DNA of 64,000 nt from Planctomycetota bacterium (GTDB lineage: Bacteria > Planctomycetota > Planctomycetia > Gemmatales > Gemmataceae). Both the position numbers and the translations under genes were made by a program. The DNA is taken from assembly GCA_016195405.1 (NCBI GenBank), contig JACPZP010000031.1, forward strand, positions 1-64,000, read 5' to 3'. How positions within the stretch are numbered: the stretch's first letter is position 1; every line of letters starts with the position of its first letter. Below the pieces are notes generated by a model. It saw only the letters and a program-made list of their open reading frames with translations, was not told the origin of the DNA and made no database searches. Below are positions 1 through 64,000 of this stretch, piece after piece.

Positions 1-453
1 CTCAAAGATCTGTTCAAGGACGAAGTTCGCAGGCTCGGCCAGGAATTGGGGTTGCCGGAAGCAATCGTGTGGCGACATCCCTTTCCAGGCCCCGGTCTGG
101 CAGTTCGCTGCCTGGGCGAAGTTAGCGCCGAGCGTCTTGACGTACTGCGCCATGCAGACGCAATTCTGCTCGAAGAGTTGAAAAATGCCGGCTGGTATCG
201 CCAGACCGCTCAGGCATTCGCGGTGTTGTTGCCGGTAAGATCCGTCGGCGTGATGGGGGACGGCCGAACCTACGAAAACGTCATTGCGATCCGCGCGGTG
301 CAGACGGATGATTTCATGACCGCGGACTGGTCGCATCTTCCTTACGAGTTGCTGGCGAAGATGTCGACGCGCATCATCAACCAGGTGCAAGGCGTTAACC
401 GTGTGGTGTATGACGTCAGCAGCAAACCACCGGCGACGATCGAATGGGAATAA
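1..453 (+). CDS. guaA: GMP synthase (glutamine-hydrolysing), C-terminal part
   Basis: This is the last 150 codons of GMP synthase, which converts XMP to GMP with glutamine and ATP in cytoplasmic purine synthesis. The reading frame is open from the first base, so the amidotransferase and ATP-pyrophosphatase domains lie outside the window. What remains is the dimerisation domain, with the conserved HPFPGPGL stretch near the start and the family's C-terminal [10 protein letters not shown] ending exactly at the stop. Nothing looks damaged. The next gene converges on it with only 9 bases between the two stops. Identification is secure; only the 5' end is missing because of the window edge. Confidence 0.97.
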
Positions 454-462
454 CAAGCGGTG

Positions 463-1773
463 TTAGCGCTGCGTGTGATAGAACTCGTACTTCAAGTTGA
501 GATAGATGAACGCGTTGGCCACGATCATATATGCCAGGAACGGCGCCAGGGCGATGCCGCCCAGCATGCCGAGGGTCGCCTCACGAACCAGGTTCAGCGT
601 CGAGCTTGTGAAACCGCCCGTTGACCAGGCCGTGACCAGGACGGGCGCCACGAACGGTGATGCCACCAAGACACCGACAGCCAGCGCGAGCGCCTCGTAG
701 GTCAACAGCCGGCCCAGATGCCGCCGCAACAGTCCCCACCAGTCCGCCAAACCCTTCGCCAGCGAACAGTCCTCGATCACCAGGATCGGCCCTAAGAGCA
801 AAGTCAGCGACAGCATCGGCCAGCAGATCGCCTCGCCGATCATGCGGAGCGCTAGGACGGGCGCAACGATCCAATCGGAAAGGATTTGGCCGTCTTCATC
901 CGGGGCGAGAATCCAGCCCGGAACTCTACGCAAGTAGATGAGAGCGAGCACGAAGACGCCGGCCATCAGCAGTTGGGCCACGAACACATGGAGCACGCGA
1001 CCCGCCATCCCCTGGCGGATTTCCTGCTGACGGGCCGGGCGCAGACGGGAAAGCTCGATAAAAGTCGCTTGCGTGAGAACGGCCGTCGCCAGGCTGAAGG
1101 CGACCATCAGCAGCAACCCAATCACGCCCGACGCGCCCAACACCCAAGGCTCGTCGAACCACGCACGAAGCCAGATCAGCACCATGAGGCCGAGGCCGAG
1201 TGAGAAGCCCGTGACCGCGGCAGTCGTTAGCTTGAGGCGATTGAAGCTGCTGTCCAGGGCGTTGAGCAACTCGCCAACCAGGCCGCGTACGCCGATCGGC
1301 CGCAGTTGCTGCCGTCGTGTCTTGCTGCGGACGCGCGGCCGCGGAACCGGCGCGGCGGCTCGATTCGGCGCGGGGCGATGAGTGCCGGAGCCGGACTCGC
1401 CAGGCTTCTTCCGAGAAAGCAGGTCGGAGAATTCGGGGGTCCACTCCAAGGCCGCACAGTCCTCGGTCTTCGTACGACGCACGCGCACTTGCGGAGAAAT
1501 TCGACCTGAGCGAATGTAGGCGCGGAGCACCTTGGTGCTGCGAGCGCGGACCACCTTGCCGTTGGTAAGCCTCACGTACCAATAATCAATGGACCTGGCC
1601 ATGGCGGGTTTCGCGGGAGCGGCGCGCTTTGAAACCGCGGGCTTTGGGGACGCAGGCATTGGGGACGCAGGCATTGGGGACGCTGGCTTGGGCGGAGCAG
1701 TTGCGACGACAGCGGTCGTTGGGGATTCGGGCAGCGACGCCGGCGATGGCGCTTCGGGTTCGTCAGTTTTCAT
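463..1773 (-). CDS. GYF_2-like multi-pass membrane protein
   Basis: This encodes 436 residues of unknown function. Residues 1 to about 60 are a low-complexity Pro/Ala/Ser region with imperfect PASPM repeats. They are followed by a soluble stretch (about 62-120) beginning IDYWYVRLTNGK that resembles the GYF_2 domains planctomycetes attach to membrane proteins. A basic linker follows, and from about residue 180 there are roughly six hydrophobic segments. The protein ends with a short hydrophilic tail. The family resemblance of the GYF_2-like part is from memory of such proteins and was not tested. The gene is monocistronic and convergent with guaA. A role in sensing or protein-protein contact at the membrane is only a guess. 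Confidence 0.75.
   Translation of the reverse strand: MKTDEPEAPSPASLPESPTTAVVATAPPKPASPMPASPMPASPKPAVSKRAAPAKPAMARSIDYWYVRLTNGKVVRARSTKVLRAYIRSGRISPQVRVRRTKTEDCAALEWTPEFSDLLSRKKPGESGSGTHRPAPNRAAAPVPRPRVRSKTRRQQLRPIGVRGLVGELLNALDSSFNRLKLTTAAVTGFSLGLGLMVLIWLRAWFDEPWVLGASGVIGLLLMVAFSLATAVLTQATFIELSRLRPARQQEIRQGMAGRVLHVFVAQLLMAGVFVLALIYLRRVPGWILAPDEDGQILSDWIVAPVLALRMIGEAICWPMLSLTLLLGPILVIEDCSLAKGLADWWGLLRRHLGRLLTYEALALAVGVLVASPFVAPVLVTAWSTGGFTSSTLNLVREATLGMLGGIALAPFLAYMIVANAFIYLNLKYEFYHTQR
1646..1690. repeat. 15-bp tandem repeat coding for Pro/Ala repeats
   Basis: Two exact copies of the 15-mer GGGGACGCAGGCATT (1646-1660 and 1661-1675) are followed by a third copy with two mismatches (1676-1690). 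The repeat is in frame with the minus-strand membrane protein and encodes its PASPM units, so copy-number change would not break that frame. Confidence 0.85.
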
Positions 1774-2027
1774 GGCGCAGCTAACCTGAGATGAATTCAG
1801 GAACAGCGCAGAAAACCGGACATGGTGTCCCAGCCGTTCCTATATAAGTTATGACTCAAAAAAACTTTGCGCCAAGAGCGATGCTGACGAATTTGCCGGG
1901 CAGCGTCGTTGGTCTCATTCGCAAGACGGAAATCTCGGAAGATCCCACACAATCCCACCTTGTTCGCCTGAGCAGGCCCTGGTACGCTTCGCCCTTCTTA
2001 GCCGCACTATTTGCCCTTGCCGCATGA

Positions 2028-3419
2028 ATGCTTGGACGCATCATGGCAGCCACCGTCTCGCTCCGTTCCATTCGGATTCCGCAACAACGCTGGTTGCTGT
2101 TCGGCGTGCTGCTTTTCTTCGCCGCCATCAACGTCCAGTACCTTTTTAAGGTTCGCAAACTCGATTCGGTCGAATCAGCCGACCGCTCCGCGATTCAGCG
2201 CTGGCTGCCGCAGCTCCACGACTTCACCAAGGGCGAGAACATCTGGGAAAAGCACAATTTTCCGTGTCCGCCCATCATGGCTTTGATCTTGGCGCCTTTG
2301 ACACTCGTGCCGCACGGCATGGCCGCCGTGATCTGGTTCACCGTGAAGGCGGCCATGGCACTGGCGTGCATTTATCTCGTCTTCGCCATGGTTGAGGACT
2401 CGGAGCGCCCGTTTCCCTTCTGGGGCAAAGTCCTCACGTTGATTCTCAGCGCGCGCGCCTTTCAGGGCGACCTGGTGCATGGCAACGTCAATCTCCTCAT
2501 CCTCATGCTGGTCATAGCGGCGCTGTTCGCATTCACACGGGGCCGCGATGTAACCGCCGGACTGACATTGGGGCTTGCGATCGCCTGCAAGCTGACGCCG
2601 GCGTTGTTCGTGCCCTATTTCTTGTGGAAGCGTGCGTGGCGGACTGCGGCGGCGACCTTCGTCGGACTCGCGTTGTTCGCCTTGGTGGTTCCGAGCCTTT
2701 TCGGAACGTGGAGCGATAATTGGAGCAACCTCTCAAGCTGGTACGCGCATATGGCGCAGCCGTTCTTGACCAAGGGAGACGTGCTTTACAGCAAGCACAC
2801 TAACCAGTCGTTGCCCGCCGTGGCGGAGCGACTGCTCACGCGCAGCCCTTCATTCACTCACTACGAAGATGGCGCTTATCAGCCGCTGGAGTACCACAAC
2901 TTCGCCGATCTCGATCCGCGCTTTGTGGATTGGCTCGTCCGCGGCGTCATGATTTTGTTCGCCCTGGCGGTGATGTGGACGTGCCGCACGCCGCTTTCGC
3001 AGCGGCGCGCCTGGCCGATGGCGGCGGAGTTTGGCGTCATCCTCATCGGCATGCTGCTCTTCAGCGAGCGGACGTGGAAGCATCATTGCGTCACGCTGCT
3101 CTTGCCCTTCGCCGTCTTGGCGTACCTGCTGACGACGCGCTGGCAAGAGCGCGGTTTGCGCTGGTTTCTGATCGCAACCTTGGGACTGACGAACGCGTTC
3201 ATGACCGCCGCCAGCACCGGCCTGTTCGATGGCCACGATCGCGCCGGCAAGCTCGCCCAGGCCTACGGGGCGTACACATGGGCGTTCCTGCTGCTGGCGG
3301 CGGCTTTGATGGGCCTGATCGCGCGTTCGCGGCGTGACCTGAAAGTACACGGCCTTAGAATTGGATTCGTTCCATCTCACCCTCTCGGGCAACGTCGTGA
3401 AACCTATTTCCGAGTGTGA
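2028..3419 (+). CDS. GT87-family (DUF2029) membrane glycosyltransferase
   Basis: The 463-residue product is a polytopic membrane protein of the GT-C fold. It resembles the GT87/DUF2029 mannosyltransferases, which use polyprenyl-phosphate sugars outside the cytoplasmic membrane. About ten hydrophobic segments are visible. After the first, a soluble loop carries the conserved order of short motifs (a W-P-x-L loop, then PPIMALILAPL). The HGNVNLLILML segment and the KLTPALFVPYFLW segment are typical of the family. An alternative start lies five codons inside (2043), and no clear ribosome binding site separates the two. Acceptor and sugar cannot be told from the sequence. No partner cell-envelope genes are adjacent. 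Confidence 0.8.
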   Translation: MLGRIMAATVSLRSIRIPQQRWLLFGVLLFFAAINVQYLFKVRKLDSVESADRSAIQRWLPQLHDFTKGENIWEKHNFPCPPIMALILAPLTLVPHGMAAVIWFTVKAAMALACIYLVFAMVEDSERPFPFWGKVLTLILSARAFQGDLVHGNVNLLILMLVIAALFAFTRGRDVTAGLTLGLAIACKLTPALFVPYFLWKRAWRTAAATFVGLALFALVVPSLFGTWSDNWSNLSSWYAHMAQPFLTKGDVLYSKHTNQSLPAVAERLLTRSPSFTHYEDGAYQPLEYHNFADLDPRFVDWLVRGVMILFALAVMWTCRTPLSQRRAWPMAAEFGVILIGMLLFSERTWKHHCVTLLLPFAVLAYLLTTRWQERGLRWFLIATLGLTNAFMTAASTGLFDGHDRAGKLAQAYGAYTWAFLLLAAALMGLIARSRRDLKVHGLRIGFVPSHPLGQRRETYFRV

Positions 3420-3556
3420 AACCTATGAAACTTATTGCATCGTTTCGTCGCAACCCCCAGGTGCGTCTGGGTTAATTTCCTTTCATTTCACGACATCCTC
3501 CACGTGGTGAAAGGAATTGCCGCCCGTGAAACGTATAGCGCTGACTCTCAATACAG

Positions 3557-3591
3557 CCGCTGGCAGCAGCGATTCCGCCTGCCGCCAGCGG
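3557..3591. terminator. Possible bidirectional terminator hairpin
   Basis: An 8-bp inverted repeat (CCGCTGGC with GCCAGCGG, 3557-3564 and 3584-3591) sits between the convergent stops of the GT87 gene and the thioredoxin-like gene. There is no strong T-run, so termination is an inference from position and structure. Confidence 0.35.
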
Positions 3592-3605
3592 TTGCCTGAA
3601 AGAAC

Positions 3606-4943
3606 TTATTTCTTCTTGGCTTCCAACTCCTTGAGAAGTTCATCCACGGCGCGATCCATAGCTTCGCCGCGAACGTTGCGATAGCGTATCACGCCGTCGC
3701 CGTCCAATACATAAATGGTCGGCCAACTCTGGACGTGCCAGGCCGCGGAGATCGGCCCGCCGGTGCCTTTGGGTCCGTTCCAGAAAGACCGCCAGGTGAT
3801 TTTTTCATCCTCCAAGGTCTTTTTCAGCTTTTCCCGATCCTGGTCGCTGTTGACGCCGATCAGAGCAAAAGGACTGTTCTCCAGCCGTTTCACGAGCGAC
3901 CGCTCGTGCGGGTACATGGCCCGGCAAGGCGGTCACCAATGCCCCCAGAAGTCGATCACCACCACCTTGCCACGGTAGTCCGACAGCTTGAATGTCTTGG
4001 TGTCGAGGTCCTCGGCTTCGATTTCCATGGCGGGCCGGCCGACGGTCAAGTTCTTCAGCGTGAACTGCACGTCCTTGACTTGGCTGGCCAGGTCGGCATG
4101 GTTTTCGCCAACATGCTTCAGCAAGTCTTCGATCTCCTTCAGCAATTTGCCGGCATCTTTGTCCTTACGCTGATAGCTGCGTTCATACTGGGACCGCAAG
4201 TTTTGGCTGAGCGCGAGACTAACCTGGCCATGCATCTCCTTGGGGCCTTTTTCCCGCAGCGTCCGCAGCACTTTGCCCACGCCGGGCGAATCGGATTGCT
4301 CCAGCTGCCGCAGGTTGTTCCGCACCATGTTCTTGGCTTCCTTCGCGGCCGGATCATCGGCGTATTTCTGGGCGAATTCGCTCAAAGGAAGTAAGGAGTC
4401 GGCGGTCAGCTCGTAAAATCGGTCCGTGATTTTCTGTCTTGCCTCTTCGGTTTTGGCCGCGGGGAATTGCTTGAACAACTCCTTTTGTTTGGTCCCCAAA
4501 GATTCCTTCAGTTGTTCCAATATGCTTTGGGCTTCCGAAGCCACCCGCACCGTCAAAGTGTAGTCACCCACTCCTTTGAAGGCGGTGGCGATGATCCGGT
4601 ACGTGTCGTCCTTGGGCGCCTTGAAAATGATCCGGGCGTTCGGAAAGCCGCCGCCGTCGTCATCCTCGGCCAGATTTTTCCCCGCGGAGTCTTCAAGGCG
4701 AAGGTAGGGATCCAGCTCTTGCGCATTCTTGGTGATCATGTCGATCACGTAGTTCGCTCCGGCCTTCATCTTGTACTCATGGACCTTGTGCGGATTCTTG
4801 CGGAGCTTGTCCGCCGGGTCGTCCTTGGCCAGGGTGCCTTCGATTTTGAAGACCTTGTCGTTCCCATTCTTCTTGTCGCCCCCGGCCCAGGCTGCGGGAA
4901 CCAGAATCAGCCCGGCCAGGCTCCAAACAATGAGCCGCTGCAT
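3606..4943 (-). CDS. Secreted TlpA-type thioredoxin, probable selenoprotein (UGA = Sec337)
   Basis: Read through one in-frame TGA (3933-3935), this gene encodes 445 residues. The ATG at 4943 is chosen because GGAGG lies 8 bases upstream and a signal peptide follows directly (MQRLIVWSLAGLILV, cut near AWA). Residues about 30-135 resemble a PPC-type beta domain, with the DPYLRLEDSAG and GDYTLTV motifs. Residues 140-300 are helical and charged. Residues about 305-445 are a redoxin/TlpA domain. The TGA falls exactly where TlpA proteins have the first catalytic Cys (W-[TGA]-P-P-C), and the domain continues without a frame change through IGVNSD and the cis-Pro SWPTIYVLD. A SECIS-like hairpin follows inside the gene. 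An automatic caller would report two fragments (3606-3917 and 3933-4958). The likely role is periplasmic thiol-disulfide or peroxide chemistry. Confidence 0.85.
3891..3908 (-). promoter_or_regulatory. Candidate bacterial SECIS hairpin
   Basis: In the mRNA sense this is CACGAGC-GGUC-GCUCGUG, a perfect 7-bp stem with a GGUC tetraloop. The loop lies 32-35 bases after the UGA, inside the 16-37 base range described for bacterial SECIS apical loops. Its GGU matches the loop bases that SelB reads in E. coli fdhF. It is within the coding frame, as bacterial SECIS elements must be. Confidence 0.75.
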
Positions 4944-5102
4944 GGAAGTGTCCTCCAAAGGTGATGAGCCAATGGAGCCAGCCTATGCCGTGGAGGAGGA
5001 AAACGCAAGCTGCGAGACACCGTGGGATTTGCCAGAGAGCCCTCTACCGTCGGTTCAGACTGCCGTCAACCCATCATATCCAAATATGAGTATCGAGCAA
5101 AA

Positions 5103-5381
5103 TCACCGCAGCGCCTCCCAGTCATCCTCGGCCACAGGCGCGGTCGGTTGTTCGTAGCGAATCACGCTGCCGCGCAGCGGATAACGGGTCTGCTGAATTC
5201 CCTTGGACTCGGCCGCGGATTCCGCCCAATCAGGAAGGCCGCTTGGCAGTTGCGCATTGTCTGGCGGTGGTGGCGCAATACTCACAACCAATTCGGCCTG
5301 TCCGGTCGGAACCTCGGGCGGCAGAATTAGAACGACGCAATGATCATCATTTACATGTGTCGTGATCCGAAATGTGATCAT
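5103..5381 (-). CDS. Small antitoxin-like protein, no toxin partner
   Basis: This is a 92-residue protein. Its N-terminal half has the pattern 'VVLILPPEVPTGQAELVVSI', and its C-terminus ends in 'LRGSVIRYEQP...VAEDDWEAL'. The same two blocks, separated by a Pro-rich linker, occur in small antitoxin-like proteins that precede PIN-domain toxins in planctomycetes and cyanobacteria (recalled, not searched). Here no PIN gene follows: 145 bases downstream on the same strand begins the thioredoxin-like gene. The start at 5381 (ATG) is preferred to a GTG three codons upstream, and neither has an obvious Shine-Dalgarno sequence. It could be an orphan antitoxin or a remnant of a lost pair. Confidence 0.6.
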   Translation of the reverse strand: MITFRITTHVNDDHCVVLILPPEVPTGQAELVVSIAPPPPDNAQLPSGLPDWAESAAESKGIQQTRYPLRGSVIRYEQPTAPVAEDDWEALR

Positions 5382-5470
5382 GGCGGCCACGGTTGGTAGT
5401 TGTGATCAAAATAGCCGATGTGCGGCCGAGGGTGAAGCAGCGCTTGCAGTCCTACAGTTCCTGGCGGCCA

Positions 5471-5923
5471 TCAAGAAGGCCACCATCCATTCTTCGGCGA
5501 CTTCCATTCCTTAAACCGCCGGTCAATCACTTCTTTCAGGCGCTGGTAATTTTCCTCATTGTATTCAACATGGAATTCTGACTGCAAGGAGCCTTGGAGC
5601 GCTTTGGTGTAGTCTCGAAGATATTTGCCCTTGTCGAAATCGAAATAGTGCATTGCGAAATTATTGCCCTCTTCCGACAACATGTCATCGAGCAAACAGC
5701 GGTCCCAAGACTCGTAAACTTCGTGAATGCTGGCACTACTGTTGCGGAATTTCTCCAAGACGTCGCCCGATTCTTCCACGAAGAATCTGGACATCAAGCC
5801 GTGTTCGATGAGCCAGCGGAGAAAGAACACCGTGTGATTAAACGCGTGTTCTTCTGTCAGACCGTACTGCTGGACGGTTTCGAAATGGTACTTCGCCTTA
5901 TCGTAAACGTGCGGAGCTTTCAT
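5471..5923 (-). CDS. DUF7832-like cytoplasmic protein
   Basis: This 150-residue soluble protein has no signal peptide. The opening KYHFETV...HAFNHTVFFLRWLIEHGL matches the pattern of DUF7832-type proteins, in which a short 'Y-D-x-A-x-x-H' start is followed by an amphipathic helix. The body is rich in acidic and aromatic residues (DFDKGKYLRDYTKAL). Such proteins are often found near polymorphic toxin or immunity loci, but nothing of that kind is adjacent here. The ATG lies 3 bases past the stop of the DUF1501 gene, so the two are probably co-transcribed and translationally coupled. Function is unknown. Confidence 0.65.
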   Translation of the reverse strand: MKAPHVYDKAKYHFETVQQYGLTEEHAFNHTVFFLRWLIEHGLMSRFFVEESGDVLEKFRNSSASIHEVYESWDRCLLDDMLSEEGNNFAMHYFDFDKGKYLRDYTKALQGSLQSEFHVEYNEENYQRLKEVIDRRFKEWKSPKNGWWPS

Positions 5924-5926
5924 CGC

Positions 5927-7441
5927 CTATTCCATCAACTCCCCGACCACGGCCGCATTCTGCACCAGCGGCATCGGTCGTCCCGTGCGGTCGGTGAGGT
6001 GCGTTTCCGGATCGATGCCTAGAAGATGATATGTCGTTGCCAGAATGTCCTTCGGCGATACAGGCCGTTCGGTTACGGTGGCGGCGTGGCGGTCGGTGCG
6101 GCCTACGACGCGGCCTCTTGCGATGCCGCCGCCGGCGAACAGACAAGTATAGGCTTCGGACCAGTGATCGCGGCCGCCGCCTCGGGCGTTGTTGAGCCGT
6201 GGCGTGCGGCCATGTTCGCTCAGCACCAGGACTAGCGTTTCGTCGAGCATGCCGCGTTGATCGAGATCGCGGATGAGGCCGGACAGGCCCCAATCGAGGC
6301 CGGGTGCCAGTTCGTTGCGCATTCGTGGATAGTGTTCCCAGTGAGTGTCCCAGCCTGAGCCGGCGAGACCGTATTCATCCCAGAAGACGGTGACGAAGCG
6401 CGAGCCGGCTTCGACGAGCCGCCGCGCCGCCAACGAGGCCTGACCGAATATCGTCATGCCGTACGTATCGCGGACGGAGCGTGGCTCGCGGCCGATGTCG
6501 AGGGCTTCGCGCAGCTTGGACGAGCCGATCAGGTCGTAGGCCGTCGAACGGTAGCGGTCAAGGTTGCGGCCGGCGTCGCTGCGATCGACCTGGGTGCGGG
6601 CCTGGTCGAATTGCTCGAGCAAGCTGCGGCGACGATCGAGGCGGTCCAGAGTCAGGTCGGGGACTATGCCGCTTGACGAGGCCAGCTCGAAGCCGCTTTC
6701 CGGAGTGATGCCGACGTACGGCTCCGCCACCTCGAGCGTTTCATTGTTGAGCGTTTTGACGATGGTGCGGTTCGCTTGGCCGTGGAAGTCGGTCCAGAGC
6801 GGGTTGAAGGCGTTCCCGAGAAAGGCCGCATAGGGACCGGCACGAGGGACTTCGCCCGAGCGGCGGCTGCTGAAAGGGAACGGCAAGGCGATGTTGGACG
6901 GCATCTCGCGGCGGCGGCGAGCGGGGTTCTGGCGTTCGAGGTAATCGACGACGGAGCCGATGAAAGGCCAATGCCGGCCGTCGCGCGGATTCAACTCCAT
7001 GGGGATGTCGGTGGTCGGCACGCCCGTCGTTGCATACGCCACGCCATGAATCGGATAAGGATGCGTCATCGAACGGACGACGGTCATCCGATCCATAACC
7101 TGGGCCAATCGAGGGAAGAGTTCGCAGACGTCGCAGCCGGGTTGACTGGAGCGGATCGGCTGCAGCTCGCCGCGAATCTCCGCGGGGGCGTCCGGCTTCA
7201 TGTCGGCAAGCTCGAGCTGGCTGGGAGAGCCGTAGAGATAGAGGAGGATGCAAGACTTGGCGCGGCCGAAACCAGCGGAACGATTCGGCGAGGAACGATC
7301 CGGTGAGGATGCCTGGGCATCGCGCAGTCGCAAGAAACCTTCGAGACCGACGCCGAGCAGCCCGAGGCCACCGGCCCAAAGCATGTCGCGGCGGGTGACG
7401 CCGTCGCAAAGCGTTTTCGGCGATCCGAGAATGCTTAGCAT
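5927..7441 (-). CDS. DUF1501 secreted sulfatase-like protein
   Basis: This 504-residue protein belongs to the DUF1501 family, which is greatly expanded in planctomycetes and has an alkaline-phosphatase/sulfatase-like fold. A twin-arginine-type signal is visible (TRRDMLWAGGLGLLG, Arg17-Arg18). Family landmarks include SCILLYLYGSPSQLELADMK near the start, the RSMTHPYPIHG block and the C-terminal EHGRTPRLN...GRDHWSEAY block. These proteins are normally encoded next to a DUF1549/DUF1553 cytochrome-like partner. No partner is present on either side here, so this is a stand-alone copy. The substrate is not known for the family. It heads a probable operon with the DUF7832-like gene. Confidence 0.9.
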   Translation of the reverse strand: MLSILGSPKTLCDGVTRRDMLWAGGLGLLGVGLEGFLRLRDAQASSPDRSSPNRSAGFGRAKSCILLYLYGSPSQLELADMKPDAPAEIRGELQPIRSSQPGCDVCELFPRLAQVMDRMTVVRSMTHPYPIHGVAYATTGVPTTDIPMELNPRDGRHWPFIGSVVDYLERQNPARRRREMPSNIALPFPFSSRRSGEVPRAGPYAAFLGNAFNPLWTDFHGQANRTIVKTLNNETLEVAEPYVGITPESGFELASSSGIVPDLTLDRLDRRRSLLEQFDQARTQVDRSDAGRNLDRYRSTAYDLIGSSKLREALDIGREPRSVRDTYGMTIFGQASLAARRLVEAGSRFVTVFWDEYGLAGSGWDTHWEHYPRMRNELAPGLDWGLSGLIRDLDQRGMLDETLVLVLSEHGRTPRLNNARGGGRDHWSEAYTCLFAGGGIARGRVVGRTDRHAATVTERPVSPKDILATTYHLLGIDPETHLTDRTGRPMPLVQNAAVVGELME

Positions 7442-7591
7442 TAGGTCCCCCCAAAAAATCGTCTGTTGTGATGGTAACGTGAACGGTAGTCGTTCGCAAG
7501 CGGGTGCGCCCCGCCAATCGTATGATTGCCGTTGCTGTGCAGGCCCTCTTTCAAGACGATGTTGGATAATCGTTTAGCCGAGGAGCTTTTC

Positions 7592-8266
7592 ATGACAGCC
7601 GACGCCGCCGTTTCCTGGCCGAAGCTGACCTCCACGCAGCGGCGCGTGCTCGGCGTGCTGGTCGAGAAGGCGAAGACGACGCCGGACATCTATCCACTCA
7701 GCGTCAACGCCGTCGTCAGCGGCAGCAATCAGAAATCGAACCGCGATCCGATCCTCAGCCTCGTCGACGACGACGTCGAGCGAACCCTGGAAGAACTGCA
7801 GCCGATGGGCCTGGTGACGCGAATCCAGGGCGGGCGCGTCGAGCGCTGGCGCCACAATCTCTACGAAGTGTGGCAGGTGGACAAGGTTGAATTGGCGATT
7901 CTCGCGGAGTTGCTGCTGCGCGGCGCCCAAACCGAGGGGGAGCTGCGCGGCCGAGCCAGCCGCATGGAGCCGATCGACGACCTGGAGACGCTGCGGGCGA
8001 GACTCAAGCCGATGGCGGAGCGCCGGTTGGTTATTTTCCTCGGTCCTGAAGGGCGGCGCGGATCTCTGATCACACACGGCTTTCATTCACCCCAAGAATT
8101 GGAATCGGCGTCGGCGACGCGGCCGCGTGAAGAAGCGGTAAATCCAGCGATGCATGGAGCAGGGAGCACAAGCAATCTCGAGGCACGGTTTGCAGCCCTG
8201 GAAGCCGAAGTGGCGGCGCTGAAATCCCGGCTTGGTTCCCTTGAAGAGAAACTTGGCGTGGTTTGA
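7592..8266 (+). CDS. yceH: YceH-family (DUF480) winged-helix protein
   Basis: The 224-residue product matches the YceH/DUF480 family of tandem winged-helix proteins. The landmarks are QRRVLGVLVEKAKTTPD at the start, SGSNQKSNRDPI, and the second-domain 'LLLRGAQTEGELRGRASRM'. The ATG at 7592 is preferred over upstream in-frame starts at 7526 and 7559, because AGGAG ends about 7 bases before it and it matches the usual family start. The C-terminal 40 residues form a short coiled coil (ARFAALEAEVAALKSRL), also common in the family. The role of YceH is poorly defined. It is divergent from the DUF1501 gene, so the 150-base gap between them should hold both promoters. Confidence 0.9.
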   Translation: MTADAAVSWPKLTSTQRRVLGVLVEKAKTTPDIYPLSVNAVVSGSNQKSNRDPILSLVDDDVERTLEELQPMGLVTRIQGGRVERWRHNLYEVWQVDKVELAILAELLLRGAQTEGELRGRASRMEPIDDLETLRARLKPMAERRLVIFLGPEGRRGSLITHGFHSPQELESASATRPREEAVNPAMHGAGSTSNLEARFAALEAEVAALKSRLGSLEEKLGVV

Positions 8267-8319
8267 GCCCGAAGCGCCAGCGAGGGTGCGCGTTCACCCT
8301 CGCAGGCGCGTCGGGGGCT
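8266..8319. repeat. Long intergenic palindrome (AGCCCGAAGCGCC type)
   Basis: The arms 8266-8288 and 8295-8319 pair over about 20 of 23 positions around a 6-base loop. It begins at the last base of the yceH stop. It may terminate or attenuate transcription before the pseudouridine synthase. The sequence resembles a palindrome commonly dispersed in Gemmata-type genomes (from memory). Confidence 0.7.
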
Positions 8320-8347
8320 AGGCGCGGCGCAAACATACAAAGACTTC

Positions 8348-9058
8348 GTGGAGCGACTGAACAAATTCTTGGCGCACGCGGGACTCGGATCGCGGCGGCA
8401 TTGCGAGGAACTCATCCTCGCCGGGCGCGTCAGCATCGATGGCGCCCCGGTGCGCGAACTTGGCACGCGCGTGGCGCCGGAACAAAACGTGCAGGTGGAC
8501 GGCCGGCCGATCAAGGCCGAACGCTTCGTCTACTGGCTCGTCAACAAGCCGCGCGGGCACCTGTGCACGAACAGCGATCCGGGCGGCCGGCCGCTGGCAA
8601 TCGACCTTGTGCCGCACGTTCCACAGCGCATCTACACCGTAGGCCGGCTCGACGTGGACAGCGAGGGGTTGCTGCTTCTGACCAACGACGGCGACTTGGC
8701 CAATCGCCTTACGCATCCGCGCTTTGGCGTGGAAAAGACTTATTTGGTGCAAGTGGCGGGTAAGCCGGCGCGCGACGATTTTCAAAAGCTGCAGAAGGGC
8801 GTTTGGCTGAGCGACGGGCACGTTCGGGCCAAGAGCGTCAAGCCGCTCAAGAAACAAGGCGACAGCACCTGGCTGCGGATCGTCCTGAACGAAGGCAAGA
8901 ACCGCGAGATTCGCCGTATGCTTGCCCGGCTCGGGCACAAAGTAATGCGCCTCAAGCGCCTGGCCCTTGGGCGACTGGAGCTGGGACGCCTGGGCACGGG
9001 GCGCTCGCGTCCCGTGTCTTCGCAAGAATTGAAATGGCTGCGCGGGACCAAGGATTGA
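8348..9058 (+). CDS. rluB: RsuA/RluB-family pseudouridine synthase
   Basis: This is a 236-residue enzyme that isomerises a specific uridine in rRNA to pseudouridine. Residues 1 to about 60 form an S4 RNA-binding domain (RLNKFLAHAGLGSRRHCEELI). The catalytic domain has the family's GRLDVDSEGLLLLTNDG motif with the nucleophilic Asp, and the KTYLVQV and GKNREIRRM blocks. Length and order fit RluB/RluE/RsuA enzymes. RluB (23S U2605) is the most likely by N-terminal domain, but the exact target cannot be fixed from sequence alone. The start is GTG at 8348, the first codon of the S4 domain. It is followed after 30 bases by moeA. Confidence 0.9.
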   Translation: MERLNKFLAHAGLGSRRHCEELILAGRVSIDGAPVRELGTRVAPEQNVQVDGRPIKAERFVYWLVNKPRGHLCTNSDPGGRPLAIDLVPHVPQRIYTVGRLDVDSEGLLLLTNDGDLANRLTHPRFGVEKTYLVQVAGKPARDDFQKLQKGVWLSDGHVRAKSVKPLKKQGDSTWLRIVLNEGKNREIRRMLARLGHKVMRLKRLALGRLELGRLGTGRSRPVSSQELKWLRGTKD

Positions 9059-9088
9059 GGATCGAGGGACCACGGACGGACGGAAGCC

Positions 9089-10171
9089 ATGCAACCAGAA
9101 GACGTCTCCATCGGGATGGATCGCGATGCACCTGGGCGGCAATTTCGGGCCGCGCTGGATTTGCGCCCGCTGACTCCCGAAGAGGAAGACGTGTGGCAGG
9201 CGTGGGGGCGCGTGCTGGCCGAGGACGTCGTCGCGCCCGTTGACGTTCCGTGCTTCGACCGCTCCCTCGTCGATGGCTTCGCCGTGCGCGCCGAAGACAC
9301 TGATGACGCGGTGGAAGATCGGCCGCGCTCCTTCACTCTCACGGGCGAGACTCCCGCTCTTGGCGTGGCGCCGGCGAAGACAGTTGATCCGGGGTTCGCA
9401 GGCAGGGTGATCCGTGGTTCTATGATTCCGCCAGGGGCGAACGCGGTAGTGGCGGCCGCCGAGGCCATGGTGGACGGAAACTTGGTGTCGATTCGCCGGC
9501 CGGTGACGCGGGGAACGAACATCACCGCGGCGGGCGCCGAAATCGCTCGCGGCCAAAGGCCATTAAATCGAGGCGACCTTCTCGGCTCGCGTGAAACCGG
9601 CATCCTGGCCGCGCTGGGAATCGCCCGCGTGCAGGTCTATCCCAAGCCACGGGCTGCGATCCTTTCGACGGGCAATGAATTGATTCCACCCGGGAGGGAA
9701 TGGAGCCCCGGCATGGTCTACGACGGCAGCGCCACAGCGCTTTGCGATGCCGTCCGCGAACTCGGTGGCGAGCCCGTTTACTATGGCATTGTCCCGGACG
9801 ACGAAATCGCCTTGCAGCGGGCGCTCTGGCAAGCGCTGGCATGCGACGTGATCCTGCTCTCGTGCGGCGCCTCGAAGGGGGAAGGCGACCCCGCGTCTCG
9901 CGCCGCGGCCAACTTGGGCCGGCCTGGCGTCATTGTTCAAGGCACGACCCAAGACCCGGCCAAGCCTTTCTGCCTCGCCGCCGTGGACGTGCCCCCTCGA
10001 GGCCAGCCCATTAGTTTCCCGTTAAGCCGCGCGCGGCAAGATGAGTGTGCCGTCCCCAGAGGAAGAAGAGTGCCCGTGGTGTTGCTGGCTGGGTTTCCGA
10101 CGTCGGCGATGGCATCCTTCCACGAATTCGCCGCTCCCGTCATCCGGACTTTGGCAGGGCGATCGCCGTAA
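9089..10171 (+). CDS. MoeA-like molybdopterin molybdenumtransferase, C-terminally short
   Basis: The 360-residue product has MoeA domains I-III. MoeA inserts molybdate into adenylylated molybdopterin. Recognisable blocks are PCFDRSLVDGFAVRAEDT, the GSMIPPGANAVV loop, STGNELIPPG and PGMVYDGSATAL. The usual GGVS-x-G-x-x-D motif reads CGASKGEGD, and the LPGNP motif reads LAGFPTSA. These variants fit the subfamily that elsewhere carries a fused substrate-binding domain. Here the protein stops right after 'APVIRTLAG', so the C-terminal domain IV is absent. No continuation is seen in the other frames downstream. About 20 extra residues precede LAGFP. No other molybdenum-cofactor gene is in the window. 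Confidence 0.8.
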   Translation: MQPEDVSIGMDRDAPGRQFRAALDLRPLTPEEEDVWQAWGRVLAEDVVAPVDVPCFDRSLVDGFAVRAEDTDDAVEDRPRSFTLTGETPALGVAPAKTVDPGFAGRVIRGSMIPPGANAVVAAAEAMVDGNLVSIRRPVTRGTNITAAGAEIARGQRPLNRGDLLGSRETGILAALGIARVQVYPKPRAAILSTGNELIPPGREWSPGMVYDGSATALCDAVRELGGEPVYYGIVPDDEIALQRALWQALACDVILLSCGASKGEGDPASRAAANLGRPGVIVQGTTQDPAKPFCLAAVDVPPRGQPISFPLSRARQDECAVPRGRRVPVVLLAGFPTSAMASFHEFAAPVIRTLAGRSP

Positions 10172-10352
10172 AGGGCTTCGGAAATCTAGGTGAGATAGGC
10201 CCGGTGGCGATGGGCGCGCCCCCGGGTCGTTCTCCTCCCGATAGAACCCTTCGGCGTCGCAACTCACCTTGGGGTATCAAGTCGGGTCGCCAGCGATTGT
10301 GTGCGGCGTCTGGGTGGCTGTCAATGAAATAATCGCCTGAATTCTCGATTTC

Positions 10353-10877
10353 TCACTCGACGGCCCGGCAGCCGGCTTCGTACCCGCGACTCCTGAAGAA
10401 CATCCTCCGACATCCGCGAAACTCACCCTGAAACTCGCTCAAAGGGACATCCATGTCAGGCGGTCGCGTCCCGTTCTTGCCATCAACGCGAGTCTCCTCG
10501 GTGATGCCGTCGGCATGGTAGACGGGCGTCCTCACCAGCGCTGAATGTTCGATCCGGTTTTCATTGCCCCAAACGATCACGTCGCCTGGAAGCACCTCCA
10601 CCGCCGACTCTAGTCCGACGTAACCGTCGATCAACACCTTGAACATCTCCGACCACTGCACCCAAAACGGCCCTTGGGGCGCGTCTTGGGTCCGGAGCGT
10701 GAAGCCGTGGCAGTTAAAGCGCTCGTACGATTCGCCTTCGAGGATCCGCCAAAGCTCCAAGTCCGTTCCTATAGTTGTTTTCACGGCAAAAATGGCCGCC
10801 CAAACCAAGCGATCAATCGGTTGGAGCTTGACGCTTCGCGTGATGCACGTCGGCTCGAGAGTTCGCCAGTCGATCAT
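10353..10877 (-). CDS. Possible papain-fold (NlpC/P60- or CHAP-like) protein
   Basis: This is a 174-residue soluble protein. It has an FNCHGF motif in the middle and a PGDVIVWGN...EHSALV block about 50 residues later. A Cys at the start of a helix and a His in a GDVI..W...H strand are the arrangement seen in NlpC/P60 and CHAP hydrolases, so a papain-like fold is inferred but unproven. No signal peptide is seen. The frame stays open upstream to 10976, but that extension is encoded by tandem repeats and is unlikely to be translated. The ATG at 10877 is taken instead, although no clear Shine-Dalgarno sequence precedes it. It has no operon partner. Confidence 0.6.
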   Translation of the reverse strand: MIDWRTLEPTCITRSVKLQPIDRLVWAAIFAVKTTIGTDLELWRILEGESYERFNCHGFTLRTQDAPQGPFWVQWSEMFKVLIDGYVGLESAVEVLPGDVIVWGNENRIEHSALVRTPVYHADGITEETRVDGKNGTRPPDMDVPLSEFQGEFRGCRRMFFRSRGYEAGCRAVE

Positions 10878-10944
10878 GGCGGCGTGATCCCAAGGACTTG
10901 CAGAGCAAGCCCGACGCGAAGGCAAGTAATGGGGAGGCGAACGG

Positions 10945-10992
10945 ATGGGCACGCGAATGGGCACGCGAATGGGCACGCGATGGGCAGGCGGA
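10945..10992. repeat. 12-bp tandem repeat upstream of the papain-fold gene
   Basis: Three exact copies of ATGGGCACGCGA (10945-10980) are followed by a diverged fourth (10981-10992) and further G/A-rich sequence to about 11030. The array lies between two minus-strand genes. It could vary in copy number and so alter leader length. Confidence 0.85.
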
Positions 10993-11108
10993 CGGGAACG
11001 AGGACGGGAAACGGACGCGGATGGGGAAGGGGTTGTTACAACCTTAGTTCAGACCGCGGTTGCGGTCAAAATGACAAATCGTAATTGTTGGAGCAATTCC
11101 TGCGGATA

Positions 11109-11414
11109 TCACTTCCTTGGAGAGACACGCTTTTCTTCTACCTTTTTCCGTTCCGCCTCGCGCCAGGCTTGAAAATCTTCTTCCCGGTCAAAACGCATTG
11201 CCGGTAGCCAATACGACGGATCCGTGTTCATCCGCATCACCCAAGTTTTTCCAGTCGTGGTCTCCAAGAGGATGGCGCCATCGCCCGCTGGGGCGACCAT
11301 ATAGCGCTCGCCTTCCGTTTTCTTCGGCCCCGGTTGTCCTTGTTGGGCCAGCGCCCATCCTGCCAATGACAACAGAGCGACACAAACTGCCCCGGCCCAG
11401 AAACTTTTGGACAT
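11109..11414 (-). CDS. Small secreted protein of unknown function
   Basis: The product is 101 residues. A signal peptide (MSKSFWAGAVCVALLSLAGW, cut near ALAQ) is followed by about 80 mature residues with the pattern 'GERYMVAPAGDGAILLETTTGKTWVM', which looks like a short beta-rich domain. A charged helix (EDFQAWREAERKKVEEKR) closes it. The ATG at 11414 is chosen because AAGGAG precedes it by about 8 bases. A much longer open frame upstream runs antisense to obg and is rejected. It is divergent from obg, 75 bases away. No function is recognised. Confidence 0.75.
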   Translation of the reverse strand: MSKSFWAGAVCVALLSLAGWALAQQGQPGPKKTEGERYMVAPAGDGAILLETTTGKTWVMRMNTDPSYWLPAMRFDREEDFQAWREAERKKVEEKRVSPRK

Positions 11415-11489
11415 GGCATTCTCCTTTTGCGCTCGGCTCCATTTGTGGAGGCGAAACGAGATTGTGGATGCGGCCACTACAATATACTT

Positions 11490-12488
11490 ATGTTCGTCGA
11501 TCGGGTAACCATTTTTGTCAAGGGAGGAGACGGCGGCCGCGGCTGTTGCAGCTTCCGGCGCGAGAAATACGTTCCTCGCGGCGGACCCGACGGCGGCGAC
11601 GGCGGCAAGGGCGGCGACGTCATCCTCCGCGCCGTGGCCGGCACCGACAGCCTGGCTGAGATCGTCAATCGCAAGCACTGGAAGGCCCAGAGCGGCGAAG
11701 GCGGCATGGGCAGCAACTGCTACGGCAAGCAGGGGAAGGACCTCACCATGGCTGTGCCGCCCGGAACCATCATTTACGATCGCGAACGCGGCCACATTCT
11801 GCGCGACTTGACGGCAGCGGGCGAAGAAGTGATCGTCGCCAAGGGCGGCAGGGGAGGCCGCGGCAACAAGGCGTTCGCCACCGCCGTCAACCGTACGCCG
11901 CGGCAAGTCGAGCCCGGCGAACCCGGCGAGGAGCGCTGGCTGATCCTGGAGCTGAAAGTCATCGCTGACGCCGGTCTAATCGGTTTACCCAACGCCGGCA
12001 AGTCGACGCTGTTGAGCCGGCTATCCCAGGCCCAACCGGAGATCGCTGACTATCCCTTCACCACCAAGTATCCGAATCTTGGCATTGTTCGCTTTGGTGA
12101 CGACAAGAGCTTCGTGCTTGCCGACCTTCCGGGTCTGATCGAAGGGGCGCACTCGGGCGTCGGCCTAGGCCACGAGTTTCTGCGACACGTCGAACGAACG
12201 CGCGTTCTCGTCCACTTGGTGGAGCCGTTGCCGCCCGATGACAGCGATCCCTTGCAGAATTACCGCAACATCCGCCGCGAGCTGGAACTGTATCGCTCAG
12301 CACTGAGCGACATGCCCGAGATTGTGGCGGTGAGCAAGAGCGAGTTGACTGACAGCGAAGAGGTACGCGCGCGCCTGGAACGAGAGTTGGGCCGGGAGGT
12401 TTTAGGCATATCGGCGGTAACGGGGCAGGGGTTGGCGAAGTTGGTGAGCGCGGTGGCGCGGAGTGTGCAAGAGGTCCAATCTGTGTAG
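11490..12488 (+). CDS. obg: GTPase Obg/CgtA
   Basis: This 332-residue ribosome-associated GTPase is involved in large-subunit assembly. It has the glycine-rich Obg fold at residues 1-158 (DRVTIFVKGGDGGRGCCSFRREKY), then a G domain with GLPNAGKST (G1), DLPGLIEGA (G3) and an SKSE stretch in place of the usual NKxD (G4). It lacks the C-terminal OCT domain, as many Obg proteins do. The ATG at 11490 coincides with the conserved family N-terminus; an in-frame start at 11427 would add 21 unlikely residues. It is followed 71 bases later by coaX on the same strand, and then the MnmE-like GTPase. Confidence 0.96.
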   Translation: MFVDRVTIFVKGGDGGRGCCSFRREKYVPRGGPDGGDGGKGGDVILRAVAGTDSLAEIVNRKHWKAQSGEGGMGSNCYGKQGKDLTMAVPPGTIIYDRERGHILRDLTAAGEEVIVAKGGRGGRGNKAFATAVNRTPRQVEPGEPGEERWLILELKVIADAGLIGLPNAGKSTLLSRLSQAQPEIADYPFTTKYPNLGIVRFGDDKSFVLADLPGLIEGAHSGVGLGHEFLRHVERTRVLVHLVEPLPPDDSDPLQNYRNIRRELELYRSALSDMPEIVAVSKSELTDSEEVRARLERELGREVLGISAVTGQGLAKLVSAVARSVQEVQSV

Positions 12489-12559
12489 CCGAACTTGCAA
12501 ACGTTCGGGTTAGTCGGAATTCTCGCGATGTCCCCTACGCACCGCCCGGAGGCAGCAGT

Positions 12560-13318
12560 GTGAAGGTCAACTGCGTCGTCGATGTCGGCAACAGTTCCAT
12601 CAAATGGGGAATGGTGCGCGATGGCGCGGTGCGGGACGTTTCCTGTCTCGATTTAACGAATCAGCAGAATTGGTTGCAAAACTTCGAGGAATGGAAACGC
12701 TTGGCGCGCGGAGATCCGCTTTCGTGGGCCGTGGCCGGCTCCAACGCCGAGGTTCGCGATCAACACGTTCACTTCTTATCGCGGCTTAGCGAACGACAAG
12801 TATGCGTTCTCAAGGATTATCGCCAGTTGCCGCTTCAACTGAACGTGCATTTTCCGGAGCGCGTCGGCCTGGATCGCCTGCTTGATGCGGTGGCGGTCAA
12901 CTCGCGCCGAGCAGAAGGTCAACCGGCGGTCATCGTGGACGCTGGCTCGGCGGTGACCGTGGACCTGGTTGACGAAGCCGGCGTTTTCCAGGGCGGGGCG
13001 ATTTTTCCGGGTTTGCGTCTCATGGGCAGAGCTTTGCACGTCGGTACGGCCGTTTTGCCGGAGATCCGGGTCCAGAAGCCTTCGGATCCACCGGGCAAGT
13101 TCACGGAAGAGGCGATCGCCACCGGAATCTTTCATGCTGCGGCGGGCGGCATCATGAGCCTGGTGAAATGCTTTCAGTCCCAAAGAAAGGGTCCGCTACC
13201 AGTTTTTCTTGGCGGCGGCGACGGTCGCTTATTCCAACCATACCTGGCGGACCGCGACGTTGTCCTCTGGCCCGAGATGACGCTGGAGGGTATCCGGCTG
13301 AGCGCCGAGCATGTCTGA
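12560..13318 (+). CDS. coaX: Type III pantothenate kinase
   Basis: This 252-residue enzyme phosphorylates pantothenate in the first step of coenzyme A synthesis. CoaX signatures are visible: VDVGNSSIKWGMV (ATP/phosphate loop) at the N-terminus, ERVGLDRLLDAVA, and the VDAGSAVTVDLV...GGAIFPGL block with its acidic catalytic residue. The start is GTG at 12560 with GGAGG 7 bases upstream. Its stop overlaps the next gene's ATG by 8 bases, so the pair is translationally coupled. Many CoaX genes neighbour birA. Here the partner is instead a GTPase, with obg upstream. Confidence 0.95.
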   Translation: MKVNCVVDVGNSSIKWGMVRDGAVRDVSCLDLTNQQNWLQNFEEWKRLARGDPLSWAVAGSNAEVRDQHVHFLSRLSERQVCVLKDYRQLPLQLNVHFPERVGLDRLLDAVAVNSRRAEGQPAVIVDAGSAVTVDLVDEAGVFQGGAIFPGLRLMGRALHVGTAVLPEIRVQKPSDPPGKFTEEAIATGIFHAAAGGIMSLVKCFQSQRKGPLPVFLGGGDGRLFQPYLADRDVVLWPEMTLEGIRLSAEHV

Positions 13319-14441
13319 TCAAGCCAACCTTTTCTGTCTCTTGAGCCCTCCCGGCGCCGGCGCCATCGCCACGTTCGCGCTGCGCGGTCCGCGCGTTTGG
13401 AGCGTCATTCGCGAACGCTTCGCGCCTCTAAGTCCCGCTGTCAATCTGCCGGAGACTCCCGATGTGGGGAGCGTTTGGCCAGGCCGGCTCGGCGAAGACG
13501 CGCGCGATGACGTTGTCCTCGCCGTGAAAGCTTCCGATCCGGCGCCGTGGCTTGAGGTCCACTGTCACGGCGGCGCGGAAGTGATCCGTCTCCTGCACGA
13601 CCTCTTCGTTTCACGTTCACTCCGTGCCTGCACCTGGCAAGAATTTGAAGCAAACGCCGGCACACCGGAATGGCAGATCGCTGCTAAGGAAATGTTGCTC
13701 CAGGCCCCTACCGTCCGCACCGCCGCCATTCTGCTCGATCAATATCACGGCGCATTTTGGGAAGCGTTGGCCCGGATCATCACCAGCTTCGAACAGAAGG
13801 ACGCGTGCGCGTTTGCGCACCTTGAGCGGCTAGCGCGTTGGACCGAGTTAGGCCGGCATCTCGTCACCCCCTTTCGCGTCGGCATCGCGGGCGCGCCCAA
13901 CGTCGGCAAGAGCAGCCTGGTGAATGCCCTTGCCGGCTATTCCCGTAGCATCGTGTCGCCGACCCCCGGCACAACAAGGGATGTGGTGACCGCAAGCCTC
14001 GCCATCGACGGCTGGCCCGTGGATGTCTTCGACACCGCCGGCCTGCGCCAAACCGGTGAGACTTTGGAAAACGAGGGGATGCGTCTGGCTCGTTCTGCTC
14101 TGGACAACGCCGACCTGGTGCTCTGGCTGCTCGACGGCTCGGCGTCTCCGGTCTATGCCGAAAAGAAGTGGCCCCGAGTGTTAACTGTCATTAATAAGAT
14201 TGATCTGCCGCCGGCGTGGAATTGGGACGAGATTGAGGCGTGTCGGCTTTCCGCCAAGACACAAGAAGGGTTGACGGCGCTATGTCAACGCATTGCCGCG
14301 ACTTTGGTTCCAGAGGCGCCGCCTCCGGGCGAGGCCATGCCTTTCAATAGTTCTTGGGCGGAAAGAGTTGAAGGGGCTAAAGCCGCAGCGCAAAGTGGTG
14401 ATTGGGAAGCAGCCTGTGAACTCTTGAGATGGCAAGCATAA
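13311..14441 (+). CDS. MnmE/TrmE-like GTPase without the C-terminal Cys motif
   Basis: This 376-residue protein has the layout of MnmE: an N-terminal part with 'LLSPPGAGAIATFALRG' and the C-H-G-G motif (EVHCHGGAEVI), a helical middle, then an inserted Ras-like G domain. The G domain has GAPNVGKSS (G1), PGTTRD (switch), DTAGLRQTG (G3), NKID (G4) and LSAKTQEG (G5). True MnmE is about 450 residues and ends in C-x-G-K, whose Cys helps modify tRNA U34. This one ends SGDWEAACELLRWQA and lacks that motif. It is therefore more likely a paralogue with a different job than the tRNA-modifying enzyme. It overlaps coaX. Confidence 0.85.
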   Translation: MSDQANLFCLLSPPGAGAIATFALRGPRVWSVIRERFAPLSPAVNLPETPDVGSVWPGRLGEDARDDVVLAVKASDPAPWLEVHCHGGAEVIRLLHDLFVSRSLRACTWQEFEANAGTPEWQIAAKEMLLQAPTVRTAAILLDQYHGAFWEALARIITSFEQKDACAFAHLERLARWTELGRHLVTPFRVGIAGAPNVGKSSLVNALAGYSRSIVSPTPGTTRDVVTASLAIDGWPVDVFDTAGLRQTGETLENEGMRLARSALDNADLVLWLLDGSASPVYAEKKWPRVLTVINKIDLPPAWNWDEIEACRLSAKTQEGLTALCQRIAATLVPEAPPPGEAMPFNSSWAERVEGAKAAAQSGDWEAACELLRWQA

Positions 14442-14442
14442 C

Positions 14443-14517
14443 AAGCCCGCAGGCGAGTCTTCGAGCGTGCGGAGTGCCTCAAGAACCCCGCACGCTCGAA
14501 GACTCGCCTGCGGGCTT
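14443..14517. terminator. Perfect 30-bp palindrome between convergent genes
   Basis: The arms 14443-14472 and 14488-14517 are perfectly complementary over 30 bp, with a 15-base loop. The element fills the gap between the MnmE-like gene and bacterioferritin stops. It should act as a bidirectional terminator, although it is far longer and more perfect than termination requires. Confidence 0.85.
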
Positions 14518-14520
14518 GAA

Positions 14521-15003
14521 TTATTTCTTTTCTTCCGTGCCCATCTGCTCGGTCAGGTAATTCTCCAGGCCTACCATTTCAATCAACCCAAGCTGCGTTT
14601 CCAGCCAATCGACGTGTTCCTCGGATTCCACCAGGATCGGCTCGATCAACTCGCGGCTGCCGTGGTCTTTGAGCTTCGTGCAAAGCTCGATGGCGGCGTT
14701 GTAGTGTTTGACGCCGCTCATTTCGAGCGCCAGGTCATTGGTGAACTGCTCCTTGATATTGGAGCCGACGCGGATCACGTCATAGCGAGCGATCTCCGGC
14801 GTTCCTTCCAAGAAGAGAATGCGATCGATTAGCATTTCGGCGTGCTTCATCTCGCCCAGCGATTCTTCGTAGTGCTTCTTCGCCAGCTTGTTGAAGCCCC
14901 AATTCTTGCACATTTTGGCTTGGCAGAAATATTGATTGATGGCCGTCAACTCGACGGTAAGTGCCCGATTGAGCGTATCAATGACTTGCGGATCGCCCTT
15001 CAT
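14521..15003 (-). CDS. bfr: Bacterioferritin with an altered ferroxidase ligand
   Basis: This is a 160-residue bacterioferritin subunit, expected to form 24-meric iron-storage shells. Numbering matches E. coli Bfr without gaps: Glu18, Glu51, His54, Glu94 and His130 of the di-iron site are present, and so is Met52, the inter-subunit haem ligand. The sixth ligand is not as expected: position 127, normally Glu, is Ser (the sequence reads ESEEH instead of, for example, DEEGH), with Glu at 126, 128 and 129. AGGAG precedes the ATG by 6 bases. The NRAMP gene follows upstream on the same strand. Related metal-handling genes (SodC, MbfA) lie 15 kb away. Confidence 0.95.
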   Translation of the reverse strand: MKGDPQVIDTLNRALTVELTAINQYFCQAKMCKNWGFNKLAKKHYEESLGEMKHAEMLIDRILFLEGTPEIARYDVIRVGSNIKEQFTNDLALEMSGVKHYNAAIELCTKLKDHGSRELIEPILVESEEHVDWLETQLGLIEMVGLENYLTEQMGTEEKK

Positions 15004-15055
15004 GGGAATCTCCTAAGACAAGGGACTACCCGCTCATCCTAGGAATCAGTCGAAT

Positions 15056-16474
15056 CTATGGCGACGTAGGCCCGACGATCACTTTCCAGGCGTCGTCGAA
15101 TGCTCTAGGTAGGCCGTAAATGTCCAGAGCTGTGATGAGCAGGCAGGAAGTCCAGCCGGCGATAAGCAAGAACCAGCCGAGGGCGTGCGTTCCCATCCAT
15201 TTCCTGGAGCTTGTGAAGTGCAGTAGCGGAAACATGGCGAAGGGAAGCTGCATCGCCAGGACCACCTGGCTAAGCACGATCAGGTCGGTGACGCTCCGCT
15301 CGCCCCGACTCGCAATGATGAATATCGCGGGCACGATGGCGATGAGCCGTGTCATGAGCCGCCGCACCCACGGTCGGACGCGCCAGTACATGAAGCCTTC
15401 CATCACGACTTGCCCGGCCAGAGTGCCCGTGATGGTGCTGCTTTGGCCGCTGGCGAGGAGCGCAACCGCGAATAGCGTGCTGGCCAACGCCGTGCCGAGC
15501 AATGGCGCCAGGGTTAAGTAGGCGACTTGAATCCAGTCGGTGTCGTCGTTCAGAGGCACAGGCTCCTGCCCGGGAATCTCCACGCTGGATTGGCCGTGAA
15601 ACACAATTGCCGCCAGCACCAGGATGGCCGCGTTTACGAGGAACGCCACGGAAAGTGCGGCGACCGTGTCAATGGTGTTGAAGCGATTCGCCCTGCGAAT
15701 CCAGTGTTCATCCGTACGTGCTTGGCGGGATTGCACCAGCGCTGAATGAAGGTAAAGGTTATGGGGCATGACCGTGGCGCCAATAATGCCGATGGCGAGC
15801 ACAATCATCGTTTCATCATTACGCAATCCGGGCGACAGCAAAGCCCGCCCCATCTCCGCGAAGTCGGGCTGGGTTTGCGGTAAAACGAAAATCTCGATGT
15901 AGTAGCAGGCGCCGATCGTCCCGACAAGCACGACGATGATCGCTTCGATGAAGCGCATGCCCAAGCCCTGCAGCGTCAGGAGCAACAAGACGTCAAAGGC
16001 GGTGATCGCCACGGCCCAGAGCAACGGAATGTGGAAGAGCAGATTGAGCGCCACGGCGCTGCCCAGCACCTCGGCCAAATCGCACGCGGCGATGGCCAAC
16101 TCGCAAAAGAGCCAGTTGGGCCAGCGCGTCCATCCTGGGTAGTAGTCCCGACAGGCTTGAGCCAGGTCTTTGCCGGTGACGATTCCCAGCCGCGCGGAAA
16201 TGATCTGCAAGATGACGGCCATGAAGCTGGAGAGCGCCACCACCCAGAGCAACTCATAGCGATAGAGGGCGCCGGCCTTGAGGTCGGTCGCCCAGTTGCC
16301 AGGGTCCATGTAGCCGACGCTTACGAGGAACGCCGGTCCCGCGAAGGCCCGCAGGTGCCTCCAGAATCCGGCGGTAGCCGGCGGCACTTCGACGGTGCCG
16401 TGCAGTCCTTCCAAGGAGCGTGCGCCCGCGCCAGTATTATTGGTCGTTTCCATGGTTCCACATTCATTAGGCAT
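15056..16474 (-). CDS. mntH: NRAMP-family divalent metal transporter
   Basis: The 472-residue membrane protein of the NRAMP family imports Mn2+/Fe2+ with protons. The metal-binding DPGN motif of TM1 is intact (GYMDPGNWATDLKAG), as is the TM6 'ATVMPHNLYLHSALV' block with its conserved M-P-H, and the family's loop GQSSTITGTLAGQ. About eleven hydrophobic segments are visible. The start is either the ATG at 16474 or the one at 16453. The 37-residue hydrophilic N-terminus is typical. It lies 53 bases upstream of bfr on the same strand, so iron/manganese import and storage may be co-expressed. Confidence 0.95.
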   Translation of the reverse strand: MPNECGTMETTNNTGAGARSLEGLHGTVEVPPATAGFWRHLRAFAGPAFLVSVGYMDPGNWATDLKAGALYRYELLWVVALSSFMAVILQIISARLGIVTGKDLAQACRDYYPGWTRWPNWLFCELAIAACDLAEVLGSAVALNLLFHIPLLWAVAITAFDVLLLLTLQGLGMRFIEAIIVVLVGTIGACYYIEIFVLPQTQPDFAEMGRALLSPGLRNDETMIVLAIGIIGATVMPHNLYLHSALVQSRQARTDEHWIRRANRFNTIDTVAALSVAFLVNAAILVLAAIVFHGQSSVEIPGQEPVPLNDDTDWIQVAYLTLAPLLGTALASTLFAVALLASGQSSTITGTLAGQVVMEGFMYWRVRPWVRRLMTRLIAIVPAIFIIASRGERSVTDLIVLSQVVLAMQLPFAMFPLLHFTSSRKWMGTHALGWFLLIAGWTSCLLITALDIYGLPRAFDDAWKVIVGPTSP

Positions 16475-16494
16475 GCCTACCGCTCATGGTAAGG
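16475..16494. promoter_or_regulatory. Short dyad at the mntH start
   Basis: An imperfect inverted repeat (GCCTACC at 16475-16481, GGTAAGGC at 16487-16494) abuts the upstream mntH start codon. Metal-responsive repressors often bind such sites in mntH promoters, but this sequence does not match a known MntR or Fur consensus that I can name. Confidence 0.25.
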
Positions 16495-16680
16495 CAAAAC
16501 TAACACAATGGCCAGCGGAACGCCAGGGCAACCTTTCATCAAGGTAAGCAAACGCCAGCCGGCTATGGCAATTACATTTCCGTTAATACCGCCATCCTCT
16601 CTAGGGTCCGAAGCGTACCAAGATATAATTCGGAGAACGAAGGAGATCGCTGCCGGAAGAATGAGGGTGGAGGCATGGAG

Positions 16681-18009
16681 ATGCGGAGAAAAATCCTGGT
16701 CTGGACGATTCAGCTCAGTCTCTTGACCGCCGGGGTCGCATTTCTGTTCTTCGGCATTCCATTTCTGCGTGAGTTTTTGAAAGCGGCGCCCGCCAGCACC
16801 GGCGAAGCGGATCAGAAAAATCAACCTCAGGTGATCGGCAAGGACACGATCGAGCTTGCCCCAGATGTCTTCAAGTCACTTGGCGTCCAGGTGGCCCGGG
16901 CGACCAAATGCAAGAGCGGACATGGGCTGGCGCCTTTGCCCGGCTCGTTTGCCCTCGATCCTGACCGATTGGCCCGCGTGCATTCGCGCTTTAGCGGCGA
17001 AGTCATTGGGGTTGGCGTGTCGCGCACCAACGACAATGACAACGGCAGCGAACATCGAACGCGGCCGCTCCAATATGGCGACAAAGTCGAAAAAGGCCAA
17101 CTTCTTGCGGTCGTCTGGAGCAAGGATTTGGGCGAAAAGAAAAGCGAATTAGTGGATGCCCTGTCGCAGCTTCGCCTCGATGAAGGCGCGCTGCAGCGCG
17201 TCGAAAACCTCTATCGGGAGAATGCGATTCCCGAGGCGCGGATTCACGAGGCCCGCCGCGCCGTCGAGGCGAGTCAGAACGCCATCGCCAAGGCCGAACG
17301 CACTTTGCGCGCCTGGCGACTAGGCGACGACGAGATCGCCGCCTTGCATTCCGAGGCAAAGCGCCTCAGTTTGCCGGGCAACAAGCGCGATCCCAGGCAG
17401 GAAGATGCCTGGGCCCGCGTCGAAGTCCGCGCTCCGATGGACGGCGTCATCCTCGAGAAGAATTTCGCCGTGGGGGATCAAGTCGATACCGCGCTCGATC
17501 TGTTCAAAATCGCCGATCTCACGCGCCTTACGGTTTGGGCCCATCTCTATGAAGAGGATTTGCCGCTGCTCTTGAGCTTGCCGAGACCCATCCGTTGGAC
17601 CATTAACGTGAAAGCAGACAACAACTCGATCGGCATGTCCGGCACCATCGACAAGATTCGCGACATCGTCGATCCGGTGCAACACACGGTGCTGGTGACC
17701 GGTTATGTCGATAACCCTGACGGCCGCCTGCGCTCGGGTCAGTTCATCACCGCCACGATTGAGACGCCAGCCGCGGACGATGAAATCCAAATGCCGACCG
17801 CGGCCCTCGTGGAAAACGGCGAAGCAAGCATCCTGTTCGTCCAGCCCGATCCCTCCAAAGCGCGGCTCTGCGAGCGCAAAGTCACAGTGCTAAGGCGCAC
17901 GCGCGACGTCGTCACGGTTCGTGCCGGCCCCGTTTGCGCCGGCAATTGGGTGGTGACCAACGGCGCCCTCGAATTGCACAACATCCTCGAAAAGTCATCT
18001 GCCGAGTAA
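16681..18009 (+). CDS. RND efflux periplasmic adaptor (CusB/CzcB type)
   Basis: This 442-residue membrane-fusion protein should link the RND pump that follows to an outer-membrane channel. An N-terminal membrane anchor (WTIQLSLLTAGVAFLFFGI) is followed by a split barrel-sandwich domain: LARVHSRFSGEVIGVG and YGDKVEKGQLLAVVWS form the first half, APMDGVILEKNFAVGDQV the second. A coiled-coil hairpin of about 80 residues separates the halves. A beta-barrel domain (LYEEDLPLLLSL) and a membrane-proximal domain end it. The ATG at 16681 is chosen over the in-frame ATG at 16675 because GGAGG is 7 bases before it. The pump gene follows after 30 bases, forming a two-gene operon. Confidence 0.9.
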   Translation: MRRKILVWTIQLSLLTAGVAFLFFGIPFLREFLKAAPASTGEADQKNQPQVIGKDTIELAPDVFKSLGVQVARATKCKSGHGLAPLPGSFALDPDRLARVHSRFSGEVIGVGVSRTNDNDNGSEHRTRPLQYGDKVEKGQLLAVVWSKDLGEKKSELVDALSQLRLDEGALQRVENLYRENAIPEARIHEARRAVEASQNAIAKAERTLRAWRLGDDEIAALHSEAKRLSLPGNKRDPRQEDAWARVEVRAPMDGVILEKNFAVGDQVDTALDLFKIADLTRLTVWAHLYEEDLPLLLSLPRPIRWTINVKADNNSIGMSGTIDKIRDIVDPVQHTVLVTGYVDNPDGRLRSGQFITATIETPAADDEIQMPTAALVENGEASILFVQPDPSKARLCERKVTVLRRTRDVVTVRAGPVCAGNWVVTNGALELHNILEKSSAE

Positions 18010-18039
18010 TTCAGACTAAACGTGCGAGGATGCCGCCAA

Positions 18040-21000
18040 GTGATTCAAAAGCTCGTCGAGTGGTCGGTTCGCAATCCTCTGATCGTTCTGCTCTTCGCCT
18101 GCGCTTTGATCGCGGTCGGCGGCTACGCTTTCCTGAACGTCAACGTGGAGGCGTATCCCGATCCGGCCCCCGCCATTATCGAGGTCGTCGCGCAATATCC
18201 GGGGGAAGCGGCGGAAAAAGTCGAGCAGCAGGTCACGATCCCCATTGAAGTCGCGCTCGCGGGCATGCCGGGGCTGACTTCGACGCGCAGCAAATCGCTG
18301 TTCGGCTTGTCGCATCTGCGCAACCAGTTTGAATACGGCGTCGATTACGAGAAGGCCAAACAGGAAGTCATCAATCGCCTCAGCCAAGCTCAGGTTCCCA
18401 ACACCGTCACGCCAGTAATTTCGCCCGCCTCTCCCATTGGCGAAATCTATAGGTATGTCCTGAGGAACCCCCTCGACGAACGCGGGAATCCCATCTATAG
18501 CCTGGCCGATCTGAAAGCGCTGCAAGATTGGACGCTGCAGCGCGAGTTCCTGCGCGTGCCGCGCATCGCTGGCGTGGTCGGCTTCGGCGGCCTCGTCAAG
18601 CGCTACGAAATCCATCCCGACCCCGACAGGATGAAGAAGTTCGGCATCACCTTGGCCCAGGTCGCCAAGGCCCTGACGGACAGCAACGCCAACGTCGGCG
18701 GCGACGTCCTTGTGCAGGGCAAGACCATCCAGGTGGTGCGCGGCATCGGCCTCTTGGGCGGCGGCAAGGACCCGATGCAAAAGGCCATGACGATGCTCGA
18801 CCCCAAGGCCGCCGCCGATTTCCTTCGCGCCGAAGAGGCAAGACGTATTCGCGAGATTCGCCAGATCGTCGTCACGTCCATCAACAACGTGCCCAAAAGG
18901 ATCGACGACCTGGTCGAGGGCGGCCGGCTTCATCCCAACGGCGATCCGTTTTATCAGGGCGTCGTCATTGGCCACCAAACGCGGCAGGGCCAAGTCGGCA
19001 TCGCCAGACCGCTCTGGAAAGACGGCAAACAAGTTCACGACGCCCACGGCGACGCGGTTTGGTCGGAAGACGACGACGTCGTGCAGGCGATCATCGTTCT
19101 CCGCAAAGGGAAAGAATCGACGCCGGCCCTCGAAGACGTGGAAGCGAAGATCAAGGAACTCAACGAAACGCCGGGCCGCCTGTTGCCGGGCGTCCAGCTA
19201 GTTCCTTATTACAATCGCTCGCAACTGATCGCCGTCACCACCGAGACGGTGCGCGAGAACCTCGTCGTCGGCATGGTCCTGGTCACCGTGATCCTGCTCA
19301 TGTTCTTGGGCAACGTCCGCACGTCGCTCATCGTCGCCATCAATATTCCGTTGGCCCTGTTGTTTGCGTTCGCCGTGCTGTTCCTGCGCGGCAAATCGGC
19401 CAATCTGCTCTCGATCGGCGCCGTCGATTTCGGCATCATCGTCGATTCCACCGTCATCATGGTCGAGAACATCTACCGCCACGTTACCTCGCACCATCGC
19501 GGCAGCGCCAGCCTTCAGGAGTGCATATTCAAGGCCAGCGCCGAAGTGCAGAAAAGCCTCTTCTTCTCTACGATCATCATGGTGTGCGCTTTGTTGCCGC
19601 TCTTCACCATGAAAGGACCGGAAGGACAGATTTTCGGCCCGATGGCGGACACCTACGCCTTCGCACTGGCAGGAGCCCTTCTTTTGGCCTTGTCGGTGTC
19701 GCCGGTGCTCTGCGCGCTTTTCTTCCACCGGCTCAAGCCGGCCAAGGACAACTTCCTCGTGCGCGGCCTCAAGAAGTCGTACCTGTGGAGCTTGGAGAAG
19801 GCCCTGGCGAACCGGACCGTATACCTCGGAATCTTCGGCCTGATCTTCGCGACGACGGTCGGCGTCATCGGCGCGATGGGCCGCGAGTTCATGCCCGAGC
19901 TGGAGGAAGGCAACGTCTACATCCGCGGCACTTTCCCGATCAACACCTCGCTGGAAAATGTCGCCCAGCGGGCCAAGGTCTTTCGACATGTGTTCCGCAA
20001 GTTCCCCGAAGTCGAGGCGGTGGTGACGCAGATCGGCCGGCCCGACGACGGCACCGACCCCGGCGGCTTGTACAACCTCGAAAGCTTCGTGCCATTTCGT
20101 CCCGAGCGCGATTGGCGGATTCCCCCGGGCAAGACTAGGCCGCGCACCAAGAACGAGTTGATCGAGGAGGTGAACGCCGATTTGAGCCGGCTCTTACCGG
20201 GCGTGGATTGGGACTTTTCGCAAATGATCCGCGACAACGTCATGGAATCGCTTTCGGGCGTCAAAGGCGAGAATTCGATCAAGATCTTCGGACCCGAGTT
20301 GGAAACGCTCGAAGAACTCGGCAAGAAGGCCGTGCAGGAGCTGACCACGATTCAAGGCGTCGAGAACCCGGGCGTCTTTCGCATCAAGGGCCAGTCGAAT
20401 CTGGAATTTGGCCCCGACCGGGTCCGTTGCGGCGACTGGGGCGTGGCCGCGGGTGACGTGCTGGCGGTAATCGAGACGGCCATCGGCGGCAAGACCTGTT
20501 CACAGATGATGGAGGGGGAAAAGTCGTTCGCGATCACGCTGCGCTTCCCTGAGAAGTGGCGCGGCGACGAGGTGGCCATCGGCCAGATTCCCGTGGACAT
20601 CGTCAACAACACGGTGACGTCGGGACCGGCGAGCGTCGCGGGCACGTTGCTCACCGGCGCGATCGGGCCCGGCATCGCCCCGACCGGAAGCGCCATGCCC
20701 ATGCCGAGCCTGTTCGGCACTCTCGTCCACCTGAACCTGCGCAATCTCGCTCAGACGCCGCAGCGCCGCCTCAAGGACCTCATCGTGCCGCTCGACGCCA
20801 ACGGTTCGCCCAACCCGAATGGCCAGTACGTTCGGCCCGGCGCGTCGACGATCTCGCGCGACAATGGCAAGCGCTTCATCGCCGTCCGCTTCGGCGTGCG
20901 CGGGCGGGACTTGGCCAGCACGGTCGCCGCGGCGCAGCTCAAAGTGAATCCGCTGATAACACCGCCCTACAGCGTCGAGTGGAGCGGCGAGTTTCAGGAG

Positions 21001-21531
21001 ATGGAGGAAGCCGAGGGCCGGATGCTGAAGATGGTGCTGCTCTCGCTCGCCATGATCTTCATCCTGCTCTACATGGCGTTTCGATCGGCCTTGGACGCGC
21101 TGGTCGTTTACGCCAACGTGTTGGCAATGTCGCTCGGAGGCATTTGGGCGCTTCTACTCACGGGCCTCAATTTCAACATCTCCGCGGCGGTCGGCTTCAT
21201 TTCCATCCTCGGCGTTGCGGTGTTGAACGGCCTGCTGTTGGTCTCGTCCTTCAACTTCCTGCGCGCGACCGGCGTCGAAGTGGGGATGGCCCTGCGCTTC
21301 GGCGTGGAAAGGCTCATCCGCCCCGTGGCCATGACCGCATTGGCAGCGATCCTCGGCCTCCTGCCGGCGGCGTTGTCGACGCGCATCGGCGCCCAATCGC
21401 AAAGGCCGCTCGCCATCGTCGTCGTGGGCGGCATGATCATGACGCTCGTGATGTTCCACCTGGTGCCGGTGCTTTACAGCTTCTACGGAAAGCGACAGCC
21501 GGGAATACGAGACGGCGGAATAGGGCACTAA
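18040..21531 (+). CDS. Heavy-metal RND efflux permease (CzcA/CusA type)
   Basis: This is a 1163-residue inner-membrane proton-driven pump. The TM4 motif DFGIIVDSTVIMVEN is the HME signature, nearer to CzcA (Zn/Co/Cd) than to the Cu/Ag CusA form, so divalent cations are the likely substrate. The usual twelve TM segments with two large periplasmic loops are recognisable. It is about 100 residues longer than typical members. One extra stretch lies near residues 245-290 (LDPKAAADFLRAEEA). Another, rich in Gly/Pro/Met, lies near residues 865-915 (PTGSAMPMPSLFG). The GTG at 18040 is favoured over the GTG at 18022 because GAGGA is 9 bases upstream and the family start 'MIQ-LVEWSVRNP' fits. Confidence 0.93.
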   Translation: MIQKLVEWSVRNPLIVLLFACALIAVGGYAFLNVNVEAYPDPAPAIIEVVAQYPGEAAEKVEQQVTIPIEVALAGMPGLTSTRSKSLFGLSHLRNQFEYGVDYEKAKQEVINRLSQAQVPNTVTPVISPASPIGEIYRYVLRNPLDERGNPIYSLADLKALQDWTLQREFLRVPRIAGVVGFGGLVKRYEIHPDPDRMKKFGITLAQVAKALTDSNANVGGDVLVQGKTIQVVRGIGLLGGGKDPMQKAMTMLDPKAAADFLRAEEARRIREIRQIVVTSINNVPKRIDDLVEGGRLHPNGDPFYQGVVIGHQTRQGQVGIARPLWKDGKQVHDAHGDAVWSEDDDVVQAIIVLRKGKESTPALEDVEAKIKELNETPGRLLPGVQLVPYYNRSQLIAVTTETVRENLVVGMVLVTVILLMFLGNVRTSLIVAINIPLALLFAFAVLFLRGKSANLLSIGAVDFGIIVDSTVIMVENIYRHVTSHHRGSASLQECIFKASAEVQKSLFFSTIIMVCALLPLFTMKGPEGQIFGPMADTYAFALAGALLLALSVSPVLCALFFHRLKPAKDNFLVRGLKKSYLWSLEKALANRTVYLGIFGLIFATTVGVIGAMGREFMPELEEGNVYIRGTFPINTSLENVAQRAKVFRHVFRKFPEVEAVVTQIGRPDDGTDPGGLYNLESFVPFRPERDWRIPPGKTRPRTKNELIEEVNADLSRLLPGVDWDFSQMIRDNVMESLSGVKGENSIKIFGPELETLEELGKKAVQELTTIQGVENPGVFRIKGQSNLEFGPDRVRCGDWGVAAGDVLAVIETAIGGKTCSQMMEGEKSFAITLRFPEKWRGDEVAIGQIPVDIVNNTVTSGPASVAGTLLTGAIGPGIAPTGSAMPMPSLFGTLVHLNLRNLAQTPQRRLKDLIVPLDANGSPNPNGQYVRPGASTISRDNGKRFIAVRFGVRGRDLASTVAAAQLKVNPLITPPYSVEWSGEFQEMEEAEGRMLKMVLLSLAMIFILLYMAFRSALDALVVYANVLAMSLGGIWALLLTGLNFNISAAVGFISILGVAVLNGLLLVSSFNFLRATGVEVGMALRFGVERLIRPVAMTALAAILGLLPAALSTRIGAQSQRPLAIVVVGGMIMTLVMFHLVPVLYSFYGKRQPGIRDGGIGH

Positions 21532-21561
21532 TTCGGGATTCTGTTCCGGACTATCTGGCAC

Positions 21562-22881
21562 TTACTTGGCCAGCGACACGCAAACGATCTCGCGATCGTT
21601 GCGGGCGTAAACGCATCGGTTGGCAAAGGCCGGATGGCTCCAAACAACTTTTCGGCCAAAGGCTTCGCTCGCCGGCTCGAGCATCTTCCACCGGCTGATT
21701 TCCTCGTACTTCTGGGGCGAAAGTTTGGCGATGATGAGATCGCCGGTTTCGCTGGCGATGAAGAAGCGGTCGCCGTTCTTGACAACGAAGGCGGTCGCTG
21801 AGTTTGCTTTGCCGCTTCCGGTGCTCGGGGCGAACGAATCCCAGATACGCTCGCCTTTTTCCATCGCCACGCAGCGGAATTCGCCCGTGGAATCGACGGC
21901 GTAGATGTGTCCGTTTTCGAGAAACGGCGTCATATTCACTGGATAGACTGCCATCTTGGGAGTGCCACGCCACACGACCTCCGCGCCCGGCTTGTCCGAG
22001 GAAAGCTTGAGAAGCACTGCCTTGACCGTGATGCCGGTCACAAATAGATAGTTGCCCAGTTGCCGCGGCGTGGCAATCGACATGCCGCCGGCCGAGGCCA
22101 GAGGAACCGACCAGTAGAGTTCTCCCGTGTGCGGATTGAGACTATTGATCGACTCGGCGTGCCAAATGAGAAGCTGGCGCGTGCCTCCGGCTTCGATCAA
22201 GGTCGGCGGACAGTATCCTTGCTGCTTGGCCGACAGCGCCTTCCAAATCTCCTTGCCGGTGTTCTTGTCGAAAGCGACGGCGACGCTGCCGTCGCCGCCG
22301 GCCACGCAAATCAGCTTGTCATCGACGACAAGCGGGTGACTGGCATAACCCCAAATCGCCGTCTTCGTCTTATACTCCTCCGGTAAATTCTTCGACCACA
22401 GCAAAGTTCCCTTGGCGGCGTCCAGGCAAGTGAGATGACCTTCGGCGCCGAAGGTGTAGACCTTTCCGCTATCGACAGTGGGAGTGGCGCGCGGGCCGCC
22501 GGGGTAGGAAATTTCATAGGTCAGCTCGGTCTCATGCTTCCACAACAGCTCGCCGTTGTTAGCGTCTAAACAGAGAACACGTTCTATTCCCGGCGCCTTT
22601 GCTCTCTTGCCGGGGTTATTCTTGGGCAACGGCTCCTTGGGAACGAAATCCATCACGAAAACCCGGCCATCGTTGACCGCCGGTCCGGAATAGCCCACAT
22701 TCACCGGCTTGCGCCAGAGCACCTTCGGTCCACCCTCGGGGAACTTCTCAAGGATTCCCGTCTCACGCCAGACCGAATCACGCTTAGGCCCCAGCCATTG
22801 CGGCCAATCGTCGGCACAGGCGCTGGACGCGAGCGTCAGGAAAAAAGCCATGCTCAGAATGGGTCGGGTTTGCGTGTTCAT
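21562..22881 (-). CDS. Secreted PQQ-type beta-propeller protein
   Basis: This 439-residue exported protein has a signal peptide (SMAFFLTLASSACA) followed by 'DDWPQWLGPKRDSVW', the standard opening of planctomycete PQQ-like propeller proteins. Repeated blades of the form 'L-x-x-G-x-L-x-W' are visible (GELLWKHE, GTLLWSKN, GKEIWKAL, GELYWSVP, GERIWDSF). No catalytic motif of a quinoprotein dehydrogenase is visible, so it is more likely a BamB-like scaffold or binding protein than an enzyme. The ATG at 22881, with AAGGA about 10 bases upstream, is preferred to an in-frame start 20 codons earlier. Monocistronic, convergent with the RND pump. Confidence 0.88.
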   Translation of the reverse strand: MNTQTRPILSMAFFLTLASSACADDWPQWLGPKRDSVWRETGILEKFPEGGPKVLWRKPVNVGYSGPAVNDGRVFVMDFVPKEPLPKNNPGKRAKAPGIERVLCLDANNGELLWKHETELTYEISYPGGPRATPTVDSGKVYTFGAEGHLTCLDAAKGTLLWSKNLPEEYKTKTAIWGYASHPLVVDDKLICVAGGDGSVAVAFDKNTGKEIWKALSAKQQGYCPPTLIEAGGTRQLLIWHAESINSLNPHTGELYWSVPLASAGGMSIATPRQLGNYLFVTGITVKAVLLKLSSDKPGAEVVWRGTPKMAVYPVNMTPFLENGHIYAVDSTGEFRCVAMEKGERIWDSFAPSTGSGKANSATAFVVKNGDRFFIASETGDLIIAKLSPQKYEEISRWKMLEPASEAFGRKVVWSHPAFANRCVYARNDREIVCVSLAK

Positions 22882-23164
22882 GGAGTTGTCCTTTCCTTGC
22901 GCAAGCGCAATGAATTGGATGGAGAAGTAGCGCGCTTGCATTCGTCGGAATTGTTAGACAGGTCCTGATTGTGCGTTATTCGGAGATTCGACTGAAAAAG
23001 AGGGTTACGGAACGAGGATGTATTTGTCCGTATTGCCGGATGCGTTGGCCTCAGACGAGGTGTTTGATTTCAGTCAGCCAAGAGTTCGCTCGAATGAGAT
23101 CGCGCTTGCGGTCGCTCTGATGCGCAAGCCATACAACGACGTTTGATCTTCGAAAGGAGCGTTC

Positions 23165-23890
23165 ATGATGCCTACCCTCCACCGTGCGGCACTCTGCATA
23201 CTTAGCCTGGCGCTCGTCGTGCTTACTCTACGCGCCGCGCAGGCCGGAGAAGACAAAGTCGATTTGGAAGCCGCCAAAAAGCAGGATGCCGACAACTTTC
23301 GGCGCATCTCCGCTGCGGTGCTCAAGTACGCAACCGGGGATCAAGGGGGAGGCTGGATTCCTCCGGCTGCGGTCATGAGTCAGGACGGAAAGTCGATCTT
23401 GAGCTGGCGCGTCTTGGTGTTGCCGTATTTAGGCGAGGCGGCTTTGTACAACGAGTTCAAGCACGATCAGGCCTGGGACAGCCCGCACAACAAGAAACTC
23501 TTGAAGAAGATGCCTAAGGTATACGCCCCCGTGCGCGGCAAAGGGAAGGACGGGACCGACACCTACTATCAAGCATTCGTGGGCGGCGGCGCCGGCTTTG
23601 AGCCCGACAAGACCGTGCGATATCCGTCGGCCTACACCGACGGCTTAGGCAACACCGTGATGCTTGCCGAGGCCGCCGAAGCCGTGCCGTGGACCAAGCC
23701 TCAGGACTTGGTCTATGACCCCAACAAGGAATTGCCCAAGCTGGGAGGAATGTTCCCAGACGGTTTTCACGTCGCCATGTTCCGGGGCGAGGTGCTCTAC
23801 TTCCGCAGCAATTTCGACAAGCAAGAAATGCGCCACGTCATCACCCGCGCCGGCGGTGAGATCATGAACTTCGCCAAGCTGAAACGCTGA
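23165..23890 (+). CDS. Secreted DUF1559-like protein without a pilin leader
   Basis: The 241-residue product has a classical signal peptide (CILSLALVVLTLRAAQA) instead of the FTLIE prepilin leader usual for DUF1559 proteins. The mature part nevertheless carries the DUF1559 pattern: NFRRISAAVLKYA, SWRVLVLPYLGEAALYNEF, 'WDSPHNKKLL...VYAPVRG' and the end block DGFHVAMFRGEVLYF. AAAGGAG precedes the start by 5 bases. The gene at 23945 follows in the same direction after 54 bases and may share its transcript. Function in this family is unknown; a surface or envelope role is assumed. Confidence 0.85.
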   Translation: MMPTLHRAALCILSLALVVLTLRAAQAGEDKVDLEAAKKQDADNFRRISAAVLKYATGDQGGGWIPPAAVMSQDGKSILSWRVLVLPYLGEAALYNEFKHDQAWDSPHNKKLLKKMPKVYAPVRGKGKDGTDTYYQAFVGGGAGFEPDKTVRYPSAYTDGLGNTVMLAEAAEAVPWTKPQDLVYDPNKELPKLGGMFPDGFHVAMFRGEVLYFRSNFDKQEMRHVITRAGGEIMNFAKLKR

Positions 23891-23944
23891 CTGAAAACAG
23901 AGGGTACATTCCAATGAATGTCCGCCCTTGTGAAGGAGACGACG

Positions 23945-25876
23945 ATGCGGCGTTTCATTGCTTGTGCTCTGCTGGCCTCGTTCGGTTTCGCCGGCGCAGC
24001 TTCCGCGCAGCAGCAGATGCTCGATTTGCTCCCCGAAGAGACGGCGCTTGCCGTTCTCATGCGACATCCCAACGATCTCAGAGCCAGAGGCGACAAGTTC
24101 CTCAGGGACTCTCAAGTCAATGCTGGAATGCGGCCATCGCAACTATTCGATTTGGCTCTCGACATCCTGAAAATTCGCAATGGTGTCGACTTCGACCGGC
24201 CCGGTGGCGCCATAGTCTTGCGGCCTGAAGGAAAGACGCGACTCGGACTGCAGGAACTGCTGTCCAATTTGGTCGTGGCAGTGCCGTTTATTGACCTTGA
24301 CGTGATGGCTGAGAATTTCGGGCTTCAAAAAGGGAAGCTTACGCGGGGCAAGATCACAATGACCGGCGGCCCCGTACCGTGGGTGGTCGCCAAGGAAAAG
24401 CATGTTTTTCTAGCAGGGACCGAAATCTCGCTCAACCGACTTCTCAAGTCGTCGCCAATCAATGCCAAACTGTCGTCGGAACAAAAGAAATCCCAAAACC
24501 AAGCAGACATACTTGTTCACTTTGGAGTCAGTTCATTTCGCGATGATTGGAAGGAGGTCCTGAAGAAGCTCGAACGCGATCTCGACGAAGTGGACGGTCC
24601 TCAAGAAAAGGCAGCACTGGCCAACTTGTTTCGCGGCCTAGGCGCAGTCGAGTTCGGCCAGCTTGCCTTCCGCATCGGCGATGGCCGCGACCGCGACGGG
24701 CTCAGCGTCAGCGCCTTGGCGACATTCGATCCCGCGGTCAAGGAAGCTCGCGAGTTGCTGACATATGTTGGCGGCGGCGCCAAGGCTTCCACTCTCAGCG
24801 GGCTGCCCGAGGGCAATGTCGTGCTCGCTCAGGCATGGGCCGGCAAGGGCGATAAGAACGCGCTCTTCGCCCGGGCGCTCGTCCATTACTTGCTCAAGAA
24901 CTTCCTTGAACTGAAGCAGATCACGTCTCCCACGGATCGCAGCGGCTTCCTCGGCATTTTCAACGAAGTCTGGCAGCGCCTCGAAGGCAATCGCGTCGGC
25001 GTCTATCTCAATAGCGATGAGGCGAAGCACGGGCTTTTCAGCCTCGTCGCCATTCTCGACACCGCCGACGCTCGCAAGTTTCTCGGCGACATGCGCGTCC
25101 TGGCCAAGATCGGCGACGGAACCCTCGACCTGAGCAAGCAATCGCCCGACAATCCCATCGACATCCCCAAGCTCATCAAAGATCTGGACAGCGACATCTA
25201 TGCCGTACGGGCGTCGGCGACAACCAAGCTAAGGCTCATCGGCGAGCCGGCGCTTCCGTACTTGAGAAAGGTCGTCCAAGGCGAAGACAATACTCTGGAA
25301 GTAATTCGTCGCGCCGAGAGGCTGATCTCGCAAATCTCCGAAGTCGGCGCCGAACGCCGCAAAGAACTCCTGTCCAAGGAACTGCGCCGTTACGCTCGGC
25401 CGACGTTCGAATGGATCGCGGCCGCGGAGAAACGTCAGGAGGAATCGATCGACATTGTCCACATCAAGCTGGCGGGCGGTTACGAAGCTGCATTCGCCGC
25501 AAGCATTAAACAATACTTAGGCCCGGATTGGGACAAGATGCGCGTGGCTGTCCTGGGCAAACAAGTCGTGCTGCTCCTCGGCTCCGAGACGGAGTTGTTC
25601 GATCAGGCGATCCGGAACGTGAAACACGGCAAACCCGGCCTGGCAGCCGGCAAGCGTTTCGATGCGTTCGCCAAGCAAAAGCCTCCGGGCGCGGGCGGAG
25701 AACTGCACGCATCCCTTGGCACGCTCATGAGCCTGGTGACTCAGGGCAACCAACCCCTTCGCCCAAGCGGCGCGATGTCCTCGGCTTCGCTGACCGCGGG
25801 CGAAAACTGCCTTCAGTTGGACGTACTTATCCCCATGGCCGAATTTCGCGTGGTAGGGCAGAAGATCCTGAAGTGA
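23945..25876 (+). CDS. Large secreted protein with a HEAT-like segment
   Basis: This 643-residue exported protein has a signal peptide (MRRFIACALLASFGFAGAASA) with AAGGAG upstream. The body resembles planctomycete DUF3352-type secreted proteins: long alternating helix/strand with 'VVAKEKHVFLAG' and 'NGVDFDRPGGAIVL' segments. A single HEAT-like stretch at about residues 415-465 (LIKDLDSDIYAVRASATTKL) is of a type that these organisms insert in many unrelated proteins. No catalytic motif is recognised. It follows the DUF1559-like gene closely. The role is unknown. Confidence 0.75.
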   Translation: MRRFIACALLASFGFAGAASAQQQMLDLLPEETALAVLMRHPNDLRARGDKFLRDSQVNAGMRPSQLFDLALDILKIRNGVDFDRPGGAIVLRPEGKTRLGLQELLSNLVVAVPFIDLDVMAENFGLQKGKLTRGKITMTGGPVPWVVAKEKHVFLAGTEISLNRLLKSSPINAKLSSEQKKSQNQADILVHFGVSSFRDDWKEVLKKLERDLDEVDGPQEKAALANLFRGLGAVEFGQLAFRIGDGRDRDGLSVSALATFDPAVKEARELLTYVGGGAKASTLSGLPEGNVVLAQAWAGKGDKNALFARALVHYLLKNFLELKQITSPTDRSGFLGIFNEVWQRLEGNRVGVYLNSDEAKHGLFSLVAILDTADARKFLGDMRVLAKIGDGTLDLSKQSPDNPIDIPKLIKDLDSDIYAVRASATTKLRLIGEPALPYLRKVVQGEDNTLEVIRRAERLISQISEVGAERRKELLSKELRRYARPTFEWIAAAEKRQEESIDIVHIKLAGGYEAAFAASIKQYLGPDWDKMRVAVLGKQVVLLLGSETELFDQAIRNVKHGKPGLAAGKRFDAFAKQKPPGAGGELHASLGTLMSLVTQGNQPLRPSGAMSSASLTAGENCLQLDVLIPMAEFRVVGQKILK

Positions 25877-26098
25877 TTAGGGAAGTTCATCGCCGGCCGC
25901 TTTCTGGTCACTCCCCGCTTTTGGTCCGACAGCGAAGTTTGGCGCTCTGGCTTCTTCGTTCACCTTCTCGCCACTTCAAGGAACAAAAAGAGGCCGCCGA
26001 CTCAAGCTTCGAAAGGTTCAGAGTCGCACAACGGCGTGGCCGGAGCTGAGCTTTGCATGGGCGCGCACTTTCACTAGGATTCCCAACGTGAGGGGACC

Positions 26099-28000
26099 AT
26101 GCGGAAAGTGTGCGGAACTTGCGGTTGCATTGCGGTAGTCGTTCTGGCCGCGTGGATTAGCCGGGCGGGACAAGACGGCGTCGATCCCTCCCTAGAATGG
26201 CGCGAAGTCGCTCCCGGGGTGTTCCGTTCGCCTGGTCATCCCGCAGGTTATGCGCTTGTTGACGGCGACGCCGCGATCCTGATCGATGCTCCTGTGAATT
26301 CCGCCGCCTTGGCCAAGCACGGCGTCAAGACGGTCGAGAAGGTCTATCTCACGCACTATCATCGGGCTTCCGTCGCCGCGGTTCCCTCGTTCCTTCAGCA
26401 AAAAGTGCTGGTGACCGCGCCCAAGGGCGCCGATGAGTGGCTGTCTCCCAAAAACGTGTCTAAGTATTGGCAGGAGGCGTTGCCGCTGCGTAACTCGCGG
26501 ACCGCGTACCAGATCGTGCCGGTCGGATTTGACGGCATCGAGTACAAGCTTCAAGACGGCGACAAAATCACCTGGCGCGGCTGGAACCTCGAGGTCCTCG
26601 ACACGCCCGGCCACGCCCGCGTCCACGTAAGCTTTCTGGCTCGCAAGGGAGCGGACGGTCCCGTCATCGCGTTCGTCGGCGGCGTCATGGCGACTGGGGG
26701 AAAGATGTGGGCGCCGTATACGACCGACTGGGATCACTGGACCGACGCCGGCCTTACACCGGCGGCCAACTCCCTGCGCAAGCTCGCTCGCTTGAAGCCC
26801 GATATCTTGTGTCCTGCTCTGGGACCGGTCGTGAGCCGCAATCCGTTCTTCGCGCTTTGCCAATCCGCCGAGGCCGTCGAGGAACTTGCCTTCCTCAGGA
26901 GCTTCGAGCGCTACACCAAGAAGCGCCTCGGCAATCCGCCGAGTTACAAGTTCCTAGCCAAGGAGCAAGCCGAATCGAACGGCTCGAAGCCGTGGTCGCG
27001 GATTTCAGAACACATCTATCTAACAGGCAACACGTACGTGCTTGCTTCGAAGGAGAACGCGTGCCTGATGATCGATCCTTGGGACAAGCGAAGCGCGGAT
27101 CAGTTCGCTAAATTGCAGAAAGACAAGAATCTGGGGCCGCTCGAAGTCGTGATGTTCAGCCACGCGCATTACGATCATTACGACGGCATTTACCACCTAC
27201 CGGACCGCGGGCGGTTCCAAGTCTGGTCGCTCGACCTAGTGTCGCTGCCTTTGGAGAAGCCATTTCTTCTGCGGGCGCCGTTTCTCGATGCCCGGCCTGT
27301 GAAGTTCGACAAGCTGCCCAAGGACGGAGATTCACTGACTTGGCGCGAGTATCGATTCAAGTTCCACCACCTGCCGGGCCAAAGTGAGTTCACGATGGGT
27401 GTGGAAGCGACCATCGACGGCAAGCGGTGTTTCTTCACGGCCGATAACTTCTTCCATCAGGACATGTTCAGCGGCTCAGGGGGCTGGATGGGACTTAACC
27501 GCAGTTTTCCGCCGTTGTACGCCGCCAGCGCCAAGAAGGTGCTCGATGCCGCTCCGGATTGGGTGCTGGCCGAGCATGGTGGGCCGTTCGAATTCAATGC
27601 CGAGGACTTCAAACGGCGGGTCGAATGGGGATTGGTGTCCGCGGAGGCGGCGGATGCTCTCAGTCCAACCGGCAATCATCTCCAAGATTGGAACCCGCAC
27701 CTGATTCGTGTGGAGCCTCTGGTGCAGAAAGCCAAACCGGGGGCGAAGCTCATTTGGACCTTGGTCGCGGACAATCCGCTCAAGCACAAGCAGGCATGGA
27801 AGGTGGAGTTGGAGGGCCGCGGCGTTGTCGCAGATCAGAATTGGCTCGTGGAGGTTGCACCTGGTGCGACGGCGCGGCGAGATTTTTCGGTCCAGCTTCC
27901 GGAGCGACTTGCAAAAGGACGGCACATCTTCATCCTACCGGCACGCCGCGGTGAATTGCGCGACGGCTCCGACGTGTTCCTCGGGGTGGACGTGGAATAA
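26099..28000 (+). CDS. Exported protein with two metallo-beta-lactamase-fold halves
   Basis: The 633-residue product has an N-terminal hydrophobic signal and two MBL-fold domains in tandem (about 30-250 and 300-520), then a C-terminal beta domain of about 100 residues. In the first half the metal motif is reduced to H86-Y-H88-R-A-S, while PGH is kept (DTPGHARVHVSF). In the second half the HAHYDH motif is complete and the Asp of FTADN is present, but the PGH histidine is Gln (PGQSEF). The GGPFEFN segment near the end of the second half resembles family endings. Substrate unknown. Its stop codon overlaps the ATG of the ABC ATPase gene by one base, so the two are translationally coupled. Confidence 0.85.
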   Translation: MRKVCGTCGCIAVVVLAAWISRAGQDGVDPSLEWREVAPGVFRSPGHPAGYALVDGDAAILIDAPVNSAALAKHGVKTVEKVYLTHYHRASVAAVPSFLQQKVLVTAPKGADEWLSPKNVSKYWQEALPLRNSRTAYQIVPVGFDGIEYKLQDGDKITWRGWNLEVLDTPGHARVHVSFLARKGADGPVIAFVGGVMATGGKMWAPYTTDWDHWTDAGLTPAANSLRKLARLKPDILCPALGPVVSRNPFFALCQSAEAVEELAFLRSFERYTKKRLGNPPSYKFLAKEQAESNGSKPWSRISEHIYLTGNTYVLASKENACLMIDPWDKRSADQFAKLQKDKNLGPLEVVMFSHAHYDHYDGIYHLPDRGRFQVWSLDLVSLPLEKPFLLRAPFLDARPVKFDKLPKDGDSLTWREYRFKFHHLPGQSEFTMGVEATIDGKRCFFTADNFFHQDMFSGSGGWMGLNRSFPPLYAASAKKVLDAAPDWVLAEHGGPFEFNAEDFKRRVEWGLVSAEAADALSPTGNHLQDWNPHLIRVEPLVQKAKPGAKLIWTLVADNPLKHKQAWKVELEGRGVVADQNWLVEVAPGATARRDFSVQLPERLAKGRHIFILPARRGELRDGSDVFLGVDVE

Positions 28001-28926
28001 TGCCGCCCATCCTTCAGATTCGCAATCTTTGCAAGGACTTCGGTGCACTTCGCGCCGTCAATGGCGTGTCATTGGAAGTCGCCCAAGGCGAGATGTTCGG
28101 TCTCCTGGGCCCGAACGGCGCCGGCAAAACCACGCTGCTTTCCATCGTCGCCGGTCTACTTGAACCAAGCGCCGGTGAGGTATTTATCGATGGCAAGAGA
28201 TTCCTTGGACGTGAACGCGATTTGAAGCGGCTGATCGGCATCGTGCCGCAGGACCTGGCCATCTATGGCGAGCTAACGGCCCGCGAGAACTTGCGTTTCT
28301 TCGGACAACTCTACGGTTTGGGGGATCGCGCCCTTGAGAATCGTGTGGACGAGATTCTCCGCGCAGTCGGCCTTATCGATCGAGCCGGCGAGCGAGTTGG
28401 GACGTTTTCGGGCGGGATGAAGCGCAGGCTTAACTTTGGAGCGGGGCTGGTTCACGAACCGCGTCTGTTGCTCTTGGACGAACCGACCGCGGGCGTCGAT
28501 CCGCAGTCGCGCAGTCACATCTTCGAAGAGGTGCGGCAGCGCAACGCGGCAGGCCTTACCGTGGTTTACACGAGCCATTACATGGAGGAAGTGCAGGCGC
28601 TGTGCCCGCGCATCGGCATTATCGACGTGGGCAAGCTGGTTGCATGTGATTCCCTGCTGAATCTACTCGGCGCATTGCCCGGCCTGATTCGCTTCAAGGT
28701 GGATAAAGTGTCTTCGGGAATGAGAAGGAGGCTGGGCGAGCTTGGCGACGTTCGCGACAAGGAAGCGCAGGTCCTTGAGCTGGAATGCCGCGCCGTCAAA
28801 TCGACGTTGGTGCAGCTACTGGCCATTCTGACGGACGAGAAGGTGGAGTTGAAGAGCCTGGAGATGGAAGAACCAAATCTCGAACGCGTTTTCCTGCATC
28901 TCACAGGAAGAGCGCTGCGTGACTGA
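28000..28926 (+). CDS. ABC transporter ATPase, no permease beside it
   Basis: This 308-residue ATPase is of the ABC-2/DRR type. Walker A (GPNGAGKTTLL), the Q-loop (GIVPQDLAIYGEL), the signature (FSGGMKRRLNFG), Walker B (LLLLDEPTAGVD) and the switch His (YTSHYMEE) are all intact. The last 90 residues form the accessory domain usual for drug or lipid exporters. ATPases of this kind need a membrane partner, usually encoded downstream. Here the next gene is on the opposite strand after a terminator-like hairpin, so the permease is elsewhere or lost. It is coupled to the MBL gene by a TAATG overlap. Confidence 0.93.
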   Translation: MPPILQIRNLCKDFGALRAVNGVSLEVAQGEMFGLLGPNGAGKTTLLSIVAGLLEPSAGEVFIDGKRFLGRERDLKRLIGIVPQDLAIYGELTARENLRFFGQLYGLGDRALENRVDEILRAVGLIDRAGERVGTFSGGMKRRLNFGAGLVHEPRLLLLDEPTAGVDPQSRSHIFEEVRQRNAAGLTVVYTSHYMEEVQALCPRIGIIDVGKLVACDSLLNLLGALPGLIRFKVDKVSSGMRRRLGELGDVRDKEAQVLELECRAVKSTLVQLLAILTDEKVELKSLEMEEPNLERVFLHLTGRALRD

Positions 28927-28927
28927 G

Positions 28928-28950
28928 CGAGCGAGTGTCTGACTCGCTCG
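28928..28950. terminator. Hairpin terminator between convergent genes
   Basis: A perfect 9-bp stem (CGAGCGAGT with ACTCGCTCG, 28928-28936 and 28942-28950) with a 5-base loop lies 2 bases past the ABC ATPase stop and 15 bases before the end of the small minus-strand gene. It is well placed to stop both transcripts. Confidence 0.6.
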
Positions 28951-28965
28951 CCCCGTTTCCAAGAA

Positions 28966-29157
28966 CTAGCGCGCCGCTTCGAGAATCTCACTTTTCACCT
29001 TGCGGGTGACGTGAAGGACGTAGGCGATCTCGTGCAGCATGGCTTGCACCTTTTCACGCGGCACCAGTTTCGTCTGCGGCGCCTTTGTATGCGGCATACG
29101 ATTGGCTGGTTGGAAGAAGCTATGAGCGCGCGGCGTCTTCAGGATCGTAGCGATCAT
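28966..29157 (-). CDS. Small basic protein of unknown function
   Basis: This is a 63-residue ORF supported mainly by its translation signal: AGGAGG ends 7 bases before the ATG. The product is basic, without a signal peptide, and ends in an amphipathic helix (REKVQAMLHEIAYVLHVTRKVK). Nothing in it is recognised. It lies alone between the ABC ATPase and a long intergenic region. Confidence 0.5.
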   Translation of the reverse strand: MIATILKTPRAHSFFQPANRMPHTKAPQTKLVPREKVQAMLHEIAYVLHVTRKVKSEILEAAR

Positions 29158-29600
29158 GGTGAGCCTCCTTTAGGCTTAGTTCGTTATTTCAGATTCACCG
29201 AACTGTTTTTGAAAGAGCACGTCCGATGCCGGTAAGCGAATTATTGGAGGATTGTTGTGAAGTCACCAAGCGACAAGGAGTTGCGGAATAAGCGGGAATG
29301 TAAGCGGAGCGAAGATCGGATAGTGTACGGATTGTAAGTTCTCCAAGAATCCGCCATGTCTTGGAAAATTGCTACACGCCATTTGCCCGCCCTCGAAGCG
29401 GTTTCAAAACCCGTAGCCGCAGCCTTCAGGCTGCGAATATCGCAGGTTGAAACCTGCGGCTACAAGTTCTTGAAACCGCTTCTAGAAATCCCCGAAGCTA
29501 AACCCGGCCAAGCTTCATCCAATCCTCTAAGCTGAGTTTGACATTTGTCGTGGCGGCGATCTCTAACCGATATGTGAGACACTTACAAGGAGTACCGGCC
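29158..29600. other. 443-base intergenic region before sodC
   Basis: No convincing gene is seen. The region contains the promoter side of the small minus-strand gene, a composite palindrome at 29395-29482 and the sodC leader. The translations in all frames are short and unlike proteins. Confidence 0.6.
29395..29482. repeat. Composite palindrome (double hairpin inside an outer inverted repeat)
   Basis: Outer arms GAAGCGGTTTCAA (29395-29407) and TTGAAACCGCTTC (29470-29482) are perfectly complementary. Inside are arms GTAGCCGCAG (29413) and CTGCGGCTAC (to 29463), and inside those two small hairpins (GCAGCCTTCAGGCTGC and GCAGGTTGAAACCTGC). The layered design suggests a cruciform or a non-autonomous mobile repeat, not a simple terminator. 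Confidence 0.8.
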
Positions 29601-30164
29601 ATGTCGTTTTCGAAAAGACTTTTCGCGGTCGCAACCTTGCTGACGGCGGCGACGCTGCTGGTGGCTACCGGCGCCATTGCCAGACAAGCAAAACACGGCG
29701 ACACCCCTAAAGGCGCGCCCACGAAAGCCGTCTGCGTGCTCATTCCAACTAAGGACAGCAAGGTCACGGGCATCGTCACCTTCACGCAAAAAGGCGACGC
29801 CATCGAAATCACCGGCGAGATCACGGGCTTGACTCCGGGTAATCACGGCTTTCACGTACATGAATTCGGCGACATCAGCTCGGCCGACGGCATGGCGACC
29901 GGCGGGCATTTCAATCCGGGCGGAGACAAACACGGCGGGCCGGAAGACAAGGAGCGCCACGTCGGCGATCTGGGAAACATCACTGCCGACGACACCGGCA
30001 AAGCGACCCTGAAAACGACCGACAAGATGATCCGGCTCCATGGCATGAATTCGATCATTGGCCGGGGCTTGATCGTGCATGCCAAGGCCGACGACCTCAA
30101 ATCGCAACCGACTGGGGACGCAGGAGGTCGGGTTGCGCAAGGCGTGATCGGCGCAGCCAAGTGA
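29601..30164 (+). CDS. sodC: Cu/Zn superoxide dismutase lacking the disulfide cysteines
   Basis: This 187-residue periplasmic enzyme dismutates superoxide to peroxide and oxygen. A signal peptide (LFAVATLLTAATLLVATGAIA) is followed by the SodC fold. The metal ligands are present: GFHVHEFGD, GGHFNPGGDKHGGP, ERHVGDLGN and GLIVHA. The catalytic Arg is in GGRVAQGVIG. The usual intramolecular disulfide is missing on both sides: the Cys before 'TSAG' is absent (GDISSADGMATGGHF), and the Cys of 'ACGVIG' is Gln. AAGGAG lies about 8 bases before the ATG at 29601; an in-frame start 63 bases upstream lacks a signal peptide. The MbfA-like gene follows after 39 bases. Confidence 0.93.
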   Translation: MSFSKRLFAVATLLTAATLLVATGAIARQAKHGDTPKGAPTKAVCVLIPTKDSKVTGIVTFTQKGDAIEITGEITGLTPGNHGFHVHEFGDISSADGMATGGHFNPGGDKHGGPEDKERHVGDLGNITADDTGKATLKTTDKMIRLHGMNSIIGRGLIVHAKADDLKSQPTGDAGGRVAQGVIGAAK

Positions 30165-30203
30165 CGCCATGGACGATTGGCAAGAGGGCGGAACGATCGC
30201 ATC

Positions 30204-31160
30204 ATGCGAACCTTCAAAAGCTTGAACGAACAGGAAATCTTGGCCCTGGCGATTTCGCTGGAGGAAGAGGACGCGCGCATTTACGATGACTTCGCGGATG
30301 GGCTCAAGGCCAATTACCCGGCCACCGCAGAACTACTCAAGGAAATGCGCGCCGAAGAGGACGGGCATCGGCACCGGCTCATCGAGCTGCACCGCCAGAA
30401 ATTCGGCGAGCACATTCCGCTCATTCGTCGGCAGGACGTCAAGGGCTTCGTGCACCGAACGCCGATCTGGCTGGTGCGGCCGCTGGGGCTGCCCGCGGTC
30501 CGCAAGCATATCGAGGTCATGGAACTCGAGACCAAACGCTTCTACGAACGGGCCGGACGCCAGGCGACCGACGCGGGCATTCGACAGCTTTTAGGCGATC
30601 TCGCGGAGGAGGAGCGGCGGCATTCGCACGTGGCCGAGGAGTTGGAAAGCGCCCATCGGACCTCCGGCGCGCTTGAGGATGAGGCGCACACGCGGAATCG
30701 GCTGTTTGTCTTGCAAGTCGTGCAGCCGGGGTTGGCCGGGCTGATGGATGGGTCGGTCTCAACACTCGCGCCGCTATTTGCCGCCGCCTTTGCGACCAAC
30801 AACCATTGGGAGACTTTTCTCGTCGGCCTAGCTGCGGCCTTGGGGGCCGGCATCAGTATGGGATTCGCCGAGGCGCTGTCGGATGACGGCAGTTTGACAG
30901 GCCGCGGCAGGCCGGTGGCGCGCGGACTAGTATGCGGCCTGATGACGGCGGTGGGCGGGCTCGGTCATACGTTGCCGTATTTGATTCCACAGATGAAGGT
31001 CGCGAACGCGGTCGCAGTCGTGGTTGTGCTAATCGAACTGGCGATTATTTCCTGGGTGCGGCACCGCTACATGGACACGCCGCTAACGTCGGCGCTCTTT
31101 CAAGTGGTGCTCGGCGGGCTGCTGGTGTTTCTAACAGGGATTATCATCGGCAGCTCCTAA
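30204..31160 (+). CDS. mbfA: MbfA-type ferritin-like/VIT1 membrane iron transporter
   Basis: This 318-residue fusion joins a rubrerythrin-like di-iron domain to a VIT1/CCC1-type transporter domain. Residues 1-155 form a four-helix bundle with E-x-x-R-x-Y, EEDGHRHRL, and ELETKRFYERA plus EEERRHSHV, giving the Glu/His iron ligands. From about 175 there are five TM segments with the GLMDGSVSTLAPLFAAA block. MbfA proteins export iron and protect against peroxide in Bradyrhizobium and Agrobacterium. Placement behind sodC fits that role. The ATG at 30204 was chosen because it begins the conserved helix (FKSLNEQEILALA). The 39-base gap from sodC suggests one operon. Confidence 0.88.
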   Translation: MRTFKSLNEQEILALAISLEEEDARIYDDFADGLKANYPATAELLKEMRAEEDGHRHRLIELHRQKFGEHIPLIRRQDVKGFVHRTPIWLVRPLGLPAVRKHIEVMELETKRFYERAGRQATDAGIRQLLGDLAEEERRHSHVAEELESAHRTSGALEDEAHTRNRLFVLQVVQPGLAGLMDGSVSTLAPLFAAAFATNNHWETFLVGLAAALGAGISMGFAEALSDDGSLTGRGRPVARGLVCGLMTAVGGLGHTLPYLIPQMKVANAVAVVVVLIELAIISWVRHRYMDTPLTSALFQVVLGGLLVFLTGIIIGSS

Positions 31161-31215
31161 AGTCGGCTCCGATGCCAATCATCGAAAAACCCCGTCCATC
31201 ATCTACAATCGCTGG

Positions 31216-32016
31216 ATGCCGTCACTGCGTGACAAAGTTGTTCTGATCACGGGCGCATCATCCGGGATCGGCCGGGCGACGGCGCTGCGCCTAGCACGTA
31301 TGGGCGCTCGACTCGGCCTGGCGTCTCGATCTGCGCAAGCGCTTGACGATTTGGCGAAAGAAATCACGACTCCGGGCGGCCACGCGGTCGCGCTAACGAC
31401 GGACGTGACTGACCCCGAACAATGCCGCCGGGCGGTGATGGAAACGGTGGCCCGATTCGGCCGGCTCGATATTGTGGTGTGCTCGGCCGGCTTGTCGTTG
31501 CGCGCCAACTTTGAAGACACCACGCTCGAAACGCTCGACCGCGTCATGCGGGTCAACTTCTTCGGCACGCTCTACATGACTCACTATGCTTTGCCCCATG
31601 TCAAGAAAAGCAAAGGCTCGTTGGTGGCGATCAGCAGCGCGACGGGCAAGCGCGGCGTTCCATCTTACGCGCTTTACGGAGCCAGTAAGTTCGCCATTCA
31701 GGGTCTGTACGAAGCGCTGCACGTGGAGTTGGCGCGGGACGGCGTTCACGTCGGCATCGTCTCGCCCGCTTTCATCGATACGCCGTTGCGAAACAACGTC
31801 CTGGGCGGAGACGGCAAACCCTGGCCCAAGCCGCCCGAACCGCCGTTTCTCATCTGGCCCGTGGAGAAATGCGTCGACCGCATCATTCGGCTCATCCAGC
31901 GTAGGCGCCGGGAAGCGGTGTTTCCTTGGTATGTTGAGCCCATTTTCCTCCTCGACAGAATGTTGGGCTGCCGTTTCGGCAATCGGCTGCTGACGAGAAA
32001 ATTTCCGCCTACCTGA
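31216..32016 (+). CDS. Short-chain dehydrogenase/reductase
   Basis: This is a 266-residue classical SDR. The nucleotide-binding TGASSGIGRATALRLARMG motif is at residues 12-30, and the catalytic Ser and Y-x-x-x-K are visible (VAISSATGKRG...YALYGASK). The chain and spacing are ordinary. The last 40 residues are basic with a hydrophobic patch (WYVEPIFLLDRMLG), which in related SDRs can attach to the membrane. The substrate cannot be deduced. Its stop overlaps the end of the minus-strand M24-like gene by 8 bases. It follows mbfA after 55 bases but is not clearly related. Confidence 0.9.
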   Translation: MPSLRDKVVLITGASSGIGRATALRLARMGARLGLASRSAQALDDLAKEITTPGGHAVALTTDVTDPEQCRRAVMETVARFGRLDIVVCSAGLSLRANFEDTTLETLDRVMRVNFFGTLYMTHYALPHVKKSKGSLVAISSATGKRGVPSYALYGASKFAIQGLYEALHVELARDGVHVGIVSPAFIDTPLRNNVLGGDGKPWPKPPEPPFLIWPVEKCVDRIIRLIQRRRREAVFPWYVEPIFLLDRMLGCRFGNRLLTRKFPPT

Positions 32017-33178
32017 CCAAGATATCCGGCCGGTAGAAATCCGCGCCTTGGATCTTGATGCGCTTCAGGGGCCAATTCTCGGCGGCCGTGATGGGCTTGG
32101 GACCGTCTTCGGAGATGAGAAACGTATCGCAACTCAACGCGGCGCCCACGCTGGTGGTCCAGGCGACTGCGGAATGGTTGGGCAGAAGCTCCTCGTTGCG
32201 CGGCGTCAGGGCGGTTTCCGAGATCGCCCGGCCAATGAGGTGTCCTTGCGGCGACAGCGCCCATTCATGCTCGGCGCCGGCGATCTGGTAGATGCGCTGG
32301 GCGCTGGCGAGGATTTGCCGGGGGACGGCGTCCGGCCAGCTGCTGGCGATGTAGGTGGCGCTCACCTTGCACACGGCGTCGTACTCTTTGCGAAACTGCG
32401 CTTCAGGCTGTCCGATGCTGATCGCTCGGCTGGCACGAACACAAAGTCCGTACTTGCGGGCAACCACGGAAAGCACCGCGTACTGCCGAATCGACGCCGC
32501 CGTGAAGCCGCCTTGCCGGTAGACGCGCGAACGGCCGTCGGCGGCCACCGTGACTACCAGCGGCATGGCGCCGCGGTGCATCAGGCGATGGCTGAGTTGG
32601 CCCGCGACCTCACGCTCGGTTTCGCCCGCGGTCAAGGTTCGCCCAGTTGCTTCAAGAGCGTGGCTGACGATCTGGCCGAGCGCGCGCAGGCACGCTTGTT
32701 CGTACTCCGTGAAGCTGCGCCGCTGCCGGTGCAGGCGGTCCCCCAACACCTGGCAGGCGCCCAGGGGCATATCGCAAGCGACATTCCGGCCCTGGCACAG
32801 GTCGGCCAAGAGCTGCTCCCGCCCCCAGTGCCACGGCCATTCTTTGAGCTGAAAGCCGAGGGCGTCGATTTCCTCGTCGAAGAGGCGTTGTGAATCGACG
32901 TTGGAGGACAAGAGCCAGCGTCCTTCAGCGGTGAAATAGAGGGCCGGCATGGCGTCCGGGTCGGCGCAGCCACGCGAGATGCCGCCCGCCGTCAGCCAGG
33001 CGAAGTTCTCCGGTTGCAGCACCAAGAGACCGTCGCAGCCAATCTCCGCCATCAGCTTGCTGACCCACGCTTGCTTGCTCTCAATGTCGGCGCGGCGGTC
33101 CGACGGTGTCGTCAGATTAATCTCCGGCTGGCTCGGCGCCGTGACGCGTGTGTCCTCAAGCGTGTTCATGGAAGACAT
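32009..33178 (-). CDS. M24-like (pita-bread fold) protein, metal ligands apparently missing
   Basis: The 389-residue protein has the creatinase N-terminal domain pattern (CDGLLVLQPENFAWLTAGG) and a C-terminal part with the order of an M24 aminopeptidase (LRALGQIVSHALE...GETEREVAGQLSHRL). In place of the two Asp, His and two Glu metal ligands, the alignable positions read as other residues: 'VVARKYGLCVRASRA' where D...D is expected and 'GHLIGRAISE' near the His. It therefore looks like a pseudoenzyme, perhaps a binding or regulatory protein. The start is placed at 33178, since the upstream 17 codons are shadow sequence overlapping the gamma carbonic anhydrase gene. Confidence 0.75.
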   Translation of the reverse strand: MSSMNTLEDTRVTAPSQPEINLTTPSDRRADIESKQAWVSKLMAEIGCDGLLVLQPENFAWLTAGGISRGCADPDAMPALYFTAEGRWLLSSNVDSQRLFDEEIDALGFQLKEWPWHWGREQLLADLCQGRNVACDMPLGACQVLGDRLHRQRRSFTEYEQACLRALGQIVSHALEATGRTLTAGETEREVAGQLSHRLMHRGAMPLVVTVAADGRSRVYRQGGFTAASIRQYAVLSVVARKYGLCVRASRAISIGQPEAQFRKEYDAVCKVSATYIASSWPDAVPRQILASAQRIYQIAGAEHEWALSPQGHLIGRAISETALTPRNEELLPNHSAVAWTTSVGAALSCDTFLISEDGPKPITAAENWPLKRIKIQGADFYRPDILVR

Positions 33179-33203
33179 TTCCCATCTCGTTGCAACTCCG
33201 GCT

Positions 33204-33785
33204 TCAGCCGGCGGAAGCCGATACTCCAACGATATTCACAAAGTCGCCGCGCGCATAGCGCTTGGCCATTTCTACGTAGTGCAGGCAGTTCGCGCGGATG
33301 CGGCGCACGTCGTCGTCGGTAACCTGCCGCATCACCTTGCCCGGTACGCCCATTACCACTGAGCGCGGCAGGATCTTCTTCCCTTCGGCCACGACGGTTC
33401 CGGCGGCAATGAGGCATTCCTGGCCAACTTCTGATCCTGAAAGAAGCATGGCGCCCATGCCGATCAAGCTGTCGCGGCCGATGCGCACGCCGTGCAGAAT
33501 TGCGCCGTGGCCGACGACGACGCCTTCGTCAACGGTCAAGGGCGCGTCGAAGTCGGTATGGGCGATGACTCCATCCTGCAAGTTCACGCGCGGTCCGAGC
33601 GTGATCCGCGCAAGGTCGCCTCGCAGAACGACGTTGAACCAGACGTTTGAATCGGCCTTCATGACGACGTCGCCCGTAATCACGGCATTGGCTGCCACGA
33701 AGGAGTCGCCGATCACACGCATGCCAGCCGCCATCATGTGCTCCGCCGTAGTAGCGGGCTTAGGGGTCTGCCCGGAAAACGACAT
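33204..33785 (-). CDS. Gamma-class carbonic anhydrase-like protein
   Basis: This 193-residue left-handed beta-helix protein is of the YrdA/CaiE group. Hexapeptide repeats run through residues 25-160 (VITGDVVMKADSNVWFNVVL). The three zinc His are visible in 'GVIAHTDFD', 'VVVGHGAILHG'. The catalytic Glu of Cam is not apparent, as is usual for this group, so activity is uncertain. The end (VVMGVPGKVMRQVTDDD) is typical. The M24-like gene lies downstream on the same strand, 25 bases away. The start is divergent from the arginase-like gene. Confidence 0.93.
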   Translation of the reverse strand: MSFSGQTPKPATTAEHMMAAGMRVIGDSFVAANAVITGDVVMKADSNVWFNVVLRGDLARITLGPRVNLQDGVIAHTDFDAPLTVDEGVVVGHGAILHGVRIGRDSLIGMGAMLLSGSEVGQECLIAAGTVVAEGKKILPRSVVMGVPGKVMRQVTDDDVRRIRANCLHYVEMAKRYARGDFVNIVGVSASAG

Positions 33786-33903
33786 GGATTGTCTTTATAA
33801 TACATATTCAACAGCTGGAACAAACGAGCAAAGTACCCCGGCGGACAGATTCCGGACGGGGAAGGAATACCAACTTTAACGATTCTGAGGAAAGCGCCCT
33901 GGC

Positions 33904-34728
33904 GTGAAAACCGCGGCTTTGTTCTTCCCATTCGATCTGTTCGGCAGCGGCGGCGCCAAAGCGGGGGCGGAACTGCTCGCCGACGCCTTTCAAGAAATGC
34001 TGGCCGACAACAAGCGCGAGCGGCAGCCGACGCGTGCGCGCGCCTACACCGGCAAAGTCCGCTTCGAGGAATTCACGTTCGACACGCTGGCCGATTATCA
34101 GGACTGGCGTAAGCGCGGCCGCCATGCAATTCGTGAGGTGCTGAAGCGCGGCGATTTTCTCATTTGGACTACGGGTAATCATCTCGGCGTGTTGCCGCTC
34201 TACGATGAATTAGCCGCGGCATCGAAAGACACGCTGGTCGTCCAGTTCGACGCTCATCTCGACATCTACAATCTCAGCGATTGCACCAGCGAACTGTCGC
34301 ATGGCAATTTCTTGCTGCACTGCGCCGGTCCGCTGCCGCCGATCCTGAACTTGGGCCATCGCGAGTTGTTGCTTCGATCCGACTATATCGAAAAGCACTT
34401 TCTCAAGACCTATAGCGCCGCGGAGTTGGCTGTCGATCCACAATCGGCGCTGGACGAGGTCCGCCGCCTGAGCGGCGAGGCGTCGCGAATCTTCCTCGAC
34501 CTGGATTGCGACGTTTTCGATCCCGCGTTCTTCCCCGGCGCTGGCCACGCTCAACCGTTCGGCCTTAGCCCGCACGTGGTGCTGCAATTCATCGACGCTC
34601 TGTGGTCGGAAAAGGTCGCCGGATTGGCCATTTCGGAATTCGATCCGGCCCGCGATCAATGCGACCGTAGCTTGGCAACGCTTGTATGGCTGATGGAGTA
34701 CATTCTCTTGAAGCGGTTTGAGAAATAG
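33904..34728 (+). CDS. Arginase/agmatinase-fold (ureohydrolase-like) protein
   Basis: This 274-residue protein has the ureohydrolase metal motifs: the His of GNHLG, DAHLD, the 'DLDCDVFDP' loop and SEFDP near the C-terminus. Two Mn2+ ions should therefore be bound. The protein is shorter than arginase and lacks a clear substrate-recognition match, so it could hydrolyse a guanidino compound or a formimino group. The start is GTG at 33904, preceded by GAGGAAAG at a somewhat long distance. It stands alone, followed by 125 bases without signal before the DUF2891 gene. Confidence 0.85.
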   Translation: MKTAALFFPFDLFGSGGAKAGAELLADAFQEMLADNKRERQPTRARAYTGKVRFEEFTFDTLADYQDWRKRGRHAIREVLKRGDFLIWTTGNHLGVLPLYDELAAASKDTLVVQFDAHLDIYNLSDCTSELSHGNFLLHCAGPLPPILNLGHRELLLRSDYIEKHFLKTYSAAELAVDPQSALDEVRRLSGEASRIFLDLDCDVFDPAFFPGAGHAQPFGLSPHVVLQFIDALWSEKVAGLAISEFDPARDQCDRSLATLVWLMEYILLKRFEK

Positions 34729-34853
34729 CTGCACGAATTGATTTAATCACAACACACACCCACTTCGGGAAACGCATTTTTCGTTCATGCAACGAATCCC
34801 GTAGAAGTGGTTTCAAAAGAGCGTCAAAACCTGTGATTTTAGGGGACTATGCG

Positions 34854-35990
34854 CTATTGCGACGCGGACGTTGAGAGCAAATAGACCGCGAATGAGGCCA
34901 ACCAGTGTTCGCCCGCGTAATCTCCGCTGGCGACATGCTCGAGCGCCGCTGTCGCATGTCGCGTCGCAGCTTCAGCAAGAGCCTTGCGAATCGGTTCGTC
35001 CGCCGGCATGGATGCGGCAAGGCTGCGCATGCACCACGCCCGGCTCAAGTTGAGACCGTCCAAGTGGACGATCTGCGGGTCGCTGCGGTCGGTCACGGTC
35101 GCCGGCGCGAGCAGGCTTTTCGGTTCGCCCTTTGCCAGGCTGGGTAGATAGCCCTTGAGCCAGACGGGGAACTCATTCGCCGGCAGCACGCGCCGCATCA
35201 GGTCGGCTTCCATCAAGCTCGGCGAGAAGAAGTCGGCCCCATCGGGCTCCCAGCGCGCCGGAGCGTCCACATCGTTGCCGTAGTAATCCCGGCTGCGTTT
35301 CTCGATCATGTCTCGCAGCGGTTTGTTACCGACGGCGCGGGCATAGTCCAAGGCAAACGCCAAGCCGAACGCGGTGTTGGGATGTACGCCGGTGCGGATC
35401 GGGTAGGTCTGCTTCGGCAAGAATTCCAAATAGCGGGCGACGATCGCGTCGGTAAGCGGCTGCAAATTGCGCGACCACTTTTTGGCGTCGGGATCGTCCC
35501 AGGAATGCAATTCTTCCGCGAGCTTCAAAAGCCACGCCCAGCCATAGGTTCGTTCAAAGGACTTGGTGTTCGGCCGGGCGAAATAGTCCGCTTCGACCTT
35601 GAGATTCTTGGCGGTCAGGTTCTCCGTTAAGGCGGCGCGAATTTCTTCTCGCTCCGGCAGCGCCCGAAACATGCGCAATAGCCGCACGAGCATCCAATGT
35701 CCGTGAACCGATGAATGCCAATCGAAGCAGCCGTAGAAAGCCGGGTGCACGGCCCGCGGATTCTTGACGTCGGCGGCCTCGTTGAGGACATCGCCGGGCT
35801 TGTTGGGGTATTCCTTGCGGATGCCCTTGAGGGCAAGGCGGGCGAAAGCGGAAGCGTTTTGTTCGTTCAAGCGCATGGTTGATCCTTGCCGCGCTGTCTT
35901 CGAATTTGATTCGCCTGCTGAGAGGGAATCAATCATGGATTCGGTCAGTGCCAAGAACAGGAAGGAGACATAGAAGACTCGTTGACGCAT
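34854..35990 (-). CDS. Exported DUF2891 protein
   Basis: This 378-residue protein has a signal peptide (RVFYVSFLFLALTES) and the DUF2891 alpha/alpha-toroid layout. Landmarks include HPAFYGCFDWHSSVHGHW, RTYGWAWLLKLAEELH and 'TGVHPNTAFGLAFALDYAR', plus the C-terminal 'LDGLNLSRAWCMR' and GDYAGEHWLASFAVYLL. The conserved Trp/His-rich surfaces suggest a carbohydrate-active enzyme, but no activity is established for the family. It is the last gene of a four-gene minus-strand run (kinase, regulator, membrane protein, this), beginning 7 bases after the stop of the membrane protein. The ATG at 35990 avoids an unlikely 16-residue extension. Confidence 0.85.
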   Translation of the reverse strand: MRQRVFYVSFLFLALTESMIDSLSAGESNSKTARQGSTMRLNEQNASAFARLALKGIRKEYPNKPGDVLNEAADVKNPRAVHPAFYGCFDWHSSVHGHWMLVRLLRMFRALPEREEIRAALTENLTAKNLKVEADYFARPNTKSFERTYGWAWLLKLAEELHSWDDPDAKKWSRNLQPLTDAIVARYLEFLPKQTYPIRTGVHPNTAFGLAFALDYARAVGNKPLRDMIEKRSRDYYGNDVDAPARWEPDGADFFSPSLMEADLMRRVLPANEFPVWLKGYLPSLAKGEPKSLLAPATVTDRSDPQIVHLDGLNLSRAWCMRSLAASMPADEPIRKALAEAATRHATAALEHVASGDYAGEHWLASFAVYLLSTSASQ

Positions 35991-35997
35991 TTGCAAC

Positions 35998-36924
35998 TCA
36001 TTCGGGTTCGAAGGCCAGCTGAGCTTTTGCGTTATCATCGGGCATAGGACTTCTTTCTCTGCGCATGAGCGACCATTTCATCAACAAGTCGGATGCGAGA
36101 GCGGTGAAGGCCGTTGCCAGAATCGTCGTCCACGAATTTTGATAAACGAGCGAAAGGATCGGCGCCATGATCAGGATCGCCAACAGCTGATCCCAACAGG
36201 AGCGGTGGGGATCGACCGCAAACATGAGAAATAGCGAGTCGATGAGCTGAACCACCAGGTACGTCCAGAAGCCGCCGAAGTAGGCCAGTACGACCAAGGC
36301 AAATGTCAAATCAATGACCGTCATGCCTTTTCGTTCGAGTGGAACCGACATCATGCTCTCGGCGAGGAGCCAGCAGAAGATTAGAGTCATCGCGAATACA
36401 GCGGCAACCCAGCGCAAGCGGTGCTTGGCAATGGTGTCGAAGTATCGCCTGCGCATGTTTTGTGCGGCTTGGGATCGGCATGCCAGCCACGACACAGCGC
36501 GCTGAAGCAGTCGCAGCACCATGGCTACCGACATGAAAGTGAGCAGCCCGAATCCCGCTTCCGAGGCGAATGACTTCCCTTTCCTCGCCTTTTCGGAAAT
36601 CATATGAGAAAGGAGATTCATGAAAGCGGCCTGTTCACTGGGAAGATAGACCATCGTGTGGCCGGGTTCGAGAACATAATATGTCACGGCGTAATTGCCG
36701 TATTCACGCGTGAGCTCTCCAAGTGTTTTCTTGTCGTCCAGGTCCAAATGATAGGCCTCAACGTCGTGCCAGAACCCTGCGAACTTCGGGTCGAGGAACA
36801 TCGGCGTCCGCTCAATGAGCAGGATGATCATTCCGATCAGAAAAAAGAAACCGAGGGGATAGAGCAGACCGGCGGCGATCCATTTCAATAGCTTTAGCAC
36901 CGTAGATTCCTCCAGACCATTCAA
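35998..36924 (-). CDS. Membrane protein in the two-component operon
   Basis: The 308-residue product has about six hydrophobic segments: one near the N-terminus (LYPLGFFFLIGMIILLI), then a soluble loop of about 80 residues, then five more in the C-terminal half. No family is recognised. The first loop is likely outside the membrane because it follows the first TM and is acidic. Its ATG overlaps the stop of the NtrC-type regulator (ATGA), indicating coupled translation. It may be the sensor target or a transporter governed by the system. Confidence 0.7.
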   Translation of the reverse strand: MNGLEESTVLKLLKWIAAGLLYPLGFFFLIGMIILLIERTPMFLDPKFAGFWHDVEAYHLDLDDKKTLGELTREYGNYAVTYYVLEPGHTMVYLPSEQAAFMNLLSHMISEKARKGKSFASEAGFGLLTFMSVAMVLRLLQRAVSWLACRSQAAQNMRRRYFDTIAKHRLRWVAAVFAMTLIFCWLLAESMMSVPLERKGMTVIDLTFALVVLAYFGGFWTYLVVQLIDSLFLMFAVDPHRSCWDQLLAILIMAPILSLVYQNSWTTILATAFTALASDLLMKWSLMRRERSPMPDDNAKAQLAFEPE

Positions 36925-38273
36925 CTCGGCTCAATCCCCAACTCCGCAATCCGCCGGTACAACGAGCTTAAGCCGACGCCCAGCAACCGAGCCGCTTCCT
37001 TCTTGTCCGGCGAACGGCGAAGGATACGCTCGATATGCAGCTTCTCGAAGCGCCTTACAGCTTCGCCCAGGTCATCGACGAGAGCCGGATCGTCCAGGTG
37101 CGGAACGAGATCGGGGGGCAAATCCGCGGGGACAATAAGAGGCCCTTCGCCAAGAATGACGGCCCGCTGCAAGGCGTTGTCCAGTTCGCGGACGTTGCCC
37201 TTCCAGGGACAAGCGAGCAGGATGCGCATCGCTTCGTGGCTGACGCCCGTGATGCGTTTTCCTAACGTTTGGGCGTGCTTGGCCAAAAGCGCCTCGACAA
37301 GGTCCGGGATGTCTTCACGCCGCTCGCGCAGCGGCGGCATCGCGATCGTGACGACATTGAGGCGGTAGAAAAGGTCCTCGCGGAATCGGCCGACTTCCAC
37401 TTCCTTGGTCAGGTTCTTGTTGGTGGCAGCGAGGATACGGGCATCGACCTTAATCGGCTCGTTGGCGCCGACAGGCAAAATCTCCTTTTGCTCTATGGCC
37501 CGCAAGAGTTTCGCCTGCGTCGACCATGGCGCTTCGCCGATTTCGTCGAGAAACACCGTGCCGCTCCCCGCATGCACGAAGATGCCCGCCTGATCTCGGT
37601 CGGCGCCCGTGAACGCGCCTTTGCGATGGCCGAAGAGCTGGTTCTCCAGCAGCTCATGCGGAATGGCGGCGCAGTTGAGAGCGAGAAAACGGCCGTCCGG
37701 CGCCGCGCCTTGCCGGTGAATGGCGCGGGCCACCAGCTCTTTGCCTGTACCGCTTTCGCCGACGATCAGCACTGTGCTGGGAGTCGGGGCGACGCGGCGG
37801 ACGATTTCGAGGACCCGCTGCATGGCAAAGCTGGGGCCCACCACCATGTCACGATCCGACTCGCGGTGCAGCTCCCGCCGCAGATGCTGGTTTTCAAGGT
37901 GAAGCTCGCGATAACGCAAAAGCCTTTGAATCTTAGCCAGCACCTCGGTCAGAATGATTGGCTTCAAGAGGTAATCGTGGGCGCCGCGCTGGAAGGCGGC
38001 TATGGCGTTGTCGACGGTGCCGTACGCGGTGATGAGAAGGACAAACGTTTGCGGGCCGAGCTTGAGGAGCCGGTTGAGAAGCTCCAGGCCGTCGATGCCC
38101 GGAAGCTGTACATCGCACAAGGCCACCGCGAAGGGTGTCTGCGCGGCCAGCCGCAGGGCTTCTTCCGCGGATCCACAGGCAGCGACGGTGAAGCCCTCGG
38201 CCGTCAAGAACTCGGCCAAACTGTCGCGGATGATGGGCTCGTCGTCGACGACGAGAATGCTTGCGTGACACAC
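36921..38273 (-). CDS. NtrC-family sigma-54-dependent response regulator
   Basis: This 450-residue activator has a receiver domain with the phosphorylatable Asp54 (CDVQLPG) and acidic Asp10/Asp11. A central AAA+ domain carries GESGTGKE (Walker A) and GAFTGA, the loop that contacts sigma-54. It also has FLDEIGE (Walker B) and [15 protein letters not shown]-terminal Fis-type helix-turn-helix follows ([19 protein letters not shown]). It should drive transcription from -24/-12 promoters when phosphorylated. It lies 42 bases downstream of the histidine kinase and overlaps the following membrane-protein gene, so the cognate pair is clear. I saw no good GG-N10-GC promoter in the flanks. Confidence 0.95.
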
Positions 38274-38315
38274 ATTGCACCTGGGATGCGGTCCGCGCTC
38301 GCCGTTGGCTCGCGG

Positions 38316-39641
38316 CTAAACTGTGACCGTTTTCTGCAACACCATTTCATCATAGGCGGGCGCAACGGCCCGGGGCAGGCGGATGGTGAACGTGGTCCCG
38401 GCGCCCGGAATCGACGTGAATTCGATGGTTCCGCCATGATCCGCCACGAGTTTGCGGCAAACAAACAGGCCCAGACCGGTGCCGTGCTTCTTGGTGGTCA
38501 CATACGGTTGAAAAAGGCGCGGCGCGCATTCCGGCGCGATGCCGACGCCGTCGTCGTGAATGGCGATCTCGACTTCGGTGCCGTCGAGGTTGGCATCGAT
38601 GGCGATGCGTCCGCCGACATCCGTGGCGTCGATGGCGTTAAGGATCAGGTTGAGCAACACTTGCACGAGCTGATCGTGGATGCCGAAGACGGCCGGCATG
38701 TCCGTGGGCAAGCGATTGTCGATCTGCCTGCCCTTGGTGCGTTTGTAGTACTTGGCGATATTGAGCGCTTCGTCGGCCACGTCGGTAAGGGCAATGCGGG
38801 TGCGGACGGTGCTGGCCGGCCGGCTGAAGTTGATCAGTTCGCGTAAGGTCGTCTGAATCCGCTGCAATTGTCCGCTGACAAGCGCCAGCTTTTCCTTGGT
38901 ATAGGCGTCATGGTCTTTCCTTTGCAGCATCTGAACCAGGGAACTGATCGAGGTCAGCGGGTTGCCGACCTCGTGGGCGATGCCGGCTGCAAGCAGGCCG
39001 AAGGCGGCCATTTTCTCCTGATGGAGCACATGGGCCTGGGCCTCCTGAAGCTGGCAGGTGCGTTCGGCGATCCGGGCCTCAAGCTGGCCGCGGTTTTCTT
39101 CGAGGGCAGCGTTGAGCCGGCTCAAATAGTCGCCGACCTGCTTGAGCAACATGGAAAGGGCGGCGCTCGCCCAGGTCACCCAGCCCAGGATCACGAGCGT
39201 CAAGACGAACGGCAACGTTGCCTGCTGTTCCGGAGGCAGCGCCAGGTAGAGCAGGAAATAACTGGCGCTGTGTAGCGCCCAGGTGGCATAGGTTACGCGC
39301 ATCGAATGCCGGATGGCGCAGCAGATCAGCGACAGCATGTAGTAGTAACGGAAAGCGCTTTCGAGACCTTGATGGAAGAAGCACAGTACGCCGATAAAAA
39401 GCGCCTCCATGAACGAAATGAGCAGTGGCCAGCGGCCAAGAAAGACCCTGCCATGGATGCTGTACGCGGTGTCGAAGAGCGCAAAGCCGACGCCGAGGGC
39501 GAGAATGGCGTTGAGGATCGCCTGATACGGGCCTGCGTCACCGAGATTGACCAGGACATAGCCAAAGAGAATGCCGAACCACCGGATTTTGACAGCGATG
39601 GCCTCGGCGGCCAACTCCCAGCGGGAAAGGGAAACGCTCAT
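38316..39641 (-). CDS. Membrane sensor histidine kinase
   Basis: The 441-residue kinase has an N-terminal region of about five TM segments (residues about 20-185), then a coiled-coil linker with EARIAERTCQLQEAQ. The H-box reads GIAHEVGNPL with the phosphorylated His. An ATPase domain follows with N (NLILNAID), G1 (HDDGVGI) and GTGLGLFVCRKLV. The membrane part has no recognised sensory domain, which suggests intramembrane sensing. It is the first gene of the operon with the NtrC-type regulator. A weak GAGG lies upstream of the ATG. Confidence 0.93.
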   Translation of the reverse strand: MSVSLSRWELAAEAIAVKIRWFGILFGYVLVNLGDAGPYQAILNAILALGVGFALFDTAYSIHGRVFLGRWPLLISFMEALFIGVLCFFHQGLESAFRYYYMLSLICCAIRHSMRVTYATWALHSASYFLLYLALPPEQQATLPFVLTLVILGWVTWASAALSMLLKQVGDYLSRLNAALEENRGQLEARIAERTCQLQEAQAHVLHQEKMAAFGLLAAGIAHEVGNPLTSISSLVQMLQRKDHDAYTKEKLALVSGQLQRIQTTLRELINFSRPASTVRTRIALTDVADEALNIAKYYKRTKGRQIDNRLPTDMPAVFGIHDQLVQVLLNLILNAIDATDVGGRIAIDANLDGTEVEIAIHDDGVGIAPECAPRLFQPYVTTKKHGTGLGLFVCRKLVADHGGTIEFTSIPGAGTTFTIRLPRAVAPAYDEMVLQKTVTV

Positions 39642-39730
39642 TAAAGAAATGCCTCACGGCGACGTGCGCAACAACACCTTTATTATAGAGGCGGAGATGT
39701 GGTGAAACTTGGAGGTGGGCGGCAGAGGAA

Positions 39731-40147
39731 TCAGTAATTGAACTTGCAGGAAAGGCGGCGGCTGTTGACGTCGAGAGCTTCGAGGATTTCACGAACTTCG
39801 GGCATGGTTATGCGATAGTCGAGGGCCCAGAGGATAATTTCGAGGTTTTCTTGGCCGGTTTTGAGGCGATCGAGGATGCGGTCGAGGAGGAGGGATTTGT
39901 CTTGGAAGCGTCGCTGTAGAAGTCCGAAGTCGCCGCGGTCGAGTTCAACCCAGAAGCGGGTGCCGTGGAGGTGTTCCAGCCAGCGGGCCCGCAGATAGCC
40001 ATCCCAGTGGTCACGCACCCAGCGGCGAATGGCCACATCGCCTAAATCAAAGCCCGCTTTCTCGCTTTCGATCCATTTATATTTGTCCGCTTCTTTCTGG
40101 CCTTCGATGAATACGCTACATTTTTCATGGACACTACATGTTTCCAC
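39731..40147 (-). CDS. Planctomycete-type hypothetical protein with Cys-rich start
   Basis: This 138-residue soluble protein starts at GTG (40147), with AGGAG about 6 bases before. The start reads 'ETCSVHEKCSVFIEGQKE' with two Cys. The core 'KWIESEKAGFDLGDVAIRRWVRDHW' and LRARWLEHLHGTRFWVELD resembles unknown short proteins I have seen in planctomycetes. No catalytic motif or signal peptide is seen. It is alone on this strand, 89 bases after the histidine kinase start. The earlier in-frame TTG start is less likely because it lacks a ribosome binding site. Confidence 0.65.
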   Translation of the reverse strand: METCSVHEKCSVFIEGQKEADKYKWIESEKAGFDLGDVAIRRWVRDHWDGYLRARWLEHLHGTRFWVELDRGDFGLLQRRFQDKSLLLDRILDRLKTGQENLEIILWALDYRITMPEVREILEALDVNSRRLSCKFNY

Positions 40148-40281
40148 AGCGATTCTCCTGCATCCTCCAATCCATGGCGGGCTTGCGGGGATCAAACCAT
40201 CAGCTTCCGAGCGCGGAAAACTCCCCCAAGATATCCTAACTTTTCACGACTTTTGGATCAAGCCGCTTTGTTGACTGAGAC

Positions 40282-40343
40282 GTAGGACGGATTTGCAGTC
40301 CGTCTAAGTTGCCACGCGGGGACGGATTGAAAATCCGTCCTAC
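40282..40343. repeat. Palindromic repeat, GTAGGACGGATTT family
   Basis: GTAGGACGGATTTGCAGTCCGTC (40282-40304) and its near-reverse-complement GACGGATTGAAAATCCGTCCTAC (40321-40343) flank a short spacer. Each unit is itself palindromic. The same family is found three times at 53857-53941 inside the Bat operon. Confidence 0.85.
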
Positions 40344-40351
40344 TAATGACG

Positions 40352-41212
40352 CTAAAACTGCCACGACCAGGTCAGCAGGCTCAACTTCGAAGCGCCGATC
40401 GACAGCCAGCAATTGTCGTTCACACGCCAGTGCAGACCCGGAATGACCTCCCAGACGGCGGTCTTGCCGTCCGTCCGCGTGTCATATCGATATCGGCCCA
40501 AAGCCTGGACGAAGAAAAACAATCCTTGATCGCTCTGGGGACAAAGTCCCGGGACCGGACATTGCACGCCGACGCCGTAATGGACGCGGGTTCCGAGATT
40601 GTCGGTCCAGCGCGAAGTGGCCATGATGTCCTGCCCGATGTAGCCTTGCAGCGCGGCGCCGTAGCCAAGGTCCTGAAAACAGGCGAAGGACGGACTGACG
40701 ATGGTCGGTCCGTTGGCGACGCCGCCCGATTCCAGTCCCGCGGGAGTCAGGGCTTGCAGGGTCAGGCTGACGTTGGTTCGACCGAGATCGAGAACCTGCA
40801 TTTGGGAGTGAACCTTGTAATAGCCCAGGCCGCGCGGATCTTCGGGACGGCGCATGTCGAAATAAGGGTTGTAGTTCCCCATGGAGACGAGGATTCCGCT
40901 GAAGTCGTCGTCGGGGTTGGCTCGAGCGGCCATCGGATCGGCCGGAAGGGCTGGATCGTCGCTGTCGAGGCCGACGGGGTCGCGGAGAAAACCAGTGGGC
41001 ATGCCGAAGAGCCGCACACGCGCGGCGGCGCCGCTGGGCGAACTCGTTTCACGTTGCAGCGCGGCGTCAAAATTGAGGAGAGGCTTTTGCTGCCCGCTTT
41101 CCGCAGGCAAGCCGGGAGCTTGGGCCCGCAGTTGCATGCTTGAATCAAGAGTGAATGCGATCCCTATCCCAACCCAGATTGTAAGAACGGTTGGAAGGCG
41201 GAGCGATTTCAT
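40352..41212 (-). CDS. Probable exported outer-membrane/beta-barrel-like protein
   Basis: The 286-residue product has an N-terminal signal (LRLPTVLTIWVGIGIAF). The mature part is rich in Gly, aromatic residues and alternating polar/hydrophobic strands in the C-terminal two-thirds: LGYYKVHSQMQVLDLGRTN, VHYGVGVQC and LSLLTWSWQF at the very end. The C-terminal Phe and preceding strand are what BAM-dependent barrels show, so an outer-membrane location is inferred. No function is seen. It is placed between a palindromic repeat and the divergent sirtuin gene. Confidence 0.65.
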   Translation of the reverse strand: MKSLRLPTVLTIWVGIGIAFTLDSSMQLRAQAPGLPAESGQQKPLLNFDAALQRETSSPSGAAARVRLFGMPTGFLRDPVGLDSDDPALPADPMAARANPDDDFSGILVSMGNYNPYFDMRRPEDPRGLGYYKVHSQMQVLDLGRTNVSLTLQALTPAGLESGGVANGPTIVSPSFACFQDLGYGAALQGYIGQDIMATSRWTDNLGTRVHYGVGVQCPVPGLCPQSDQGLFFFVQALGRYRYDTRTDGKTAVWEVIPGLHWRVNDNCWLSIGASKLSLLTWSWQF

Positions 41213-41349
41213 AAGCTCGGCAATTGAGTCAAGCACGAACGATGCCCCTAATCATTATCGACCTCGCCCATAACCGTAGATAAGAGATTATGCAAGGGGA
41301 GTTTGGGCCGCTTGTAGAAGGAAGTTCGATTCGCTATTCTCAGAAGACC

Positions 41350-42096
41350 ATGAGCGACATGAATGACCAGGAACAAGCGATCTCGAAAGCCGCGGGGGTG
41401 GTGCGCTCGGCCCGGCGCCTGGCGGCGCTGACCGGCGCGGGAATCTCCGCGGAGAGCGGACTACAGACGTTTCGCGGCGCCGGCGGACTCTGGGAGGGCC
41501 ATCGCGTCGAAGAAGTCGCCACGCCACATGCGTTCCGGCGCGATCCAGCCTTTGTCTGGCGTTTCTACAACCTGCGCCGCGCCAATTTGGCGAAGGTGGC
41601 GCCCAATCCCGGCCACCAGGCGCTCGTTCACCTCGAAGAGCGTTGGGGAGCGGATGCTTTCACGCTCGTGACGCAGAACGTGGACGGGCTTCATTTCGCC
41701 GCCGGCAGCCAGAACGTATTGGAAATTCACGGGACGTTGCGGCGGGTAAGGTGCAGCGGCTGCGACAGGACCGAGGACCGAGGTGTCGAAGCCTTGCCGG
41801 ATTTGCCTCGGTGCGAGGCGTGCGGGGAGTTGTTGCGGCCCGACGTCGTCTGGTTTCAGGAGAGTTTGCCGCCGGGCATTTGGGAACGTGCGGAGCGTGC
41901 AGTATCCGAGGCGGACTGCTTGCTCGTGGTGGGCACGAGCGCGGTGGTCTATCCGGCGGCGGGTTTGATTGATGTGGCCCGATGGCACGGCGCCACGGTC
42001 GTTGAAGTCAATTCGGAGCCGACCGGCGCGGCTGTCGACGTCGTGTTGCGCGGACCGGCGGGCCGGTTGTTGCCGGAACTGGTAAGAAGGCTTTAG
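41350..42096 (+). CDS. cobB: NAD-dependent protein deacylase (sirtuin)
   Basis: This is a 248-residue SIR2-family enzyme. It removes acyl groups from lysines using NAD+. The NAD-binding GAGISAESGLQTFRG, the catalytic 'TQNVDGLH' and 'LEIHGTL' motifs and two zinc Cys pairs (CSGC and CEAC) are all present. The C-terminal GTSAVVYPAAG and VNSEPT blocks complete the Rossmann domain. The start at 41350 is conservative: an earlier in-frame start at 41290 would add 20 residues, and the ribosome binding site is weak in either case. folD follows after 21 bases. Confidence 0.93.
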   Translation: MSDMNDQEQAISKAAGVVRSARRLAALTGAGISAESGLQTFRGAGGLWEGHRVEEVATPHAFRRDPAFVWRFYNLRRANLAKVAPNPGHQALVHLEERWGADAFTLVTQNVDGLHFAAGSQNVLEIHGTLRRVRCSGCDRTEDRGVEALPDLPRCEACGELLRPDVVWFQESLPPGIWERAERAVSEADCLLVVGTSAVVYPAAGLIDVARWHGATVVEVNSEPTGAAVDVVLRGPAGRLLPELVRRL

Positions 42097-42117
42097 TCAA
42101 GCGTTGGGAGAAGCAGG

Positions 42118-42999
42118 ATGGCGACGATCCTCGACGGCAAGAAGCTTGCGCAGATCATCCAAGCGGAAATCAAGGCCGAAATTGCCGAATTCCATCGTCA
42201 GACGGGACAGCGTCCCGGACTGGCGGCGGTGCTCGTGGGCGACAATCCGGCCAGCCAAATCTACGTAAGAAACAAGCGCCTGGCGTGTGATAGGGTTGGC
42301 ATGGCAAGCTGGCTCCACGAACTGCCGCCAAGCACGACCCAGACGCACCTTCTCGAATTGATCGCAAAGCTCAACACCGACGCGCAGGTTCACGGCATCC
42401 TCGTGCAATTGCCGCTGCCCAAGCAGATTGACGAATCGGTCATCGTCCAGGCCGTAGCGCCGGAGAAGGACGTGGACGGCTTCGGCACGCAGAACCTAGG
42501 CCTCCTGGCAGCCGGACTGGCGCGCTATTATCCCTGCACGCCATTCGGCGTGCAACAAATCCTGCTGCGCAACGGCATCGCCATCGACGGCAGGCACGTG
42601 GTGATCGTCGGCCGCAGCAACATCGTCGGCAAGCCCTTGGCTTTGATGTTGATGCAAAAAGCCGAAGGGGCCAACGCCACGGTGACGGTGTGCCACAGCC
42701 GTAGCCGGGACATCGGCTCGCTGACGCGACTCGGCGACATCGTGGTGGTGGCCATCGGGCAGGCGCGGTTTCTAAAGGCCGATATGGTCAAGCCGGGCGC
42801 GGTCGTCATCGACGTCGGCATGAATCGGTTGCCGGACGGCAAGCTGGCAGGCGACGTCGCTTTCGACGAAGTCGAGAAGGTGGCCGCGGCGATCACGCCC
42901 GTGCCGGGCGGCGTCGGACCGATGACCATCACCATGCTATTATGGAATACCCTGCGCGCGGCCCAGACTCTTGGTCGCGCGCCTCGGAGAATGGCATGA
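42118..42999 (+). CDS. folD: Bifunctional methylenetetrahydrofolate dehydrogenase/cyclohydrolase
   Basis: This 293-residue enzyme interconverts 5,10-methylene- and 10-formyl-tetrahydrofolate. It carries the family's ILVGDNPAS-x-x-Y-V-R-N-K block with the catalytic Lys, VHGILVQLPLPKQ, PEKDVDG and the NADP-binding GRSNIVGKPLALML. The C-terminal PGGVGPMTITMLLWNT ends as usual. The next gene starts in an ATGA overlap with its stop, so it is co-translated with an AI-2E-family permease. Confidence 0.97.
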   Translation: MATILDGKKLAQIIQAEIKAEIAEFHRQTGQRPGLAAVLVGDNPASQIYVRNKRLACDRVGMASWLHELPPSTTQTHLLELIAKLNTDAQVHGILVQLPLPKQIDESVIVQAVAPEKDVDGFGTQNLGLLAAGLARYYPCTPFGVQQILLRNGIAIDGRHVVIVGRSNIVGKPLALMLMQKAEGANATVTVCHSRSRDIGSLTRLGDIVVVAIGQARFLKADMVKPGAVVIDVGMNRLPDGKLAGDVAFDEVEKVAAAITPVPGGVGPMTITMLLWNTLRAAQTLGRAPRRMA

Positions 43000-44180
43000 T
43001 TTCGTTTCCGACCCATGCGGCAACGCGCTTGGGAATCAATATCGCAATACTGCTGGCGGGCGTGGTGGCGCTTTGGCTCGGCAAGGCCGTGTTCATGCCA
43101 ATGATCATCGCCCTGCTGCTCGCAGCCGTCTTAGGCCCGGCCGCGTCTTGGCTGCATCGCACGCTGAAGTTCTCGTGGATCGGCTCCTGCCTGACGGTGA
43201 TCTTCGGCCTTTTGCTGCTCAATCTGCTCATTACGTTCGTGATTGTCCTGGCCGCCACGCGTCTGGTCCAGCAGGTGCCTCAGGGAAACGACGAGATTCT
43301 CAAGTTCTACACGGACTTCAGAACAAAGCTGGTGAACCTTTGGCCCTGGCAGCTCGATGAAGAACTGTTCCCGTCCAATCCGCAGACCGTTAGCGATATC
43401 CGCGCGTATCAATTCCTCTACGAAAGCTATCCCAACCTTTTCCGGAACACCGCCGAGTATCTCTCGAGTTGGCTATGGCAGTGGGTGCTGATCGTCTTCC
43501 TTTTGTTCTTTCTGCTTCTCGAAGGAAGAATGCTGCTCCGGCGCGTTGTCGAGATCTTTGGGCCCAGCGAGGAGGTTCGCAACCGAGCCGGCGACGTCCT
43601 CAACGAGATGGCCAGGTCGGTTCGAACTTACTTGGTGTGGCGAACGATTATCAATTTCGGGTTGGCCATTGTCGTCGGCCTAATCTATCAGGTCGCGGGC
43701 CTTCGGCAGCCCTGGAGCTGGGCGATCCTCCTGGCGATCCTCAATTACATCCCGTATCTCGGACCCTTGATCGCCGGCATCCCGCCGTTTCTCGACGCCT
43801 TCCTGTTCACCACTCCGGAGAACACGCTGCTGGTGACCGTCGTCTACTGGGTCGTAATCGTCCTCGAAGGATACCTCGTGGTGCCGGTCCTCATGGGTCG
43901 CAGCTTGGAGCTGAACGCCACGACGGTCATGCTCGCCTGCTTGTTTTGGGATTTGGTTTGGGGAATCACGGGGCTGTTTCTCGCCATGCCCATCATGGCC
44001 GGCGTCAAGGCGGTGTGTCAAAGCGTCGAAAGCTGGCGGCCGTGGGCGAATTTGATGGGGACTCAAAAAGCGGATGCGCCATTCAAGCCGGAACACATCC
44101 CTCCCGCGCCGGAAGCAAGCGCAGAACCTGCTTCCGCCGCCATTCAAGAGCCTTCCACACTGACACAAGTCGGTCGGTAA
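42996..44180 (+). CDS. AI-2E family (PerM-like) permease
   Basis: This 394-residue membrane protein is of the AI-2E exporter / PerM family. About eight hydrophobic segments are visible, with the family's central amphipathic stretch and the C-terminal block 'ILNYIPYLGPLIAGIPPFLDAF' plus 'LEGYLVVPVLMGRSLELNATTVML'. The last 45 residues are hydrophilic and Pro/Ala rich. Substrates across the family vary (ions, signals), and nothing here decides between them. The ATG at 42996 overlaps the folD stop and is preferred to an in-frame start 54 bases earlier. A perfect palindrome lies 4 bases after the stop. Confidence 0.9.
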   Translation: MISFPTHAATRLGINIAILLAGVVALWLGKAVFMPMIIALLLAAVLGPAASWLHRTLKFSWIGSCLTVIFGLLLLNLLITFVIVLAATRLVQQVPQGNDEILKFYTDFRTKLVNLWPWQLDEELFPSNPQTVSDIRAYQFLYESYPNLFRNTAEYLSSWLWQWVLIVFLLFFLLLEGRMLLRRVVEIFGPSEEVRNRAGDVLNEMARSVRTYLVWRTIINFGLAIVVGLIYQVAGLRQPWSWAILLAILNYIPYLGPLIAGIPPFLDAFLFTTPENTLLVTVVYWVVIVLEGYLVVPVLMGRSLELNATTVMLACLFWDLVWGITGLFLAMPIMAGVKAVCQSVESWRPWANLMGTQKADAPFKPEHIPPAPEASAEPASAAIQEPSTLTQVGR

Positions 44181-44484
44181 ACAACAGAGCCGCGCCCGTT
44201 AGGAAGCGATTCGCCGTCACGCTTCCTAACGGGCGCGGCTCTGATAATGCTCGACGCGCGGTCATTTCGTGTCCAACCGTGGACCATTCCTGTTCAAACG
44301 TTCGCCAGCATTTTTGATTTCGTCCCCGGTTCCGCGGCGCGACACCACGTGACAACTGTGGCGTTGCTTGAGTTTGGCCGCAATTCTTCGCTTCCATGCT
44401 TGAGAAGCCGATTCCGGCATGTTGCTTGCTCCTATGTGCTGACTTTGCGACCGCGCCTTTGCATCACGAAGGAGAGCCTGACCC
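44181..44484. other. 304-base gap: terminator and DUF1559 leader
   Basis: It holds the 44185-44243 palindrome and then about 240 bases with no credible coding potential. The distal part must carry the promoter and leader of the DUF1559 gene, ending in AAGGAGAG. Confidence 0.6.
44185..44243. terminator. Perfect 24-bp palindrome (CAGAGCCGCGCCCGTTAGGAAGCG)
   Basis: The arms 44185-44208 and 44220-44243 pair perfectly around an 11-base loop, just past the AI-2E permease stop. A near copy occurs after the PhnD-like gene at 50199-50255, where a T-run follows the stem. Both are most simply 3'-end terminators derived from one dispersed repeat. Confidence 0.85.
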
Positions 44485-45399
44485 ATGCAACGCAAAAGGG
44501 CAGCATTCACGTTGATCGAGCTTCTCGTCGTCATCGCCATCATTGCGATTTTGATTGGCCTCCTGGTGCCCGCGGTGCAGAAGGTTCGGTCCGCGGCGGC
44601 GCGGATTGACTGCGCCAACAACTTGAAGCAGATCGGCCTGGCACTTCACAATTATCACGACGTCAACAAGGTCTTGCCGCCGGGCTACTCGGCGAGCGGG
44701 CCGTATGTCGATGGGGCGACCGACACATCTCCGGGCTGGGGCTGGGCGGCCTATATCCTGCCCTACGTGGAACAAGACACGCTATTCCGGCAGATCGACC
44801 TCACCAAGCCGATAGAGACGCAGCCGGCGATCCAGAATACGGTCAGGGTGTTTCTGTGCCCGTCCGACCAGTATCCTCCGCAAGCGTTTCAGATCACCGA
44901 CAATTTGCTGAATCCGCTTTGCTTGGCGGCGCCGTCGAGCTACGCGGCGACGGTCGGCAGCGACGCATCGGAAGTTACGGACCCGGTCGGCAACGGCATC
45001 TTCTATCGCAATAGCCGCACCAGGCTCGTGGAAATCCTCGACGGCGCCAGCAACACCGTGATGGCGGGGGACAGGGCGTGGGCGGACACCAAAGGCATCT
45101 GGGGCGGCGCGATCTCCGGCGCAATCGTCGCGCCGGGCCCGCGCAATCCCTGGCAAACGACCACGGCGCCGGCGGCCTGCTTCGGCCTGGTGCACAACAA
45201 CTGGATCAACATCAAGACCGACTCCGACGGCGGTCTCGACGACTTCTCCAGCTACCACGAGAACGGCGTCAACCTTGTCTTCGCCGACGGCTCGGTGCAT
45301 TTCATGCAAAGCATCACCGTGAACGGCCAAGAGCGCTACGACTTCTGGGCACTGGGCACGCGCGCCGGCGGCGAACTCGTGCTGAAGCTGGAATACTAG
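44485..45399 (+). CDS. DUF1559 protein with prepilin-type leader
   Basis: This 304-residue planctomycete protein has a type IV pilin-like N-terminus: a short basic leader, then AAFTLIELLVVIAIIAILIGLLVPAVQ, which a prepilin peptidase would cleave before Phe. DUF1559 motifs follow (CANNLKQIGLALHNYHDV, GWAAYILPYVEQDTL, FLCPSD) and the C-terminal 'FADGSVHFM' block. AAGGAG lies about 9 bases upstream. Hundreds of these pseudopilins occur per planctomycete genome; their role is unknown. It may share a transcript with the HEAT-repeat lipoprotein gene 73 bases downstream. Confidence 0.95.
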   Translation: MQRKRAAFTLIELLVVIAIIAILIGLLVPAVQKVRSAAARIDCANNLKQIGLALHNYHDVNKVLPPGYSASGPYVDGATDTSPGWGWAAYILPYVEQDTLFRQIDLTKPIETQPAIQNTVRVFLCPSDQYPPQAFQITDNLLNPLCLAAPSSYAATVGSDASEVTDPVGNGIFYRNSRTRLVEILDGASNTVMAGDRAWADTKGIWGGAISGAIVAPGPRNPWQTTTAPAACFGLVHNNWINIKTDSDGGLDDFSSYHENGVNLVFADGSVHFMQSITVNGQERYDFWALGTRAGGELVLKLEY

Positions 45400-45472
45400 A
45401 AATCTGTGCGCGCGCCGCCGCGCAATGCAATCAGTCCGAGCCGAGCGTCCTAACCATTCTTTGAGGAAATCC

Positions 45473-45847
45473 ATGCGCTGCGTTCCTGTCGTCGTCGTAT
45501 TCCTGTTGGTTGGCTGCGGCCAAGCACCGCCTGAAACGGCTCATGGCAAGGCCGTGAGCTATTGGTTGGACGAACTCAAAAGCTCCGACGCCAGAGCGCG
45601 CAAGAAAGCGGTGCAAGCTTTGGGCAGCGCCGCCGGCACGGTTCCCGAGGCCCGCGCCGGCCTCGTAACCGGGCTGCAAGATGCCGATGCCGACGTTCGC
45701 TATGAAGCTTGTCTGGCTCTCGTGCAGCTCGGCAAGAATACACCGGCGGAAGCCCTTCCGCTTCTGGAAAAAGCGGCAAGTGATTCCGATCCGCGTGTCA
45801 AGACGGCGGCGGCCAAAGCGTTGGAGCGCGTGCGCGGCGGAAGCTAG
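45473..45847 (+). CDS. HEAT-repeat lipoprotein
   Basis: This is a 124-residue protein with a lipobox (VVVFLLVGCGQ, Cys at about 15). The mature part is two to three HEAT-like repeats (SSDARARKKAVQALGSA, DADADVRYEACLALVQLG, DSDPRVKTAAAKALERV) that would form a small solenoid for protein binding. GAGGAAA precedes the ATG at 45473. An in-frame start 48 bases earlier is ignored since it would hide the signal. It follows the DUF1559 gene. The partner is unknown. Confidence 0.8.
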   Translation: MRCVPVVVVFLLVGCGQAPPETAHGKAVSYWLDELKSSDARARKKAVQALGSAAGTVPEARAGLVTGLQDADADVRYEACLALVQLGKNTPAEALPLLEKAASDSDPRVKTAAAKALERVRGGS

Positions 45848-45856
45848 CGGCGGAAG

Positions 45857-46399
45857 CTAGATGGAATAATCGAGCGGATCGACCACGTGTTCGTGGGCTG
45901 CTTCGATCTTAGCTGCCAAATCCGGGCGCGGCAGGTGCCGCCGGCCCAAGGCGCGCAGGCCAAAATATGCCAGCCAAGCGGCTGCGACGGCCAGCAGGCT
46001 ATAAAAAGCCGCTGCGACGTCACTATTGGAATCAACCAAGGACCGCACGCCGACGTACAAGAGAATCAAGCCGAAGGCGATCTTTAGCTTGGGAACGTGC
46101 TCAAGAGGTATCTGTTCGACGATATGGGCGCCGATATAAGCGCCCGTAGCCACACCGGCCGCGACCAGTGCGACAAACCTGAGGTCGGCGGAGGGGACGA
46201 TTCCGCTGGTGAGGTACTTCCACGTGGAGGGGAGGAACACGGGCAGCGTCAGAATGGCCAACGTCATCCCGGCGGCGTGGCGATAGTCCTTGACGCCGAT
46301 CAACCAGATTAATCCCGGCGTCAGCAAAATGCCGCCGCCGATTCCCAACATGCCGCTGATGATTCCAACGCCCAGCCCCAGCAGAATGAAAAGCAACAT
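45857..46399 (-). CDS. Half-size TauE/SafE (TSUP) membrane protein
   Basis: This 180-residue protein has the TSUP motif GIISGMLGIGGGILLTPGLIW at its N-terminus and five or so TM segments. Full-length TSUP exporters have two such repeats and 240-300 residues; this has only the N-terminal one plus extra helices. It may work as a dimer or be truncated. The last 25 residues are hydrophilic. TSUP proteins export sulfite, sulfoacetate or similar anions. It lies 9 bases from the lipoprotein gene's stop (convergent) and 21 bases downstream of the GT2 stop on the same strand. Confidence 0.8.
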   Translation of the reverse strand: MLLFILLGLGVGIISGMLGIGGGILLTPGLIWLIGVKDYRHAAGMTLAILTLPVFLPSTWKYLTSGIVPSADLRFVALVAAGVATGAYIGAHIVEQIPLEHVPKLKIAFGLILLYVGVRSLVDSNSDVAAAFYSLLAVAAAWLAYFGLRALGRRHLPRPDLAAKIEAAHEHVVDPLDYSI

Positions 46400-46420
46400 G
46401 GTGAAGGCTCGATTGTGAGG

Positions 46421-47482
46421 CTACACGCCGATTCGGACATCGATGCGCTGAACGGCCCGGTCCAAGCGCCGGCGGGCGGCCTCGTGCTCGCCGCGGCGCA
46501 GCTCCGCGGTCAAAACGCCCAGCTCGCGGAAGAGCGCGGCTTGCTTCGTGTCGCCGCGCCACCACGCCCAGAGCCGGCGCGCCCAGCTTTCCAGGCGCAC
46601 GATGCGCGTCAAGAAGCGAAAGTGCCAGCGCGGCCAGTGTTTGGCGGCGTAGGTCAAGAGCGAGTGTCGGGTCACGAGCCGCAACGCCGCAGGGACGGCG
46701 CGACCGTGCAAAGGATGGTGATGCACGACCGCGAGATTGGGGTCATAAGCCACCGTCCAGCCGCGCTGGAGGGCGCGCAGGCACAAATCGACATCCTCAT
46801 AATATAGGAAATAGTCCTCATCCAGACCACCCAGGTCCTCCAAGCACTCACGCCGCACCAAAAGGCAGCACCCCGTCACCCAAGGAACGGCACATCGCTC
46901 CAGGGCGCGAGTGGCGTGGTATTTGCGCCGGCTGCGCGGCAGGGCCAGCCGCAGCAGGGTCGACAAGAGCGTTGGAAACGGACCGGAAGAAAGTTGCTGC
47001 GAGCCGTCGCTGTTGCGGAGGTGAAAGCCGACGATGCCGGCGCGGGGCTCTCCGGCCGCCATGCGGTTGGCCAACTCAAGGACATTGTCGATGAAGCCCT
47101 CGGAAAGGGTCATGTCGGGGTTGAGCAGGAGAAACCAGTCGCCCCGGCTGAGTCGGCAGCCTTCGTTGACAGCGCGGGCGAAGCCATGGTTGCGCTCCCA
47201 GCGGCGCATGGACACTCCGGACTGGCGGCGCAGCTTGCGTGCCATGGGATGGAAAGGGGAGTGATTGTCGACGACGACGATCTCGGCCTCGCCGGAGCGA
47301 ACCGCCGAGCCTGCCGCCAACTGGCGCATCAAGCCGCCGGTCTTTTCCCACTGCCGATAATTGACGATGACCACCGAAAGCCGAGGCGAGCCCAGCTTGG
47401 TTTTGACGGCGGCGCGGGGCAGCATTCGCGCGCTGGTCGATAGAACTTGCAGCAAGTCCGTGGGGATCACATGCCTGGCCAT
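46421..47482 (-). CDS. GT2 family glycosyltransferase (rhamnosyltransferase-like)
   Basis: This 353-residue enzyme has a GT-A fold. It has LSVVIVNYRQWEKTGGLM at the start of the catalytic domain, EIVVVDNHSP, GFARAVNEG and the LLNPDMTLSEG motif that takes the place of DxD. The family 'GLDEDYFLYYEDVDLCLRA' acceptor block follows. The last 80 residues are basic and helical (HWPRWHFRFLTRIVRLES). The start is placed at 47482 since GGGAG ends 5 bases before; the adjacent ATG (47485) is an alternative. A longer open frame upstream to 47833 is not protein-like. The sugar and acceptor are unknown. Confidence 0.85.
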   Translation of the reverse strand: MARHVIPTDLLQVLSTSARMLPRAAVKTKLGSPRLSVVIVNYRQWEKTGGLMRQLAAGSAVRSGEAEIVVVDNHSPFHPMARKLRRQSGVSMRRWERNHGFARAVNEGCRLSRGDWFLLLNPDMTLSEGFIDNVLELANRMAAGEPRAGIVGFHLRNSDGSQQLSSGPFPTLLSTLLRLALPRSRRKYHATRALERCAVPWVTGCCLLVRRECLEDLGGLDEDYFLYYEDVDLCLRALQRGWTVAYDPNLAVVHHHPLHGRAVPAALRLVTRHSLLTYAAKHWPRWHFRFLTRIVRLESWARRLWAWWRGDTKQAALFRELGVLTAELRRGEHEAARRRLDRAVQRIDVRIGV

Positions 47483-47914
47483 CATGGCTCCCTTTCCTGG
47501 CCGGTCGGCTCCCGCCACAATTGAATGCGCGGTCGGCGGCGCCTTTGTTCCTTGACCAGCCGCCGGGAGTATAGTTTTTTTCGCCAAAATAAAGCAATGC
47601 CGGCTGTTGCCACCGCTGGCCCAAAAACGGCGAGCCGGATCGCCAGCGGCCGGAGAAGCGCGAGGATCGGCATTGCCCACTTTGCCGTCGTTCTCCAATT
47701 CCAAACGCCGCGCACCTGGACGCAATTTCACTTCCCAAAGACTGCGTTTTAACGTAAACGACGGTGCCAAGTCGGTTTCGGTTTGTCGTCCACTTCTAGC
47801 GATTGTGCGGCTTGCGGCGGCCGCCCTAAGCACATTTTCCTGGCTGTTTGTGCAGCGTCGCTCCGCTTGAGGTCGATGAAACTCACGGAGAATTCTGCTT
47901 GCGAGGATGCAGCC
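47483..47914. other. Divergent intergenic region between GT2 and TolC-like genes
   Basis: About 430 bases hold the promoters of two divergent genes. I see no conserved gene, no clear palindrome and no good -35/-10 pair at proper spacing. Confidence 0.55.
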
Positions 47915-49171
47915 ATGATCATTTCGAGACGGCGTCGTCGTGTGCTCTGCACTTGGGTAATCGCTTTACTTGCCGGCTGGGGCGTGGCAGCGCCGGCGCT
48001 CCGCGCCCAAGAGGGCGCGAAAGCGCCTCCCACCACGCTTCAAGAGTTGATCGACGTTGGTCTGGCACGGCAACCCGGACTGGCGGCGGCGCGGGCCAGC
48101 CTGGCTGCGGCCGAAAGCGGCCAGAGCGGCGTTAATCATCTCCCGATGTTCAACGCCGTCGTCTCCCGCGACGTGCCGATCCGGCGGCAACAAGCGTGCC
48201 TGGGCGTGACCATCGCCGCCGCCGGCCTGGCCCAGGCCGAATGGGAAACTCGCTACGCGATCGTCCGCAATTATTGGTCGATCGTCTACGCCCAGGAGCA
48301 ACTCCGACTGCTGCGCGAAATTCTGAAGAGCGCAACGGACGCCATCGATGCCGCGGACAAGCTAATGAAGGCGGACAAGGACATCACCAAGCTCGACAAG
48401 CAGGTGCTCCAACTCAATCGCGACCTGGTCACCGCCAAGGAAGCGGAGGCCCGTGTCGGCGTCGAACGCGCCAAGGCGGCGGTCCGCGAGGCCATGGGAG
48501 TCGATCTCGACTATCCGCTGAACAACATCCACGGCGCTCTACCCGACTCTTTCAAGGTATTCACCCAGGGAGACCGCCAGGAACTGGTCAATCGCGCGCT
48601 CGCCCTTCGAGGCGAGATGGCGCAGGTCGTCGCCGCCAACCAGGTGACCGGCCTGGAAATCACGGCCCAATCGCGCCAACTGTTCCGCATGACCACGAAA
48701 ACGTTCGCGGCCGCTTCCGACATCCACGCGACGCCGATTCCGCAGGGCGTGGCCAACGGTGAATACCGCCCCGGGGCCATCGGCCTAGAGATGCCGGACT
48801 TCTTGGTGGGCCCCCGCGCCGACCGCGTCCAGCGCGCCTGCAACCTGAACGATCGCGCCGGCGCTGTCGTCGACAAGACCCAAAACTTAATCACCTTGGA
48901 AGTCGAGGCCACCCTCCTGAAGATCGAAGAAGCGGCCATCAAAGCGCAGACCCTTAGGACTTCTCGCAAGGCGGCCGAGGACACCTATTTCAAAACGCTC
49001 GAACGGTTTAACGATGGCAAAGCCAAGGTCGGCGACCTGGTGCAAGTCAGCACGCTCGAAAGCACGATCCGCGCCTATTACAACGAGGCTGCTTACAACT
49101 ACGTGCTCGGCCTGGCCGCTCTGGAACGCGTGACCGCCGGCGGCTACAGATTTCCAAGCGATCTCAAATGA
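47915..49171 (+). CDS. TolC-like outer-membrane efflux protein
   Basis: This 418-residue exported protein (signal VIALLAGWGVAAPALRA) has the helical pattern of outer-membrane efflux proteins. The 'LQELIDVGLARQPGLAAARASLAAAESG' opening and the long amphipathic helices with 'YAIVRNYWSIVYAQEQLRLL' and 'FKTLERFNDGKAKVGDLVQVSTLESTI' are typical. It has the two-repeat arrangement but no Cys lipobox. GAGGA lies 8 bases before the ATG; an upstream in-frame start is rejected because it hides the signal peptide. It could partner the RND adaptor/pump 27 kb away. The PhnD-like gene follows after 93 bases. Confidence 0.85.
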   Translation: MIISRRRRRVLCTWVIALLAGWGVAAPALRAQEGAKAPPTTLQELIDVGLARQPGLAAARASLAAAESGQSGVNHLPMFNAVVSRDVPIRRQQACLGVTIAAAGLAQAEWETRYAIVRNYWSIVYAQEQLRLLREILKSATDAIDAADKLMKADKDITKLDKQVLQLNRDLVTAKEAEARVGVERAKAAVREAMGVDLDYPLNNIHGALPDSFKVFTQGDRQELVNRALALRGEMAQVVAANQVTGLEITAQSRQLFRMTTKTFAAASDIHATPIPQGVANGEYRPGAIGLEMPDFLVGPRADRVQRACNLNDRAGAVVDKTQNLITLEVEATLLKIEEAAIKAQTLRTSRKAAEDTYFKTLERFNDGKAKVGDLVQVSTLESTIRAYYNEAAYNYVLGLAALERVTAGGYRFPSDLK

Positions 49172-49264
49172 CAGCCATGGGACAGGCAACCCGGCCTGTC
49201 CTTTTTTCTTTCCCCCGCAGGCAGGCAGGGACGCTTGCCACGATAGCGCGAAAAGGACTTCCTC

Positions 49265-50185
49265 ATGACCTCACGCAATTCTTTGGGCATGGGATTGGCG
49301 ATTCTATGCCTCGCACTTCTCGGCCGGGTTTCTCTCGCCGCCAACGACGCCCCCACAAAAACGTCGCCCGTTCGCATCGGGCTGGTTAGCAGCCTTTTTA
49401 TCGACGTTCCCGAACCGCTCGTGAAACTGGCGTCGGGGCCCTTCAACGCTCTGATGAAGGAATTCACCGGCCTCGAAGGCCAGCTTACAATGGGCGGCGA
49501 AGTGTTCGAAGTGGCGGGCCGGCTCAACCGGAAGGAACTCGATCTCGCCGTTTTCCATGGCGTCGAATATGGATGGGTGCGGCAAAAGTATCCTGAATTG
49601 CAACCCTTGATGATCGCGATCAACAAGCACTCGCACTGCCGGGCCCATCTGGTCGTAAAGGCGGACAGCGAAGTCAAGTGCTTTGCCGACCTGAAGGGGA
49701 AAGATCTGTCGCTGCCCATGCGCAGCAAGATTCACTGCCGGATGTTCCTCGACCGTATCTGCGCTGACTGCGGCCAATGCAGCCCCAAGGCGTTTTTCCA
49801 GAATGTCGTGTCGAGCCCCAATACGGAAATCGCATTCGAGGACGTCTTGAGCGGCAAGATTCCGGCGGTCGTCGTCGATTCGCACCAACTCGAGTTTTTT
49901 GAATGGCTCAAGCCCCAGTGCTTCGCCCGGCTGAAAGCGGTGCAGAACTCGGATTTGTTTCCGTCGGCAGTCGTCGTCTATCGCAAAGGCGCGCTGGACG
50001 ACGCCACGCTCAAGAAATTCAAGGACGGCATGCTGAGCGCCAATCAGAATCGCCGCGGCCGGGGACTGATGGCCCAGTGGAGCGTCACGTCGTTCGAACC
50101 GGTGCCGGAGGATTACGACCGGGTGCTGGCCGACATTCTGAAGGCGTATCCGGCGCCGACGGAAGTTAAGACGACGTCGAAATGA
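49265..50185 (+). CDS. PhnD-like periplasmic binding protein, Cys-rich
   Basis: This is a 306-residue exported protein (signal MGLAILCLALLGRVSLA). The mature part reads as a PhnD/SsuA-type solute-binding protein, with IGLVSSLFIDVPEPLVKL, 'RLNRKELDLAVFHGVEYGWV' and DVLSGKIPAVVVDSHQLEFF. Six or seven Cys are clustered in the middle (SKIHCRMFLDRICADCGQC), which is unusual for the family and could bind metal or form disulfides. No ABC ATPase or permease is adjacent. It sits 93 bases behind the TolC-like gene, suggesting a joint operon. The ligand is unknown. Confidence 0.8.
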   Translation: MTSRNSLGMGLAILCLALLGRVSLAANDAPTKTSPVRIGLVSSLFIDVPEPLVKLASGPFNALMKEFTGLEGQLTMGGEVFEVAGRLNRKELDLAVFHGVEYGWVRQKYPELQPLMIAINKHSHCRAHLVVKADSEVKCFADLKGKDLSLPMRSKIHCRMFLDRICADCGQCSPKAFFQNVVSSPNTEIAFEDVLSGKIPAVVVDSHQLEFFEWLKPQCFARLKAVQNSDLFPSAVVVYRKGALDDATLKKFKDGMLSANQNRRGRGLMAQWSVTSFEPVPEDYDRVLADILKAYPAPTEVKTTSK

Positions 50186-50198
50186 CCCCGTTGATGAT

Positions 50199-50255
50199 CA
50201 GAGCCGCGCCCGTCAGGAAGTGGCCTTCACCCGCTTCCTGACGGGCGCGGTTTTG
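50199..50255. terminator. Palindromic terminator (copy of the 44185 repeat)
   Basis: An approximately 20-bp stem (GCCGCGCCCGTCAGGAAG with CTTCCTGACGGGCGCGG) is followed by TTTTGTTT. It resembles the 44185-44243 palindrome in both arms. It separates the PhnD-like gene from the convergent Bat operon and also terminates it from the other side. Confidence 0.8.
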
Positions 50256-50290
50256 TTTATCCAGGCGCGTTAAGGCGCACGCGGGACGTT

Positions 50291-50398
50291 TCAGCGTTCA
50301 TCGACCAAGACCGCGCTTCGCGGCACCCAGCCAACTTCACCCGACGCCAATCGAACTTGCAGCCAGTCTCCGCGCTGTAGAATCCGGCGCGCTTCCAT
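50291..50398 (-). pseudogene. Out-of-frame SH3 remnant of BatE
   Basis: Read in a frame different from the BatE-like ORF, this stretch encodes RGDWLQVRLASGEVGWVP and ends VDER before a stop. This is the usual C-terminal SH3-like end of planctomycete BatE proteins. The intervening 50-60 residues, present in relatives as I recall them, are absent. A deletion plus frameshift in the gene, or an assembly error, explains it. Confidence 0.7.
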
Positions 50399-50945
50399 GG
50401 GCCGCCGCCGCGAGGACCAAGAACGGCAAAGAGTATCGCAGCGAACCCGATTGCGGCAGCATCATCCAGCGCGTGAACAGGAGGCTGCCGATTGCCACAA
50501 GGACAAACGCGGCGATGAACGCTTGGAACGGCGACGGTTGGTAAAGCCAGGAAGGCCACGCCTCGCTTTCGGGATGGCCGCGGCCCGACGGCGGATAGTT
50601 CACCTGGGCGCGAGCGTATTCGAGGTTGGCGCGGAGGGGTTCGTGGTTAGGGTTGAGACGAAGGCCCTCTTTATAGGAGAGTACGGCTTGGGGAATCTTG
50701 TCAGCGAGCAGATACATGTTGCCGAGATTATGTGAGAAGGCGGCCGATCGACTTTCACTCGAATTGACGGCGATTCGCAGGAACGCAGTTGCCTCCTGGA
50801 AATGCCCAAGCTTGAAAAGTTTTTCTGAGCCAGCGACATGGGCAACTGCACGGGCATCGGCGCGCATGTTCTTCCACGGCCAGAGCCAGCCCATCGCCGG
50901 AAGCGAACCGATGATACCGATCAGCATTATCAGCGCGAGATGCAC
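50337..50945 (-). CDS. batE: BatE-like TPR membrane protein, C-terminus altered
   Basis: The 202 residues comprise an N-terminal TM (LALIMLIGIIGSLPAMGW) and two TPR-type repeats (EKLFKLGHFQEATAFLRIAV, LLADKIPQAVLSYKEGLRLN). A second TM pair follows (FQAFIAAFVLVAIGSLL, SLRYSLPFLVLAAA). In relatives a linker and an SH3-like domain then follow; here the frame instead runs into a short nonsense tail and stops. The GTG at 50945 is used because GGAG is 8 bases upstream; it lies within the BatD stop region, indicating coupling. It is the last gene of the Bat operon. Confidence 0.75.
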   Translation of the reverse strand: MHLALIMLIGIIGSLPAMGWLWPWKNMRADARAVAHVAGSEKLFKLGHFQEATAFLRIAVNSSESRSAAFSHNLGNMYLLADKIPQAVLSYKEGLRLNPNHEPLRANLEYARAQVNYPPSGRGHPESEAWPSWLYQPSPFQAFIAAFVLVAIGSLLFTRWMMLPQSGSLRYSLPFLVLAAAAHGSAPDSTARRLAASSIGVG

Positions 50946-51928
50946 GAGTCGTTCTCCACGGTATGAATCAGGCGGGCGGCGTCGGCGGGGAGGTCCTGTC
51001 CCTCCTTGGGCGGCGCGGGCGCGAAACGCAAGCGGTCGCACGTTTGGAAGAAGTCGCGCCAGGCACGAGAGGTCGGTTTCGTGGCGCCGCGGCGGCGCAA
51101 GTGTTTTTCGATTTCCTGCGGTGTCGGCTCGAGCGGCGGCAACTCGAAACGCGCACGCAAGTAATCCGTCAGCGCCGCGGCGGTTCGAACAGGATCGGGC
51201 TTTTGCTTTTCCAGGTAAGTGAGCGCCAACCGTGCGGCCCGGCTGCGGCGCGCGTGCATCTCGCACTTTTCACCGGGGTGCCGCAGCTTCCAAAGCCAGT
51301 ACCATCCCACACAAACCAGGGGCGGAAGCGAGAACAGCAATACCGCAAGCAACGGCGAGACTCGCAAGGGTGTTTCGTCGCGCAGGACCTCCTCGGCGGG
51401 GTAGAGCTTGTAGAACCGCTCCGGCAACGGCAACGCCTTCAGTTCCTCTGTTCGCGCGGGCGATCCCGTTGCAGACTTCACCGTAATCGGAATCTCGTCG
51501 GAGAAGGTCGTCTGGAACTTCTTGCGGACCGGCGCGTAGTACACGAGCCGCAGACTGGGAATGGCTTTCACCTCCGCGCTTTTGGGCCTGAGTCGGTAGA
51601 CGAACTCCCAGACGTCTCGGTCCGGCTGCAAACGGTCCTGTTCGGGAACCGGCTCGACGTAGAAGCTGGTTTCAAGATCATTAGGGAAGATGCGGAGATT
51701 CTCGCGCTGCGGGCGATAATTTGTCGAGGCTTGGCCGCTGATCTGCACCTTGATGGTAATCGGCTCTTCGACGGCGACTTTCGTCGGCGCGGCGGAGCTG
51801 CTGAGGCGAAACTGGCCGGCGACGTGGCTGAAGTCCGGCGGGGCGGCGGCGGGCGGGGCGTCGGCGTCCTGCGCGTAAAGGGGCAGGGGGGCGGCGAGAA
51901 AACAGAGGATGGCGAGCCAGCGAATCAT
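50930..51928 (-). CDS. batD: BatD-like protein
   Basis: This is a 332-residue exported membrane protein (signal LAILCFLAAPLPLYA). The beta-rich region with AVEEPITIKVQISGQAS and the repeated Ig-like strands is BatD-like, as is the single TM (LLAVLLFSLPPLVCVGWYWLWKL) followed by a cytoplasmic helical part. The 'RFYKLYPAEEVLRDETPLRVSPL' segment also fits. Bat proteins are linked to aerotolerance and envelope homeostasis in Bacteroides and Leptospira, with unclear mechanism. It starts 7 bases downstream of the BatB-C stop and overlaps the BatE start by 16 bases. Confidence 0.85.
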   Translation of the reverse strand: MIRWLAILCFLAAPLPLYAQDADAPPAAAPPDFSHVAGQFRLSSSAAPTKVAVEEPITIKVQISGQASTNYRPQRENLRIFPNDLETSFYVEPVPEQDRLQPDRDVWEFVYRLRPKSAEVKAIPSLRLVYYAPVRKKFQTTFSDEIPITVKSATGSPARTEELKALPLPERFYKLYPAEEVLRDETPLRVSPLLAVLLFSLPPLVCVGWYWLWKLRHPGEKCEMHARRSRAARLALTYLEKQKPDPVRTAAALTDYLRARFELPPLEPTPQEIEKHLRRRGATKPTSRAWRDFFQTCDRLRFAPAPPKEGQDLPADAARLIHTVENDSCISR

Positions 51929-51935
51929 CAGGCTG

Positions 51936-53846
51936 TCACCAGTCCTTCACGTTCTCGGGCATCACCTGGGCGTGGCGGCGGTGTGCACGGCGTTCACGGA
52001 GAATCCGCTCCACGAGCTGGTCGAGGTGTGCCTCGGTCTCTTGCGGCGACAGGGGAGCCAGTTGCTCTTGATCGGGCAGGACGGTGAGCGCGCCGCCGCT
52101 CGCCTTGTCGGACTTCTCCTTGCCGGCCCCTTCGGATTTACCGGCTGCATCTTTCGAGACGCCGGGCGTCTTGCCGTTGTCCTTTCCCTTGGGTTCATCC
52201 TTCGAAAGTTCGGAGTCCTTTGTCTTCTTCGGGTCGCGCGGGCTGTCCTTGGGATTTTCGGGGTCGTCAGAGTCGTCCGCCTTGGCTTTGATCCAAAGCA
52301 GGCGGGCCAGCTCCAGGTTGTAGCGCGCGTCCGCTTGCAAGGTCGCGTCGGCGGCAGCGCTCAGACATTGGCGATAGGCGGCGATGGCTGCTTCAAGCTG
52401 CCTGCGGCCGCCCCCTTGGTTGACGAGCGAGTTGGCCAGGCCAAACCAAGCGCGGGCTTTGCGAGCGGCGGAAGCCACTTCGTCGTCGAGAGTGCGCTGA
52501 TAGTGAAACTCCGCCTCGCGGAATCGGCCCAGGCGATAGAGCGTCGCCGCCTTGTTGAAGGCGACCAAGCCGGGGTCGGGCGCCATTTCCTCGGCCTTAT
52601 CAAAGAACTTGAGGGCTTGCTCATAGTCCTCGCGCGCGAAGCAGTCATTCCCGTGCCCCAACCGTTGATCGACGAGCGGGACGGAACCGGCGCTGACCAG
52701 GAGTAGCGCAAAAGGCACGAGAAAGAGCCGAGGTAGCGCCGGCGACCAACGTGCTTCCGCGGCGTGGCGTCGCCGGCCAATCAGCAGCGTCAATGCGAAG
52801 AGGCCCAGCGCCGGTCCAAGAAACCAGGCGTGGCGCGGCCGCATCCGTACGATGCCGCCTCCCCAGGCAGAGTCGGCTTCCGCGCCGTTGTCCTCGCTTC
52901 GTTGTTCGGGAGGATTCTGAGGTGATTTCGCAACGATCTCGCGGAACAACTGGCCCAGCGCCAGGGTTCCATTGCGAGCCGGAATGTAAACGCCGCCGGT
53001 GCGGTTGGCGATGTCTTCCAGCGGCGCCTCGTTAAGGCGTGTCTGCACCGCCACGCCGCCGTGCTGCAGCGGCTGGCCACGGAACGGGATGGTAGCCGAC
53101 GCCGTCGGATCGCCGACGCCAATCACATGCACCGGTATCTTGGCCCGGCGCGCTTCTTCGGCCCCTTGCACGTACTCCTGATCGGCTACCGGGTCGTCGC
53201 CGTCGGAGAGAAGGATGATGTCGTGCCGGCTTTCGTTTTTCGGATCGATAAGCTCCATGGCCTTGCGCAAACCGGCGCCGATGCGCGTGCCGGAAAGCGA
53301 GCCTTCGTCGGAGTGAGGCCGCAGCGACGGCGGCAGGTCGTCGGCATCGATCTGAGCCAGAGCGTGGCGAAAATGGTCGTAGTCGCCGGTTAAGGGGAAC
53401 ACGACTTTGGGATAGGCGGCGAAAACCACGAGGGCGACACGCGGCCCGCCCCGTGATGCAAAATTCCCGGCGAGGTCGCGCAGGGCCCGCACCGCGCGCT
53501 CTTGCCGGCTCGGCTGCTCGGCCAACATGCTGCGGCTGACGTCGAGAACGACGACCAGGTCGCCGCGATTGCTCGCCGCCGCCGGTTTCTCGTCTCGACC
53601 CCAGCGCGGCCCGGCAATGCCGAGAATCAACAGGATTAGTCCGGTGAAAACGAGGCAGACCGTCCACGACGCCAGACGGCCACGGGGCGGCAAGAGCCTG
53701 TGGATCGCAAGCCAATTCCCCAACTCGGCCAATGCTCGGCGGCGCTTGCGGCGGGCGCGCAGAAAAAGCAGGGCCAGGATTGGCAAAAACGCCAAGAAAC
53801 CCAAAAGAGCCGGGTAGGCGAACACGCGAGACAATCCAGCGAGCAT
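51936..53846 (-). CDS. BatB-BatC fusion (VWA plus TPR membrane protein)
   Basis: The 636-residue protein joins two Bat modules. Residues 1-60 include two TM helices and the Bat-type linker. Residues 80-300 are a von Willebrand A domain with a MIDAS site (VLDVSRSMLAEQ, then T and D in 'GDYDHF' and LLSDGDDP). After another TM (PALGLFALTLLIGR) come TPR repeats (LGHGNDCFAREDYEQALKFFDKA, FNKAATLYRLGRFREAE). A charged tail of about 80 residues follows. A start at 53846 with GAGG 5 bases before is preferred over a start reading through the upstream palindromic repeat. BatB and BatC are separate in many bacteria. Confidence 0.87.
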   Translation of the reverse strand: MLAGLSRVFAYPALLGFLAFLPILALLFLRARRKRRRALAELGNWLAIHRLLPPRGRLASWTVCLVFTGLILLILGIAGPRWGRDEKPAAASNRGDLVVVLDVSRSMLAEQPSRQERAVRALRDLAGNFASRGGPRVALVVFAAYPKVVFPLTGDYDHFRHALAQIDADDLPPSLRPHSDEGSLSGTRIGAGLRKAMELIDPKNESRHDIILLSDGDDPVADQEYVQGAEEARRAKIPVHVIGVGDPTASATIPFRGQPLQHGGVAVQTRLNEAPLEDIANRTGGVYIPARNGTLALGQLFREIVAKSPQNPPEQRSEDNGAEADSAWGGGIVRMRPRHAWFLGPALGLFALTLLIGRRRHAAEARWSPALPRLFLVPFALLLVSAGSVPLVDQRLGHGNDCFAREDYEQALKFFDKAEEMAPDPGLVAFNKAATLYRLGRFREAEFHYQRTLDDEVASAARKARAWFGLANSLVNQGGGRRQLEAAIAAYRQCLSAAADATLQADARYNLELARLLWIKAKADDSDDPENPKDSPRDPKKTKDSELSKDEPKGKDNGKTPGVSKDAAGKSEGAGKEKSDKASGGALTVLPDQEQLAPLSPQETEAHLDQLVERILRERRAHRRHAQVMPENVKDW

Positions 53847-53856
53847 CAATACCTCG

Positions 53857-53941
53857 GTAGGACGGTTTTGAAAACCGTCAACGCTGTAGGACGGTTTTGA
53901 AAACCGTCCAGTCCAACGGACGGATTGCAAATCCGTCCTAC
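53857..53941. repeat. Three palindromic units of the GTAGGACGG family
   Basis: Units at 53857-53879 and 53886-53909 (GTAGGACGGTTTTGAAAACCGTC) and an inverted one at 53916-53941 (GGACGGATTGCAAATCCGTCCTAC) fill the gap between batA and the batB-C fusion. Similar to the pair at 40282-40343. It lies inside an operon, so it may form RNA hairpins that modulate expression of downstream genes. Confidence 0.88.
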
Positions 53942-53942
53942 T

Positions 53943-54950
53943 TTATGGCAATCGGCGCCAGCGGGTCGCTTCCAGAGTGTGCAACGTCAACCACGACACC
54001 AGCGCCAGGGCAGCAAACACCGCGAATCCTTCGTGATAGCGGCGATATTGAAAGCTCTCGATCCGGTCGCGCTCGAGTTTGTCAATCGCCGCGATCGCTT
54101 CGGCTAACGCTCTGCCGTCCCGCGCCTGGAAATGGTTGCCGCCGCTGATGCGCGCGATTTCCTCCAAAGAATTCTGAGCCTTGGCCGCGGCGTCTTTGTC
54201 CGGAGGATTCTCCGACTCGCTGCCCGCTTCGATCGCGTACACGGGGATGCCGAGGTTGCCGGCGAGTTGGGCAGCCTGGCGTGGCGTCAAGGCGGGAGGG
54301 GGCACGTTGCTTTCGCCGTCGGTCAAAAAAATCACGATCTTGTGCCGCGTGGGGGCCTTTTGCAGCATGGCGACGGTCCAGGCGATAGCGTCGCCTGGAT
54401 TGGTTGTCGCCTCGCCCGCCACGGTGCGGGCTTCTTCACTGTCGAGCAATTGGAGAAGGCTGGCGTAATCGAGCGTCAACGGACAAACGGTGTCGGGATG
54501 GGCGGCAAAGGTCACCAGTCCGATCAGATCGTTGTGCCGAGGCTCAATGCGAACGCCGCCCGGTCCCGCGCCGCCAAAGACGAACATGCGGAAGATTCGT
54601 TTGACTGCATCCAGGCGCGACAAGAGTTTTTCGTCCCAGAAAAAATCACGCTCATTCATGCTGGCGCTGACATCGACCACCATGGCGATGGCGATCCCTT
54701 CGGTCGGCAGGCGACTCGAATTGTCGGGCCAGCGTGGGCCGGCCAGAGCGACGACAAGGAACAAAAGGCCGGCGCCACGCAAGACGATCCCCCAAAGGCG
54801 GGCGCGCCGGCTTCGGCCCGGCGGCAGGCTTGCAACGATTTGGGTGGCTGAAAAACGCAGCGCGGCGGGCGGCCGGCGCATCCACAACCACAGCGTCGGC
54901 GGCACCAGGACAAGCAGCAAGAGAAATGCGGGATTCGCGAACGTAGGCAT
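53943..54950 (-). CDS. batA: BatA-like VWA domain membrane protein
   Basis: This 335-residue protein begins with the Bat N-terminal hydrophobic pair (FANPAFLLLLVLVPPTLWLWM) and the R-F-S segment, then a second TM (GIVLRGAGLLFLVVALAGPRW). A VWA domain with the full MIDAS site follows (VDVSASM, TNPGD, LTDGES). It ends in a C-terminal TM (FAVFAALALVSWLTLHTL). It should be the metal-binding partner of BatB. It is the first gene of the Bat run; the moxR and DUF58 genes usually found upstream are not here. The start at 54950 matches the family opening. Confidence 0.9.
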   Translation of the reverse strand: MPTFANPAFLLLLVLVPPTLWLWMRRPPAALRFSATQIVASLPPGRSRRARLWGIVLRGAGLLFLVVALAGPRWPDNSSRLPTEGIAIAMVVDVSASMNERDFFWDEKLLSRLDAVKRIFRMFVFGGAGPGGVRIEPRHNDLIGLVTFAAHPDTVCPLTLDYASLLQLLDSEEARTVAGEATTNPGDAIAWTVAMLQKAPTRHKIVIFLTDGESNVPPPALTPRQAAQLAGNLGIPVYAIEAGSESENPPDKDAAAKAQNSLEEIARISGGNHFQARDGRALAEAIAAIDKLERDRIESFQYRRYHEGFAVFAALALVSWLTLHTLEATRWRRLP

Positions 54951-55307
54951 GAGCAGTTTGAGCGTCAAATACTATGCCGATTGCAGCGGCCGCTGCTTTT
55001 CGAGCAACGAATCGCCGTATTCCCAAGGGGGGGCAGGGGATAACACCGTGGCAATTACCATCGGCCGCGGCGGCTGCGGCAGAGTTTGTTTTTTTATGAA
55101 CAAGGATCGAGCATGACCGGCGAAGATTTGACCTGTGGTGAGCGATACAGTCGTCATCTTCGGTAGACCGGCCCTGGATTGCCTGCGTTTTTTCTTTGTT
55201 GCGATCCCGGAAGGCTGATAGACTTCATGTAATCTTCCCATACCGCCTGAATATTCGAACTATGCCAGCGAAGATTCCATAGAGTCTCCGTGCCGGAGGT
55301 GTTAGCC
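54951..55307. other. 357-base divergent intergenic region
   Basis: It separates batA from the divergent gene at 55308. It contains a G-run and a T-run but no convincing gene or palindrome. GGAGGT at 55295-55300 is the ribosome binding site for the next gene. Confidence 0.55.
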
Positions 55308-56069
55308 ATGGCCGAAGCCGCAATTCGAAGCAAGCAGCGCGAAACATCGGGCGCCCGTTCCGACGCCGGTCTCCCACCCCTGAAAGTCAGCTACTACTCG
55401 CGCATGAAGCAGGCGCGGGTCTATCCCGTGACTGTGTCCTGGCCGCAGGACGGCAAGGGCGGAGGCGGCAAGAAGATCACAGTGCGGCTGTTGGCGGCGG
55501 GGGCGCAGGTCGTGCCCTCGGAACACACGATTGAGCCCGCGGCGACCGCTACTTTTTACGTCACGCCCCTGGCGCGCGGGTGGCTTGGAGCGGAGCGCGT
55601 TGAAGTCCTGCATGAGGGCCGCAAGATTCAAGAAATTCCGATGGCGACAAATGTCGTCAGCCGACGAAGCGTGTGCGTCTTGCTATTCCTGACGATCTTT
55701 CTTCCATGGTTTATCCTTACTTACCTCAAGTATGGACCGATCCGGGATGACATCAGTCACGCTGACGCGGCCGGCAACAAACTCGCGATACCGAACGTCA
55801 TTCGCATTGAGCGATTTATTTACGCCAATCTTCCTGCGTTGCCGGACGTGGAGTTCGTGCGCGACCAGAAATGGCTGCAGGAGGGTTACAATATCTATGT
55901 GCCTCAGTTGCTTGCCGGCACCATTGGAGACATAATTCGCTTCTCGCGCGAGCAACCGCTTGCGTTCATTGTCTTTTGCGTTTTTCTCGTGTTGACGCTT
56001 CTCGCCGCCTTGACGACCCGCGACAAGACGAAACGCGCCTGGAGCAAACGGCTCGTGGTAGAGGACTGA
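55308..56069 (+). CDS. Membrane protein with a Bat/DUF-like N-terminal beta domain
   Basis: This 253-residue protein starts at an ATG 7 bases after GGAGGT. Residues about 20-110 are a hydrophilic beta domain (KVSYYSRMKQARVYPVTVSW, IEPAATATFYVTPLARGWLG). A first TM follows (VCVLLFLTIFLPWFILTYL), then an approximately 85-residue extracytoplasmic loop, and a C-terminal TM (AFIVFCVFLVLTLLAAL). I do not recognise the family. The HAD gene begins 11 bases after its stop, so the two are probably co-transcribed. Confidence 0.7.
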   Translation: MAEAAIRSKQRETSGARSDAGLPPLKVSYYSRMKQARVYPVTVSWPQDGKGGGGKKITVRLLAAGAQVVPSEHTIEPAATATFYVTPLARGWLGAERVEVLHEGRKIQEIPMATNVVSRRSVCVLLFLTIFLPWFILTYLKYGPIRDDISHADAAGNKLAIPNVIRIERFIYANLPALPDVEFVRDQKWLQEGYNIYVPQLLAGTIGDIIRFSREQPLAFIVFCVFLVLTLLAALTTRDKTKRAWSKRLVVED

Positions 56070-56080
56070 GAATTGCCGTC

Positions 56081-56743
56081 ATGGCGGATTACAAGGCGGT
56101 ATTCTTCGACGCGGTCGGAACCCTGATCCATCCCGAACCGTCGGCGACGCACGTCTATTTCGAAGTCGGCCGCCGCTTCGGAACCCGCCACACGCCAGAC
56201 GAAATTGCCGTCCGCTTTCTTCAAGCTTTCCGGCAACAGGAAGACTTGGATCGGACGCAAGCTTGGCGAACTAGCGAGGAGCGCGAACTACGCCGCTGGC
56301 GCGACATCGTCGGCTACGTTTTCGATGACGTGACGGAGCGCGACTCCTGCTTCGCCGAGCTTTACACTCATTTTGCCCAGCCCACGTCATGGCGGCTCGA
56401 TTCGGCGCTTGAACTCTTGGTGGAGCGAATTCAACAGCCGGGTCTCATTCTCGGTCTCGCCTCCAATTACGATTCCCGGCTGCGCTCGGTCCTGGCGGGT
56501 TTTCCAATATTGGCGAAGTTTCAGCACGTCGTCATCAGCAGCGAGATCGGCTATCGCAAACCGGCGCCGGAGTTCTTTCGGCGGCTCACGGACCTGACCA
56601 AGTCCAGTCCCGACAAAATCCTCTATGTCGGCGACGATCCCGTAAGCGATTTTGAAGCCGCCCGCGCCGCCGGCTTGGATGCCATGCTGATCGAGAAGCC
56701 GGCCGGCTTGAAGGCGCTTGGCGAAAAGCTCGCCGGCGCTTGA
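56081..56743 (+). CDS. HAD-superfamily hydrolase
   Basis: This 220-residue HAD enzyme has motif I FFDAVGTLI (with the nucleophile Asp, but the second Asp of D-x-D is Val), motif II with S at ASNYDSR, motif III K in GYRKPAPEFF, and motif IV 'VGDDPVSDFEAA'. The missing second Asp of D-x-D is known in haloacid dehalogenases, so dehalogenase-like or unusual phosphatase activity is possible. The start at 56081 places the motif at residues 7-15 as expected. Confidence 0.88.
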   Translation: MADYKAVFFDAVGTLIHPEPSATHVYFEVGRRFGTRHTPDEIAVRFLQAFRQQEDLDRTQAWRTSEERELRRWRDIVGYVFDDVTERDSCFAELYTHFAQPTSWRLDSALELLVERIQQPGLILGLASNYDSRLRSVLAGFPILAKFQHVVISSEIGYRKPAPEFFRRLTDLTKSSPDKILYVGDDPVSDFEAARAAGLDAMLIEKPAGLKALGEKLAGA

Positions 56744-56852
56744 CAGCGCCCGCCGCCGCTGAGAAACTCCAACAAATCTAGCCGACTTCCGATTAGGAAC
56801 TTCGTCGCCAACGTCCAACCTTAGAGGCCCAAAAGGGCGGAGAGAGAGTGTC

Positions 56853-57218
56853 ATGATCACCGGCGTCCACACCATGTTTTACTCGTCCAAGGCCGACGAG
56901 CTGCGAGCGTTTATCCGGGACAAGCTTCGCTTCCCGTACACCGACGTCCAAGAAGGTTGGCTGATTTTCGACTTGCCCGACGCGGAGATGGGCTGCCATC
57001 CCGCGGAGAAAGACGGACCGCCTTCCGGCACGCCGCACATCTCGTTTTACTGCGACGACATCAACAAGACGGTGGCCGAGTTGCAAAGCCGCGGCGTCGA
57101 ATTCACCGGCGACGTGAAAGACATGGGCTACGGCCTGGTGACGCACTTCCGTATGCCCGGCGACTTCGAGGTGCAACTCTACCAGCCGCGCTACCAGCGA
57201 AACCCCACACGAAAATGA
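56853..57218 (+). CDS. VOC (glyoxalase/bleomycin-resistance fold) protein
   Basis: This 121-residue single-domain protein has two beta-alpha-beta-beta-beta units. The start 'MITGVHTMFYSSKADELRAFIRDKL' and the pattern HISFYCDDINKTVAEL with His and the C-terminal 'MPGDFEVQLYQPR' fit VOC enzymes; the Glu of the metal site is in FEV. The substrate cannot be predicted. The TIGR03067 gene starts 7 bases after the stop. Confidence 0.88.
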   Translation: MITGVHTMFYSSKADELRAFIRDKLRFPYTDVQEGWLIFDLPDAEMGCHPAEKDGPPSGTPHISFYCDDINKTVAELQSRGVEFTGDVKDMGYGLVTHFRMPGDFEVQLYQPRYQRNPTRK

Positions 57219-57225
57219 GGTTGTC

Positions 57226-57672
57226 ATGCGAATGATTTGCGTCTGTCTTTTGGCATGTCTTCTCACGGGAGCCAGCCTGGCCGGCGGCTCCGACGTCGTC
57301 AAAAAAGACCTGAAAGCCTTGCAAGGCGCCTGGGCGGTGGAGGCGCTGGAATTCAACGGCAAGGATTTGGCCGGCAAGCACAAATTGACGTTCATCTTCA
57401 AGGACGACGTCGCGACCATCGAAGGCGACGACGCGGTCCAGAAAGAATACGCCAAGATCGGCTTCAAGCTCGACCCGAGCACCAACCCCAAGTGCCTCGA
57501 CATCACGGTGGCCGGCGGAGTGCAGAAGGACGCCAAGATCGAGGGCATTTACGAGCTGAAGGGCGACGAGTTGCGGCTCTGCGTGCTGGTCTTCGGCAAC
57601 GAGCGACCCACGGAGTTCAAATCGCCCGGTGGCTCCAGCATCGCGCTCTTGACGCTCAAACGAAAGAAGTGA
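57226..57672 (+). CDS. Secreted TIGR03067-type protein
   Basis: This 148-residue planctomycete-specific secreted protein has a signal peptide (ICVCLLACLLTGASLAG). The TIGR03067 pattern is then complete: LQGAWAVEALEFNGKDL, KLTFIFKDD, FKLDPSTNPKCLDIT, GIYELKGDELRLC and the end SIALLTLKRK. These proteins are expanded in Gemmata-type genomes, with no assigned role; a small beta-barrel is likely. It follows the VOC gene immediately and is convergent with the next one. Confidence 0.93.
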   Translation: MRMICVCLLACLLTGASLAGGSDVVKKDLKALQGAWAVEALEFNGKDLAGKHKLTFIFKDDVATIEGDDAVQKEYAKIGFKLDPSTNPKCLDITVAGGVQKDAKIEGIYELKGDELRLCVLVFGNERPTEFKSPGGSSIALLTLKRKK

Positions 57673-57688
57673 CTCCTCGTCTTGGCCG

Positions 57689-58441
57689 CTACTTACTGCC
57701 GAACAGCTTCCCCAGGCTGATGCGCACTTCCTTGGTGTCGGCGGCTTTGACAACGGCGGCGTTGGCCTTTTCGAGCAGCTTGCGCTCCAAGGACGGCCGC
57801 CACTGCTGCAGGCCGCTGTGAAGCGCCTCGCCCATCAGTTTCGCGCCCGAGCCGCCGATGCCGCCTAGATGCTCGACCACCAAATCGTCGTGACTCACTT
57901 CCGCTTTCACGACGCGAAGGCGAAATACGGTGTCGGGCAGGAACGACTTGCCTTCTTCCAGCCGAAGCGTGGCCTCGCAGTCCATGGCCAGCTTGAGCTT
58001 GAGCCTTGCCTTGACGCCGCCGCTGTAAAGGCGCACGCCTCGCTCCCAGATTTGTTCTTCGGCATCGACGCCGACCAAGAGAGACACTTGTCCCTTGAAA
58101 GTGAGTCGATCGCCGCCCTCGTTCTTGAGATCGGAGAACTTGAGGTCGAGCGTGTGCAGGGCGTCGCGGGCAGTGATGCGTACTTTACGCCAGGTGCCGT
58201 CGTTGCGGGGAACCTTGACGACCCGCGCTCGAAGGCCGTGCCACTCGAGGGCATGGGCCGTCATCGCTTGGTGTCCCCAGTTGGTGCTTTTTTCGTAGAG
58301 CGGATCGGGGAGATGGTCGATCAAAATGGGTTTGAGCAGACCGCCCAGCGCCGCCAAAGAATCGTCCGGCGGCGGCGTCTGGGCAAACGCGGCGCTTAGG
58401 GCAAGCGTCGCAACAACCAACGAAAAGACGCGAATCATCAT
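57689..58441 (-). CDS. Secreted protein of unknown function
   Basis: The 250-residue product has a signal peptide (VFSLVVATLALSAAFA). The body is beta-rich with long amphipathic strands (LKFSDLKNEGGDRLTFKGQVSLLV, VKARLKLKLAMDCEATLRLEEGKSF), somewhat like a lipid-binding or lipocalin-like shape. No motif is recognised. The start at 58441 is chosen because GGGAG lies about 7 bases before; the in-frame ATG at 58549 would add a non-signal extension. Confidence 0.75.
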   Translation of the reverse strand: MMIRVFSLVVATLALSAAFAQTPPPDDSLAALGGLLKPILIDHLPDPLYEKSTNWGHQAMTAHALEWHGLRARVVKVPRNDGTWRKVRITARDALHTLDLKFSDLKNEGGDRLTFKGQVSLLVGVDAEEQIWERGVRLYSGGVKARLKLKLAMDCEATLRLEEGKSFLPDTVFRLRVVKAEVSHDDLVVEHLGGIGGSGAKLMGEALHSGLQQWRPSLERKLLEKANAAVVKAADTKEVRISLGKLFGSK

Positions 58442-58468
58442 CAACAGCTCCCTCGCAACCCACCTGAG

Positions 58469-58500
58469 TTGAGTGGCATGCCCTTCGGCGTGCCACCCAA
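58469..58500. repeat. Palindromic repeat (TGGCATGCCCTTCGGCGTGCCA)
   Basis: The arms TTGAGTGGCATGC (58469-58481) and GCGTGCCACCCAA (58488-58500) pair over 11 of 13 bases. It is upstream of the secreted protein at 57689. It resembles hairpins scattered in other planctomycete genomes, as far as I recall, but no second copy is in this window. Confidence 0.6.
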
Positions 58501-58564
58501 CGCGAGCGGGCGGGAAAAGGCTCATAATTCTATCGGCCGATTCCCGCAAGTGGAGCCATGACGA

Positions 58565-59122
58565 CTACTTTCCGCGGCCGAAACCGGTTAACTCTAAGGC
58601 AAACTTGCCTCCCGCGAAGGAAGATTCCGATCGGACCAGGCCGTTCACGGGAATCTCCCGGTTAATCCAGACTTTCGTCGTAGTCTCAATCGTTTTGCCC
58701 TTCAGGTCCGAAGTCGTCTTAAAGCTTATCCACTCGCATTCGAGCTTCTTATTGGCAACTTCGATGGTCTCTTTGCCGCTTTCGAGTTTCTCGACTTTGG
58801 CTTTATCCTTACCAATGGACTTAAGCGGGTCCACAAGCTCATCGAGTGAGATCTGTTTTTCAGTGCTGGGACGGGTCTTGCCGTCGACCGTCATTTCAAT
58901 CCGGATAGTCACTTTCTTGTCGTCCACGGCCTTAACGGTTTGCTTGACAATGACATCCTTGATCTTCACATCCTTGGCGCCAAACGTATTCGTTTGCTTG
59001 TACTCGACCCAATCGCCGACCTTGGCCTTGGCGCCGGTCTGCGAATGGACCGTCCAGCCGGCGACGGCCAGCACCACGACGGCCATCAGAATGTTGCGGG
59101 TGAGCATAATGCGAGTCTGCAT
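58565..59122 (-). CDS. Small exported beta-rich protein
   Basis: The 185-residue protein has an N-terminal hydrophobic stretch (LMAVVVLAVAGWTVHS), then a domain rich in Lys/Thr with repeated beta-strands (GDWVEYKQTNTFGAKDVKIKD, KLECEWISFKTTSDLKGKTI). GGGAG lies 5 bases before the ATG at 59122. Similar secreted proteins of unknown function are common in planctomycetes. It follows the rhamnulokinase gene on the same strand after 36 bases. Confidence 0.72.
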   Translation of the reverse strand: MQTRIMLTRNILMAVVVLAVAGWTVHSQTGAKAKVGDWVEYKQTNTFGAKDVKIKDVIVKQTVKAVDDKKVTIRIEMTVDGKTRPSTEKQISLDELVDPLKSIGKDKAKVEKLESGKETIEVANKKLECEWISFKTTSDLKGKTIETTTKVWINREIPVNGLVRSESSFAGGKFALELTGFGRGK

Positions 59123-59158
59123 GAATACTCCCATGGATTATGGATTGGGCGAAGTTTG

Positions 59159-60636
<1,478 letters not shown>

Positions 60637-60640
<4 letters not shown>

Positions 60641-61206
60641 TTTGCGGACGGACCGAGAGGCGGCAAGCCGATGCGCGGCAACGCTTTCAGGATATCGGCG
60701 ATGGCGGCGTCGTTGAGTTCGCCGGCGCGGTAGGCATAGTTCGCCACCACGCGCTGCTTCACCGACAACAGGATCGTCACGTCGGCTTCGCGGGCAAGCA
60801 GATAAGTGGGCGGACCGACTTCGTCTTCGAAGACGCTGAGGGGCACATTGCCGGTGGCGTGCTTCTTGCTCCACTGCACGACTTTTGGGTCAATCGTCTG
60901 CTGATCTTCAGCTAGAAAAGTGACCCAGATACGCATGTCTTTGTGATCGGCGAGCGACTTGTCGAGCTTGTGGACCAGCTTGCCTAAAGGCTCGGAGAGC
61001 TGGCGGGCGAAAAGGATGACCGCCGGCCGATCCGCCGCTTCGCAGATGAAGCAGTGCGATTGTCCGCGCTGTGGCCCAACGGCGACGATGGAAATGTATG
61101 GCCCGGGCCGCTGCTTCTCGCGCAGGCCGGATTTGCAAGGGGCGTCGTCGGCTAGTCCGAGAGGGGGCAAGAGCAACGATAGTGCAAGCACATGCAGGAG
61201 TTTCAT
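60637..61206 (-). CDS. Secreted thioredoxin-fold-like protein with CxxC
   Basis: This 189-residue exported protein (signal LHVLALSLLLPPLGLA) has a CFIC motif in the segment QSHCFICEAADRPAVILFA, followed by a KLDKSL helix and 'MRIWVTFLAED', as in thioredoxin-like folds where a CxxC-like pair sits at a helix start. A proline before a strand is also present (VGPPTYLL), in the position of the cis-Pro. Redox activity is inferred. Its stop overlaps the rhaB start. The TPR gene lies 21 bases upstream on the same strand, so three genes form an operon. The functional link to a sugar kinase is not obvious. Confidence 0.75.
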
Positions 61207-61227
61207 AAACGCTCACCAAGCCCCTCT

Positions 61228-62835
61228 TCAATTCGAGCCGTCGATTTCGGGGAGTTTCTGGCCGCGCAGGTCGGCGAGTTCGATCTGGATGCAGCCGGCG
61301 TCGGCGCGGCGCCATGCCCGCGCGGCGACCTCGGCGAAACGAATGGCTTCCTCGCTACGGCCCTGGCGCTCGCAAATCACCTGCATGCCTAAGGCGCCTC
61401 GGACCGAACCGGTGTCGTGAGCGAGCGCTTCCAGAAACGCCTCTTCGGCGGTTTCGAGCCGTCCTGATTTGAGCGCGGCCAAACCCCACGCCTCCATGTA
61501 ATAGGCGCCATGGCCCCAGGCATGATGGCGGTAGTCGTCCTTGGTCTTCTCCACCGTACGGGCAAGCAGCTTCAGTCCACCATCGGCAGCCCCGGTTAAG
61601 GCCATCAGCGTCCCTTGCGCTTCCCAGAGCCTCAGCTCGAGATCGCGGTCAGTACGTTTCGTCTGGTATCCTTGTTGCAGGACTGCCACCTCGGGAATCG
61701 CGCGTTCGATTTCACCCTTCTTCAAGTAGACGAGGGCTCGCATGTAGGCGGCTGTCAGCTTGTCGGTCTTGGCGGTCTGCTCGGCCAGCGCCAAAGCAGC
61801 CGGATAATCACGCTCGGCCAAGTTCATGCGGAACCAGAGATTGCGATGCGTGAGCTTGCAGTCTTCGGAGAGCTTCTTAATCTTTTTCGCCTCGGTGAAG
61901 CGCCCGTCGTGGGTCAGCGAAATCATCAAGGTTTCCAGATGATGGCTGAATTGCCAGTCGTCCTTCGCTTCGACGCCCTGCGCCTTGTGGTAAGCCTTTT
62001 CCAGCTCGATTGCATGGGCCGACCGGTCGGTGGTCTTGTCCCATCGGCCGATGCGCATAGCTAGGTGGGCCTGCATGTGGAAGGCGTGCGGTATCCCGGG
62101 GGACGACTGAATGTAGCCTTCCGCGTGCTGCCAACCGAGGGCCGGCCGACGAATGTTCTCGTAATGGTGCACCAGCTCGTGGTTGGCGCCGGGATGGAGC
62201 GGATTGACCTTGAGCAGCGCCTTGTAATAAGGGACGCCGGCGTTGGGACCATCGGCGACTTGGGCGCGGCAGAACCAGCCTTCTTCGTCGTCCTCATACA
62301 GGGTCAATAATTCGTCGAGCGATTTGGCGGCTTCCTGGCGGCGCTTGTCGGGCGCGACGCCCTCGAACATCCCCTTCTCTTTCAGCCGGGCGGTGATGAG
62401 CAAGCTTTCCGCATGGCTCGCCTTGGGGAGAAGCGCCTGGGCCTTCTTGAGCGCCTCGGCGTGATTGTTCTTGCCCCATTTCTCGATGGCCCGGCTCAGT
62501 CCCCACCAGGCCATGGCACAGTTGGGGTCGTGCTTGGCCGCGGTGTCGAAGGATCGCGCCGCTTCCATGTAGACGTATGAATACAAGTAGCCGAGCCCTT
62601 GATCGAAATACGCTTGGCATTCGGGTGAACTGGTGGTGACGTGGTACTTGAGCAGGCACAGATCGGGAATCAATTTGGCGGGAAACAGTTTGCTGAGGGG
62701 CAGCTTGTCGGGATCGTCCTTCGGTTTGGCTTTGGCGGGTGCTTTGTTAGTTTCCTTGTTGGGCTCCTGCGCGACCGCCTGAGTCAGCGCAAGGACAAGG
62801 GTCCAGACCACAGCGAGGCAACAGCGGGAGAGCAT
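61228..62835 (-). CDS. Secreted TPR-repeat protein
   Basis: This 535-residue exported protein has a signal peptide (CLAVVWTLVLALTQAVAQ) and a Lys/Pro-rich linker. Many helical repeats follow, about ten TPR-like units (for example FDTAAKHDPNCAMAWWGLSRAIE and 'EEAFLEALAHDTGSVRGALG'). The motif CQAYFDQGLGYLYSYVYMEAARSF at about 75-100 is characteristic of a family of planctomycete and proteobacterial secreted TPR proteins whose role is unknown. The ATG at 62835 is preferred to the in-frame ATG at 62877, which would leave a 14-residue polar leader. It heads the TPR / CxxC / rhaB operon. Confidence 0.8.
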   Translation of the reverse strand: MLSRCCLAVVWTLVLALTQAVAQEPNKETNKAPAKAKPKDDPDKLPLSKLFPAKLIPDLCLLKYHVTTSSPECQAYFDQGLGYLYSYVYMEAARSFDTAAKHDPNCAMAWWGLSRAIEKWGKNNHAEALKKAQALLPKASHAESLLITARLKEKGMFEGVAPDKRRQEAAKSLDELLTLYEDDEEGWFCRAQVADGPNAGVPYYKALLKVNPLHPGANHELVHHYENIRRPALGWQHAEGYIQSSPGIPHAFHMQAHLAMRIGRWDKTTDRSAHAIELEKAYHKAQGVEAKDDWQFSHHLETLMISLTHDGRFTEAKKIKKLSEDCKLTHRNLWFRMNLAERDYPAALALAEQTAKTDKLTAAYMRALVYLKKGEIERAIPEVAVLQQGYQTKRTDRDLELRLWEAQGTLMALTGAADGGLKLLARTVEKTKDDYRHHAWGHGAYYMEAWGLAALKSGRLETAEEAFLEALAHDTGSVRGALGMQVICERQGRSEEAIRFAEVAARAWRRADAGCIQIELADLRGQKLPEIDGSN

Positions 62836-63140
62836 GGTTCGGTTCCGCGGTGTGGGGTGGGAGTTTTCATAAGCCATTGTAATCGGAATCCTGACCGTGT
62901 CAGTAAGAATTCCTCAAATCTGGACGCCTTTTCTGGGCGAGTCATCCAGCCGTAGCGTAGATTCCACCTGGCGGATTCGTCGGATTGTTTCAGCGACATG
63001 CCGGATTGTATCTGTCCCATCGCGTCTCTGAAACCATTTGCCTAAAATGCACTTCCAACAGCAGTTACGTCTGCAAAGTTGCTTCAACGGCCTCTGAAGC
63101 AATCGCTTGGCCGCGGCGCACGCGTGTTCCTCCCAATTAG
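62836..63140. other. 305-base region between the TPR gene and uppP
   Basis: Apart from a possible N-terminal extension of the TPR gene (to 62877), no convincing gene is seen. An 82-codon minus-strand ORF (62914-63162) overlaps uppP's stop and has no protein-like features. No hairpin stands out. Confidence 0.5.
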
Positions 63141-63914
63141 TTATCGCATTACGAAGTACCAAAACGCCGCCGCGGCAACGATTCGATAAACGCCGAAGCC
63201 GATAAAAGTGTTGTTTTTGATGAAGCGCAGGAAGCCATGAATCGCGAGCATCGCCACGACGAAGGACACGACGGTCCCGATCGCGAGAAGAGCAAGCTGT
63301 TCGCCGCTGAATTGCAAAGACGTGTCGAGCAGTTTTCGGCCGCTGGCGGCGACCATGGTCGGCGCCGCGAGCAGGAATGAAAACTCAACAATCGTTTGGC
63401 GTTTGATCCCGAGCGCGAGGCCGCCGAGGATGGTCGCTCCGGCGCGCGAGACGCCGGGAATCATCGCGACGCTTTGCGCCAGGCCAATGCAGACCGCCTT
63501 CCAATAGGGCAGCTTGGCATTGTCGTCCTCGGAATCCAGGCGTTCGCCGTGAAGCAACTCGAAGACGATGAGAACGACGCCGCCGATCGCCAGCGCCCAA
63601 AGGGCTACGACATCATCTTCGAGGAGGCCGCGGATTCTCTTGTAAAACAGCGCGCCCAGAATGGCGGTTGGAACGAAGGCCGCCAAGACACGGGCCAGCA
63701 CTTGCCATTCGACCAGGAATTTCCGCCAATAGAGGACCACCACCGAGGCGATGGCCCCGCACTGGATGACGACGTCGAAAGTTGTGACGAAATCGTTTTC
63801 CTTATTGATGCCTTGGAGCGTCTCGGCAAGCATGAGGTGTGCCGTGGATGAAATCGGCAGAAATTCCGTCAGCCCTTCGACGATGCCCAAGATGAGGGCC
63901 TGGTAATAATTCAT
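63141..63914 (-). CDS. uppP: Undecaprenyl-diphosphatase
   Basis: This 257-residue membrane enzyme recycles undecaprenyl pyrophosphate to the monophosphate carrier for cell-wall precursors. Motif 1 (EGLTEFLPISSTAHLML) is at residues 14-30, and motif 2 (PGVSRAGATILGGL) is about residue 155-170. About eight TM segments are visible, and the full length fits BacA/UppP. The ATG at 63914 is the natural start. A further minus-strand gene ends 10 bases upstream, so it is probably part of an operon that extends past the window. Confidence 0.96.
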   Translation of the reverse strand: MNYYQALILGIVEGLTEFLPISSTAHLMLAETLQGINKENDFVTTFDVVIQCGAIASVVVLYWRKFLVEWQVLARVLAAFVPTAILGALFYKRIRGLLEDDVVALWALAIGGVVLIVFELLHGERLDSEDDNAKLPYWKAVCIGLAQSVAMIPGVSRAGATILGGLALGIKRQTIVEFSFLLAAPTMVAASGRKLLDTSLQFSGEQLALLAIGTVVSFVVAMLAIHGFLRFIKNNTFIGFGVYRIVAAAAFWYFVMR

Positions 63915-63924
63915 CCCTTATCCC

Positions 63925-64000
63925 TTATGCCGTGGTCACGGGCAAGGCCGCCGGACGGGTCCCAAAGTGTTTGGCCAGGAGAGCCAGGGCCGCGCCGCCC
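63925..64000 (-). CDS. C-terminal end of an unidentified protein
   Basis: On the minus strand the last 24 codons before a TAA (63925-63927) read as a GC-rich helix-like tail, GGAALALLAKHFGTRP, running out of the window at 64000. The composition and position, 10 bases from the uppP start on the same strand, suggest a real gene end. Too little is visible to name it. Confidence 0.5.
   Translation of the reverse strand, partial: GGAALALLAKHFGTRPAALPVTTA

Follow-up and report, generated by a model that had tools for sequence, protein, structure and literature searches.

Selenoproteins with a thioredoxin fold and a U-x-x-C or U-x-x-U active site (U, selenocysteine [Sec]) are a known kind. Those with PF00578, PF08534, or cd02966 domains have been catalogued (PMC13188914 Table 1, PMC9312934, PMC2398784), including UxxC and UxxU thiol:disulfide oxidoreductases of the Prx-like PF00578 type (PMC13188914 Table 1) and Prx-like 1 (pfam00578, UxxC) from the Global Ocean Sampling survey (PMC2398784). 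Planctomycetes with Sec machinery were also already known (PMC4807772).

The gene described here encodes a protein that resembles the Prx-like selenoproteins in its top Pfam match (PF00578, E = 2e-19, C-terminal domain), its UxxC motif, and the presence of UxxU forms in its family. It differs from them, when compared by description, in belonging to a planctomycete subfamily with a helical N-terminal part, a PPC-like domain in two paralogues, and a single, nearly invariant SECIS. The thiol-disulfide isomerase-like (cd02966, UxxC) and redoxin-family (PF08534, UxxC) selenoproteins (PMC13188914 Table 1), which are known mainly from metagenome surveys and are likewise compared by description, share the combination of a TlpA/ResA-like thioredoxin fold with UxxC. 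The UGC-type ResA-like/TlpA selenoproteins (NCBIfam NF041054, WAxxUGC) have the thioredoxin fold and a ResA-like domain in common with it, but the motif here is U-x-x-C rather than U-G-C, and the protein scores 26.6 bits with that model against a cut-off of 300. SelL and SelL-related proteins (UxxU, diselenide) are resembled by a sister clade that has UxxU and, downstream, a single hairpin that could act for both UGAs. However, a UxxU protein of the same genome (L054:1306-2601) reaches only 21.1 bits with NF040769 (cut-off 120), its sequence is TlpA/ResA-like, and the UxxU clade lies inside this family. The solved Cys-containing structures of ResA, TlpA, CcmG, and DsbE agree in fold and active-site position but have Cys in place of Sec and lack PPC-like or helical N-terminal domains.

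No curated NCBIfam model claims these proteins, and no paper on the planctomycete subfamily was found in the literature; a member may have been listed earlier in table S9 of PMC4807772. The initial annotation, made from the sequence of the locus, did not place the architecture in a described selenoprotein family. An undescribed planctomycete subfamily with a UxxU sister clade is the more novel reading; novelty was somewhat overstated in the initial annotation, because UxxC/UxxU selenoproteins of the PF00578/TlpA type had been catalogued (PMC13188914 Table 1).

The window, the whole 64,000-nucleotide stretch of planctomycete DNA that was analysed (contig JACPZP010000031.1, positions 1 to 64,000), carries the gene on its minus strand (Table 1). 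The frame is interrupted once, by a TGA in the context VVVIDFWGHW-U-PPCRAMYPHERSLVK, and ends with TAA at 3608-3606. The lone TGA, its location at the first Cys of W-C-P-P-C, and the numbering of Sec337 and Cys340 had all been given correctly in the initial annotation.

Table 1. Features of the predicted selenoprotein gene and its product in the window
Feature	Position	Strand	Details and basis
Predicted selenoprotein gene	3606..4943	-	445 residues plus TAA stop; Sec is residue 337
Shine-Dalgarno-like GGAGG	4952..4956	-	8 nt before the ATG at 4943; read from sequence
Probable Sec-pathway signal peptide, residues 1-20 (MQRLIVWSLAGLILVPAAWA)	4884..4943	-	Inferred from sequence
PPC-like beta domain, approximately residues 32-136	4536..4850	-	Pfam PF04151, AF2 model, Foldseek
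All-helical domain, residues 137-299, common to many homologues	4047..4535	-	AF2, alignment
ResA/TlpA-type thioredoxin domain, residues 300-445	3609..4046	-	PF00578, PDB sequence and fold matches
UGA predicted to be read as Sec337, first residue of the motif in W-U-P-P-C	3933..3935	-	Frame, homologues
Putative resolving Cys340 of U-P-P-C	3924..3926	-	Cys in 19/19 tabulated UxxC genes
Candidate SECIS hairpin CACGAGC-GGUC-GCUCGUG	3891..3908	-	7-bp stem, apical loop GGUC at 3901-3898; 31 nt from UGA to loop

An open frame on both sides of a TGA is by itself weak evidence, because 55 TGA codons in this window of 60% GC are flanked by at least 70 open codons on each side and thus join long frames. 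What goes beyond chance, and by sequence comparison makes a strong case, is the combination of homology across the TGA, purifying selection downstream of it, and a conserved RNA hairpin. Taken together, the evidence indicates that the in-frame TGA almost certainly encodes an active-site Sec in a thioredoxin-like protein that is probably secreted. The fuller reading, in which we have high confidence, is that of a ResA/TlpA-type thiol-disulfide oxidoreductase that presumably faces the periplasm and whose nucleophilic Cys is replaced by Sec (W-Sec337-P-P-Cys340), inserted at the UGA by means of the SECIS.

A paralogue on contig C143 of the same genome has TGA at the same codon and is 72% identical over residues 220 to 445. 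Over the 108 codons downstream of the TGA, the comparison of the two genes gave a dN/dS of 0.156, as is expected of translated codons. Among 95 same-family genomes, many relatives contain one or two in-frame TGAs, and dozens of homologues from different planctomycete families have TGA at this very codon. In one group the TGA replaces the first Cys of the motif (UPPC, UGPC, UTHC, UTAC, UGSC, UPAC, and others); in a second group both motif positions are TGA (ULTU, UPTU, UGGU, UGFU, and others). Relatives free of TGA mostly have Cys in this column. Thus, the expectation that relatives would have Sec or Cys there was borne out, the sole, inactive exception being a WGGPW sequence in genome G088. 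A search for related loci in named genomes returned only one close relative.

The aligned Sec genes have a common hairpin, CACGAGC-GGUC-GCUCGUG, that begins 24 nt after the UGA. Every aligned Sec gene on which the model was built has it, and the Cys relatives in the same alignment comparison lack it. Stem positions are paired in 93.7% of the cells of the aligned Sec genes. The hairpin varies too little for more than slight covariation: in L069 a compensatory double change turns G-C into C-G, the only one found, and other sequences have G-U variants. The SECIS of Escherichia coli fdhF likewise has GGUC at its apex. Codon usage in the hairpin is frozen, with CGG for Arg and TCG for Ser in 28 of 28 Sec genes each, compared with 32% and 25%, respectively, in those genes overall, counts that come from related genes and are therefore not independent draws. 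Other conserved residues in the 28 genes show variation at synonymous sites, except for one Ile column.

The hairpin agrees on all four points with a published model of the bacterial SECIS (PMC13188914 section 5), having a 4-nt loop that starts with GG, 7 bp, a distance of 31 nt from the UGA, and a free energy of -10.5 kcal/mol. In the UxxU genes the corresponding distance from the second UGA is 22 nt, which is also within the range of the model, so that one hairpin could serve both UGAs. The SECIS becomes clear only by comparison. Plain folding of the region after the UGA yielded an unconvincing structure (z of -1.4), and when the 48 nt following the UGA of the window gene were folded in isolation a different pairing was preferred; this competing pairing would be expected to be opened by a ribosome that has halted at the UGA. 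No Rfam family matched the hairpin region. Among the homologues, one locus with TGA at the motif (L112, G064:C171:2206-2253) has an AGUU loop in place of GGUC (CACGAGC-AGUU-GCUCGAG), and a Planctomycetota homologue with FWGFWUGPC (L079:3005-3052) does not have the GGUC hairpin at the usual place.

If the TGA were instead an ordinary stop, the product would be a secreted PPC-helical protein of 336 residues, and what follows would be either a remnant in decay or a separate small gene that starts at Met343. A table-11 reading does end at the TGA, and there is an open reading frame with an ATG downstream (3606-3917). However, such a stop would split the thioredoxin fold right at the active site, the part beyond the TGA is under the purifying selection noted above, and this codon is TGA in dozens of genes from many families, with the SECIS hairpin after each aligned one. 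We therefore regard termination at this codon as very improbable.

The genome is a 6.86-Mb draft in 214 contigs, and the genes for Sec insertion sought on the suggestion of the initial annotation (selA, selB, selC, and selD) were all found. The tRNA-Sec scored 74.8 bits and was called by ARAGORN as tRNA-SeC with anticodon tca; selA scored 563 bits and selD 294 bits. The selB gene (339 bits) is split across two contigs: its C-terminal part adjoins selA where contig C127 ends (46147-46347 of 46401), and its N-terminal part lies at the start of C166. With the sel genes, the Sec/Cys column, and the SECIS in agreement, the original proposal of a probable selenoprotein with Sec at the catalytic Cys is supported.

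tRNA-Sec was found in 77 of the 95 genomes of the same family, so that its presence alone does not tell which genomes carry this gene. In G049 and G094, tRNA-Sec, selA, and a full-scoring selB are all absent, and the matches listed include no TGA copies. Three genomes (G020, G089, and G093) contain TGA genes and selA, with tRNA-Sec missed. In G039, a 95% complete draft, TGA genes and selB are present, and tRNA-Sec and selA were missed, likely because of assembly gaps. The TGA genes of G039 are G039:C24 and G039:C155 (L127 and L125). Two tRNA-Sec genes each were observed in G001, G028, and G052.

It is equally hard to maintain that the UGA is read as something other than Sec, whether by Trp or Cys suppression or through a general change of the code. 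TGA code changes occur in some bacteria, and the TGA here adjoins a Trp, but the genome has a complete Sec system, the TGAs stand at redox-Cys columns and are followed by a SECIS, and other genes in the window end normally at TGA.

Profile searches of the PDB matched the C-terminal domain to ResA, TlpA, and CcmG, and Foldseek agrees on a ResA/TlpA fold. The domain has W-[CU]-x-x-C at the start of a helix, and P408, which is invariant in the alignment, is likely the cis-Pro of the thioredoxin fold. Scores with the curated subfamilies fall below those needed (ResA, 64 of 170 bits; TlpA, 50 of 230; DsbE, 49 of 123); the protein is related to ResA, TlpA, and DsbE, yet it is not an orthologue of any of them. 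The helical domain was modeled with AF2 pLDDT values mostly above 90. The N-terminal PPC-like domain proposed by the initial annotation is tentatively supported by a Pfam PF04151 match for approximately residues 32 to 136 that falls below the cut-off (E = 5e-4, 21.3 bits; cut-off, 25.9), an eight-strand AF2 model built from two sequences (pLDDT 75), and a Foldseek match of that two-sequence model to a solved PPC domain (5sv5, TM 0.62/0.70). The model also matches beta domains of subtilases and collagenases. Among the aligned members, the window gene and its C143 paralogue, both of this genome, are the only ones with the PPC-like domain fused on. The N terminus resembles a signal peptide, judged by eye.

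These features suggest how the protein might be made and function. During translation, SelB with GTP and Sec-tRNA-Sec would bind the in-frame SECIS hairpin, and with the hairpin loop 31 nt past the UGA, Sec would be inserted and termination avoided. The mature, presumably exported protein would consist of the PPC-like beta domain, the helical domain, and the thioredoxin domain. Given the presumed substrates and direction of electron flow, the Sec337 selenolate would react with envelope proteins whose thiols are oxidised or disulfide-bonded, and Sec337 and Cys340 would then form a selenenyl-sulfide. Re-reduction may be carried out by a membrane reductase of the DsbD/CcdA type; a DsbD-type transmembrane protein is encoded in the genome, on C118. 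As a guess, the PPC-like domain binds a partner or the envelope.

Beyond the initial annotation, the analysis found the SECIS, six more genes of this kind in the genome, and the UxxU sister clade. A 12-nt core of the hairpin, GAGCGGTCGCTC, has seven matches in the 6.86-Mb genome, and the reversed control has none. Five matches are known TGA genes of the family, one (on C185) is a miss that is not a selenoprotein gene, and one revealed a new TGA thioredoxin gene on C172 (L129:1389 onwards, plus strand; G000:C172:16888-16935), which encodes a lipoprotein-like TlpA domain with FWAEYUGPC and was detected through the SECIS core alone. At least seven selenoprotein genes of the family, with nine Sec codons, are thus present, including a G-U hairpin variant on C111: five UxxC genes (C21, C143, C84, C111:12862, and C172) and two UxxU genes (C148 and C111:2263). 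The UxxU sister genes (L053:598-1839, minus strand, and L054:1306-2601, plus strand) each have two in-frame TGAs and one shared hairpin. No clue to function came from the genes that flank the paralogues on C111. An error converting TGC or TGT to TGA, conceivable in a 214-contig draft, is effectively ruled out by the seven genes of this genome, and the many in others, with TGA and the same downstream hairpin.

UxxU genes were also found in G020, G028, G041, G042, G063, G068, G069, G089, and G093. A covariance model of the 48-nt region, which contains coding similarity so that its matches are not independent proof of a SECIS, detected 29 of the 95 same-family genomes at E<=0.001, a set in which the weaker matches, where read, were mostly Cys homologues. 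In a sample of the phylum, 73 of 392 genomes, from 52 genera, matched at E<=1e-8; 29 of these loci were fetched, 28 were readable, and all 28 had TGA at the motif. In a tree of 91 thioredoxin domains, picked by search matches rather than at random, all 17 UxxU rows group in a single clade (100/99), and Sec and Cys forms interchange several times.

These results probably reflect a family of envelope selenoproteins with a thioredoxin fold that spans the phylum, is largely unannotated, and has one nearly frozen SECIS. In this reading, a single lineage also replaced the resolving Cys to give UxxU diselenide enzymes whose two UGAs (22 and 31 nt) are decoded by one hairpin, so that one genome carries paralogues of the Cys, UxxC, and UxxU forms together. 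Such paralogues offer a natural series for evaluating what Sec, or a diselenide, contributes to an envelope oxidoreductase. Standard gene callers cut all such genes at the active site, so that this set of planctomycete redox enzymes is likely missing or misannotated, and the conserved hairpin is a simple tool for finding them. In genome G075, two family genes, one with TGA and the other without it, lie in tandem (G075:C269:40442-42403). The exceptional gene of G088 (L109, G088:C139:38437-38481) has kept the hairpin and lost both Sec and Cys from its active site (W-G-G-P-W), possibly a SECIS fossil.
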